A stretch of DNA of 42,023 bases from a bacterium (GTDB taxonomy: Bacteria; Cyanobacteriota; Vampirovibrionia; Gastranaerophilales; Gastranaerophilaceae). Position numbers and translations under genes: made by a program. Each line of letters starts with the position of its first letter. Positions within the stretch are counted from its first letter, which is position 1. A model generated the notes under the pieces. It saw only the letters and a list, made by a program, of their open reading frames with translations, was not told the origin of the DNA and did not search any database. The stretch is taken from positions 1 to 42,023 of the forward strand of contig JAAVBM010000098.1 of the NCBI GenBank assembly GCA_014803505.1. Reading direction: 5' to 3'. Of the stretch, positions 1-42,023 are shown piece by piece.

Positions 1-558
1 GCAAGGTTTGCTAATACATACAAAGAAATGTACAATCAAGGCCGAGGCTCAATATATCATATGCAAAATCTTGGATTAGAAATTCCTAGAGAGTTCAAAA
101 TTTCTGCCGGATATGCGTTAAGTAACAGATATAATGACTTGCTTGCTAACAGCGATGGTTTTGTTGATTGTTCAGTGATTCAGCAGATTTCTGATATCAA
201 TTTTGAATCCAGAAAGATGAATATTGAAATCGATAAAACTCCTTCTAATAAAAATTTTGCGAAAAAAATTATAACTAATTTAAATCGTTTGACTAAGAGT
301 TTTGAAATACAGCAAGCAAATACTATTGTTGAATTGTTTGAAGTAATTGGTAAACTAGAACTTCAAATTGATATTTCCGAGGCTCAAAATATTTATTACA
401 ATAAAATATATCATCGAATTGGAGATATTATTGATAATAACGGTAAGGAACCTTCAGAAAAAGATATTGAATTTATCAAAATTTTGTTAACAATAGGTAT
501 ACATTTGAATATTAATGTTGAGTTTTATAAAGTTAAGCTTGATAAATTAGAACTGTAA
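1..558 (+). CDS. C-terminal part of an unidentified protein, cut by the window edge (possibly DUF3536/GH57 type)
   Basis: The reading frame is open from base 1 and ends with TAA at 556-558, so this is the 3' end of a longer gene. An internal ATG at 28 has no ribosome binding site and is unlikely to be the start. The visible ~185 residues are soluble and mostly helical. The opening (FANTYKEMYNQGRGSIYHMQ, then a PREFKISAGYALSNRYNDLL stretch) resembles my recollection of the C-terminal DUF3536 region found on GH57 alpha-amylase/mannosidase-like proteins of cyanobacterial relatives. That is a weak memory-based match, and no catalytic domain lies within the window. Downstream genes are on the same strand but have their own promoter-like -10. 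Confidence 0.45.
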   Translation, partial: ARFANTYKEMYNQGRGSIYHMQNLGLEIPREFKISAGYALSNRYNDLLANSDGFVDCSVIQQISDINFESRKMNIEIDKTPSNKNFAKKIITNLNRLTKSFEIQQANTIVELFEVIGKLELQIDISEAQNIYYNKIYHRIGDIIDNNGKEPSEKDIEFIKILLTIGIHLNINVEFYKVKLDKLEL

Positions 559-607
559 TTAACATAACTTAATAAAAAAGCAAATTATTTCTATAAAAAG
601 ACTTTAA

Positions 608-613
608 TATAAT
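608..613 (+). promoter_or_regulatory. -10 element (TATAAT) for the hypothetical gene pair at 639-1973
   Basis: A perfect TATAAT lies 25 bases before the ATG at 639. No convincing -35 box is present at 17 bases. An AGGGG Shine-Dalgarno at 623-627 follows. Confidence 0.35.
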
Positions 614-638
614 AGGTAGAATAGGGGTAATTGTATTT

Positions 639-1487
639 ATGCAGGTTACAGGACAAAATATTCAACAACAAAAAATGCCTCAAGTACAGTATAATTGTAA
701 TTATAACTGTGGAAATAATGCTGTCACGACTCCTCAACAGCCGGTTCAAGCTCCAGTGATGACACAAGCTCAATATGCTTATCCGCAGAATTATTATATT
801 CCGCAGCAAATTCCTCAGGCTCAAAATTTGCAAGTTCCAGCATCAACTTCGGGAGTTAATATTCAAATATTTAATCCATCAGTAACTCCTGCAGGTGCTC
901 AATCTCCAACTTATAATGTTAATGCACCTTGTTATCCGTCCAATTATTATACAAATCCAATTGGATGTCCTCAACAGCCGGAAACTTCTGTTCAAGGTAT
1001 CGATTCAACAGAGAAAGCTACAACTGTTGAAACCTCTGAAACAAAAGAAAAAGAAGAAAAGAAAACTGAAAAGAAAAAAATTGTTCAATTAACTGATGAT
1101 TATATAAAAAATCTTGAAAATTATTTGAATAGTCAAGAAGCCGAAATAAGATTAACTGCAGCAAAAGAAGTTTATGCAAGACTAGAGGAAGATTCTTCTA
1201 GAAAAGATGATAAAGCTTTGAATGCGTTGATTAATAAAATGCTTCAAGATCCGTCACAAGAAATCAGAATATTAGCTCTTTCTGCTCTTCAGGGTAGAAT
1301 TGTTACCGGTGATGATTATACCGTAGGTGTTTTGACCAGAATGCAGCAAGATAAAGAACATTATGGTATGGATGCAATAGATGCCAGCCGAATTTTACTC
1401 CAAATGTCAGGTCAGCAAATAGAAAAAGATGTTCCTGTCTCTGAAAAGAAAGAAAAAGAAACTAAGACAGAAAAAAGTAATAAGTAG
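639..1487 (+). CDS. Hypothetical protein: Gln/Pro-rich N-terminus plus HEAT-like helical domain
   Basis: 282 residues, function not recognised. Residues ~1-125 are rich in Gln, Pro, Asn and Tyr and likely disordered. Residues ~126-150 are a highly charged Lys/Glu linker. Residues ~150-265 form an all-helical segment with the pattern of two to three HEAT/armadillo-like repeats (SQEAEIRLTAAKEVYARL and PSQEIRILALSALQGR both carry the D/E-x-R-x-x-A-A/L signature). A second charged Lys/Glu tail ends the protein. There is no signal peptide or membrane segment. The start follows an AGGGG box. The next gene begins 12 bases later, so the two are probably co-transcribed. A scaffold or protein-binding role is a guess from the HEAT-like pattern. 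Confidence 0.7.
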   Translation: MQVTGQNIQQQKMPQVQYNCNYNCGNNAVTTPQQPVQAPVMTQAQYAYPQNYYIPQQIPQAQNLQVPASTSGVNIQIFNPSVTPAGAQSPTYNVNAPCYPSNYYTNPIGCPQQPETSVQGIDSTEKATTVETSETKEKEEKKTEKKKIVQLTDDYIKNLENYLNSQEAEIRLTAAKEVYARLEEDSSRKDDKALNALINKMLQDPSQEIRILALSALQGRIVTGDDYTVGVLTRMQQDKEHYGMDAIDASRILLQMSGQQIEKDVPVSEKKEKETKTEKSNK

Positions 1488-1499
1488 TAAGGTTTAATT

Positions 1500-1973
1500 A
1501 TGCATATAGGTAGTAGTATTAAATCATTTATACAAAATCATGGCACCAAAATTATAACAAAAGGTGTTGGATTGACTGCTCTTGGAGCTGTTTGTTATGA
1601 TGCTCACTATGTTGGTAAAATAACTTCAGATACTTATGCTAGTGAAAAAGATGCCGCATCCGTCGGGTATTATTTGAATAATTCATTATATTCAACCAAT
1701 ATGAGTAAGATTCAAGAAAATCTTAAAGATGCATCTTATGAGATGGAGCTGGATTGTGGTTGGAAACGATTTATTAATTCCGGAATTGGCTATATAAAAG
1801 GCTTTACATCAATGCTAATAAGCCATGTTGTACCTTTTGGGCTTGGTTTAGGTGCTTTATTAACTAAGGGGAAAGCTTCCAAAATCTGTGCCGGAGGTTT
1901 GGGTTTATATGCAGGTTATGAAATTCTTAAAAATTTCTTTGGCTGGGGAGCTCCAGGCGGATTATCTAAATAA
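1500..1973 (+). CDS. Hypothetical protein with C-terminal hydrophobic glycine-rich segments
   Basis: 157 residues, not recognised. Residues ~18-35 are Gly/Ala/Leu-rich (TKGVGLTALGAVCYDAHYVG). Residues ~95-125 (FTSMLISHVVPFGLGLGALL) and ~128-150 (ICAGGLGLYAGYEILKNFFG) look like one or two membrane-inserted hairpins. The middle, residues ~36-90, is polar. It sits 12 bases after the HEAT-like gene and is probably in the same transcript. It ends two bases before the convergent trmD stop, with no visible terminator between them. Membrane association is inferred from hydrophobicity only. Confidence 0.65.
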   Translation: MHIGSSIKSFIQNHGTKIITKGVGLTALGAVCYDAHYVGKITSDTYASEKDAASVGYYLNNSLYSTNMSKIQENLKDASYEMELDCGWKRFINSGIGYIKGFTSMLISHVVPFGLGLGALLTKGKASKICAGGLGLYAGYEILKNFFGWGAPGGLSK

Positions 1974-1975
1974 CA

Positions 1976-2668
1976 TTACTTATTATTATCAATATATTTT
2001 TGGTATAAGTCTGGACGACGTTTTTTGGTCCGTTCCAGTTGTTGTTGGAAGCGAAATTCGTTGATTTCTTTATGATTGCCGTTCAATAATATTTCAGGAA
2101 CTTTATAACCTCTAAAATCCCTAGGCTTTGTGTATTGTGGGTATTCTAATAATCCGTTAGTAAAACTATCTTCTTCAGCAGATTCAATTTTTCCTAAAGT
2201 CCCTTCAATTTTACGACTTACGGCATCTATTAAGCATAATGCAGGTAATTCTCCACCTGTTAACACAAAGTCTCCAATAGATATTTCTCTTGGTTGAATA
2301 ATCTCGCGTATTCGTTCATCATAACCTTCATAATGGCCGCAAAGCATTATGATTTGATTATACTTAGCAAGTTCAATAACTAAATTTTCATTTAACGGTT
2401 CACCTTGAGGAGAAAGCATAACCGTTATTGAATTTTCTGCTTTTGTTATGCTGTCATATGCGTCAATATATGGTTGTGGTGCCAGTACCATTCCTGCCCC
2501 GCCTCCATAAGGCGTATCATCAACCTTTTTGTGTTTATCTAAGGTAAAATCTCTGGGATTTATTGTTTTAACATCAAAAATTCCTGATTCTCGAGCACGT
2601 TTCATAATGCTGACGTCGCAATAGTTTTGAATAATTTCTGGAAATAACGTTAAAACTTCAAATATCAT
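1976..2668 (-). CDS. trmD: tRNA (guanine-N1-)-methyltransferase TrmD
   Basis: 230 residues, normal bacterial length. TrmD uses S-adenosylmethionine to make m1G37 next to the anticodon of tRNAs reading CCN, CUN and CGG codons, which prevents +1 frameshifting. Visible hallmarks are the N-terminal MIFEVLTLFPE, DDTPYGGGAGMVL, LCGHYEGYDERI and EISIGDFVLTGGELPAL, which build the trefoil-knot SAM site and include the catalytic Asp region. The start codon overlaps the rimM stop by four bases (ATGA type), the classic rimM-trmD coupling. The usual neighbours rpsP and rplS are absent. A zinc-ribbon protein takes the upstream place. Confidence 0.97.
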   Translation of the reverse strand: MIFEVLTLFPEIIQNYCDVSIMKRARESGIFDVKTINPRDFTLDKHKKVDDTPYGGGAGMVLAPQPYIDAYDSITKAENSITVMLSPQGEPLNENLVIELAKYNQIIMLCGHYEGYDERIREIIQPREISIGDFVLTGGELPALCLIDAVSRKIEGTLGKIESAEEDSFTNGLLEYPQYTKPRDFRGYKVPEILLNGNHKEINEFRFQQQLERTKKRRPDLYQKYIDNNK

Positions 2669-3180
2669 TCCAAAAGCCCTTCAATGTTATTTATTATAAT
2701 TTTTTTCTCTTTAATATTTACAATAGGAACAATTGCTTTTACAAATGGAATTAAACATATTTTTTTTGAATTTGTTTTAATTGATATTAAATCGCCAGCA
2801 CCATTATTGGATACTCCAATAACAAACCCTAGCTTTTCATCGTTTTTTGCGTCAAAAACACTTAAGCCTACAAGCTCGTCGATTAAAAATTCATCTTCAT
2901 CCAGATTTTCGCGTACAACATCTTCTTCTACAAATAACAAACAACCCTTATAAGATAAAATGTCATTTATAGAATCGATATTGTTAAACTTAACAATCAA
3001 AAAGTTTTTATTTTGGCGAATTGATGAAATTTCTAATTCTACATATTCATCATCTTTTTTGACAAAAACTGATTCTAAAGCTAAGAAAAAATCTTGCTGA
3101 TTTTTAGAATAACCAACTTTTGCTTCGCCTTTAATACCATGGAAGTTTAGAATTTTTCCAACAGAAATATATTTTGCCAT
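2665..3180 (-). CDS. rimM: Ribosome maturation factor RimM
   Basis: 171 residues. RimM binds S19 and assists maturation of the 30S head domain. The N-terminus (KYISVGKILNFHGIKGEAKV) carries the family's G-x-I-x-x-x-H-G-I-x-G-E motif. A PRC-barrel domain follows (FLIDELVGLSVFDAKNDEKLGFV and AGDLISI). It starts two bases after the stop of the upstream zinc-ribbon gene and overlaps trmD by four bases, so all three are one transcript. Confidence 0.95.
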   Translation of the reverse strand: MAKYISVGKILNFHGIKGEAKVGYSKNQQDFFLALESVFVKKDDEYVELEISSIRQNKNFLIVKFNNIDSINDILSYKGCLLFVEEDVVRENLDEDEFLIDELVGLSVFDAKNDEKLGFVIGVSNNGAGDLISIKTNSKKICLIPFVKAIVPIVNIKEKKIIINNIEGLLE

Positions 3181-3182
3181 AA

Positions 3183-4250
3183 CTATTCTTCCGAAGTTGC
3201 TTCAGTCTTTTTAGGTCTACCTCTTCTTTTTTTAGGAGCCTCTACCGGCGCATCCTCAGAAGTTGGTGTTTCTATATTTTCTTCTGCTTTTTTAGTTTTT
3301 GACGTTTTTTTAGGAGCTTCTACTTTTTGATTTTTGAATTCTTCAGGAGCATCAGGACGTTCTTGGTTCCAACGTTCCATACCCATTTGAGCTCTAACTA
3401 AACCAATACCTACGTGAACTCTCCATTCATCCATTTTAAGCTGAGCCGCAATAATTTTATGGCATCCAATTGGAGGTAACGGCAATAATGGTTCATATAA
3501 CATTTTTATTGCATTTAATTGATCCGGTGTAATTGCAAGTTTACGTTTAGGGAATGGTAATTTTGGAAGCATCATTTTTTGACGAACAAGATTTATTCCA
3601 AAAAATACTTTTCTTGGTTCCAAACCAATTTTTTCACCAATAACTTCATGCGCATCCGGATTTGGAAGTGGCAGCATTAACTTGTATAGCAATTCAATTT
3701 GTTCTAACTGTTCTCTGCTTACAAGTAATTGTTTAGGCGCTTTGTTTCGATTATTCATCGGACGTCTGTTGTTAAATCTATTTTGACCTTGAGGTCTGCG
3801 TTGCTGGAAGCCACCCGGTCTATTATTGTTATAAGGTCTGTTATTATTGTAACCACCTTGTTGACGATTGTCTCTATTATAAGGTCTGTTGTTATTATAA
3901 CCGCCTTGTTGACGATTGTCTCTGTTATAATTTTGGCGATTGTTATTATATCCGCCTTGACGGTTGTAATTATTGTTATAACCACCTTGCTGAGGTCTAT
4001 TGTAAGATCTTTGTTGTGGTCTATAAGGTCTTTGATTATCATCGCCGCCACTAGAATAACTGCTATAAAATTGAGGTTTTTCTTCCTGAGAATATGGAGA
4101 TTCCGTTTGCTGAGAAGCTGATGAACCTTCACTATCAGAAGAACCAACCATCATTTTTTTGTCCGGATATAAACAATCAGGGCATATAACTCTTTTAGGG
4201 TTTTTTGTTTCAAACTCACGACCGCACTTAATGCACTTGTTCACATACAT
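3183..4250 (-). CDS. Zinc-ribbon, Asn/Gly/Arg/Tyr-rich protein with a duplicated helical domain and AT-hook-like tail
   Basis: 355 residues, family not recognised. (1) Residues 6-26 hold a CxxC...CxxC zinc ribbon (Cys6, Cys9, Cys23, Cys26). (2) Residues ~65-170 are low complexity built from RPYNRD and QQGGYNNN blocks, with an exact 16-residue tandem repeat at 109-140. (3) Residues ~175-228 and ~238-291 are two copies of one ~53-residue domain, sharing the pattern QL-x2-I-x2-LY, LPLP, H-x2-I and GI-x-LVR-x2-M. (4) A Lys-rich tail contains KRRGRPKK (about 341-348), an AT-hook-like motif. Basic, Gly/Arg/Tyr-rich tracts are typical of RNA-binding or condensate-forming proteins. The rimM-trmD context suggests a role in ribosome or RNA biology, which is inference. 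The start has an AAGAGG box 8 bases upstream. Confidence 0.85.
   Translation of the reverse strand: MYVNKCIKCGREFETKNPKRVICPDCLYPDKKMMVGSSDSEGSSASQQTESPYSQEEKPQFYSSYSSGGDDNQRPYRPQQRSYNRPQQGGYNNNYNRQGGYNNNRQNYNRDNRQQGGYNNNRPYNRDNRQQGGYNNNRPYNNNRPGGFQQRRPQGQNRFNNRRPMNNRNKAPKQLLVSREQLEQIELLYKLMLPLPNPDAHEVIGEKIGLEPRKVFFGINLVRQKMMLPKLPFPKRKLAITPDQLNAIKMLYEPLLPLPPIGCHKIIAAQLKMDEWRVHVGIGLVRAQMGMERWNQERPDAPEEFKNQKVEAPKKTSKTKKAEENIETPTSEDAPVEAPKKRRGRPKKTEATSEE
3831..3926 (-). repeat. Two 48-bp tandem coding repeats
   Basis: Within the low-complexity part of the zinc-ribbon protein, the 16-residue unit NRDNRQQGGYNNNRPY occurs twice in a row. Partial, degenerate copies continue on both sides. Such repeats can vary in number between strains. 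Confidence 0.8.
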
Positions 4251-4306
4251 AATAAAAGCCTCTTAATTGATAAAAAAATAACTTCATAATAAAAATAATC
4301 TAAGGT

Positions 4307-4335
4307 AATATCCTCTCAATAAAAATCGATTTCAA
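4307..4335 (-). promoter_or_regulatory. Sigma70-type promoter for the zinc-ribbon gene, rimM and trmD
   Basis: On the minus strand a TTGAAA -35 (4330-4335) and a GATATT -10 (4307-4312) are separated by exactly 17 bases, about 57 bases before the ATG. This is inferred from consensus similarity only. Confidence 0.55.
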
Positions 4336-4379
4336 ATAAAAATTTCAACTTTTATACATATTTTAACATAGAATTAAAA

Positions 4380-4400
4380 TATTGGCAAGTCATGCCAATA
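4380..4400 (-). terminator. Hairpin terminator after dtd
   Basis: An 8-bp perfect stem (TATTGGCA / TGCCAATA) with a 5-base loop begins immediately after the dtd stop. It is followed on the minus strand by a T-rich stretch. Confidence 0.6.
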
Positions 4401-4401
4401 A

Positions 4402-4839
4402 CTATTTCTCAATCATAAATGTTACAGGTCCGTCATTGATTAGTGAAACCTCCATCATAGTACGGAATTTACCCGTTTTTACCGAAATATTAAGAGTTTT
4501 AAGCTGCTCAATGAAATATTCATATAATTTTTCTGCTACCTCTGGAGGTGCAGATTTATCAAAGCTGGGGCGAGTACCTTTTTTGCAATCTCCGCATAAA
4601 GTAAATTGAGATACTATAAGAATTTCTCCACCAATATCAATGAGAGAGTGATTCATTTTCTCATTATCATCTTCAAATATTCGTAGTTTTGCTATTTTAT
4701 CGGCAAGTTTTTCGGCATTTAATTTTTCATCGCCTTTTTCAACTCCAAGAAAAACCAAGATACCTGCGCCAATTTCGGAATATAATTCTCCTGAAATTGA
4801 AACTGACGCTTTTTTTACTCTTTGTATAAGTGCTTTCAT
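4402..4839 (-). CDS. dtd: D-aminoacyl-tRNA deacylase (Dtd)
   Basis: 145 residues, full length. Dtd removes D-amino acids (and glycine from tRNA-Ala) from mischarged tRNAs. The N-terminus MKALIQRVKKASVSI is typical. The SQFTL motif (catalytic Ser/Thr platform) appears in LIVSQFTLCGD, and the cross-subunit Gly-cis-Pro motif appears in NDGPVTF near the C-terminus. The start is four bases after the thyX stop, so it is co-transcribed with thyX and ends at a hairpin terminator. Confidence 0.96.
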   Translation of the reverse strand: MKALIQRVKKASVSISGELYSEIGAGILVFLGVEKGDEKLNAEKLADKIAKLRIFEDDNEKMNHSLIDIGGEILIVSQFTLCGDCKKGTRPSFDKSAPPEVAEKLYEYFIEQLKTLNISVKTGKFRTMMEVSLINDGPVTFMIEK

Positions 4840-4843
4840 TTAT

Positions 4844-5554
4844 TTAAACCTTACTAAAAATTTTTTCTTTTGTGATTTTTCTACCACAAGACTTATCTTC
4901 ATCGCAGAATCCAAGACGTTCACATTTTGGTACTAAGTAGTCTTTTAGCCAAGGTTCTTCTTTAATAAGAGCATCACACATAGCTTTTACCATACAACGA
5001 ATTTCGTATTGAGCTCTTGTGCAAAGTCTTAAATTAGCCAAATGAATCAATTCACGTAGGTTCAAACTTGTAACTAATGAACTTGCAGCTGCGTTAGGTA
5101 ATATAAATCTTGCATCTTCTGCAGGTATTCCCGCTTCTACAAATTCTTGGTATTGTTCTGAAATTTGTTCCATAAAATTGATAAATTTTTCTTTTAATTC
5201 TGGATTTTTTTCTATAGTTGGAGGAATTATATAGTCAAATTGCCCTTTTTCTTTTACGTAACGTTGAGATTTTTGAGAGAAAGACATATGTCTATGTCTT
5301 ACTAATTGGTGGGTACATGCTCTTGAAACATTTGAAATTGCAAAAGTTACTTGGATATGTTCAATTGTTGAGTAATGACCGGAGCCGACAACTCTTTTTA
5401 TAAGTTTTAGCATTTTTTCTTCATCATCAGTACTTTCGTATATGTTAATCGGATAGTCTGCACTATAACATGTTCTGCAAGCTGTATAAATTGTTTTTAA
5501 CATATTTTCCGGTTTAGAAATTAAATTAACTACCGGTTTATTATTATTTTCCAT
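4844..5554 (-). CDS. thyX: Flavin-dependent thymidylate synthase ThyX
   Basis: 236 residues. ThyX methylates dUMP to dTMP using methylene-tetrahydrofolate and NAD(P)H through FAD, so no dihydrofolate is released. The diagnostic RHRX7S motif is present in RHRHMSFSQKSQRY. Other family features are TIEHIQVTFAI before it, ARFILPNAA in the middle and the LRLCTRAQYEIR segment near the end. A GAGGAG Shine-Dalgarno precedes the ATG. It is the first gene of the thyX-dtd unit and lies downstream of nrdJ and its terminator, so two deoxynucleotide genes are adjacent. Confidence 0.97.
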   Translation of the reverse strand: MENNNKPVVNLISKPENMLKTIYTACRTCYSADYPINIYESTDDEEKMLKLIKRVVGSGHYSTIEHIQVTFAISNVSRACTHQLVRHRHMSFSQKSQRYVKEKGQFDYIIPPTIEKNPELKEKFINFMEQISEQYQEFVEAGIPAEDARFILPNAAASSLVTSLNLRELIHLANLRLCTRAQYEIRCMVKAMCDALIKEEPWLKDYLVPKCERLGFCDEDKSCGRKITKEKIFSKV

Positions 5555-5640
5555 CCAAAACTCCTCATATAAAATATACTCTTATTCCATCATACTTATT
5601 TTTAATAAGCATGGCAATATTGTTATGTAATCTTATAAAA

Positions 5641-5665
5641 AAAGAGTCTCATTATGAGACTCTTT
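5641..5665 (-). terminator. Rho-independent terminator after nrdJ
   Basis: A 10-bp perfect stem (AAAGAGTCTC / GAGACTCTTT) with a 5-base ATTAT loop has a T tract on the 3' side of the minus strand. It lies 20 bases past the nrdJ stop and upstream of thyX. Confidence 0.85.
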
Positions 5666-5685
5666 TTAATTCTTAATTTTGAAGT

Positions 5686-7707
5686 TTATGAACAACCAGA
5701 GTATCCGCAATTCAAACAAATAAAGCAACCTTCAGCCATTTGAATTTCTGTTCCACATTCCGGACATTTTACAGTTTTAACTTCTCCGGTTGGAGCATAT
5801 TCTTCTACTAATTCTCTCTTTTCTTCAACGGTAGGCTCTGTTTCAACTGGCTTCATTTCTACTGTTTTTTCAGTCTTTTTAGCTTCTAAATTCATTGGTT
5901 GGAACTGTCTTGAATTATTTCTATAAACAGTAATACCTTTCAAATTATTTTTATAAGCTAAAATGTAAGCTTCTTGAATATCTTCACGAGTTGCAGATTC
6001 TACAAAGTTTACTGTTTTAGAAACAGCGTTATCTGTGTGAAGTTGGAATGCTGCTTGCATTTTTACGTGCCAGTATGGAGAAACATCGTGAGCTGTTGCA
6101 AAGATTTGTTTAACTTCATCTGATACGCCATTAACGTGAGCAATAGTTCCATCTTGAGCGATTTGTGACATCATAGATTCTGAATATAATCCGTTAGCCA
6201 CCATATAATCTTTAAAGATTGGGTTAACTTCTAACATTTCAGTACCATCCATAATTAATCTTGAGAACACAAGACCAAATAGAGGTTCAACACCGCCTGA
6301 GGCTGAAGCTATCATTGAAATTGTACCGGTTGGAGCAATACAAGTAGTTGTAGCATTTCTTAAACCATATTGTTTAATACCTGCATCAATTTCAGCCCAT
6401 TTGTCATCTGAAATTTTTCCAGCAGATTTACCTTTGTATTTATTGTAAAGATAATTTTCAGAATCGTAAATACTACCTTTGAAATTATTAAAGCTTCCAC
6501 GTTCTTTAGCCATTTCAATAGATTCTGTTTTAGATACGTAGTCAATAAATTCCATTACTTGACCGGCTAATTTTGTACCCTCTTCTGAATTATATGATAA
6601 GCCCATTTTCATTAACATATCAGCCCAGCCCATAACGCCAAGACCGATTTTTCTATTATTCTGAACCATTTCAGAAATTTGAGGAAGCGGATAATTATTA
6701 ACTGCAATAACATTATCTAAGAATCTCATTGCGGTTCTTGTAGTTTCTTCTAATAAATCCCAATCAACATCCCATCCGTTTGGAGTTTCTTTCATCATTA
6801 AACCTAAGTTGATTGACCCAAGGTTACAAGCTTCGTAAGAAAGAAGAGGAACTTCTCCGCAAGGGTTTGTTGATTCAATAGGGCCAACTTGAGGAGTAGG
6901 GTTATCAGAATTCATTTTGTCAATAAATACGATACCTGGTTCACCGTTTCTCCAAGCTCCATCAACAATTAAATCAAATACTTCTTTTGCATTCATTCTG
7001 CCAACAACTTCGTTGTTTTGAGGATTGATTAAGTCATAATCAGTACCTGCAAGATATGCTTCCATAAATTTATCTGTAATTGCTACAGAAATATTAAAGT
7101 TATTTAATTTACTATTGTCAGATTTGCAGTGAATAAAGTCGATAATATCAGGATGATCAACTCTTAGGATACCCATATTAGCACCACGACGAGTACCACC
7201 TTGTTTTACAGCTTCAGTAGCTGCATTGAATACTTCCATAAAAGATACTGGTCCTGAAGAAACTCCCATAGTTGAACGAACAACACTGTTTCTAGGTCTT
7301 AATCTTGAGAATGAAAAACCTGTTCCTCCGCCTGATTTATGAATCAACGCAGTGTTTTTAACAGTTTCAAAAATACCTTCAAGACTATCTTCTACAGGTA
7401 AAACAAAGCAAGCTGCCAATTGTCCTAATTCTCTGCCAGCATTCATTAGTGTAGGTGAGTTTGGCATAAAATGACGGCTTGTGATTGCTTTATAAAATCT
7501 GTCAGAAAGCTCTTTAACTTCTGATTGTGATTTCCCAAATTGTAAATCACCTGCAGCGATAGTATCTGCAACTCTGCGGAACATATCGGCAGGAGTTTCG
7601 GTACAATTACCGTCTTTATCTCTTTTTAAGTAACGTCTTTCAAGAACTTTCACCGCATTTTCGGATAAGTTCAATGATTCTTTTAAACATGTACTGCTAT
7701 CTGACAC
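5686..7707 (-). CDS. nrdJ: Adenosylcobalamin-dependent (class II) ribonucleotide reductase
   Basis: About 673 residues. The enzyme reduces ribonucleotides to deoxyribonucleotides with a cobalamin-derived thiyl radical, so it works with or without oxygen. Visible signatures: LAACFVLPVEDSLEGIF (first redox Cys), GGGTGFSFSRLRP (substrate loop), NPCGEVPLL and EACNLGSINL (catalytic NxCxE region), and TTTCIAPTGTISMIA (phosphate binding). The C-terminus has a CxxC...CxxC zinc ribbon (CPECGTE, CLNCGY) ending in a Gly-Cys-Ser tail typical of NrdJ. An ATG at 7719 gives four more residues but has no ribosome site. The GGAGG at 7713-7717 lies 5 bases before the GTG at 7707, and the -10 predicts transcription starting near 7719, so the GTG is preferred. 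Confidence 0.95.
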   Translation of the reverse strand: MSDSSTCLKESLNLSENAVKVLERRYLKRDKDGNCTETPADMFRRVADTIAAGDLQFGKSQSEVKELSDRFYKAITSRHFMPNSPTLMNAGRELGQLAACFVLPVEDSLEGIFETVKNTALIHKSGGGTGFSFSRLRPRNSVVRSTMGVSSGPVSFMEVFNAATEAVKQGGTRRGANMGILRVDHPDIIDFIHCKSDNSKLNNFNISVAITDKFMEAYLAGTDYDLINPQNNEVVGRMNAKEVFDLIVDGAWRNGEPGIVFIDKMNSDNPTPQVGPIESTNPCGEVPLLSYEACNLGSINLGLMMKETPNGWDVDWDLLEETTRTAMRFLDNVIAVNNYPLPQISEMVQNNRKIGLGVMGWADMLMKMGLSYNSEEGTKLAGQVMEFIDYVSKTESIEMAKERGSFNNFKGSIYDSENYLYNKYKGKSAGKISDDKWAEIDAGIKQYGLRNATTTCIAPTGTISMIASASGGVEPLFGLVFSRLIMDGTEMLEVNPIFKDYMVANGLYSESMMSQIAQDGTIAHVNGVSDEVKQIFATAHDVSPYWHVKMQAAFQLHTDNAVSKTVNFVESATREDIQEAYILAYKNNLKGITVYRNNSRQFQPMNLEAKKTEKTVEMKPVETEPTVEEKRELVEEYAPTGEVKTVKCPECGTEIQMAEGCFICLNCGYSGCS

Positions 7708-7725
7708 ACTAACCTCCATAATCTA

Positions 7726-7731
7726 ATTATA
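7726..7731 (-). promoter_or_regulatory. -10 element (TATAAT) for nrdJ
   Basis: A perfect minus-strand TATAAT predicts a transcript beginning at about 7719, giving a short leader that holds only the GGAGG site before the GTG start. The -35 is poor. I did not recognise paired NrdR boxes or a B12 riboswitch. Confidence 0.45.
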
Positions 7732-7761
7732 GTCTGTAAAATTATTAACTTCCCAAAAATA

Positions 7762-7789
7762 AAAAAGCATGCTTGAAAACAAGCTTTTT
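7762..7789. other. Hairpin in the nrdJ/opp divergent intergenic region
   Basis: AAAAAGC / GCTTTTT arms enclose an inner TTG-AAAA-CAA hairpin with a 4-base bulge on one side. The shape is terminator-like, but no gene is present to terminate on either strand. The 196-base divergent region (7720-7915) otherwise holds the nrdJ -10 and AT-rich sequence, with no clear opp promoter found. Confidence 0.35.
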
Positions 7790-7915
7790 CAAAAGCATAC
7801 TACATGACAAAACCTAAATGCAAGAAAATTCACTAAAAATAAAAACATTTCGTAACGTTATTTAAATTAACCACAAAGAGAATACATTTATATCTTTTTG
7901 TGATATTCTAAAATC

Positions 7916-9769
7916 ATGATTAGGAGAGTTTTTAGGGTATTATTATGTGTAGTTTTAATTGCAATCTTGAGCAAGGCTTGTCTTGTAAGAGATATTGAAC
8001 CAGTACAAAGTCAAAATTCTAATGTTGAAACAAATGATTTGACTCTAATTGATTACCCTGCTCCAAAAAATGTCACAATAAACGGGATTGATTATTTGCA
8101 ATCACAAGCTCCAATTGGGTCTTTTGGCGGAGAATTGATATCTTCAACAATTGGAGAAGGTCCAAAAACTTTTAATCCGTTTAACTCAAAAGATAATACT
8201 TCTGCAACAATGGCAGGAATTATGTATGACGGACTTTTGACAACCGATCCGATAACAGGACAACCTGCTCCAAAACTTGCTAAGTCGTATTCAATATCAT
8301 CTGATGGTAAAACTTATACTATTCATTTGCGCAGAGGAATTACTTGGTCTGACGGAAAACCTATAACTGCAGATGATGTTGTTTTTACTTGGAAAGATAT
8401 AATTTTTGCAGGGCTAGGTGATACTTCAACCAGAGATTCAATAATTATAGACGGAAAACTTCCGACTATAAGAAAAATTGATAATTATACAGTAGAATTT
8501 GTCACTCCAAAATCGTTTGCACCATTTATAAGAATGCTTTCAGCTTCAATTGCACCTAAACATTTTTTCTTACCGGCAGTGCAGAAGGGTGGAGCTTATT
8601 TTGACAGCTTTTTATCAACGACCACAAAGCCCGAAGATTTTGTTGTTTCCGGAGCTTTCAAGTTGAAAGAATATGTTGCTGCTCAGAGAGTAGTTTTTGA
8701 AAGAAATCCGAATTATTACGAAATAAATACTCGTGATGAAAAATTACCGTATTTGGATAAAATAATATATCTGATAGTCGGAGATTTAAATAATGAAGTT
8801 TTGAAATTTGAAGCAAAGGAACTTGATGTAATATCTTTGCAGGGAGCAAAAGTTGCTCGTTACAAATCTTTAGAGCCTCATTCTGATTTTAAGTTGTATA
8901 ATCTTGGACCTGATACCGGAACGATGTATTTGTCAATGAATATGAATAATCGTAAGGATTCTAATGGAAAACCTTATGTTAATATTGTTAAACAAAAGTG
9001 GTTTCAGGATAAAAATTTTAGATTGGCAGTAGATTATGCTATAGATCGAAAAAATATGGTTCTAAATATTGCGAATGGTATTGGGGCGCCACTTTACACT
9101 CCCGAGAGTCTTAATTCCATCTTTTTGAACAAGGATTTGAAACCATATGATAAAAATTTGGAAAAATCTCGTTCATTATTGAAAAAATCAGGGTTTTATA
9201 CAGATAAAAATGGTAAATTGTATGATAAGAACAACAATCGTGTAGAATTTGATTTATATACTAACGCTGGTAATACAGAGCGAGAAGCTATAGGCGTTAT
9301 GGTGAAACAGGATTTGGAAGAACTGGGAATGAAAGTTAATTTCAAGCCGGTTGAATTTAATTCTCTTGTTAATAAGCTTGTTAGTACTTTTGATTGGGAT
9401 ATGGTAATTATGGGGTTAACAGGTTCTCCATTAGAACCAAACGGGGGAAAAAATGTTTGGCTTTCTGACGGGCGTTTGCATATGTTTAATCAACGTACGC
9501 CGCAGGAAGGTAAATCAGGAATTTTACCTTGGGAAAAAGAAATTGATTACTATTTTACGCAAGGGGCTCTTGCAACAAAATTTGAAGATAGAAAAAAATA
9601 CTATGATAAGTATCAAGAAATAGTTTATGCAGAAAAACCTTTTGTATATATATATTCTCCAATACGAATAGTTGCGTTGAGAAATAAATTTAAAAATATC
9701 TATCCGTCTTCGTTAAGCGGAATAACACACAATATAGAAGAAATATTTGTTGAGAAGGGTAAAAAATAA
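7916..9769 (+). CDS. ABC transporter substrate-binding protein, family 5 (oligopeptide/dipeptide type)
   Basis: 617 residues. It is predicted to capture peptides or a similar solute outside the inner membrane and deliver it to the two permeases encoded next. A hydrophobic N-terminal signal (residues ~5-19) is followed by Cys22 in an LSKAC context, a weak lipobox, so it may be a lipoprotein. The mature protein has SBP_bac_5 features: FNPFNSKDNTSATMAGIMYDG, an SDGKTYTIHLRRGITWSDGKP-like block, FAPKHFF-type and later YAEKPFVYIYSP segments. Its TAA overlaps the next ATG (TAATG), implying translational coupling. The substrate cannot be told from sequence. Confidence 0.9.
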   Translation: MIRRVFRVLLCVVLIAILSKACLVRDIEPVQSQNSNVETNDLTLIDYPAPKNVTINGIDYLQSQAPIGSFGGELISSTIGEGPKTFNPFNSKDNTSATMAGIMYDGLLTTDPITGQPAPKLAKSYSISSDGKTYTIHLRRGITWSDGKPITADDVVFTWKDIIFAGLGDTSTRDSIIIDGKLPTIRKIDNYTVEFVTPKSFAPFIRMLSASIAPKHFFLPAVQKGGAYFDSFLSTTTKPEDFVVSGAFKLKEYVAAQRVVFERNPNYYEINTRDEKLPYLDKIIYLIVGDLNNEVLKFEAKELDVISLQGAKVARYKSLEPHSDFKLYNLGPDTGTMYLSMNMNNRKDSNGKPYVNIVKQKWFQDKNFRLAVDYAIDRKNMVLNIANGIGAPLYTPESLNSIFLNKDLKPYDKNLEKSRSLLKKSGFYTDKNGKLYDKNNNRVEFDLYTNAGNTEREAIGVMVKQDLEELGMKVNFKPVEFNSLVNKLVSTFDWDMVIMGLTGSPLEPNGGKNVWLSDGRLHMFNQRTPQEGKSGILPWEKEIDYYFTQGALATKFEDRKKYYDKYQEIVYAEKPFVYIYSPIRIVALRNKFKNIYPSSLSGITHNIEEIFVEKGKK

Positions 9770-10740
9770 TGGAAACTCTCAAATATGTATTAAAACGAAT
9801 AATTCAAACAATACCTTTACTTATAATGGTGTCATTAATAAGCTTTTTTATAATTAGGTTATCACCTGTTGATCCTCTTGCAGAATTGAAATTAAATCCT
9901 TCAATTTCTCCTGAAACTGTGCAAAAAGAACGTCAGAGACTTGGTTTAGATAAACCGATTATTGTTCAATATGGTAAATGGGCATTTTCATTCATCCAAG
10001 GTGATTTAGGGGTGACATCAACAGGAGAACAAGTTAGCCAAAAGTTGAAAGAACGTATTCCAAATACTCTTTTATTAACATCAATTGTAATATTTTTAAC
10101 TTGGCTTGTCGGTGTTCCTTTAGGAATAATTGCAGCTGTCAGGTGGAAAACCAATTTTGATAGGATACTTACGGTTTTAACAAGTATTGGTATGGCTATT
10201 CCTTCATTTTTCTTTGCGATATTGTTGTTAATGTTTGCTGTTAAAACGGGATGGTTTCCAATTGGAGGTTTAACCAGTCCGAATTTTGCCGATATGAGTT
10301 TTGGTGGAAAATTTATAGATATTGCTTACCATCTTGTTTTGCCTGTGTTTGTTTTATTTACAATTTCGCTTGCCGGTTTACAAAGACAAATGCGTGCAAA
10401 TATGTTGGATGTGCTTGATAGTGATTATGTTAAATTTGCCAGAGCGAAAGGGCTTTCGGAATTTACTGTTATATATAAGCATGCATTGCGAAATGCAATA
10501 AATCCGATGATAACTCTTCTTGGATTTGAATTTGCCGGATTATTATCAGGTGCAGCTTTGACTGAATATGTTTTTCAATATCCGGGACTTGGTCGATTGA
10601 TTCTGGAAGCTGTTTTAAAGTCTGATATTAACTTAGTTATGGCATCTTTGATGATGGGGGCTGTTATGTTAATTTTAGGTAATTTAATTGCGGATATTCT
10701 GCTTATCATTACAGATCCGAGAATAAGGGTGAAATCATGA
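9769..10740 (+). CDS. ABC transporter permease, OppB/DppB family
   Basis: 323 residues with about six membrane helices. An N-terminal KRIIQTIPLLIMVSLISFFI helix is followed by the RLSPVDPLAELKLNP extracellular segment that is standard in OppB/DppB proteins. The EAA-type cytoplasmic loop that docks the ATPase is visible as FARAKGLSEFTVIYKHALRN. The gene overlaps the substrate-binding gene by one base and the second permease by four bases, so the three are translated as a unit. Confidence 0.93.
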   Translation: METLKYVLKRIIQTIPLLIMVSLISFFIIRLSPVDPLAELKLNPSISPETVQKERQRLGLDKPIIVQYGKWAFSFIQGDLGVTSTGEQVSQKLKERIPNTLLLTSIVIFLTWLVGVPLGIIAAVRWKTNFDRILTVLTSIGMAIPSFFFAILLLMFAVKTGWFPIGGLTSPNFADMSFGGKFIDIAYHLVLPVFVLFTISLAGLQRQMRANMLDVLDSDYVKFARAKGLSEFTVIYKHALRNAINPMITLLGFEFAGLLSGAALTEYVFQYPGLGRLILEAVLKSDINLVMASLMMGAVMLILGNLIADILLIITDPRIRVKS

Positions 10741-11804
10741 TAAAAGAAATCTTGCAACAACTATGGAAAGATAAATTTGCGCGTATTGCCCTAATTGTAT
10801 TGGGTGTAATTTATCTTGCGTTATTTTTCGCTGATTTTATAGCTCCTTATACTAAAGATTTTTCGGACAGAACTATGGCATATGTTCCGCCATCTAAAAT
10901 ATTTACAATAACACCTGAAGGTAAATTATCTAAGCCTTACACCTATAACTATATAAGAGAATTCGATAAAAATAATCTCGAAATAAAGTATTCTCTTGAT
11001 CGTTCGCAAAAGCACTATATAAAGTTTTTTGCAAAGGGGCAACCTTATAAATTCTTAGGAATTATACCTATGAAGCGTCATTTAATAACGACGGATTCTG
11101 ATGGCAGATTGTATCTTCTGGGAACAGATATAAATGGTCGTGACGTATTTTCTCGCCTGCTTTTTGGCGGTAGAATTTCTATGACAATCGGATTTTTGGC
11201 ATTATTTGTATTATTCCCAATAGGACTTTTATATGGTGGAATTTCTGGTTATTTCGGCGGCGTAACTGATAATTTGATGATGAGATTTGCCGAAGCAATT
11301 ATGTCAATTCCAAGTTTTTATTTGTTGATTATATTAGCATCAGTTCTGCCTTCCGGCATGACTAGTACTCAGCGATTTATGCTTATAGTTATAATCCTTG
11401 CGTTAATCGGATGGGCAGGTTTTGCCAGAGTTGTTCGAGGAATGGTTTTATCTATAAAAAATCAGGAATATATACAGGCTGCGAAGTCAATTGGTGCTTC
11501 AAAAATGCGTATTATTGTAAAACATATTTTGCCGCAAACAACAAGTTTTGTTATTGTTGCAATGACATTATCCGTGCCATCATATATTTTGTCAGAATCA
11601 GGGTTAAGTTTCTTAGGGTTGGGAATTCAGCAGCCTGATGCAAGTTGGGGAAATATGTTGAAGGAAGCTCAAGAGTTTACGAATATTTTATATAGACCTT
11701 GGTTACTCACTCCCGGATTTTTAATTTTTGTATCAGTTTTGGCATTTAATGTCATAGGTGATACTATAAGAGACATATTAGATCCGAAGTCAAAAGTAAG
11801 ATAG
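10737..11804 (+). CDS. ABC transporter permease, OppC/DppC family, with enlarged first external loop
   Basis: 355 residues, longer than the usual ~300. The N-terminal helix (FARIALIVLGVIYLALFFADFIAPY) is OppC-like. A ~90-residue extracytoplasmic segment follows (to about residue 120), then the conserved GTDINGRDVFSRLLFGGRIS and an EAA loop (AAKSIGASKMRIIVKHILPQ). The end is DPKSKVR. The long external loop accounts for the extra length. No ATP-binding subunits (OppD/OppF) follow. The next gene is mgtC-like, so ATPases must come from elsewhere. Confidence 0.92.
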   Translation: MIKEILQQLWKDKFARIALIVLGVIYLALFFADFIAPYTKDFSDRTMAYVPPSKIFTITPEGKLSKPYTYNYIREFDKNNLEIKYSLDRSQKHYIKFFAKGQPYKFLGIIPMKRHLITTDSDGRLYLLGTDINGRDVFSRLLFGGRISMTIGFLALFVLFPIGLLYGGISGYFGGVTDNLMMRFAEAIMSIPSFYLLIILASVLPSGMTSTQRFMLIVIILALIGWAGFARVVRGMVLSIKNQEYIQAAKSIGASKMRIIVKHILPQTTSFVIVAMTLSVPSYILSESGLSFLGLGIQQPDASWGNMLKEAQEFTNILYRPWLLTPGFLIFVSVLAFNVIGDTIRDILDPKSKVR

Positions 11805-11823
11805 ATAGAAGAAAGAGGAAATA

Positions 11824-12543
11824 ATGGAAGGCTTAATTAATATAGAATTTTTCATAAGAATAGCGGTAGCCGTGGTATTTGGATTTAGTATCGGTTTAGA
11901 ACGCGAGCTTACAAATAAATACGCAGGTTTAAGAACTCATATTTTAGTATGTTTAGGTGCTTGTGTTTTTACACTTATATCAATATACGGATTTCCGACT
12001 TTTGCTCCCGGCGATAATGTAATTATTGATCAGGCAACAGGTATAAGAGATACTTCTCGTGTTGCTGCTCAAATTGTAACTGGTATCGGTTTTATTGGTG
12101 CCGGTACAGTTTTAAGAAACGGACCGATTGTTTTAGGTTTAACAACTGCGGCGACTCTTTGGATTGCTGCAAGTATTGGTATGGCATGTGGTGCAGGGAT
12201 GTTTGATATCGCATTTTCAGGAACAGTGCTTTCTATTTTAACTTTGGTTATGGTTAGAGTATTTGAAAGAAAAGTTCTTCCTACAAGTACAAAAAGATCT
12301 ACCAGAGTAAAAGTTTCTGTTGTTTGTCAAAATGAATATGCGGATAAAATTCAAGATTATATTATTGATACTTATCAAAATATTTCTCAACTATCAAGAA
12401 AACAACTAAATGTTGATGTTACGAGTACTAAAATTTCTTGTATAATTGATGTTATGACCATTAAACCAATTAAGGATTTGTATAAATCTTTCCAAACTCA
12501 AGAAGGGATTGATTCTATATCAATTCAAGAATTTTTGGAGTAA
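11824..12543 (+). CDS. MgtC/SapB family membrane protein
   Basis: 239 residues. The N-terminal ~145 residues hold about four to five membrane helices with the MgtC signature GLERELTNKYAGLRTHILV and GIGFIGAGTVLRNG. The C-terminal ~80 residues form a soluble, ACT-like domain. MgtC proteins are linked to growth at low Mg2+ and in some species restrain the F-type ATP synthase. Whether this one does either is unknown. It begins 19 bases after the permease gene behind a GAAAGAGG box and may be co-transcribed with it. Confidence 0.9.
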   Translation: MEGLINIEFFIRIAVAVVFGFSIGLERELTNKYAGLRTHILVCLGACVFTLISIYGFPTFAPGDNVIIDQATGIRDTSRVAAQIVTGIGFIGAGTVLRNGPIVLGLTTAATLWIAASIGMACGAGMFDIAFSGTVLSILTLVMVRVFERKVLPTSTKRSTRVKVSVVCQNEYADKIQDYIIDTYQNISQLSRKQLNVDVTSTKISCIIDVMTIKPIKDLYKSFQTQEGIDSISIQEFLE

Positions 12544-12556
12544 TCTTATAATAATC

Positions 12557-12585
12557 TTTACTTTATTTCGTATTTAAGATAGGAT
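12557..12585 (+). promoter_or_regulatory. Candidate promoter for the pyrH operon
   Basis: TTTACT (12557-12562) and TAGGAT (12580-12585) are 17 bases apart. Each matches the sigma70 consensus at four of six positions. The pair lies in the 79-base gap between the mgtC-like gene and pyrH. Confidence 0.4.
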
Positions 12586-12622
12586 GAAACAAAAGAATTT
12601 ATTTGATAGGGAGACTTAGAAA

Positions 12623-13333
12623 TTGAAATATAAAAGAATTTTATTAAAGATTAGCGGTGAAGCTTTGATGGGTAATCAACAGTTTGGGATTGATCAAGAT
12701 CCTGTGAAAATGATTGCCGGTGAAATCAAAAAAGTTTCTGAATTAGGTGCTGAAGTGGCTGTTGTAGTTGGTGGCGGAAACATCTTCAGAGGTATGAAAA
12801 ATAGTGCAAAACTGGGGATGGACCAAGCTTCCGGTGATTATGTAGGTATGCTTGCTACTGTAATGAATGCTATTGCTCTTCAGAGTGCACTAACTCAAAT
12901 CGGAATGCAATGTCGTGTTCAATCTGCAATAACAATGAACCAAATTGCGGAACCATATATTCGTCATAGAGCAATCCGTCATTTAGAAAAAGGCAGAGTT
13001 GTTATTTTTGCAGCCGGAACAGGTAATCCGTTCTTCACAACTGATACAGCTGCAGCTTTGAGAGCTTCGGAAATCAACGCAGAAGCTATGCTTATGGCTA
13101 AAAATGGTGTTGACGGGGTTTATACAGATGATCCTAATACTAATCCTGATGCTAAAAAGTTAGAAAAAATAACTTATGATGATATTATTATCAATGGTTT
13201 AAAAGTTATGGATACTTCTGCTTGCGCATTGTGTAAGCAAAATAATATTCCAATTGTTGTTTTCGACTTTAAAAAAGAAGACGGTATTAAAGATATTCTT
13301 AGCGGTAAAGAAATCGGAACTTATATAAATTAG
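12623..13333 (+). CDS. pyrH: Uridylate kinase (UMP kinase) PyrH
   Basis: 236 residues. It phosphorylates UMP to UDP with ATP, the bacterial hexameric amino-acid-kinase-fold enzyme. Motifs: [14 protein letters not shown] (phosphate-binding Lys), [28 protein letters not shown] (UMP site) and [11 protein letters not shown]. The start is a TTG, supported by an AGGGAG box at 12608-12613, 9 bases upstream, and by alignment of the N-terminus to the family start. frr follows at 26 bases. Confidence 0.97.
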
Positions 13334-13359
13334 TGAAATATATACGAAAGAGGTAAAAA

Positions 13360-13926
13360 ATGTCAGAATCTTTAGATGAATTATTTTTATTCGGTGAAGA
13401 AAAAATGGAAAAAGCAATTGCACAATTGCAAAAAGAATTTGGAACAATCCGTTCAGGTCGTGCAAATCCTGGTATTTTAGACAAAGTAATGGTTGAATAT
13501 TATGGTGCACCAACTCCATTGCGCCAAATGTCTCAAGTTTCAGTTCAAGATGGAACTACTCTTGTTATTACACCTTATGATAAAACTATTATGAAGGAAA
13601 TCGAAAAAGCAATTATTAAAGCTGAAATTGGCATTACACCTAACAGTGACGGCACTTGTATCAGATTGCCTTTCCCTCCTCTAACTGAAGATAGAAGACG
13701 TGAAATTTCAAAAGATGTTAAAAAACTTGGCGAAGATGCTAAAGTTGCTGTTAGAAATATTCGTCGTGATATGACCGATTCTTTGAAAAAACTTGAAAAA
13801 AGTGAAAATCTTCCTGAAGATTTAGTAAAAGATAATCAGGATAAAATTCAAAAATTAACAGATAAATACACTGCAAATATTGATAGTGCAGTATCAGTTA
13901 AAGAAAAAGAGGTTATGACAGTATAA
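13360..13926 (+). CDS. frr: Ribosome recycling factor
   Basis: 188 residues. With EF-G it splits post-termination ribosomes. The N-terminal EEKMEKAIAQLQKEFGTIRSGRANP and the Arg-rich helix near the C-terminus (VAVRNIRRDMTDSLKKLEKS) are diagnostic. An AGAGG box precedes the ATG. Its TAA overlaps the cdsA ATG (TAATG), so the two are translationally coupled. The pyrH-frr-cdsA order is common in bacteria. Confidence 0.97.
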   Translation: MSESLDELFLFGEEKMEKAIAQLQKEFGTIRSGRANPGILDKVMVEYYGAPTPLRQMSQVSVQDGTTLVITPYDKTIMKEIEKAIIKAEIGITPNSDGTCIRLPFPPLTEDRRREISKDVKKLGEDAKVAVRNIRRDMTDSLKKLEKSENLPEDLVKDNQDKIQKLTDKYTANIDSAVSVKEKEVMTV

Positions 13927-14795
13927 TGATTGATTTAGGCTTGAATAAAAATGCAACAAGAATGCTTACCGGTTTAATAATGGGAACCATTGTTTTAAGC
14001 TGTATTATCGTTGGCGGTTATGCATTACTTGCGCTTTTAATAGTAATGTTAATTGCCAGTTCTCGAGAATATGTGAAAATGTTAAATCACAAAGGTTTTT
14101 ATCCAAGCCTTAAAGTCATTTATTTGACAGAAGCAATTCTTGCTACTGTTGTGTATTTCAAAAGGTTTGATTTAGTTGCAATAACTCTTACAATTTGTGC
14201 AATGGGTTCTTTTATGTGGGTGTTGTTCAAAGGTAGACAGCCATATATTGCGAATGTTGCAACAACATTGTTGGGTATGGTTTATTGCGGGTGGTTCCCG
14301 CTTCACTTGATTTTCTTAAGAGATTTATCTTGTGATAAATTCGATAGTGGCTTGGGGTTTGTTGTTCTAATGTTTGTCGCTATAATTCTAACTGATATCG
14401 GTTGTTATTATGTTGGCTCAAAATGGGGTAAACATAAGTTAGCTCCGGTTATCAGTCCAAATAAAACAATTGAAGGTTCTATTGGCGGCGCATTCTTCGC
14501 AGTAGCAGGTGCTATTATTATTGGTTTATATTTAGGTGTTGAATGGTATCTTGCATTGTTTGCAGGTCTGATTTGTACCTCATTTGCGCAAATAGGTGAT
14601 TTATCAGAATCATTAATCAAACGAGATGCAGGTGTTAAAGATTCTGGAACTAGTTTACCTGGACATGGCGGATTTTTGGATAGAACGGATAGTTTTATTT
14701 TAACTATTCCTATTATGTACTATTTCTGTAAATGTTTTATATTCCAAACCGAATGGATGGATACTCTTAGCGGAATGTTGAAAGGATTATTCTAG
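13926..14795 (+). CDS. cdsA: Phosphatidate cytidylyltransferase (CDP-diglyceride synthase)
   Basis: 289 residues, polytopic membrane protein. It makes CDP-diacylglycerol from phosphatidic acid and CTP at the inner membrane. The CdsA signature is clear in the last third: SPNKTIEGSIGGAFFA, then SLIKRDAGVKDSGTSLPGHG and GGFLDRTDS with the Asp residues that bind metal. In many genomes dxr or rseP follows cdsA. Here rnc follows one base after the stop. Confidence 0.95.
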   Translation: MIDLGLNKNATRMLTGLIMGTIVLSCIIVGGYALLALLIVMLIASSREYVKMLNHKGFYPSLKVIYLTEAILATVVYFKRFDLVAITLTICAMGSFMWVLFKGRQPYIANVATTLLGMVYCGWFPLHLIFLRDLSCDKFDSGLGFVVLMFVAIILTDIGCYYVGSKWGKHKLAPVISPNKTIEGSIGGAFFAVAGAIIIGLYLGVEWYLALFAGLICTSFAQIGDLSESLIKRDAGVKDSGTSLPGHGGFLDRTDSFILTIPIMYYFCKCFIFQTEWMDTLSGMLKGLF

Positions 14796-14796
14796 A

Positions 14797-15480
14797 ATGA
14801 AATCTGTAACTGAGATTTTTGGTATAGAGACTTTTCAAGATGAACTTTATCAGCGTGCTTTAACTCACTCATCTTATACAAAAGAAAAAGAGTTGTCTCA
14901 TACTGAATGTTATGAAAGACTTGAGTTTCTTGGTGACGCAGTATTAAAATTAACAATTTCCGATGTTCTTTTCAAAATGTTTCCGGATTCACCGGAAGGT
15001 GAGTTGTCTAAGATTCGTAGTATTATTGTTTCAGATAATACATTGGCTGATATTGCGAAAAAGAACGGTTTACAAAATCTGATTGTAATGAGTCGCCATG
15101 AAGAAAAACAAGGTTGTAGAGAATTGAATTCTATATGTGCTTGTGTTTTTGAAGCTATTTTGGGTGCATATTATCTTGATGGACAGTTTGATGCTATTTT
15201 AAAATATATTGAAGAGACTTTTAAACCGTATATAAAAGATGTACAAGAACATTTTGCTAAATTTAATGCCAAAGCTGTATTGCAAGAATATACTCAAGGA
15301 TTAACAAAAAATACACCTGTATATACAGTAATAAATGAAATTGGACCACAGCATAAAAAAGAATTTGAAGTTGAAGTTAGATATAATGATGAAGTTTTAG
15401 CTGTTGAAAAAGGTTTGAGTAAAAAAGAAGCAGAGCAGAAGTGTGCATATTCTGCTTGTAAAAAGTTAGGAATTATATAA
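14797..15480 (+). CDS. rnc: Ribonuclease III
   Basis: 227 residues. It cleaves double-stranded RNA during rRNA and mRNA processing. The catalytic ERLEFLGDAVLKL motif is intact, and the second acidic cluster follows in FEAILGAYYLDGQF. The C-terminal ~70 residues form a double-stranded RNA-binding domain (AKAVLQEYTQG...SKKEAEQKCAYSACKKL). It lies between cdsA and rpe with essentially no gap. A potential substrate in this window is the long perfect hairpin after gltX. Confidence 0.96.
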   Translation: MKSVTEIFGIETFQDELYQRALTHSSYTKEKELSHTECYERLEFLGDAVLKLTISDVLFKMFPDSPEGELSKIRSIIVSDNTLADIAKKNGLQNLIVMSRHEEKQGCRELNSICACVFEAILGAYYLDGQFDAILKYIEETFKPYIKDVQEHFAKFNAKAVLQEYTQGLTKNTPVYTVINEIGPQHKKEFEVEVRYNDEVLAVEKGLSKKEAEQKCAYSACKKLGII

Positions 15481-16128
15481 ATGACAAAGGTTATTGTTTC
15501 TCCTTCAATATTATCAGCTGATTTTGCGAATTTAGAAAGAGATATTAAACTAGTTGAAAGTAATGGTGCGGATTGGATACATGTTGATGTTATGGATGGC
15601 CATTTTGTTCCTAACATTACAATCGGAATTCCCGTTGTTAAGTCTATAAGAAAAGTTACTCTATTGCCGTTGGATGTACATTTGATGATTGAAAATCCTC
15701 AAAAATATATTGAAGATTTTGCAAAGGCTGGTGCTGATATTTTAACAATACACTTTGAAGCTGTAAAAAAAGAGGATTTACGATCTGTAATTGAACATAT
15801 AAGATCTTTGGGTGTAAAAGCTGGTTTATCTATAAAACCAAAAACGAATCCTCAAGAAATTCTTGAGTTTTTACCGATGCTTGATTTGGTTTTGGTAATG
15901 ACTGTTGAACCCGGATTTGGTGGTCAGAAATTTATGCCGGATTGTGCGGAGAAAATTAAGATAATTAAATCTAATTCTGAATCTGAGTTGATTATACAAG
16001 TTGATGGTGGAATAAATGATGAAACTGCAAAAATTTGTATTGAAAATGGTGCAACATCTCTAGTTGCGGGGAATTATATTTATAAAGCTGATGATGTTAA
16101 AAACGCTATCGAATCACTTAAGTTGTAG
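15481..16128 (+). CDS. rpe: Ribulose-phosphate 3-epimerase
   Basis: 215 residues, a TIM barrel that interconverts ribulose-5-P and xylulose-5-P in the pentose phosphate pathway. Motifs in order: SPSILSADFANLERDI, WIHVDVMDGHFVPNITIG (metal-binding Asp/His), PLDVHLMIENP, MTVEPGFGGQKF and IIQVDGGIN. The ATG directly follows the rnc stop with no spacer, so translation is probably coupled. The gene ends exactly where the convergent neighbour's stop codon begins. Confidence 0.97.
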   Translation: MTKVIVSPSILSADFANLERDIKLVESNGADWIHVDVMDGHFVPNITIGIPVVKSIRKVTLLPLDVHLMIENPQKYIEDFAKAGADILTIHFEAVKKEDLRSVIEHIRSLGVKAGLSIKPKTNPQEILEFLPMLDLVLVMTVEPGFGGQKFMPDCAEKIKIIKSNSESELIIQVDGGINDETAKICIENGATSLVAGNYIYKADDVKNAIESLKL

Positions 16129-17181
16129 TTAATTTTCAGTATTTTCACCTTTGCGTATTTTATATTTTAGTATTTCCTCCATATTGCTGTTCGCAAAAAT
16201 TTCTTGTTGAGATTTAGTTTTTTCACCAGATAATTCTTCATTTTTATTATCTTCTTTGTTTTCACTAGGTGACAATTCTCCAACTCCAGTTTTTGCCAAA
16301 ATTTCAATCTGTTTTTTTGAAACTGTAGATAAGTTTTCTTTATTTTTACTATTAACTTCTTGGGCTATATTTTGAAGGGAATCTCCTTTATCCTGTGCAT
16401 TTTCACCGGATTTAATTATTTGTTTACCCATACGCAGATATTCACCATACAGACCAATCCAACTTTTAACTTTTTCACCCATTTCTACTGTAACATTACC
16501 ATAGTCAATAGTTTCAGTGCCTATTCCAAAATGTTCTTCAAGTATTGGAGTATATTCATTTAAATCAGTATCTGTTTGTGCTGCAAGCTTTTGACCATTT
16601 ACTCCTAATTGTTTCAGTTGGCGTTGGAGTTTTTGGATTTTCATACCATTAGTTAGATTCTTTTCTTTAGTAGAATTTTTTAAAGATTCAATTTGAGATT
16701 TAATATCGCTTGCTTCTGATAATAATTCAGTTATTGCGGTTTCAAAATTTTCGGTTTTATTATCAGATTTATCTCCCAGATTATTAGATTCTACTTCTGA
16801 ATTTTCTGATAGGGATGCTCTATTTTTGCTTTCTTCAGAAAATGTTTTTGCAACCTTTAAATAACTTTTACCAGATTCTAGCATTTGATTTTTTACTTCT
16901 GAGGCAGATAATTTTTGTGGTTCTTCGGTATTTTCTTCTTCTTCTTCAGAGATATTTACATCTTGTTGATAGGGTAAATTTGAGCCTGATGCAATTGCAG
17001 TTTCGTATGTAGTATCGTCTTTGTCTCCTGAGTTTAAGTCATTTTGAAACTCTTTTGCCCATTGCAAATATTGTGTTGGTACTTCAACACCTTGAGTTTC
17101 ATATTTAATTATTTCTTTAGCTGTTAATTTCCGCCAATCAATTTGTTTTGGAGAAACCGCTGTTATTCTTGATACGTCCAT
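16129..17181 (-). CDS. Hypothetical acidic, low-complexity helical protein
   Basis: 350 residues, not recognised. The N-terminus (MDVSRITAVSPKQIDWRKLT) has no signal peptide. Residues ~50-150 are acidic and Ser/Glu/Asn-rich (including a run of Glu near residue 80). Residues ~150-215 form a probable coiled coil (TELLSEASDIKSQIESLKNS and KLQRQLKQLG). A more structured part follows (EEHFGIGTETIDYGNVTVEM, then KVKSWIGLYGEYLRMGKQII). The Lys/Glu-rich tail is likely disordered. There are no membrane helices and no cysteine. It is convergent with rpe, with no base between the two stop codons. Confidence 0.75.
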   Translation of the reverse strand: MDVSRITAVSPKQIDWRKLTAKEIIKYETQGVEVPTQYLQWAKEFQNDLNSGDKDDTTYETAIASGSNLPYQQDVNISEEEEENTEEPQKLSASEVKNQMLESGKSYLKVAKTFSEESKNRASLSENSEVESNNLGDKSDNKTENFETAITELLSEASDIKSQIESLKNSTKEKNLTNGMKIQKLQRQLKQLGVNGQKLAAQTDTDLNEYTPILEEHFGIGTETIDYGNVTVEMGEKVKSWIGLYGEYLRMGKQIIKSGENAQDKGDSLQNIAQEVNSKNKENLSTVSKKQIEILAKTGVGELSPSENKEDNKNEELSGEKTKSQQEIFANSNMEEILKYKIRKGENTEN

Positions 17182-17299
17182 AGTACGCCCTTATTTGTTA
17201 TATTAATTATTTCGGTAAATATATTGGAAAACTTTAGGAAATATAACGAAATGTAAAATCATTCATATGTATAAGTGATTATTTTTTAGAAATAAGATG

Positions 17300-17305
17300 T
17301 ATAAT
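17300..17305 (+). promoter_or_regulatory. -10 element (TATAAT) for cdd
   Basis: A perfect TATAAT lies 26 bases before the cdd ATG. No good -35 sits 17 bases upstream. An AAAGG ribosome site follows. Confidence 0.35.
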
Positions 17306-17331
17306 ATATAGACAAATAGAAAGGTTTTATT

Positions 17332-17718
17332 ATGACTTATGATGTATTAATGCAAAGAGCCATAGATGTTTCTAAAAATGCATATGCTCCATATTCAAAA
17401 TTCTCTGTAGGTGCGAGTGTATTAGCTGATTCGGGTGAAATATATAGTGGATGCAATTTTGAAAATGCAAGTTTTGGTATGACAATTTGTGCAGAACGTA
17501 ATGCTGTTGGCTCTGCTGTAGCTAATGGTGAAAAGAAGATTAAGGCTGTGGCAATATATTCTCCAAATCAAGATAAATGCTTGCCTTGTGGAGCTTGTAG
17601 GCAAGTATTACACGAATTCTGTGATAATGATTCTGAATTGGATGTAATAGTTAAGTGTGGTGATGAGTTGCAAGTGTTTAGTTTAGCAACATTGTTACCT
17701 GAAAGTTTTTCATTATAA
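17332..17718 (+). CDS. cdd: Cytidine deaminase
   Basis: 128 residues, the small tetrameric form. It deaminates cytidine and deoxycytidine for pyrimidine salvage. The zinc site is complete: CAERNAV (Cys53, catalytic Glu55) and PCGACRQVL (Cys86, Cys89). The N-terminal AYAPYSKFSVGA and CNFENASFG segments bind the nucleoside. The next small gene begins at the base after its stop, so the two form one transcript. Confidence 0.96.
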   Translation: MTYDVLMQRAIDVSKNAYAPYSKFSVGASVLADSGEIYSGCNFENASFGMTICAERNAVGSAVANGEKKIKAVAIYSPNQDKCLPCGACRQVLHEFCDNDSELDVIVKCGDELQVFSLATLLPESFSL

Positions 17719-17940
17719 ATGTATATTTTTGAACTTATAGCACAAGCTTTCAAGCCAAAACGAAAATCTAAAAATAACTTTAATCCTCTTGAGGAAATTG
17801 ATGATATTATCGAAGATTCTGATAAGTGTGAACATCTTTTTATGCCTCTGGATAGTTCTAATGAAATGTTTGCTTGTAAATATTGCGGGTTGATTGTACC
17901 AAAAGAAAAATTAAAAAATATAAATATTTTTGCAAGATAA
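17719..17940 (+). CDS. Small hypothetical protein with HX(n)CxxC zinc-binding-like end
   Basis: 73 residues, not recognised. An acidic middle (EEIDDIIEDSDKCEHLFMPL) leads to a Cys/His cluster: Cys-x-His at about 39-41, then CKYCG at about 55-58. The four residues could bind one zinc ion, resembling a minimal zinc ribbon. The N-terminus (MYIFELIAQAFKPKRK) is amphipathic and basic. It starts directly after the cdd stop and is probably translated by coupling. Confidence 0.65.
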   Translation: MYIFELIAQAFKPKRKSKNNFNPLEEIDDIIEDSDKCEHLFMPLDSSNEMFACKYCGLIVPKEKLKNINIFAR

Positions 17941-18011
17941 TGTATTATAGTAAGTTGTAGAATAACAAACTCTTTTCTTTTATTAAAACTGATAATGAAA
18001 GGAGTTTTATT

Positions 18012-18302
18012 ATGTCAAAAAATTTAGGCGAAGTAATCAACAATATTATGAAAGAAAATTCCAGTAAAAAAGTGATGATTATAACAAATCATTTGCAAAT
18101 TATTGGTACAATTCATGAGTATCAAAACAAGTGTCACAGTTGTCATGATTGTCTTGTTGCTCTTAAGGATGTAAGAATTGCAAGATTAGAACAAATATGT
18201 ACTTGTAATGAGGATGGATGCGAATGTAATGTTCATATTTATAAAGAGTATGATTGGTTTAACGTAAGTGTGAATTCTATTGTTGGTTTTAGTATTGTGT
18301 AA
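18012..18302 (+). CDS. Small Cys-rich hypothetical protein
   Basis: 96 residues with an AAAGGAG ribosome site. The N-terminal third (KVMIITNHLQIIGTIHEYQN) looks like a beta strand pair. The centre carries CHSCHDC and the last part ICTCNEDGCECNVHIY, seven Cys plus two His in all, enough for one or two metal ions. The C-terminus is hydrophobic beta-like (WFNVSVNSIVGFSIV). I recognise no family. The alternation of strands with a TGTIHEY-type turn is reminiscent of small Sm/SH3-like folds, but this is speculation. It ends at a strong bidirectional terminator. Confidence 0.7.
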   Translation: MSKNLGEVINNIMKENSSKKVMIITNHLQIIGTIHEYQNKCHSCHDCLVALKDVRIARLEQICTCNEDGCECNVHIYKEYDWFNVSVNSIVGFSIV

Positions 18303-18304
18303 TA

Positions 18305-18338
18305 AAAAACAGGAAGCTCGTATGAACTTCCTGTTTTT
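18305..18338. terminator. Bidirectional terminator between the small Cys-rich gene and rpsU
   Basis: A 12-bp perfect stem (AAAAACAGGAAG / CTTCCTGTTTTT) with a 10-base loop has A/T tracts at both ends. It serves both convergent genes. Confidence 0.88.
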
Positions 18339-18356
18339 CTAATTTATAACTAAATC

Positions 18357-18530
18357 TTACACTTTTCTTTTACGAGCTGCTTCAGATTTATGTTTTCTTT
18401 TAACGCTTGGTTTTTCGTATCTTTCACGTTTTTTTACTTCAGAAAGAATACCAGCTTTTTGGATTTTCTTTTTGAAACGTCTTAAAGCGCTTTCAATACT
18501 TTCGTTTTCACCAACTTTAACTTCTGCCAT
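18357..18530 (-). CDS. rpsU: 30S ribosomal protein S21
   Basis: 57 residues, very basic, shorter than the usual ORF-caller cutoff. The start [20 protein letters not shown] and the following [20 protein letters not shown] match S21 (bS21), which sits near the anti-Shine-Dalgarno end of 16S rRNA and aids initiation. The tail ([14 protein letters not shown]) is the normal Lys/Arg extension. An AAAGGTGGT ribosome site lies about 8 bases upstream. A promoter is seen at 18578-18606 and a shared terminator at 18305-18338, so it is probably monocistronic. Confidence 0.95.
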
Positions 18531-18577
18531 TTATATTTTCACCACCTTTATAGCTTATTTTATCTAGGTTACACCTT

Positions 18578-18606
18578 AGTATAAAACAAAAAATAAAAAA
18601 ATTCAA
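18578..18606 (-). promoter_or_regulatory. Sigma70-type promoter for rpsU
   Basis: A minus-strand TTGAAT -35 (18601-18606) and TATACT -10 (18578-18583) are separated by 17 bases, about 48 bases before the rpsU ATG. Confidence 0.6.
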
Positions 18607-18632
18607 CAGTGATAATGCAAAAGTCTTAAAAA

Positions 18633-18869
18633 TTAAGCTTTTCCTCGAAAATAATCACAAATAAGTTTTTCTTGTCGTGGGAGCAAATGTTTAATTCGAT
18701 TTACAAGAGTGTTATTTTGTAAATCTTCCAACTGTTTTTTTAGAATAGCTTTTTCTAAAAGCACTTTGTTATATAAATCAGAGCAAACATCACTTTTATC
18801 AATATGTTCTCTTAATTTCGCCAGTTGTAATTCTTTTTCTTTAATAGAAGAAATAAGTTCTTGTTTCAC
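18633..18869 (-). CDS. Small hypothetical coiled-coil protein
   Basis: 78 residues from the GTG at 18869, not recognised. Residues ~1-55 are a charged alpha-helical coiled coil (SSIKEKELQLAKLREHIDKS and LEKAILKKQLEDLQNN). The C-terminal part is basic (IKHLLPRQEKLICDYFRGKA). A GAAAGG box lies 10 bases before the GTG. An in-frame TTG at 18887 would add six residues but has a poorer site. It is downstream of the oxidoreductase operon on the same strand, with only a weak hairpin between. Confidence 0.6.
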   Translation of the reverse strand: MKQELISSIKEKELQLAKLREHIDKSDVCSDLYNKVLLEKAILKKQLEDLQNNTLVNRIKHLLPRQEKLICDYFRGKA

Positions 18870-18925
18870 CTTGAATAAACCTTTCAATATATCACTCTAC
18901 AAGAATAAACTGTTCTTCAAAATTT

Positions 18926-18949
18926 AAAATCAACTTTTTAGGTGATTTT
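18926..18949 (-). terminator. Weak hairpin after the oxidoreductase operon
   Basis: AAAATCA / TGATTTT arms (7 bp) enclose a 10-base loop immediately after the last subunit's stop codon. The stem is AT-rich and the T tract is interrupted, so termination may be partial. Confidence 0.4.
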
Positions 18950-18952
18950 GAA

Positions 18953-19501
18953 CTAAACTTTCAATAAATCATACTCATAACCGAGCTTCAAAGCTTCAAT
19001 ATTTTTCGGAATTAATGATTTACGATGTGGCGGAATTACATTATACAAAGCTTTTTCTAAGGTGTCTAAAGAAATCAGGCCACTAGCTGCCGATAATACT
19101 CCTAATGCAAGAATATTAGAAATTTTATTATTTCCTAATTTTTCCTCAGCTATTTGGGTGATAGGTGCAAATACATAATTGATATCAGAACGAGTTTTTA
19201 CAGGTTCTGCTAATGTTGTATTTACTATAATTGTTCCTCCTGAACGAACTACAGGTGTAAAACGGTCAAATGACGCTTGGTTTAGTACTATTATAAAATC
19301 AGCATGTGATTTTTGAACAGCACTAACTTCTTCATCTGCCATAACGATGGAGCAATTTACGGTTCCGCCGCGCATTTCGGCACCATAGGACGGGTACCAG
19401 GTTACTTTCTTATCATCTAACATAAAACCGTTTGCCAGAACTTCGCCTGCCAGTAATACTCCTTGACCGCCAAATCCGGCAATTATAAAATCTTTTTCCA
19501 T
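18953..19501 (-). CDS. 2-oxoacid:ferredoxin oxidoreductase, gamma subunit
   Basis: 182 residues. This is the gamma domain of the VOR/KOR/POR superfamily, which converts 2-oxoacids plus CoA to acyl-CoA, CO2 and reduced ferredoxin. The N-terminal GFGGQGVLLAGEVLANG and YGAEMRGGTVNCSIVMADEEV blocks are characteristic. It is the last gene of a four-gene unit, six bases after the beta subunit. The substrate (branched 2-oxoacids or 2-oxoglutarate) cannot be fixed from this subunit. Confidence 0.93.
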   Translation of the reverse strand: MEKDFIIAGFGGQGVLLAGEVLANGFMLDDKKVTWYPSYGAEMRGGTVNCSIVMADEEVSAVQKSHADFIIVLNQASFDRFTPVVRSGGTIIVNTTLAEPVKTRSDINYVFAPITQIAEEKLGNNKISNILALGVLSAASGLISLDTLEKALYNVIPPHRKSLIPKNIEALKLGYEYDLLKV

Positions 19502-19506
19502 CTAAA

Positions 19507-20265
19507 TTATCCTTCAATTTCAGTTGTAATATCTTTATAAATACCAGGTTTAAAGACTTCTATCATTTCTGTTCTAACGCGTTCGTGAGCTTTATCAGGA
19601 GTCATTCTCCAGTTTGTCGGGCAACTTGAAAGTATTTCAACAAACCCAAATCCTAAACCTTTTATTTGAACTTCAAAAGCTTTTTTTATAGCTTGTTTTG
19701 CTTTTCTAATGTTTGGGACAGAGTCAAGTGATACTCTTGCACTAAAAGCTGTTCCATCACATAATGCAATATGTTCTGCAATCTTTATTGGATAGCCATA
19801 GTATTCTGCATTTCTTCCGCTTGGAGAGGTTGTTGTAACTTGCCCCATTAAAGTTGTTGGACCTAATTGTCCTCCTGTCATACCATATGTTGTATTATTT
19901 ATACATATTGCAGAGAGATTTTCGCCACGTAAAGCTGCGTGCATACTTTCAGCAAGTCCTATTGATGCAAAATCGCCATCTCCTTGATATGTGAAAACAA
20001 ATTTATCAGGAAGAGCTCTTTTTATACCTGTTGCTTCTGCTAATGCTCTACCATGTGGAGCTTCTAATGCATCAACGTTTAAGAAATCGTAAGATGTAAC
20101 AGAACAACCGATAGATGCAGCTAATATCGCTTTATCTTTTAGCCCAAGTTCATCAAGTACTTCGGCTACTAAACGAATAGCAACACCATGATCGCATCCC
20201 GGGCAAAATGTATATTTTGCATTTTTTCTAAGGGTTTCTGGAATTTTAAAAACTTGTGTTGCCAT
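19507..20265 (-). CDS. 2-oxoacid:ferredoxin oxidoreductase, beta (TPP-binding) subunit
   Basis: 252 residues. It binds thiamine diphosphate. FCPGCDHG near residue 20 is the conserved start of beta subunits. The TPP motif is visible in GDGDFASIGLAESMHAALRG...ICINNTTYGMTGGQ. SPSGRNAEYYG and the end (FGFVEILSSCPTNWRM) are standard for VOR/KOR beta subunits. Its ATG overlaps the alpha subunit's stop by one base. Confidence 0.95.
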   Translation of the reverse strand: MATQVFKIPETLRKNAKYTFCPGCDHGVAIRLVAEVLDELGLKDKAILAASIGCSVTSYDFLNVDALEAPHGRALAEATGIKRALPDKFVFTYQGDGDFASIGLAESMHAALRGENLSAICINNTTYGMTGGQLGPTTLMGQVTTTSPSGRNAEYYGYPIKIAEHIALCDGTAFSARVSLDSVPNIRKAKQAIKKAFEVQIKGLGFGFVEILSSCPTNWRMTPDKAHERVRTEMIEVFKPGIYKDITTEIEG

Positions 20266-21329
20266 TATACTAACTCCTCTATTCTTGCCGCGATTTCTTC
20301 AGGAGAAGGAGGTGCTCCAACGCCTTTATTTATTTGTTCTACATGTACGTTTCCATTAACCGCAAGTCTGACGTCTTGCACCATTTGTCCCATGTTAACT
20401 TCAACAACAACAAATTTTTTAATCTTTGTAGAAATTTCTTGTAATCTTTTACTTGGGAATGGGAACAATGTGATTGGTCTAAAGATACCAACTTTCAGAC
20501 CTTTTTCTCTGCAAAGTTTAGCTGCTGTTCTAACATTTCTTGAGGTGCTGCCAAAACTTACAAGAACAATGTCAGCATCTTCAACTCCATTTTCTTCCCA
20601 TTCTGTTTCATTTTCTTCTATAGTTTTATATTTTGCATAAAGTTTTTTCAAAAATTCACATTGGTTATCAGCTAAAGGAGCGTAAGAACGAATAACTCTA
20701 CCATCTCTTCCTTTTGCTCCCGATAATGCCCACGCTGAGTTATCGATTTCAGGATATGGATACGGTTTAAATTCTACCGGTTCCATCATTTGACCTAACA
20801 AACCGTCAGCTAAAAGAACTGTTGGGTTTTTATATTTATGTGCCAAATAAAAAGCTTTATAAGTTAAATCAACGCATTCTTGAACTGTTGAAGGTGCAAG
20901 AACAATGAGTTTGTAATCACCGTTTCCGCCGCCTTTAGTTGATTGGAAGTAGTCACCTTGAGAAGGATAAATATTTCCTAACCCCGGTCCGCCTCTCATA
21001 ACACTAACAAGAACAACCGGTAATTCGTCTGCTGTAGCATAAGATAATGCTTCTTGCATAAGAGCAACTGCGCAAGATGAAGAAGAAGACATTGCCTTAA
21101 CTCCGGTAGAACATGCTCCTAGCGTCATATTTATAGCGGCAAGTTCACTTTCTGCAGAAACATATGCTCTGCCAAGTTCTTGCATTTTACCGCTCATAAA
21201 TTCTCCAATCTCACTTTGTGGTGTAATCGGGTATCCGAAATAACATTGGCATCCTGCAAGCACAGCTGCTTTGGCAATTGCATAATTACCTTTTATCAAA
21301 ACCTTTTTATTGGTCAAACATTCTGTCAT
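20265..21329 (-). CDS. vorB: 2-oxoacid:ferredoxin oxidoreductase, alpha subunit (VorB-like)
   Basis: 354 residues. It carries the pyrimidine-binding half of the TPP site. LIKGNYAIAKAAVLAGCQ, FGYPITPQSEIGEFM and SAESELAAINMTLGA are superfamily features. RGGPGLGNIYPSQGDYFQ and TKGGGNGDY follow the pattern I associate with proteins annotated VorB (3-methyl-2-oxobutanoate type). Known VorB-like proteins often have His in the GGGHGDY motif where this one has Asn. A KorA (2-oxoglutarate) role is the main alternative. Confidence 0.9.
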   Translation of the reverse strand: MTECLTNKKVLIKGNYAIAKAAVLAGCQCYFGYPITPQSEIGEFMSGKMQELGRAYVSAESELAAINMTLGACSTGVKAMSSSSSCAVALMQEALSYATADELPVVLVSVMRGGPGLGNIYPSQGDYFQSTKGGGNGDYKLIVLAPSTVQECVDLTYKAFYLAHKYKNPTVLLADGLLGQMMEPVEFKPYPYPEIDNSAWALSGAKGRDGRVIRSYAPLADNQCEFLKKLYAKYKTIEENETEWEENGVEDADIVLVSFGSTSRNVRTAAKLCREKGLKVGIFRPITLFPFPSKRLQEISTKIKKFVVVEVNMGQMVQDVRLAVNGNVHVEQINKGVGAPPSPEEIAARIEELV

Positions 21330-21333
21330 ATTA

Positions 21334-21546
21334 CTATCCTTTATAAACTTCTGTTATTGCTAAATCCGGACATCTGGTTGCACACATTGCACAACCCAAG
21401 CATTCTTTATTCGGATCGCAAAATTCAACTACCTTGTTTCCAAGATTGTTAGTTTTATTACTAATTTTTATTAAATTCTTAGGACATTCCTTTACGCATA
21501 AATAACACGCCTTACACTTATCACTATCAATAACTATGTTACTCAT
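21334..21546 (-). CDS. 2-oxoacid oxidoreductase delta subunit, 2[4Fe-4S] ferredoxin
   Basis: 70 residues with two four-cysteine clusters: Cys11, 14, 17, 21 (CKACYLCVKECP) and Cys49, 52, 55, 59 (CLGCAMCATRCP). It passes electrons from the TPP site to ferredoxin. First gene of the operon, preceded by a GAGGGAA site and a dyad symmetric element at 21576-21601. The alpha subunit starts 4 bases after its stop. Confidence 0.94.
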   Translation of the reverse strand: MSNIVIDSDKCKACYLCVKECPKNLIKISNKTNNLGNKVVEFCDPNKECLGCAMCATRCPDLAITEVYKG

Positions 21547-21575
21547 AAATTCCCTCTTTTATATCATCTGTCCTC

Positions 21576-21601
21576 ATTAGTATTCTAGCACCAATACTAA
21601 T
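21576..21601. promoter_or_regulatory. Perfect inverted repeat upstream of the oxidoreductase operon
   Basis: ATTAGTATT and AATACTAAT (9 bases each) flank an 8-base spacer, about 30 bases before the first start codon. The size fits a dimeric repressor operator. No regulator is encoded nearby. Confidence 0.5.
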
Positions 21602-21657
21602 TTCTAGATACAAAAAAAATATATTCTTAACATTTGTAATAAATATTTGAAATAAAA

Positions 21658-21686
21658 TTTACTAAAAATCTTAAGCCTGCTAAAAT
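21658..21686 (+). promoter_or_regulatory. Candidate promoter for the giant coiled-coil gene
   Basis: TTTACT (21658-21663) and TAAAAT (21681-21686) with a 17-base spacer lie 38 bases before the ATG. An AAGGACTAGGAA ribosome site follows. Confidence 0.5.
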
Positions 21687-21723
21687 TAAACATGTAGGGA
21701 TATATATTTTTAAGGACTAGGAA

Positions 21724-24700
21724 ATGGCTCAAGATATAGAAAAGATTATTGATTTACTTAAGGAGATAAAACGAGCTGATAATACAAATACTGAGAGCTT
21801 TGAGAGATTATTGGTTAATATTGGCAGAAAATTAGAATCAATGGAAAACAATGTTGCTTCTAATGAGTTGTTAAAGGCTTATTTATCAGAAATAACTAAA
21901 AATATGGAAGATAAATATACTACCACATTAAGTAAGTTTTCAGAAATTGAAAATGCTTTGAAATCAATATATAAAGAGCAAGATGAGCATGTAAAAACTA
22001 AAAGCATGCAAGAATTGTATGAAGTCTTCTCTAAAAATATGAATAATTTCTATACCGAAGCTAAGCAGCAAAAAGCTTTAATTACGGCTATTGAAGCTCG
22101 CTTATCCGGCATGAATACTAACAAATCTGATAAAGAAGATATTCTTAGAACTATTACTCTGTTAAGAAAAGATTTTGAAAATCTTAACCATGCCTACAAA
22201 CATACTATTGATGATGTTAATACAAACTTAAAATCTATCCTTAAAAATCTTATCAATTCTGATAATTCAAAACTTACTACATCTATGAGTGCTCAAATTG
22301 AGATTTTATCAAAAGCAACAAATGATGTTATAGGATATTTAAAATCCATAGATGAAAAAAATATAACTATGGAAAAGTTGCTGGAAAATGTTGCAACTAA
22401 TGAGAATCTAAAAATTACACAGGGTATTATTGATTCTATTCAACAGAAAACAGATAGAATTTCTACATTTATAGATAAAGTTGCAGATAAATCTGATATT
22501 GAATCTCTACAAAAAACTGCACTTATTATGAATCAGAAAATTGATGAAACTGCGGCTAAAGAAGATTTTTCAAGAATTTCATTGAAAACCGAAAGTTTGA
22601 TAATTGAGATTAATGAAATTAAAAAAACGCTTGCCAGAGTTACTCAAAATATAGAAAATCTTCCTGATACTAAATATCTGGAAGAATCAGTTCAAGCTTT
22701 GTATAAAAAGTTTGATAATTTGGCTGATGATATTGAAACTACAAGCTTTAAAGGTGATTTGTACGGATTTGATAGTAAGATAGCTATTTTAAAAGAAGAA
22801 CTTTATATTATTAAAAATATAATTACAGATCTTAATGATGTAGTTATGTCGAAAATTATATCAAGTATTAATGATATTTCTTTTAAATCAGAAAGTAATG
22901 ATATCAAAAACCATATTACAGAACTTATTGTAAAACTACCTCAACAAGAAGATATTGAAAGAATATTGCTTGAAGGAAATGACAATTCTCATTTGTTAAA
23001 TGATTTGATAGCAAGAACTGATATTCTTGCAGATAAGTTGGATGCTTTACCGTCTCATAATGATATGGCAGAATTAAGCAGCAATCAATTAGGTCTTGTT
23101 GAAAATCTTCAATTTGTAGCTAATAAAGATGATGTTGAAAATATCCTTGGTAAAGCTGATGAAATTGAGGCTATGATTGATAATCTTAATTTCGATAAAG
23201 AGTTTGAAAATATTTATGATAAAGCTTCAACTATTGAAGATTGGCTTAAAGATTCTAATATTAAAGAACATTCTGTAAATATTTCAGAACAACTTCCAAG
23301 AAAAGCTGAACAAAAAGATTTGCTTGAAATTCTTGAAGTAACTAAAAAAATTACAGGTGCAATAGAAGAATTATCACAGAATACTGATGTTAAAAAAGTA
23401 AATCATACTGTTTCTGATGTTTATACAATGTTAGATGAACTTAAAGTAGATTTAATGAACAGTCAAGAAATGCACAATGATACTTTGTTAATTCAGTTGC
23501 AAGAATTGCAAAAAGCGCTTTCCGGTATTGTTTCTGGCGATGAGTTTAATAATTTTATTGATGATTTGAAACATTTTTCAAATAATATTCTTGAAAGCTT
23601 TGCAAAAATATCAGATCAAAACCAACAAAATCTTACTCTTCAACAAAAAGTAATTGATAAAATCAATACTTTGGATATTGATGAGAAAATAGATTCTTCG
23701 TTTAATAAATTAGATAATGTTAATACTCAATTGACTAATATTTCAACGTTTATAGACAATAAAATGGATATAAATAACGAAGATATTAGAAAAAATATAT
23801 CTGATATTCGTGAAATTATTGAGAATAAAAAATCTAATTTTATGGATTTGGAACAAATTATTTCATCAACTATTTTAAAAGTAGAGAAATATCTTTCAGA
23901 TATCAAAACGACTATTCTTAAAAATTCAAGTGGTGAATCTGCAGAAAGTTTGAATTCAAAACTTGTAGCTGTAGAAAAAGAGTTAGTTGAATATAAACAA
24001 AATAATGAAAATCAATTTGCTAAACTTATTGACAAATTAGATGCGTATGAACAATTATCTGAAAATATAACTTTACCTATTGAAAGTCTATCTGTGTCAA
24101 TTTCTGAGCTTACAGAATTAAAAGAACAAGTACAACAATTGACTGATTCTTTTAAAGCTGACGGAGAAAATCCAATACCTGCATTTGTTGCAGATAAGTT
24201 TTCAGAATTGGAATCTGATTTACAAACATTAGCTGATAACGTTGAAAATGGACTTGAAAAAGGCTTTGCTTATAGTGCTGAATTGGTAGAAGAAAAAACA
24301 TCTGTTTTACTTGATTTAATAAAAGAACTAAGGCATAAAAGTACTGATAATATTGATTTATATGAAAAACTTACAGTTACAGATAATAAATTGATTGATT
24401 TGAAACAAGAGTTGGAACTAATCAATACCGATGTTATCAATAATTTAAATTCAAAAACCGAAGAAATGTTAAAAGGTTTAGAACCAATTAGAGATATGTT
24501 GGAATCTCTAAGTAATTCTACTCCTAATAATTCATCTTGCGAAAATATTAAAGAACAGCTTGAAACCTTGATGGAAGCAATAAGAACAGACTTCTATGAT
24601 ACAAGCCAATATTCAAAGGATACATTAGAAAAGCTTGAAAATACTTATAACAGGCTTAGTGAAAATATTATTGCATCTGAAAATAATTTGAAAGATTTTA

Positions 24701-27700
24701 TTCTTGGCGATATTGATTCTGTGATCTTTAAAGTCGATGATATGAAATCATACCTTGAAGAATCTATGAATAGAATTATTCCTCCTGATGTTTCAGGCAT
24801 GGAAGAGTTTCATAATTTTGTAGCTGAAATTACTCAATTTAAAGAAGAACAAAAAGCTTATTTATCAGATGCTGTAGAAGAAATCAAAACTTCTATTGAA
24901 CAAAGATTAGATTTTCATCAGGATGAATTGAAATCTTTAATTGCTGTTGCTACAAATAATGAAGAAATTATTCAAGCTATTGAAGATTTGAAATATGCAT
25001 TCAGAACTAGGGTAGCAGATATCAGTTTCTTGGAAGAAACTGATGCTTTTGATGAATTTAATTCAAGTAACCATTATGAACAAGCTTTTGAAGTAAGTCA
25101 AAATGAAGAATTTATTCAAAATATTAAAGGTGATTTTGAAAAATTCGCAGAGTTACTAAAGGGATTAACTGGTAAAAATTCTGAAATTGAACAAGTTTTA
25201 AATACTATAAGAACAAAACTTGATACCATTACTGTTATGAAATCTGAAATATCAGAAGAAGATCTTGCAAAAGGTTTAGAAGAAGAAGACGTTATTATTG
25301 GTGAAAATAATTTTGACTTTATAAAAGCATTTGATCTTTTAAAAGATGATATATCAAATTTGAGAACTGTAATAGAAGATACACTTTTAATTGATGTTTC
25401 TCAAAACAAAAATATTATCAAGGATAGTGATAATTTTGATAATAAACTGTTAGAAGAGTTAAATTATAAGTTAGATGATTTAACGTATACTTTAAACAAA
25501 GATTGGTTAGAAGATATCAAGAATTATCTTGGCGGTAATGATATTCAAACAATATTAGAAGATATTAACGACAAGATTAATTTACTTACACTAACAGATA
25601 ATTCCGATCTTATCAACGAACTAAAAGAATCTATTCAAAATATTAGCCTATTGAGCAGTATTGATACAGAATCCGGTAATGAAATCTGTTCTATGCTTAA
25701 ATTAATAAGTGAAAAGATTGATATTTTGGCTTCTGATATAGATTATGAACTTATTGAAGATGTTAAAGAAACACTAGAAAAAGCATATGAAACTAAAACT
25801 GAGCATGATGAAGAAATTAAAGCAATGCTATCAACTCTTGATCAAAAGGTTGATATTATTGCATCTTCCGACAATATAGATTTTATTTCAGATGTTAGAG
25901 AAACTCTTGAACAAGCTTACGAAACTAAAGCTGAACAGAATGCAGAAATTAAAGATATGCTATCAACTCTTGACCAAAAAATTGATCTTCTTTCGTCAAC
26001 TGATAGTGCAGATTTGATTTTAGATGTTAAAGAAACTCTAGAAAAAGCCTACGAAACAAAAACTGAGCAAAATGCAGAAATTAAAGATATGCTATCAACT
26101 CTTGGTCAAAAAGTTGATATTATTGCTACATCTGATAGTTCAGATTTGATTTTAGATGTTAAGGAAACTCTAGAAAAAGCATATGAAACAAAAACTGAGC
26201 AAAATACAGAAATTAAAGATATACTATCAACTCTCGAACAAAAAATTGATATTATTGCATCTTCTGATAATTTTGATTTGATTTCGGATGTTAAAGATAT
26301 TCTAGAAAAAATCTATGAAAATAGTAATGCAAATAATTCAGATAATACTGTTGATATTCAACATATGCTTCAAAGTTTAGACCAAAAAGTTGATATTATT
26401 GCCGATACAGATAATTTTGAGTTGGTTTCTGAAGTTAGAGAAACTATTGAAAACTTATACAAGCAACATCAACCATTAGAACAAACTTTAGAAATCACCA
26501 GAATGTTGGATGTTCTTAGTGATAAAGTTGATATATTAGCCTCAAATGATAGTTATGACTTGCTTTCTGAAGTGAAAGATACTGTAGAAAAAGTATATGA
26601 AGAAAGTCGCGAAAATAAAATATCAAAAGATCAAGCTGAAATAAAAAATTTATTGACAATTTTAGATCAGAAAATAGATATTATTGCGTCAACAGATACC
26701 TCTGAAGGTGTTAATGAATTAAAAGATGCAATAGTTGACATTGATGAAAAAATTGACAATTTTTCTTTAAAACCGGTAGAAGAATCCGTTCAAAAGCTTT
26801 CCGAATCTGATGCGAAAATTACGAATATGTTGGAAGCTCTTAATCATAGAATTGATATAATGACGGAGCAAGAGCATTCTGATGCTAAGAGAGGATTAGA
26901 AGATGTTAAACATTTAATTCTTGCTCAGATGAAATATATTGAAAAACTTGATAAAAATGGTAAAACTGAAGCTTTCAAAAAATGTCTTAATGAATTAACT
27001 TTAGAAGTTAATAATTTAAATCTTAATTCGAATATTAATAGAAAAGATATAAATAGATCTCTTAAAGATATGAAAGAATCTATTATGTCAGCAGTTGTGA
27101 CTATTTTTGAACAGGTTTCTTTTGTTGAAGAATCTGAAGACATTAAAGATTTTGTAGAAGAAAAGACTGATGTTATTAATCAAAATCTTGAAGCTGTAAC
27201 AAGACAACTTCGTCAAATAACAAATTCAACTGATGATGAATATACATATTCTATGCAGGATATTGAATCAGATCTTGCAAAATTAAGAATGGCATTAAAC
27301 GAGTTACAAAATAATGAGCTTGGCAACCAATCTAATGAACTTGCAAATATTTCAGGCAATATTTATAGAATAACATCTAAAGTTGATGAATTGCAAAATT
27401 ATCTTACTCAAGATGAAATAAAAGATATTCGTGATGAAGTCTCTGTTTTAAGAGAACAAACTGATAAAATTTTAATTTCATCAGGAGAGTCTTATAATGC
27501 GTTAAATAATGGTTTAGAAGATTTTAGTAAAATTATAACTAATTATTTAGCTAATAAAGTTGACAGAATTACTCAATTATTGGAAAGATCTTCAACTTCT
27601 GATAAAGTGATGCGTCAAGCTTTGATTTATATGGGTGAATGGATAGATTCAACTAGTGAAAGTATGAATAAAATATCAACTAACTCGGATGAAATAATTG

Positions 27701-28020
27701 ATATTAAATCAGCTATTGAGTCTTTAAAATTAACGATTCCGGAACAGAAAGATATTTTAAATTCAATTGAAGAAAAGTTTGATGAACAACAAGAAAGATT
27801 AAGTTTCTTTGAAAAACATATAACTAAACTTGGAGCTTTAGAAGAAAAATTTGAACAACAGCAAGAACGAATTGATAGACTTGAAATGACAATTGAAAAA
27901 GTTCTGTCTGCTGTTGAAGATATTGATGATTCTAAAATCACAAGAAAAATCGATAAAATAGATAAACAAATAGCAAAATTAAGTATAAATATAGAAAAAT
28001 TAGCATCATATGTTGACTAG
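21724..28020 (+). CDS. Giant (2098-residue) cytoplasmic-type coiled-coil repeat protein
   Basis: Function unknown. Almost the whole length is predicted helical from its Leu/Ile spacing and high Glu, Asp, Lys, Asn and Ser content. There is no signal peptide, no membrane segment, no LPXTG-like or autotransporter end, and only a few Cys. Recurrent motifs of the type DKIDxLASxDxxDLIxDVKETLEKAYE run through the protein. At residues ~1326-1501 four copies of a 44-residue unit sit in exact register. The C-terminus (KIDKIDKQIAKLSINIEKLA) is again a coiled coil. A cytoskeletal, scaffold or spacer filament role is inference. It has its own promoter-like element and overlaps the glcD-like gene by 11 bases. 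Confidence 0.88.
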   Translation: MAQDIEKIIDLLKEIKRADNTNTESFERLLVNIGRKLESMENNVASNELLKAYLSEITKNMEDKYTTTLSKFSEIENALKSIYKEQDEHVKTKSMQELYEVFSKNMNNFYTEAKQQKALITAIEARLSGMNTNKSDKEDILRTITLLRKDFENLNHAYKHTIDDVNTNLKSILKNLINSDNSKLTTSMSAQIEILSKATNDVIGYLKSIDEKNITMEKLLENVATNENLKITQGIIDSIQQKTDRISTFIDKVADKSDIESLQKTALIMNQKIDETAAKEDFSRISLKTESLIIEINEIKKTLARVTQNIENLPDTKYLEESVQALYKKFDNLADDIETTSFKGDLYGFDSKIAILKEELYIIKNIITDLNDVVMSKIISSINDISFKSESNDIKNHITELIVKLPQQEDIERILLEGNDNSHLLNDLIARTDILADKLDALPSHNDMAELSSNQLGLVENLQFVANKDDVENILGKADEIEAMIDNLNFDKEFENIYDKASTIEDWLKDSNIKEHSVNISEQLPRKAEQKDLLEILEVTKKITGAIEELSQNTDVKKVNHTVSDVYTMLDELKVDLMNSQEMHNDTLLIQLQELQKALSGIVSGDEFNNFIDDLKHFSNNILESFAKISDQNQQNLTLQQKVIDKINTLDIDEKIDSSFNKLDNVNTQLTNISTFIDNKMDINNEDIRKNISDIREIIENKKSNFMDLEQIISSTILKVEKYLSDIKTTILKNSSGESAESLNSKLVAVEKELVEYKQNNENQFAKLIDKLDAYEQLSENITLPIESLSVSISELTELKEQVQQLTDSFKADGENPIPAFVADKFSELESDLQTLADNVENGLEKGFAYSAELVEEKTSVLLDLIKELRHKSTDNIDLYEKLTVTDNKLIDLKQELELINTDVINNLNSKTEEMLKGLEPIRDMLESLSNSTPNNSSCENIKEQLETLMEAIRTDFYDTSQYSKDTLEKLENTYNRLSENIIASENNLKDFILGDIDSVIFKVDDMKSYLEESMNRIIPPDVSGMEEFHNFVAEITQFKEEQKAYLSDAVEEIKTSIEQRLDFHQDELKSLIAVATNNEEIIQAIEDLKYAFRTRVADISFLEETDAFDEFNSSNHYEQAFEVSQNEEFIQNIKGDFEKFAELLKGLTGKNSEIEQVLNTIRTKLDTITVMKSEISEEDLAKGLEEEDVIIGENNFDFIKAFDLLKDDISNLRTVIEDTLLIDVSQNKNIIKDSDNFDNKLLEELNYKLDDLTYTLNKDWLEDIKNYLGGNDIQTILEDINDKINLLTLTDNSDLINELKESIQNISLLSSIDTESGNEICSMLKLISEKIDILASDIDYELIEDVKETLEKAYETKTEHDEEIKAMLSTLDQKVDIIASSDNIDFISDVRETLEQAYETKAEQNAEIKDMLSTLDQKIDLLSSTDSADLILDVKETLEKAYETKTEQNAEIKDMLSTLGQKVDIIATSDSSDLILDVKETLEKAYETKTEQNTEIKDILSTLEQKIDIIASSDNFDLISDVKDILEKIYENSNANNSDNTVDIQHMLQSLDQKVDIIADTDNFELVSEVRETIENLYKQHQPLEQTLEITRMLDVLSDKVDILASNDSYDLLSEVKDTVEKVYEESRENKISKDQAEIKNLLTILDQKIDIIASTDTSEGVNELKDAIVDIDEKIDNFSLKPVEESVQKLSESDAKITNMLEALNHRIDIMTEQEHSDAKRGLEDVKHLILAQMKYIEKLDKNGKTEAFKKCLNELTLEVNNLNLNSNINRKDINRSLKDMKESIMSAVVTIFEQVSFVEESEDIKDFVEEKTDVINQNLEAVTRQLRQITNSTDDEYTYSMQDIESDLAKLRMALNELQNNELGNQSNELANISGNIYRITSKVDELQNYLTQDEIKDIRDEVSVLREQTDKILISSGESYNALNNGLEDFSKIITNYLANKVDRITQLLERSSTSDKVMRQALIYMGEWIDSTSESMNKISTNSDEIIDIKSAIESLKLTIPEQKDILNSIEEKFDEQQERLSFFEKHITKLGALEEKFEQQQERIDRLEMTIEKVLSAVEDIDDSKITRKIDKIDKQIAKLSINIEKLASYVD
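25699..26226 (+). repeat. Four in-register 132-bp coding repeats
   Basis: Units begin at 25699, 25831, 25963 and 26095, each exactly 132 bases (44 codons). They encode the core (K/R)-(V/I)-DI-(I/L)-A-x-S-D...DV(K/R)ETLE(K/Q)AYETK. The three later units are close at nucleotide level, including the shared ATGCTATCAACTCT. Diverged copies with insertions extend from about 25558 to 26840. 44 is four times 11, compatible with hendecad coiled-coil geometry. Confidence 0.85.
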
Positions 28021-29395
28021 TAATTTAATAAAAGAATTAAATAAAGCATTACCCAGTGAAAATATCTTATCGGAAATAGAGGAAAGATACGTATATTCTG
28101 TTGATGCTTCTAACGATCCGTATACTAAATCAACATTAGCGGATGCTGTTGTCTTTGTCGAATCAATTGAGCAAGTGCAAAAAGTTGTTTCAATTGCTAA
28201 TAAACAAATGACTCCAATAATCTGCAGGGGTGCCGGGACTAATACTGTAGGTGCTTGTGTTCCTACTCATGGCGGAATTATTCTTAATTTTTCAAAGATG
28301 AATAAAATTTTGGAAATTAACTCTAATAATATGACAGCTAGAGTTCAACCAGGTGTAATTGTTGGAGATTTACAAAATGAAGTTGAAAAATTGGGTTTAT
28401 TTTATCCTCCGGATCCATCTAATTTAAAAGTTTCAACTATAGGTGGCAGTATTGCTCAAAATTCAGCAGGAGCAAGATGTTTTAAGTACGGAGCCACAAA
28501 AGATTATGTTCTGGATATGCTCGTTGTAACAGCTAATGGTGAACTTATAAGAACAGGTTCAAATACTATAAAAAACGCTACAGGATATAATCTTGGAAGT
28601 ATATTTATTGGTTCTGAAGGAACTTTGGGTATTGTGGTTGAAGCTACTATTAAACTGATTCCAAAACCAGAAAGTACTCAAGTAATAATGGCATATTTTA
28701 ATACTGTTGAGGATTCTGTGTCTACAGTAAACAAAATTATCGAGGAGCAAGTATTTCCAACAACATTAGATTTCATGGATAAAAACGCTATTCAAACTAT
28801 TGAAAAATTTTATCCTACAGGTCTGTTGTGTGATAAAGAAGCTGCATTAATTATTGAAATTGATGGCTATCAGGTAAGCCTTCCTACATTGAGAGAAAAA
28901 ATCTGTGATATTTTGCGTAAAAATAATGCTGTAAATATACAATATTCGACAAATAAAATTGAATCGGATAATATATGGCGGGCAAGACGTTCATCTATGG
29001 CTTCTTGTACTAAAGTGAAACCAAATGTAACAACTGATGATATAATTGTTCCTAGAAGTAATCTTGCGAAATTGGTAAAAGGAATTCAGGATATTTGTAA
29101 ACGACATAATCTTACTGTTTGTATGGTTGGTCATGTCGGAGATGGTAGTGTGCATCCGCAGATTCCTATTGATTATAACGATAAAAACGAATATAAACAT
29201 TATAAGATAGCTAAATCAGAAATTTATCAGCTTACAGTAAAATTGGGTGGAACTATTTCTGGGGAACATGGTATTGGCTTAGAGAAAAAGGCTTATATTG
29301 CAAAAGTTGTTGATGGTGGAGCTTTAGATTATATGCGTCAAATAAAAAAAATATTTGATCCTAAAAATATATTGAACCCATATAAAATTTTCTAA
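28010..29395 (+). CDS. glcD: FAD-binding oxidase, glycolate oxidase GlcD / D-lactate dehydrogenase family
   Basis: 461 residues. FAD_binding_4 domain: ADAVVFVESIEQVQKVVSIA, ICRGAGTNTVGACVP, YPPDPSNLKVSTIGGSIAQN and GATKDYVLDMLVVTA. The C-terminal oxidase domain has GHVGDGSVHPQIPI and SGEHGIGLEKK, the His/Glu-containing active-site region. It likely oxidises a 2-hydroxy acid such as D-lactate or glycolate, with electrons passed to an unknown acceptor. No GlcE or iron-sulfur GlcF partner is nearby. Its ATG lies 11 bases inside the preceding giant gene and there is no separate promoter, so the two are probably expressed together. Confidence 0.92.
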   Translation: MLTSNLIKELNKALPSENILSEIEERYVYSVDASNDPYTKSTLADAVVFVESIEQVQKVVSIANKQMTPIICRGAGTNTVGACVPTHGGIILNFSKMNKILEINSNNMTARVQPGVIVGDLQNEVEKLGLFYPPDPSNLKVSTIGGSIAQNSAGARCFKYGATKDYVLDMLVVTANGELIRTGSNTIKNATGYNLGSIFIGSEGTLGIVVEATIKLIPKPESTQVIMAYFNTVEDSVSTVNKIIEEQVFPTTLDFMDKNAIQTIEKFYPTGLLCDKEAALIIEIDGYQVSLPTLREKICDILRKNNAVNIQYSTNKIESDNIWRARRSSMASCTKVKPNVTTDDIIVPRSNLAKLVKGIQDICKRHNLTVCMVGHVGDGSVHPQIPIDYNDKNEYKHYKIAKSEIYQLTVKLGGTISGEHGIGLEKKAYIAKVVDGGALDYMRQIKKIFDPKNILNPYKIF

Positions 29396-29619
29396 AGCTA
29401 GAAGTCATATTAGAAACAAACTATCTTGTTTGCTAAAAAACAGAAATTATAACAATTTTTAAAATAATTGGTGGCATTATGCCCCGTGCGAGAAAACTAT
29501 ATAATCTCAAATTTTCATCTATCTTAGTAACAAATTACCCAGTCCGGAGAAGACCTTGAAAAAGGAATGCCCCTGTGGTATTCTTGTTATGCTGAAATAT
29601 ATAAAGAAAGAAGGCTAAA
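29396..29619 (+). other. 224-base intergenic region and possible structured gltX leader
   Basis: The first part has a small CAAAC / GTTTG hairpin at ~29418-29433 with no T run. A TATAAT -10 at 29500-29505 suggests transcription starting near 29512, giving a ~105-base leader before gltX. The region also contains GGCATT near 29473-29478, able to pair with AATGCC near 29566-29571, and a CCTT-GAAA-AAGG tetraloop hairpin near 29554-29565. I could not match it to a known RNA family. Confidence 0.35.
29500..29505 (+). promoter_or_regulatory. -10 element (TATAAT) for gltX
   Basis: A perfect TATAAT lies 115 bases before the gltX ATG. The -35 region is poor. An AGAAGG ribosome site sits just before the start codon. 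Confidence 0.35.
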
Positions 29620-31083
29620 ATGTCAGAAGTAAGAGTAAGAATTGCGCCGTCCCCAAGCGGTAATTTACACGTTGGAACGGCAAGAACAGCACTATTTAAT
29701 TATTTATTTGCAAAAAAGAATAATGGTAAATTTATTTTAAGAATTGAAGATACTGATGCTGATAGAACAAGCCAAGAATATATTGATAATATATTTGATA
29801 GTTTAAAAGCATTGGGTTTAAATTGGGATGAAGGTCCGGATGTAGGTGGTCCTTACGGTCCTTATACTCAATCTGAAAGATTTGATATTTATCCAAAGTA
29901 TGTTCAACAACTTTTGGATTCTGGTTTTGCATATGAATGCTTCTGTACACCGGAAGAACTTGAACAAGAAAAAGAAGAAGCAACTCAAGCTAAAAAAGCT
30001 TATGTTTATTCTAAAAAATGTGAAAATTTAACTGAAGAAGAAAAGGCAAAACTAAGAGCTGAAGGTAGAAAACCTGCTATCAGATTTAATATTGCAAAAG
30101 CTCAAAAAGCTTTTCATGATTCTTCTGTACTAGAATTTGAAGATCTTGTAAAAGGTAAATTGCATGTTGATACTGATCTTTTAGGTGATTTTGTTATACA
30201 AAAATCAAATGGTGCTCCAACTTACAACTTCGCAGTTGTTGTTGATGATGCTTTAATGAAAATTACTCATGTAATTAGAGGTGAAGACCATATTTCAAAT
30301 ACATATAAACAAATTTTAATCTTTGAAGCTCTAGGACTTGAAGTTCCAAAATTTGGTCACTTAGGTATGATTTTGGCTCCTGATAGAAGTAAATTATCCA
30401 AACGTCATGGTGCAACAGCTGTATCTGATTTCGTAAAACAAGGTTATTTAACAGATGCTTTGATCAACTTTGTTGCTTTATTGGGTTGGGCACCTTCTGA
30501 TGGGGAAGAAATTAAACCGGTTGATCAAATTGCACAAGATTTCAGAATTGGTGAAATTTCATCTTCTAATTCGATTTTTGAATATGATAAATTGAAATGG
30601 ATGAATAGCCATTATATTAAAATGCTATCTATCGATACATTAAAAGAAATGTTAAAACCATACTTAGCTGAATATAATTTGGATGAGTTGACAGATGCTC
30701 AATTCACAAAAATGGTTGAAATAACAAGAGAACCATTAACTTTATTATCAGATATAACTGAAGCGGTTCCATATTTCTTTGGACAAGATGTAAAAATCGA
30801 TCCTGAAGCCCAAACAGGAACATTGGATACTGAAACTGCACAAGATGTCTTGAAAGATTTTGTATCTAAGGCTGAAAATTGGGAATGGACTGAAGAAAAT
30901 CTTCATAATACTCTTGCTGAACTTAGAACAGAATGGAAAGAAAAAGGTGTAAAACCTAAAGTTACTATGTGGGCAATAAGAGCTGCAGTTACAGGTAGAA
31001 CTTGTGGTGCTGATATGGTAGGTATTCTTGAAATCTTAGGAAAAGATAAAACTATATACAGAGCTAAAAAAGCTATAAAATAA
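29620..31083 (+). CDS. gltX: Glutamyl-tRNA synthetase
   Basis: 487 residues, class I aminoacyl-tRNA synthetase of normal length. It charges tRNA-Glu (or tRNA-Gln if non-discriminating) with glutamate. The HIGH-equivalent is HVGT at residues 17-20 in APSPSGNLHVGTARTAL. The KMSKS-equivalent is KLSKRHG about residue 258. TRIAPSPSG-like start, ITHVIRGEDHISNT and LNWDEGP are further family features. The all-helical anticodon-binding C-terminus is present (VKPKVTMWAIRAAVTGR). It is followed by a long palindromic terminator. Confidence 0.97.
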   Translation: MSEVRVRIAPSPSGNLHVGTARTALFNYLFAKKNNGKFILRIEDTDADRTSQEYIDNIFDSLKALGLNWDEGPDVGGPYGPYTQSERFDIYPKYVQQLLDSGFAYECFCTPEELEQEKEEATQAKKAYVYSKKCENLTEEEKAKLRAEGRKPAIRFNIAKAQKAFHDSSVLEFEDLVKGKLHVDTDLLGDFVIQKSNGAPTYNFAVVVDDALMKITHVIRGEDHISNTYKQILIFEALGLEVPKFGHLGMILAPDRSKLSKRHGATAVSDFVKQGYLTDALINFVALLGWAPSDGEEIKPVDQIAQDFRIGEISSSNSIFEYDKLKWMNSHYIKMLSIDTLKEMLKPYLAEYNLDELTDAQFTKMVEITREPLTLLSDITEAVPYFFGQDVKIDPEAQTGTLDTETAQDVLKDFVSKAENWEWTEENLHNTLAELRTEWKEKGVKPKVTMWAIRAAVTGRTCGADMVGILEILGKDKTIYRAKKAIK

Positions 31084-31145
31084 TTAAACAAAACTAAAGC
31101 AGGCGGCTTGAAATTTTTCAAGCCGCCTGCTTTAGTTTTGTTTAA
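31084..31145. terminator. 62-bp perfect palindrome (30-bp stem) between gltX and atpG
   Basis: Bases 31084-31113 are the exact reverse complement of 31116-31145, with a two-base TT centre. The core is GC-rich (AGCAGGCGGCTTG) and the outer part is A/T. It begins right after the gltX stop and ends 8 bases before the atpG stop, so it can terminate both convergent transcripts. The stem is much longer than a typical terminator. Confidence 0.85.
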
Positions 31146-31153
31146 AAGTTATA

Positions 31154-32086
31154 TTAACCGAGTTGAGAATTTGCGCCGGAAACAACTTCTATGATTTCTT
31201 GAGTAATGGCTGTTTGGCGACTTTTGTTATACTCAATAGACAATTCGTGAATCATTTTTTCTGCATTAGTTGTCGCTGCAGACATTGCAGTCATTCTAGA
31301 TGCAAGTTCACTAGCTTGGGCTTCTAATAATGCTTGGTAAAAAATATTAGTCATATACATTGGAACAATTTTTTGCAGAATATGATGTTTGTCTGGTATG
31401 AATTCCATCAATGGTTCCAATATATCATCACTAATTCTATCGTGAACATCTGTAACTCCAACTACCGGAAGCACTTGCCAATCTTCAACAAAATATCTCA
31501 TCATATTTTTAAATCGAGTTGTGATAATTTCAATTTTATCGATTCTGCCATCTACGTAATATTCAGCAAGATCTTCGGCGATTTCACGAGCTTCCATAGG
31601 GGAAGGATTATTTATTGCTGAAAAATATTTCTTTTCAATAGGACAACCAAGAGTTATACATTTTTTCCTTAATGCTGAAATTCCTTTTTGTCCCATAACA
31701 AAAAGTTTTACTTCTATACCTTGAGCATAATAATCTTTAATTCTACGAAGAGTATCTCGCACAACATTAGCATTATATGCCCCAGCAAGTCCTTTATTAG
31801 AAGTCATTACAAGAATGCCTACAGTGCGAATTTCTCTTTTTGCTAAAAGTTTTGGATAATCATCAATGGCATGCTTTATTTTTAGGGTTTCACTGCTGAA
31901 TGAGTCAACTGAATTTAAAAGCTTTTGAAACATAGCTACTAATTCTCTCGTATATGGACGAGATGTTTTAACAAGATTTTCAGCTTTTTTTACTTTTGCC
32001 GCTGCAACCATTTTCATTGCTCGAGTAATTTTTTTTGTACTCTCTACGCTTTTTATTCTATTTTTTATATCTTTTAAATTTGCCAT
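31154..32086 (-). CDS. atpG: ATP synthase F1 gamma subunit
   Basis: 310 residues. The central stalk that couples c-ring rotation to the catalytic sites. The N-terminal helix (MANLKDIKNRIKSVESTKKI...TRAMKMVAAAKVKKAE) and the C-terminal helix (EASELASRMTAMSAATTNAE...NKSRQTAITQEI) are the two long antiparallel helices of gamma. Last gene of the atp cluster, separated from atpA by a small zinc-finger gene. I did not see a clear ~30-residue redox-insert as in photosynthetic cyanobacteria with a CxxxxxC motif. Confidence 0.95.
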   Translation of the reverse strand: MANLKDIKNRIKSVESTKKITRAMKMVAAAKVKKAENLVKTSRPYTRELVAMFQKLLNSVDSFSSETLKIKHAIDDYPKLLAKREIRTVGILVMTSNKGLAGAYNANVVRDTLRRIKDYYAQGIEVKLFVMGQKGISALRKKCITLGCPIEKKYFSAINNPSPMEAREIAEDLAEYYVDGRIDKIEIITTRFKNMMRYFVEDWQVLPVVGVTDVHDRISDDILEPLMEFIPDKHHILQKIVPMYMTNIFYQALLEAQASELASRMTAMSAATTNAEKMIHELSIEYNKSRQTAITQEIIEVVSGANSQLG

Positions 32087-32107
32087 TTATAAATACTCTT
32101 AATTTTA

Positions 32108-32317
32108 TTAATCGATAACAGTCAATAGAACGATAATAGATAAAAGAACAACTGTCAGGATTGACCAAATACGACCTCTACCTAATCTTGAAGAACAAGC
32201 ATTTTTCTTACAAACGATCGCACCGTTTTTTTCTTTTAAGCATTCAAGGCATAAACCTTTACCGCAAGATTTACATATTCCAAACGCATCTCTATCGTGG
32301 TGATTATAACATTTCAT
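32108..32317 (-). CDS. Small B-box-like zinc-finger membrane protein inside the atp operon
   Basis: 69 residues. The N-terminal 41 residues carry a dense Cys/His array: Cys3, His6, His7, Cys15, Cys18, Cys23, Cys26, Cys36, Cys41, of the B-box-like type. A basic linker (RLGRGR) is followed by one membrane helix (IWSILTVVLLSIIVLLTVID) to the end. The predicted topology is zinc finger in the cytoplasm and a C-terminal membrane anchor. An AAAGGAG ribosome site supports real translation. It sits between atpA and atpG, 32 and 21 bases from each. No function is known to me. Assembly or regulation of the synthase is a guess from position only. Confidence 0.85.
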   Translation of the reverse strand: MKCYNHHDRDAFGICKSCGKGLCLECLKEKNGAIVCKKNACSSRLGRGRIWSILTVVLLSIIVLLTVID

Positions 32318-32349
32318 AATTTTCTCCTTTATATTTGTTTTTATTAGGT

Positions 32350-33861
32350 TTAAAAAGTGCTTTTAAATGTTGTTAATCCATTCATTAACATCTTTTTATC
32401 ATCATCAGAAAGTGCTCCGCCTGCATTTAGTCTTTCCACCAGGTCAGAGAAATTTGCATTGAAGTATACAAACCATTCTTTTTTGAATCTTTGAATGTTT
32501 GTATTTTCAATATCATCTAAAATACCTTCGTTTGCAGCAAATAGTATAGAAACCTGTTCCGCAACACTTAAAGGATTATATTGAAGTTGTTTAAGTACTT
32601 CTGTTAATTTTTGACCTCGAAGTAATTGTTTTTTTGTTGATGAATCTAAATCTGAAGCAAATTGTGCAAAAGCTTCTAATTCTCTATACTGAGCTAAATC
32701 AAGACGAAGTTTTCCTGCAACTTGTTTTATAGCTTTAGTTTGAGCTGCGCCACCAACACGTGAAACAGATATTCCGGCGTTAATTGCTGGTCTGATACCT
32801 GCATTAAAAGCATTACTTTCAAGGAAAATCTGTCCATCAGTAATAGAAATAACGTTAGTTGGAATATATGCTGAAACATCACCTGCTTGAGTTTCAATAA
32901 TAGGTAATGCTGTTATACTGCCTCCGCCTAATTCATCATTTAATTTTACCGCTCTTTCTAACAGTCTTGAATGAAGATAGAAAACATCGCCAGGATAAGC
33001 TTCACGTCCAGGTGGTCGTTTTAGTAACAAACTCATTGCACGGTAAGCTTGAGCATGTTTCGATAAATCATCATAAACAACTAATACTGCTTTTCCTTGC
33101 TCCATAAATTCTTCACCCATTGCCACTCCAGCAAAAGGTGCAATATATTGTAAAGGTGCAGATTCATTAGCAGTAGAAGAAACTATAATTGTATAGTCCA
33201 TTGCTCCTTTGTCTTCTAATGTTTTTGCAATATGTGCAACCGTAGAGGCTTTTTGACCAATAGCTACATAAATACAAATTACATCTTTTCCTTTTTGGTT
33301 GATAATTGTATCAATAGCAATAGCAGTTTTTCCTGTTTGTCTGTCTCCAATAATAAGCTCACGTTGACCTCTGCCAATTGGTGTTAATGTATCAATTGCA
33401 GTTAATCCTGTTTGTAGAGGTTCATGAACTGATTTTCTTGTTACAATTCCGGGTGCAACACGTTCTATCGGACGTGTTTTTGAATAAGGAAAATCTCCTT
33501 TACCGTCAAGAGGTTTACCTGTAGGATCAACTATTCTTCCGATTAAACCTTCTCCAACCGGTACAGATGCAATTTTTCCTGTAGTTTTAACAATGGTTCC
33601 TTCTTTTATATTTGTATAGTCTCCAAGAATTACAACCCCAACATTGTCCTCTTCCAAGTTCATTGCAATCCCAAGAGTTGAACTTTCATCTTCAAATTGA
33701 ACCAACTCGTTTGACATAACATTTTTTAGCCCGTAAACTCTGGCAATGCCGTCGCCAATTTCTAATACAGAACCAGTATTTGATACTTCTGTATGTAGTT
33801 CATAATTATCAATTTTATTTTTTATTATTGAACTGATTTCATCAGGTTGTATTAATACCAT
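32350..33861 (-). CDS. atpA: ATP synthase F1 alpha subunit
   Basis: 503 residues, standard length. Non-catalytic nucleotide-binding subunit of the F1 head. The Walker A motif is [13 protein letters not shown], and the Walker B region is [36 protein letters not shown] and [19 protein letters not shown] are alpha-specific. The arginine-finger region lies in the latter. Starts 11 bases after atpH. Confidence 0.97.
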
Positions 33862-33872
33862 AATTTCCCCTT

Positions 33873-34418
33873 TTATCTTGATATTGTTTTACTCATGTTT
33901 TCTATCTTATTGCTTATACTTGTATCTATTACATAGTCGTCAAATTTAAATGTAAGTCCCGCAATAAGGTTCTCGTCAACTCGCCAACAAGGCATAATTT
34001 CGCAATTTAACTTATGTTCTAACTTAAATAAAATATTTGTTTTTGCTTCAAAATTTAAATTTATTGCTGAAACAATTTCTACTTTCTTTTTGTTAGATTT
34101 TTTATCTAAAATGTCTGTGTATGCATAATATATGGCATTTAGTTCTTTAAATCGGTGTTTTTCAATAAGTAATTTTAGGAAATTCAACACTTTTTTATCA
34201 ATTTTGTTACTAAAAATAGAGTCTAGAATTTCTAATTTTTTGCTTATGGATATAGATGAATTTTCAAGTACCACATTCAAATCTTCTGATGAATTTAGAA
34301 CATTTAAAATTTCTTCCAATTGTATTTTGAATCTTTCTTCAGAGCTGTTTTCTGAAGCGATATCCATAAGTGCTTGAGCATAAATTTTTGAAATTGTAGA
34401 AATTTTATTATCTGCCAT
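33873..34418 (-). CDS. atpH: ATP synthase F1 delta subunit
   Basis: 181 residues, delta/OSCP family, which ties the peripheral stalk (b and b') to the top of F1. The N-terminal [20 protein letters not shown] is characteristic. The C-terminal part ([20 protein letters not shown]...[18 protein letters not shown]) contains the usual GGxxxxxxDxxxDxS-like ending. Overlaps atpF by one base. Confidence 0.93.
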
Positions 34419-34927
34419 TATAATTTTACCTTATCAAGTTCATCTAAACTTTCTTCTATAAACTTTCCATGTAATTCAGGGTTTGAAGTCAATAATTGTT
34501 TCATTTGTTCTTTAGCCATTTCAACAGAAGCAACAATTGTTTTCCCTGTTAGTAAGTTTGATATTTTTTTTTCTTCAATAGAAATAGCTCTGTCGATATT
34601 ATTTTTAATACCTTCGATATTTTTTTTAGTTGATTCTTCTATTTTTTCTTTAAAAATTTGAGCTTTAGATTGAGCTTCTTTTTCTAAATTATCGATGTCT
34701 TGTGGAAGTCTTTCTAACTGGAGCTGAGATGTAGCTAAAACTTTTTCGGAATTTTCTTTTTCATCATCAGATTTTTTTATAGATGATTCAACTGTAGATA
34801 TAGAATTATCCAGAGATGATTTCAAATTCAATTTGACAACTATAAATCCCAAAATAATCAACATGATAATAAAGTTGATTGTATTTGAGTTTGCCAAATA
34901 TTTTATAAAAGAAATGAATTCTTGCAT
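34418..34927 (-). CDS. atpF: ATP synthase Fo b subunit
   Basis: 169 residues. An N-terminal membrane helix (TINFIIMLIILGFIVVKLNL) is followed by a long charged coiled coil (KSDDEKENSEKVLATSQLQL...). This is one of two non-identical b-type subunits in the cluster. It is the second in order and next to atpH, as the cyanobacterial b is. The peripheral stalk is therefore probably a b/b' heterodimer. Confidence 0.9.
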   Translation of the reverse strand: MQEFISFIKYLANSNTINFIIMLIILGFIVVKLNLKSSLDNSISTVESSIKKSDDEKENSEKVLATSQLQLERLPQDIDNLEKEAQSKAQIFKEKIEESTKKNIEGIKNNIDRAISIEEKKISNLLTGKTIVASVEMAKEQMKQLLTSNPELHGKFIEESLDELDKVKL

Positions 34928-34938
34928 AATTTATACCT

Positions 34939-35364
34939 TTACTGTTTTCCTAAAAGTTTAGAAACTATTACTTGAGATAAATCCTTGACTATGCTGTTTT
35001 TAAGTGTATCTTCAAGTGTTTTTTCATCTTGAGCTAATGATTCTTTTTTTGTTTGAAGTTCAACTTTTGATTCTTCTCTAGCATTATGAGTTTTTTCATT
35101 TGCAATAACGTTAGCTTCTTCGATTGTATTTCGAATATTTGCTCTGCATTCAGCCTGAGTTTCTTTTAATGCATTCTCTCTTTTTGAATCGAATTCTTGA
35201 GCTTTATCAATACAATTTTTTGCATGATCATAATTTGATGCAATATATTCTTCTCTTTTTCTGATAATATTTAGAATCGGATTATAGAATATAGCATTCA
35301 TGATCATAATGAATACAACAAAACTCAAAATTGCGATTAAAAAAGTAGCATTAAATTCAACCAT
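34939..35364 (-). CDS. atpF': ATP synthase Fo b' subunit
   Basis: 141 residues. The N-terminal membrane helix (FNATFLIAILSFVVFIMIMN) leads into IFYNPILNIIRKREEYIASN, the family-typical membrane exit sequence, and then a coiled coil. The length, and the position between c and b, match the cyanobacterial b' gene (atpG in cyanobacterial nomenclature). Starts 9 bases after atpE. Confidence 0.9.
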   Translation of the reverse strand: MVEFNATFLIAILSFVVFIMIMNAIFYNPILNIIRKREEYIASNYDHAKNCIDKAQEFDSKRENALKETQAECRANIRNTIEEANVIANEKTHNAREESKVELQTKKESLAQDEKTLEDTLKNSIVKDLSQVIVSKLLGKQ

Positions 35365-35373
35365 TTTAAATAC

Positions 35374-35610
35374 CTATTTAGAAATTAGCATAATAGCAAT
35401 AAATAACGCATAAATAGCTGTAGCTTCTGCCAGACCAGCACCAATAATAAAGTTTTTGAAAGCTTCAGCTTTAATTTCTGGTTGGCGGGCAATTGCATCT
35501 AAAACACCTTTTGTTGCGATACCAAGACCTAAACCTGCACCAATAGCACCAAAACCGATTGCTATACCTGCTCCTAATTTTGCTAAATCTAAAGTTTGTT
35601 CTACTGCCAT
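35374..35610 (-). CDS. atpE: ATP synthase Fo c subunit (proton-type ion site)
   Basis: 78 residues, two membrane helices joined by the polar ARQPE loop (residues 41-45). The ion-carrying carboxylate is Glu62 in GLAEATAIYAL. In Na+ rings such as Ilyobacter the site also uses a Gln on helix 1 and a Ser directly after the Glu. Here the aligned residues are Leu29 and Ala63, so a proton site is more likely. This comes from comparison with remembered sequences. Preceded by an AAAGGAG-type site. Confidence 0.95.
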   Translation of the reverse strand: MAVEQTLDLAKLGAGIAIGFGAIGAGLGLGIATKGVLDAIARQPEIKAEAFKNFIIGAGLAEATAIYALFIAIMLISK

Positions 35611-35649
35611 AATTTTTCTCCTTTATTTAAAAATAATTATTATTGTTTA

Positions 35650-36342
35650 TTAGTGTTCTTCCTGAACAGCCATTGAAATATATGTTGTTGATAGCAAAGT
35701 GAAAACTAAAGCTTGTATCAGCGCTACAAATAGTTCAAATAGCATAAAAGGAAGCGGAACTATAACTGCAACCAGACTTACAAATGTAGCCACAAGTAGT
35801 TCTCCGGCTAAAATATTTGCAAAAAGTCGAAGTGCAAGTGAAAATGGTCTTACAAAGAGTTCCAAAGTATCAACAAGAGTTACTATTATTCCGTCAATAG
35901 TGAAACCTTTGAAGAAAAATTTAAATCCGTTACGTTTAACTCCATAAAATATATAATAAATAGAAACAACAACTGCCATAGCTGCTGTCATGTTTATATC
36001 GTTGTTTGGTGAAGCTAATTCTCCATGCGCAAGGTGGATTAGCTTGAAAGGTAGCTGTCCTACAAGATTAGCGGTCAAAATAAACATAAATAGCGTTAAT
36101 ATGATGGCTATATGTTTTTGGGCTTCATCGTTACCCATACTTGCTTTTGATATATTGTTAAAATATTTAATTATATTTTCTCCTACAAGTTGAAGTTTAC
36201 CCGGAACCATATCTAATTTTCGAGTTGTAAACAGTGCTAATACGATTAATAAAAGCATAGAAAGCCACATTGTTAAAACTGTATCCACATTAACAGATAC
36301 GGACTGTCCAAAGATATTAGTTGTATAAACCCAATGTTCCAT
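35650..36342 (-). CDS. atpB: ATP synthase Fo a subunit
   Basis: 230 residues from the ATG at 36342, which has a GAGGGAG site 5 bases upstream. An upstream in-frame TTG at 36360 lacks support. Five to six membrane helices form the ion half-channels. The essential Arg is Arg172 in FSLALRLFANILAGELL, the counterpart of E. coli Arg210. SPNNDINMTAAMAV is the other conserved block. First gene of the cluster. No atpI-like gene precedes it; birA is divergent instead. Confidence 0.95.
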   Translation of the reverse strand: MEHWVYTTNIFGQSVSVNVDTVLTMWLSMLLLIVLALFTTRKLDMVPGKLQLVGENIIKYFNNISKASMGNDEAQKHIAIILTLFMFILTANLVGQLPFKLIHLAHGELASPNNDINMTAAMAVVVSIYYIFYGVKRNGFKFFFKGFTIDGIIVTLVDTLELFVRPFSLALRLFANILAGELLVATFVSLVAVIVPLPFMLFELFVALIQALVFTLLSTTYISMAVQEEH

Positions 36343-36362
36343 TTTTCTCCCTCTTTGCAACT

Positions 36363-36368
36363 ATTATA
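36363..36368 (-). promoter_or_regulatory. -10 element (TATAAT) for the atp operon
   Basis: A minus-strand perfect TATAAT lies 21 bases before the atpB ATG. A TTGCGA upstream is 20 bases away, too far for a normal -35. Confidence 0.4.
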
Positions 36369-36412
36369 TTAACACTGAAAAAAAATTTTCGCAATTCTTT
36401 TTTTGTTTGTTA

Positions 36413-36418
36413 TATAAT
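36413..36418 (+). promoter_or_regulatory. -10 element (TATAAT) for birA-oadGAB
   Basis: A perfect TATAAT 35 bases before the birA ATG, on the opposite strand from the atp promoter. No good -35 is present at normal spacing. Confidence 0.4.
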
Positions 36419-36423
36419 AATCC

Positions 36424-36435
36424 TACACGCGTGTA
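36424..36435. promoter_or_regulatory. 12-bp palindrome in the birA leader
   Basis: TACACGCGTGTA is a perfect palindrome and locally GC-rich in an AT-rich intergenic region. It sits immediately downstream of the birA -10, where a bound repressor would block transcription. Confidence 0.4.
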
Positions 36436-36452
36436 TTACCTCAGGGGAGAAC

Positions 36453-37175
36453 ATGAAAATATTAGGGTTAGAAGAGATAGATTCAACGAATAACTATGCG
36501 AAAATGAATATCGATTCATTTGAAGACAAAACAGTTATTTATGCAAAACGCCAAAACTCAGGGCGCGGACGTTTAAATCGTTCATGGGTGGATTTGGGTG
36601 ATGGTAATTTATTTATGTCTATTGTTTTAAAACCTTCGAATTCATTTAATGAAATTTACCCTAATATAACACAATATTTATCGGTTTCTTTATGTAAAGT
36701 CCTTGAATGTTATGGGCTTAAACCTCAAATTAAATGGCCCAATGATGTTTTGATTGACGGTAAAAAAATAGCAGGAATCCTTTCTGAAACCGTTATGGAA
36801 GGTCACTTGTTAAAAGGGCTTGTTCTTGGCATTGGTGTTAATTTAAATTCATGCCAGAAAGATTTAGAATCAATTGAAAATAAAATCGCGACAAGTTTAA
36901 ATTTGGAAATTGGACAAGATATTGATTTGAATGCTTTTATGGCACCGTTATTAAATGAGTTCTTTGCAAACTATGATGAGTTCTTAAATTCTGGATTTAA
37001 ACTTATAAAAGATGAATATATTAGTAGAACTTGTTTCTTGAATAAAGAGATACGTGTTCAGGTATTTAATAATATAAAAACAGGGGTTGCTAAATCTATA
37101 AACGATAAAGGCGAGCTTGTTTTGTTATCAAACGACAATAATGAATTTGTACTTACAATAGGAGATATTTTATGA
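36453..37175 (+). CDS. birA: Biotin--[acetyl-CoA-carboxylase] ligase, catalytic domain only
   Basis: 240 residues from the ATG at 36453, which has an AGGGGAG site 3 bases upstream. It activates biotin to biotinyl-AMP and attaches it to carrier lysines. EEIDSTNNYAK, KRQNSGRGRLNRSWVDLGDG and IKWPNDVLIDGKKIAGIL are the BirA adenylate and biotin site motifs. The N-terminal helix-turn-helix of bifunctional BirA is absent, so it should not act as a DNA-binding repressor. It overlaps oadG by 4 bases. Its likely main client is the biotin domain of OadA encoded just downstream. Confidence 0.95.
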   Translation: MKILGLEEIDSTNNYAKMNIDSFEDKTVIYAKRQNSGRGRLNRSWVDLGDGNLFMSIVLKPSNSFNEIYPNITQYLSVSLCKVLECYGLKPQIKWPNDVLIDGKKIAGILSETVMEGHLLKGLVLGIGVNLNSCQKDLESIENKIATSLNLEIGQDIDLNAFMAPLLNEFFANYDEFLNSGFKLIKDEYISRTCFLNKEIRVQVFNNIKTGVAKSINDKGELVLLSNDNNEFVLTIGDIL

Positions 37176-37411
37176 ATGAAAATTTAGCAAACGGATTAGT
37201 ATTGCTTGGAATGGGGATGGGATTTGTTTTAGCATTTCTTACTATTTTGATTTTCACAATGAAAATTATGTCAAAAGTAGTATGCTATTTGAACAAAATC
37301 TTTCCTGAAGCAGTAGAAGAAGTAAAATCTACAGTTAAAAAAGCCGCAGCAAATGCTGATGAAGCAATTGCAGTAGCTATCGCAGCGATTATGGCAAAAC
37401 GTGGAAATTAG
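37172..37411 (+). CDS. oadG: Sodium-pump decarboxylase gamma subunit (OadG-like)
   Basis: 79 residues. One N-terminal membrane helix (GLVLLGMGMGFVLAFLTILIFTM) is followed by a short cytoplasmic region and an Ala-rich helical tail ending in AVAIAAIMAKRGN, the typical OadG shape. The gamma subunit anchors the alpha subunit to the membrane beta subunit. No His-rich zinc-binding tail is seen, unlike Klebsiella OadG. Overlaps birA by four bases. Confidence 0.85.
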   Translation: MNENLANGLVLLGMGMGFVLAFLTILIFTMKIMSKVVCYLNKIFPEAVEEVKSTVKKAAANADEAIAVAIAAIMAKRGN

Positions 37412-37456
37412 TAGGATTTAATACAATATTTATAATTAAATGAAAGGATAAAATTT

Positions 37457-39247
37457 ATGGGAAAGAAACTTATTAAAGTTATGGATACGTCTTTTAGAGA
37501 CGGTTTCCAATCTGTTTATGGTGCCAGAGTATTTGTAGATGATTTTCTACCAGCATTGAAATCTGCAGTAGATGCAGGCATCAGACACTTTGAAGTTGCA
37601 GGTGGTGCAAGATTCCAATCACCAATTTTCTATTGCAACGAAAATGCATTTGAAACAATGGATAAAATCAGAGCTGCTGTAGGACCTGATATTAACTTAC
37701 AATCATTGGCTCGTGGTGTTAATGTTGTAGGTCTTGATTCTCAACCTAGAGATGTTATTGATCTTCACGCAAAAATGTTCGCTAAGCACGGTGTTACTAC
37801 AATTAGAAACTTTGATGCTTTGAATGACGTTAATAACTTATTATATTCAAGCCAATGTATTAAAAAACATGGGTTAAAACATGAAGTTACAATTACAATG
37901 ATGGAATTACCTATCGGATGTACCGGTGCTCATGACGTTGATTTCTACGAAAGAGTTCTTCGTTCAATTCTTGATGCTGGTATTGAATTCGATTCATTAG
38001 CATTTAAAGATGCTTCAGGTACTTCTTCTCCTAGAAAAGTATTTGAAACAATTAAAAGAACTCGTGAAATTCTTGGTGCTGATGCTGATATCAGATTCCA
38101 TTCTCACGAAACAGCAGGTACAGGTTTATCTGCATACTTAGCTGCTTTAGAAGGTGGAGCAAACTGCATCGACTTGTCTATGAAACCTGTTTCCGGCGGA
38201 ACGGCTCAACCTGATATCGTTTCTATGTGGCACGCATTGAAAGGTACTGAATATGATTTAGGTATCGACGTTGAAAAAATCTTAGAAACAGAAGAAATCT
38301 TCAAAGATTGTATGAAAGATTATTTCTTACCACCTGAAGCGTTGGCTGTTAACCCTCAAATTATTCAATCTCCACTACCAGGCGGGGCTTTAACAGCTAA
38401 TACTCAAATGTTACGTGACAATAACTTGATGGATAAATATCCTGAAGTTGTTGCTGCAATGAAAGAAGTTGTAGAAAAAGGTGGTTTTGGTACTTCTGTA
38501 ACTCCTGTTTCTCAATTCTATTTCCAACAAGCATTCAACAATGTAATGTTTGGTAAATGGCAAAAAATCGCTGAAGGTTACGGTAAAATGGTTCTTGGTT
38601 ACTTTGGTAAAACTCCTTGTGAACCAGATGCTGAAATTGTTAAAATTGCTTCAGAACAACTTGGTTTACAACCAACAACAGAAACAGTTGTTGACTTGAA
38701 TGATAAAGATGAAACAAAAGGTCTTGCTGTTGCTCAAAAAAGACTTGAAGAAGCTGGACTTGAAGTTAATGATGAAAACTTATTCATCTCAGCTGCTTGT
38801 AAAGAAAAAGGTATCTTATTCTTACAAGGTAAAGCAACAATCGGTGTTCGTAAAAATGAAAATAAATCAGAAGTTCCATCTTCTTGCGAACCAGCTGGAA
38901 ATGGTTATACAGTTACTGTTAACGGTAAAAAATATGCTGTTTCACTTGATGGCGGAAAAGCTACTGTTAACGGTAAATCATATGATATCAACGTAAAAGA
39001 AGGTATTGAAGAAAAAGCTGCAGTTTCTGGTGAAGGAACTCCAATCAAAGCAGCATTACCTGGTAACGTATTGAAAGTATTGGTTTCTGAAGGCGATTCT
39101 ATCGCTGAAGGTGATGTAATTGCTGTAGTTGAAGCTATGAAAATGGAAACTGAAATTAAATCACCTGTTAGTGGTACTGTTAAATCAGTTGATATTGAAG
39201 TAGGTAATAAAGTTCAAACAGGTCAAGTATTGGTAACTGTAGGTTAG
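37457..39247 (+). CDS. oadA: Oxaloacetate decarboxylase alpha subunit (carboxyltransferase plus biotin carrier)
   Basis: 596 residues. Residues ~5-270 form the HMGL-like carboxyltransferase barrel: DTSFRDGFQS (Asp10 metal), LARGVNVVGL, KDASG with the active-site lysine, and the HSHETAG metal-binding pair. A conserved carboxylase domain follows. The C-terminal ~70 residues are the biotinyl domain, with the biotin lysine Lys562 in EAMKMET, 34 residues from the end. An Asn/Gly/Lys-rich linker lies between. It transfers CO2 from a 2-oxoacid, probably oxaloacetate, to biotin for decarboxylation by OadB. Pyruvate carboxylase subunit B is the alternative label, but the adjacent oadG and oadB favour the sodium pump. 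Confidence 0.93.
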   Translation: MGKKLIKVMDTSFRDGFQSVYGARVFVDDFLPALKSAVDAGIRHFEVAGGARFQSPIFYCNENAFETMDKIRAAVGPDINLQSLARGVNVVGLDSQPRDVIDLHAKMFAKHGVTTIRNFDALNDVNNLLYSSQCIKKHGLKHEVTITMMELPIGCTGAHDVDFYERVLRSILDAGIEFDSLAFKDASGTSSPRKVFETIKRTREILGADADIRFHSHETAGTGLSAYLAALEGGANCIDLSMKPVSGGTAQPDIVSMWHALKGTEYDLGIDVEKILETEEIFKDCMKDYFLPPEALAVNPQIIQSPLPGGALTANTQMLRDNNLMDKYPEVVAAMKEVVEKGGFGTSVTPVSQFYFQQAFNNVMFGKWQKIAEGYGKMVLGYFGKTPCEPDAEIVKIASEQLGLQPTTETVVDLNDKDETKGLAVAQKRLEEAGLEVNDENLFISAACKEKGILFLQGKATIGVRKNENKSEVPSSCEPAGNGYTVTVNGKKYAVSLDGGKATVNGKSYDINVKEGIEEKAAVSGEGTPIKAALPGNVLKVLVSEGDSIAEGDVIAVVEAMKMETEIKSPVSGTVKSVDIEVGNKVQTGQVLVTVG

Positions 39248-39265
39248 TCAAGGGGGTAAAGAAAA

Positions 39266-40471
39266 ATGATATTTTCAGAAGGATTAATGAGCCTATGGCA
39301 ATCTACAGGTATTTACAACATGATTGAAAAGGCTGACCCAACAATCACAAATGCTGTTGAGCAGTTTTTACACCAATTTGGTCACCCGATTATGTTGGTT
39401 ATATGTTTGTTCTTGTTATGGCTTGGTATTAAAAAACAATATGAACCTTTGCTATTAGTTCCGATTGCTTTCGGTGGTTTATTGTCAAATATTCCAATGG
39501 CAGGAATTGCTGAACCTACAGGGTTCTTAGGAATAATTTATGAAGCTGGTATTCATAAAGGTTTATTCCCGTTAATTATTTTCATGGGTGTCGGTGCAAT
39601 GACAGACTTCGGTCCGTTGATTGCAAACCCTAAGACTGCACTTTTAGGTGGTGCTGCTCAATTCGGTATTTTTGGTGCTTTACTTTTAGCACTTTGCTGT
39701 TTTGGTTTCACTCTACCTCAGGCTGGTGCAATCGGTATTATTGGTGGTGCTGACGGTCCAACTTCTATTTATGTAACTTCTAAGCTTGCTCCTGAATTAC
39801 TTGGTGCAATTGCAGTTGCTGCATATTCATATATGGCTTTGGTTCCAGTTATTCAACCTCCAATTATGAAATTATTAACTAACGATGCTGAAAGAAAAAT
39901 TCAAATGGATCAACTTCGTTTAGTTTCAAAAAGAGAAAAAATTGTATTCCCACTAGTTGTATTATCATTGTGTATAATCTTCTTACCTGATGCTTGCCCA
40001 TTAGTTGGTGCTTTGACATTTGGTAACTTATGTAAGGAATGCGGTGTTGTTGACAGGCTTTCTGATACAATGCAAAATGCCCTTATTAACATCGTTACAA
40101 TTTTCTTAGGATTATCTGTTGGTTCTAAATTGTCAGCAGAACAATTCTTAACTGTTCAAACATTATTCATCTTAGTTTTAGGTATCATTGCATTCTCATT
40201 TGCAACAGCTGCAGGTGTGTTGATGGCTAAACTTATGAACGTTTGTATTAAAATTAGTGCAAAAATTAAAGGTGTTGAACCAAAACTTATTAACCCGTTA
40301 ATAGGTTCTGCTGGTGTTTCTGCTGTTCCAATGGCAGCTCGTGTTTCAAATAAAGTAGGTTTAGAATATAACTCTCAAAACTACTTATTGATGCACGCTA
40401 TGGGACCAAATGTTGCTGGTGTTATCGGTTCTGCTGTTGCTGCCGGTGTATTACTTGCTCTTTGTCACTAA
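39266..40471 (+). CDS. oadB: Sodium-translocating decarboxylase beta subunit (OadB)
   Basis: 401 residues, polytopic. It decarboxylates carboxybiotin and exports Na+ across the inner membrane. Conserved segments: [40 protein letters not shown] (the Asp-containing region III used for Na+ binding), [13 protein letters not shown] and [24 protein letters not shown] site precedes the ATG, 18 bases after oadA. It ends at a strong hairpin terminator. Confidence 0.96.
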
Positions 40472-40488
40472 TTTTTATCAATATAGTT

Positions 40489-40516
40489 AAAAAGCTCCTC
40501 ATTCGAGGAGCTTTTT
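40489..40516. terminator. Terminator after oadB, shared with the convergent hypothetical gene
   Basis: A 12-bp perfect stem (AAAAAGCTCCTC / GAGGAGCTTTTT) with an ATTC loop and T tract. Its last bases are part of the TAA stop codon of the convergent gene at 40516. Confidence 0.88.
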
Positions 40517-40953
40517 TATGTGATTCTATCGTATTCTAAACCTAGATCTTTCTTTGATATTGGAGCTATGTCAATTTCCGTGCTTCCAATAAATCGGATT
40601 TCTTCAGAGAGTTTTCGTTTTATTAGATTATTGATTCGGATTTCATCTTTCGGTAAAAATGTTCGGGTTTCGTTAATATCCTTGCAGTAGTCTGTAATTC
40701 GTTCGGCAGCATCTGCAATTTCTGGATACCTGCGTTTTATAACTTTTGACAAGTTGTTGAAACTATCAACAACTTGATTTGAATATAATTTATTCGTATC
40801 TACATTTCCTAATTTTGATAATAAATTTAAACGTGCAGGGTAAGATGTTTTTGCATCATCTAGAAACATTCCACAAGCTGCTTCAAGTACACTTTTAGTC
40901 GGAACTTTAATTCCAAATGATTGAGAGTATCCATTTATATTTCTAATTTCCAT
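40516..40953 (-). CDS. Hypothetical protein with N-terminal SFG motif
   Basis: 145 residues, unrecognised. N-terminus MEIRNINGYSQSFGIKVPTK has a short polar start followed by SFG. Many unrelated proteins in this lineage appear to begin with a short tag of this sort, to my recollection. The rest is helical and charged (SNQVVDSFNNLSKVIKRRYP). No signal peptide, membrane helix or metal motif. It has a GGAG ribosome site, and its stop lies inside the oadB terminator. Confidence 0.65.
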   Translation of the reverse strand: MEIRNINGYSQSFGIKVPTKSVLEAACGMFLDDAKTSYPARLNLLSKLGNVDTNKLYSNQVVDSFNNLSKVIKRRYPEIADAAERITDYCKDINETRTFLPKDEIRINNLIKRKLSEEIRFIGSTEIDIAPISKKDLGLEYDRIT

Positions 40954-41034
40954 ATTTGTCTCCTAGTTACTCTTCTAATGTTTATAAATATATTTTTTGC
41001 TATTTTTGTAATAAAATTTAAAAAAGGAGTAAAT

Positions 41035-41577
41035 ATGTCTAAAAATCTTGCAATAATAAAATCTGAAAATGTTGAAATAATTGAAGCTATAGAACAATAT
41101 TTTGCGAATAAAGATGTTAAAATTGTATATTTTGATACTCTTGAGGAGATGAATTTATCTAATATTCAAATTGATTTGGTTACTCAGTGTAGTTTTGTGA
41201 AAACGAGCAATTATTCTTACTTTGATAATAAAAAAGTACCTATGCTAAATCTTCATCCGTCTTTATTACCATCTTTTGCTCAAGAAGGCGCGTTGGAAGT
41301 TTCTTTTGTTAGTGGAATAAAAGTTGGCGGTATTACTATTCATAAAGTTGAACCGAACATGTTTTATAGTACTATACTTGCCCAGTATCCGGTATTGATA
41401 GGTTTAACAACACATTTAGAAGAATACAAGCAAGAACTCATTGCTGTTTCTAGAAAATTATATCCTTTAGTTATAGATGCGATTTTGTCAGATAAAGTTT
41501 TTGATTTTGCAGATTTATTTAAAAATTCGTGTAGCGGTCATTGCGGCGGATGTAGTGGAAATCATTGTTCACATTGA
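41035..41577 (+). CDS. Degenerate formyltransferase (PurN-like) protein with Cys/His-rich tail
   Basis: 180 residues from the ATG at 41035 (AAAGGAG site 41024-41029). Residues ~65-155 resemble glycinamide ribonucleotide transformylase: LNLHPSLLPSF keeps the Asn-x-His pair (Asn72, His74), and IHKVEPNMFYSTILAQ aligns to the segment with the essential Asp. That Asp is Phe110 here, and the following Gly-Gly/Gly-Pro is lost. KLYPLVIDAIL matches the PurN end. The N-terminal substrate phosphate loop (GxGSN) is also missing. The last 15 residues carry Cys166, His169, Cys170, Cys173, His177, Cys178 and His180, a likely metal site. It is probably not an active PurN. Confidence 0.75.
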   Translation: MSKNLAIIKSENVEIIEAIEQYFANKDVKIVYFDTLEEMNLSNIQIDLVTQCSFVKTSNYSYFDNKKVPMLNLHPSLLPSFAQEGALEVSFVSGIKVGGITIHKVEPNMFYSTILAQYPVLIGLTTHLEEYKQELIAVSRKLYPLVIDAILSDKVFDFADLFKNSCSGHCGGCSGNHCSH

Positions 41578-41750
41578 TCTTCTTTTTCTACAACAATGTT
41601 TAGTTTTTCAATTACACCATTGAAAAATGATTTTGGCTCGTCAAAATTTAATTCATCCGATTCTAATCCAAATTCAGGCATGTTTGGATTTGTGTTTCGT
41701 TTTTTACCAGAGTAAATGGATTTTACTTCTTTAATTATTGATTCATTCAT
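41562..41750 (-). CDS. Small acidic hypothetical protein
   Basis: 62 residues, not recognised. Polar and probably partly disordered (GKKRNTNPNMPEFGLESDEL), with a helical C-terminus (FFNGVIEKLNIVVEKEDQCE). An AAGAGG box lies about 14 bases before the ATG. It overlaps the convergent PurN-like gene's end by 16 bases and follows the acetolactate synthase-like gene on the same strand, possibly co-transcribed. It is less certain than its neighbours. Confidence 0.45.
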   Translation of the reverse strand: MNESIIKEVKSIYSGKKRNTNPNMPEFGLESDELNFDEPKSFFNGVIEKLNIVVEKEDQCEQ

Positions 41751-41811
41751 TTTGATTGTTTAAGCCTCTTAATTCTCATACAGGGTATAACTTTTATTGT
41801 TTTGTTTGGGG

Positions 41812-42023
41812 TTATAATAACTCCATTGGTTCTACGCAGAACTCAATAATATGTGGTCCTTTTGTTGAAAATACCGATTTTAAGGCATTATCTATTTCAG
41901 ATAAGGTTGTAACTCTAGTCGCTGCTATTCCATAACTTTCCGCCAGTTTAATAAAATCGGGGTTAGATATTTTAGTTTCGGAAAAACGACCATCACAATG
42001 TTTTTCTTGCAATTGTCTTACCA
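41812..42023 (-). CDS. ilvB: C-terminal end of acetolactate synthase large subunit-like protein (cut by window edge)
   Basis: About 70 residues visible, open to the window's end. VRQLQEKHCDGRFSETKISN is close to the family's VRQWQ-x-F-x-x-R-Y-S-x-T signature. NPDFIKLAESYGIAATRVTT and ALKSVFSTKGPHIIEFCVEP complete the TPP-enzyme C-terminal domain. The family normally continues with a PMV-type tail after the VxPxE motif, whereas this one stops at VEPMELL. It could be another TPP-dependent enzyme of the same family. No ilvN regulatory gene follows. Confidence 0.8.
   Translation of the reverse strand, partial: VRQLQEKHCDGRFSETKISNPDFIKLAESYGIAATRVTTLSEIDNALKSVFSTKGPHIIEFCVEPMELL

Follow-up and report, generated by a model that had tools for sequence, protein, structure and literature searches.

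An unnamed family of giant, probably cytoplasmic coiled-coil proteins in the Gastranaerophilales

Described coiled-coil proteins and the Gastranaerophilales locus

HMW2 of Mycoplasma pneumoniae is a protein of 1,818 aa that contains 11 coiled-coil domains. Its rod can be made longer or shorter by inserting or removing coiled-coil segments, and the length of the cytoskeletal core followed that of engineered HMW2, at 0.15 nm per residue (PMC8191905). The growth pole ring protein (GPR) of Agrobacterium and the Rhizobiales is larger still (2,115 aa, 1,700 of them in continuous helix), with two N-terminal TM domains and matches to PF01442 over ~75% of its length (PMC8262873). Among cyanobacteria, the coiled-coil-rich proteins (CCRPs) Slr7083, All4981 and Syc2039, of ~280-650 aa, are candidate filament formers by their coil content, a coiled-coil-rich protein being one with at least 80 residues in coiled-coil conformation (PMC7002697). 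Crescentin and the intermediate filament (IF)-like bacterial filament proteins are cytoplasmic proteins with a long coiled-coil rod (PMC10873595).

The window analysed here, by which we mean the whole stretch of 42,023 nucleotides, encodes a protein of 2098 aa that can be set beside these systems. It is likened to HMW2 by general description, as a putative giant cytoplasmic coiled-coil protein; it belongs to another phylum and has its own conserved C-terminal motifs in a module of the Gastranaerophilales. GPR, the closest protein in size, is likewise about 2,100 aa long, almost all helix and lineage-specific, but its two N-terminal TM domains are missing in the giant protein and in 67 members of its family. 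The cyanobacterial CCRPs share its phylum and its coil richness, but are much shorter. Our best reading, by analogy, is that the family would work like HMW2 or GPR, and as far as tested it belongs to neither.

The open reading frame and its predicted helical product

The giant ORF (21724..28020, + strand) is intact: its translation runs from ATG to TAG over 2098 codons with no internal stop, and an AAGGA lies just 5′ of the ATG. It is the largest in the window, as the earlier note had stated, with a runner-up of 677 aa. The interval between korD and the ORF holds a weak sigma-70-like promoter match (21658..21686, + strand), which is no more than chance (one found vs 3.1 expected). The predicted product of 240 kDa is acidic (pI 4.4) and rich in I, L, E, D, K, N and S, with 14 prolines and 3 cysteines. 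The source is a Candidatus Gastranaerophilales (Melainabacteria) MAG of 2.26 Mb in 128 contigs.

The ORF is under purifying selection, strongest at the C-terminus. Across ten orthologue pairs, dN/dS was 0.07-0.19 over the whole length and 0.03-0.11 over the last 410 residues, the C-terminus lying below the whole protein in 10/10 pairs; these values are rough because most pairs are close to saturation at synonymous sites.

The coiled-coil character that had been proposed for the protein is borne out by its hydrophobic periodicity and by its heptad pattern, both far above shuffled sequence. Mean hydrophobic power at 3.6-3.67 residues was 3.5, compared with 1.0 in shuffles and a maximum of 1.7 among 200 of them, and a home-made heptad score marked 57% of the residues vs 8% in shuffled copies and 0-6% in six globular neighbours. 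As positive controls, two ATP-synthase b-type subunits gave 18% and 0; the score is thus strict, since it missed one of the two. AlphaFold2 models built from family alignments are 84% helical for residues 1-1195 (pLDDT 67.4, pTM 0.34) and 92% helical for residues 1670-2098 (pLDDT 70.7, pTM 0.28); they are monomer models of modest confidence, with oligomers outside their reach. With its heptad-like residues and this predicted helix content, the protein has the long coiled-coil helix stretches that characterize coiled-coil-rich proteins.

Hydropathy agrees with the cytoplasmic location given by the earlier note. Neither a signal peptide nor a TM segment was found in the giant protein, whose top 19-residue Kyte-Doolittle mean is 1.03, and no export or membrane signal was found among 67 family members, where the highest 19-residue mean is 1.38; two membrane proteins of the window reach 2.45-2.56.

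Searches against Pfam, NCBIfam, PHROGs, PDB sequences and folds gave no match that passes a cut-off, so that the previous description of a protein with no enzymatic domain and of no known family holds. In the Pfam scan of the giant protein all matches fell under the gathering score, with no enzymatic or anchor domain among them, and in the NCBIfam scan nothing passed its cut-off. PHROGs returned one unnamed family only (E 0.005). A PDB sequence search with the single protein gave zero matches, and one with the family profile gave assorted coiled coils only (E 6e-4 to 0.1); Foldseek, run with both models against PDB and viral structures, found nothing at E 0.001. A methyltransferase match (PF08242, E 1e-4, under the gathering score) covers residues 1318-1400, which are mostly tandem repeat, and was taken as chance. 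Baculo_PEP_C, NPV_P10, BLOC1_2 and Laminin_II, scattered coil families matched in single members with none in common, were also set aside, and in the giant protein of the window all Pfam matches fell under cut-off. Crescentin and the IF-like filament proteins resemble the giant protein in their long coiled-coil rod and cytoplasmic site, but they are much shorter, and no convincing homologue appeared in the PDB sequence or fold searches.

Anatomy and distribution of the family

We aligned 30 members of the genus to map conservation along the protein; column conservation in the variable middle of this alignment is approximate. The N-terminal helical region (residues 1-620; 21724..23583, + strand) is conserved and is occupied in 74-100% of the genus orthologues. 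Within it, residues 1-400 have an occupancy of 91-100% and an identity of 32-53%, and residues 1-125 are recognised in several longer members from other genera. The most conserved central block, residues 851-900 (24274..24423, + strand), has 59% identity within the genus. Residues 1301-1700 are the most variable part, with occupancy of 3-80% per 50-residue block.

In this variable part a helical unit of 44-48 residues, for example TLDQKVDIIASSDNIDFISDVRETLEQAYETKAEQNAEIKDMLS, is repeated seven times in tandem (residues 1327-1640; 25704..26645, + strand). The “extensive internal repetition” previously reported for the protein stands for these seven copies only; elsewhere the repetition is degenerate. 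The array is absent or different in most orthologues, and others have tandem repeats of their own, with periods of 34, 33, 26, 24 and 22 aa, in or near the position of the 44-aa array or further upstream. These differing periods indicate that the middle lengthens repeatedly and independently.

A range of orthologue lengths, which had been suggested as a point to check, exists and is wide: full-length family members span about 750 to 2870 aa, nearly fourfold, and orthologues within the genus have 1,429-2,848 open codons. The giant protein is, by this comparison, one of the larger members. Short members (L167, 812 aa; L169, 748 aa; L171, 828 aa; L109, 778 aa) retain the C-terminal module. As read from the alignments, length differences come from a middle that has been tandemly duplicated and expanded; the ends, and the C-terminus in particular, are conserved.

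The C-terminal module (residues ~1685-2098; 26776..28017, + strand) is the part that identifies the family order-wide, and within the genus alignment residues 1751-2098 have 41-79% identity. It carries a series of motifs that persist even where identity falls to 22-30%, in other families of the order. Motif A (QVSFVEESEDIKDFVEEKTD, residues 1797-1816; 27112..27171, + strand) has the order-wide form [NSQ][IV]SF[VIL]EE.E[DE]I, and motif B (YTYSMQDIESDLAKLR, residues 1840-1855; 27241..27288, + strand) has the form Y-x-Y-[ST]-x-x-D-[IV]-E-[ST]-D-x-A-K-[LIM]-R, with the core Y-x3-D-x-E-x-D-x2-K. Motif C, D-[IVL]-x-S-[IV]-S-x-R-[TV]-N-K-L-[IL] (RTNKL), is degenerate in the window's own genus. Motif D (DKVMRQALIYMGEWIDS, residues 1960-1976; 27601..27651, + strand) reads YLAEWID or YMGEWID (GEWID) across the order, and motif E, IEKLxSYVD, lies at the very end; in the window it is IEKLASYVD (27991..28017, + strand), with the start codon of the downstream glcD gene inside it. 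In the family-wide alignment Y1842, D1846 and D1850 (window numbering) show no variation, and E1848, K1853 and W1973 almost none. Such invariance is beyond what coil composition alone explains, and suggests that the conserved motif residues form a docking surface.

A profile of this module, A1, was built from 44 sequences and matches 226 of 241 genomes and 44 of 50 genera of Gastranaerophilales, at essentially one copy per genome; a search of the window's own genome with the full protein gave one match. Of 35 other genomes of the genus that were searched, 34 have an orthologue. Genome G012, of the same genus, has no family match, and the first 42 residues are missing from its korA match, as expected at a contig end, so the giant gene probably lies in an assembly gap. 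Another genome (G140) is without korA, glcD and the giant gene together, and at two loci (L044 and L057) the giant ORF is broken by a stop or frameshift that may be real or a sequencing error. The weakest A1 matches (E about 1e-5 to 1e-12), in genera g33, g34 and g38, are less sure. A second profile that included deep lineages matched with both halves to the same ~1,000-aa gene in most g33 and g34 genomes tested; membership of g38 in the family is doubtful.

A sample of 194 genomes across the phylum gave no A1 match outside the order at E 1e-5, one sister order gave fragmentary coil matches only and the other none, and no relative was found on viral contigs. With nothing convincing in the sister orders, in cyanobacteria or on viral contigs, the family appears to be order-specific at this sensitivity.

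What the protein may do

We conclude that the giant protein is probably one of the giant cytoplasmic coiled-coil proteins that make up an unnamed family specific to the order, and that it most likely serves as a structural scaffold. In such a scaffold the chains would form pairs by way of their helical rods and adopt an extended shape; if it formed one straight rod, the protein could span up to about 310 nm (2098 residues × 0.1485 nm), or less if the rod is kinked. A docking or assembly end for a conserved partner would be provided chiefly by the C-terminal module and less so by the N-terminal one, with the middle as a freely expandable spacer whose length is under little sequence constraint. 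By analogy with the described systems, a role as filament, ruler or polar scaffold, such as the earlier note had raised, is plausible. The acidic and aromatic motifs that are conserved might just as well belong to the binding site of a non-structural regulator.

One specific but rather doubtful role is that of a molecular ruler or axial rod in a polar or attachment structure, with rod length setting structure length and species differing in it; engineered HMW2 shows that a protein of this sort can set a length (PMC8191905). The size of the giant protein, its cytoplasmic coiled coil, the conservation of its ends and the growth of its middle through tandem duplication would all suit this role. 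However, no attachment organelle is documented for Gastranaerophilales in the literature found, and a strict ruler must explain the wide length spread within a single genus.

It is unlikely that the protein is a polar-growth organiser like Agrobacterium GPR, with lipid-facing, apolipoprotein-like helices. In addition to the closeness in size, weak matches to PF01442 occur in 3 of 27 (best E 1.6e-06) and 3 of 44 family members, but a scan of the giant protein up to E 1 found none, and the TM domains of GPR have no counterpart in the 67 members.

Slightly less probable again is a scaffold for the enzymes encoded alongside. Upstream of the giant gene lies a divergent 2-oxoacid:ferredoxin oxidoreductase operon (korC, korB, korA), with a two-cluster ferredoxin-like ORF of 70 aa beside it (21334-21546), and downstream lies a gene for a GlcD-like FAD-linked oxidase (28010..29395, + strand). 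The glcD ATG, at 28010, falls within Tyr-Val codons of the giant ORF, overlapping its end by 11 nt, and no clear Shine-Dalgarno is present 5′ of glcD in the window. Most gut genera have this stop/start overlap; nearly every locus of the window's genus shows 11 nt, and those of about a dozen other genera 11-17 nt, as would be expected if translational coupling served to co-produce the giant protein with the oxidase or the ferredoxin oxidoreductase that it holds. However, coupling alone says little on contact between the products, L109 has a 36-nt gap instead of an overlap, and in deeper lineages the giant gene adjoins not glcD but genes for uracil-DNA glycosylase, phosphoglucose isomerase, CutA1 or an HExxH-containing protein. 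This makes the coupling a feature of the lineage, and weak as evidence of shared function, and we rejected glcD as a functional clue to an operon partner; these changes of neighbour also argue against a protein tied, as a subunit, to any single fixed operon.

An SMC-like or nucleoid-organising role is very improbable: the NCBIfam model SMC_prok_B matches residues 1862-2093 (E 6e-06), but the match is to coil only, at 24 bits vs a cut-off of 567, and no SMC or MukB ATPase head was found in the giant protein with Pfam or NCBIfam. A phage tape measure or a surface fibre, which the earlier note had itself named alongside a hidden export signal as contrary outcomes, has only length and coiled coil in common with the protein and was rejected as extremely unlikely. 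The gene sits among housekeeping genes (kor, glcD, gltX, the atp operon) and nearly every genome of the order has it; there is no named PHROG match, viral-contig relative or viral fold match at E 0.001. Of the signs looked for in a fibre or trimeric adhesin, the 67 members have neither a signal peptide nor a TM segment, and the giant protein has no Pfam anchor domain.

Returning to the structural scaffold, the general kind of protein is already known; what is new is the family, which is giant, order-wide, present at about one copy per genome and nearly fourfold in its length range. Its near-universal single-copy status and motif-bearing C-terminal domain are more informative than the suggested role, and the C-terminal motifs provide an exact handle for finding the partner. 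The Gastranaerophilales are common, little-cultured, non-photosynthetic gut relatives of cyanobacteria, with a cell biology that has hardly been explored, and the giant gene is a concrete target there as one for a putative structure-giving protein of the lineage. It is conceivable, if rather doubtful, that the protein is a lineage-specific cytoskeletal element with which species tune the size of a cell structure by gaining or losing helical units of 22-48 residues between two fixed docking ends. The order offers a natural length series, in which the ruler idea may be tested without engineering.

Genes of the flanking regions

The divergent 2-oxoacid:ferredoxin oxidoreductase (kor) operon upstream of the giant ORF is headed by a ferredoxin-like ORF of 70 aa (21334-21546, minus strand). 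It carries two cysteine-cluster motifs and is shorter than the minimum length set for the initial ORF list. Further upstream, the minus strand encodes a 350-aa hypothetical protein without a family match (16129-17181): in many members of the genus its gene is retained next to cdd, although the protein itself is only 27-56% identical among them. The part of the minus-strand ATP synthase operon at 34418-35364 encodes two different b-type subunits, one of 141 aa and the other of 169 aa, which is the usual situation in cyanobacteria.

Comparison loci from other genomes

The locus of Gastranaerophilales formed by kor, the giant ORF and the glcD-like FAD-linked oxidase gene is also present in L040 (JAMPCZ010000065.1), a record titled Muribaculaceae bacterium, which is probably a mislabelled or chimeric MAG. 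A stop or frameshift interrupts the giant ORF in the L044 and L057 assemblies, splitting that of L044 into two pieces (10001-14743 and 14837-15619); these interruptions may reflect sequencing error or decay. Many genera of the order carry, at a conserved position 3′ of cutA or glcD, a gene for a ~270-aa protein with an HEFxH motif; this family, which includes L176:15625-16428, L097:912-1748 and their homologues, has no match in Pfam.

The junction of the giant ORF and the glcD-like gene

The glcD-like gene (28010-29395 in the window) starts within the final codons of the giant ORF at nearly all loci (the window, L031-L066 and L097-L130), so that the two genes overlap by 11-17 nt, and no clear Shine-Dalgarno sequence precedes the glcD-like gene in the window. 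Translation of the glcD-like gene is likely coupled to that of the 6.3-kb ORF upstream.
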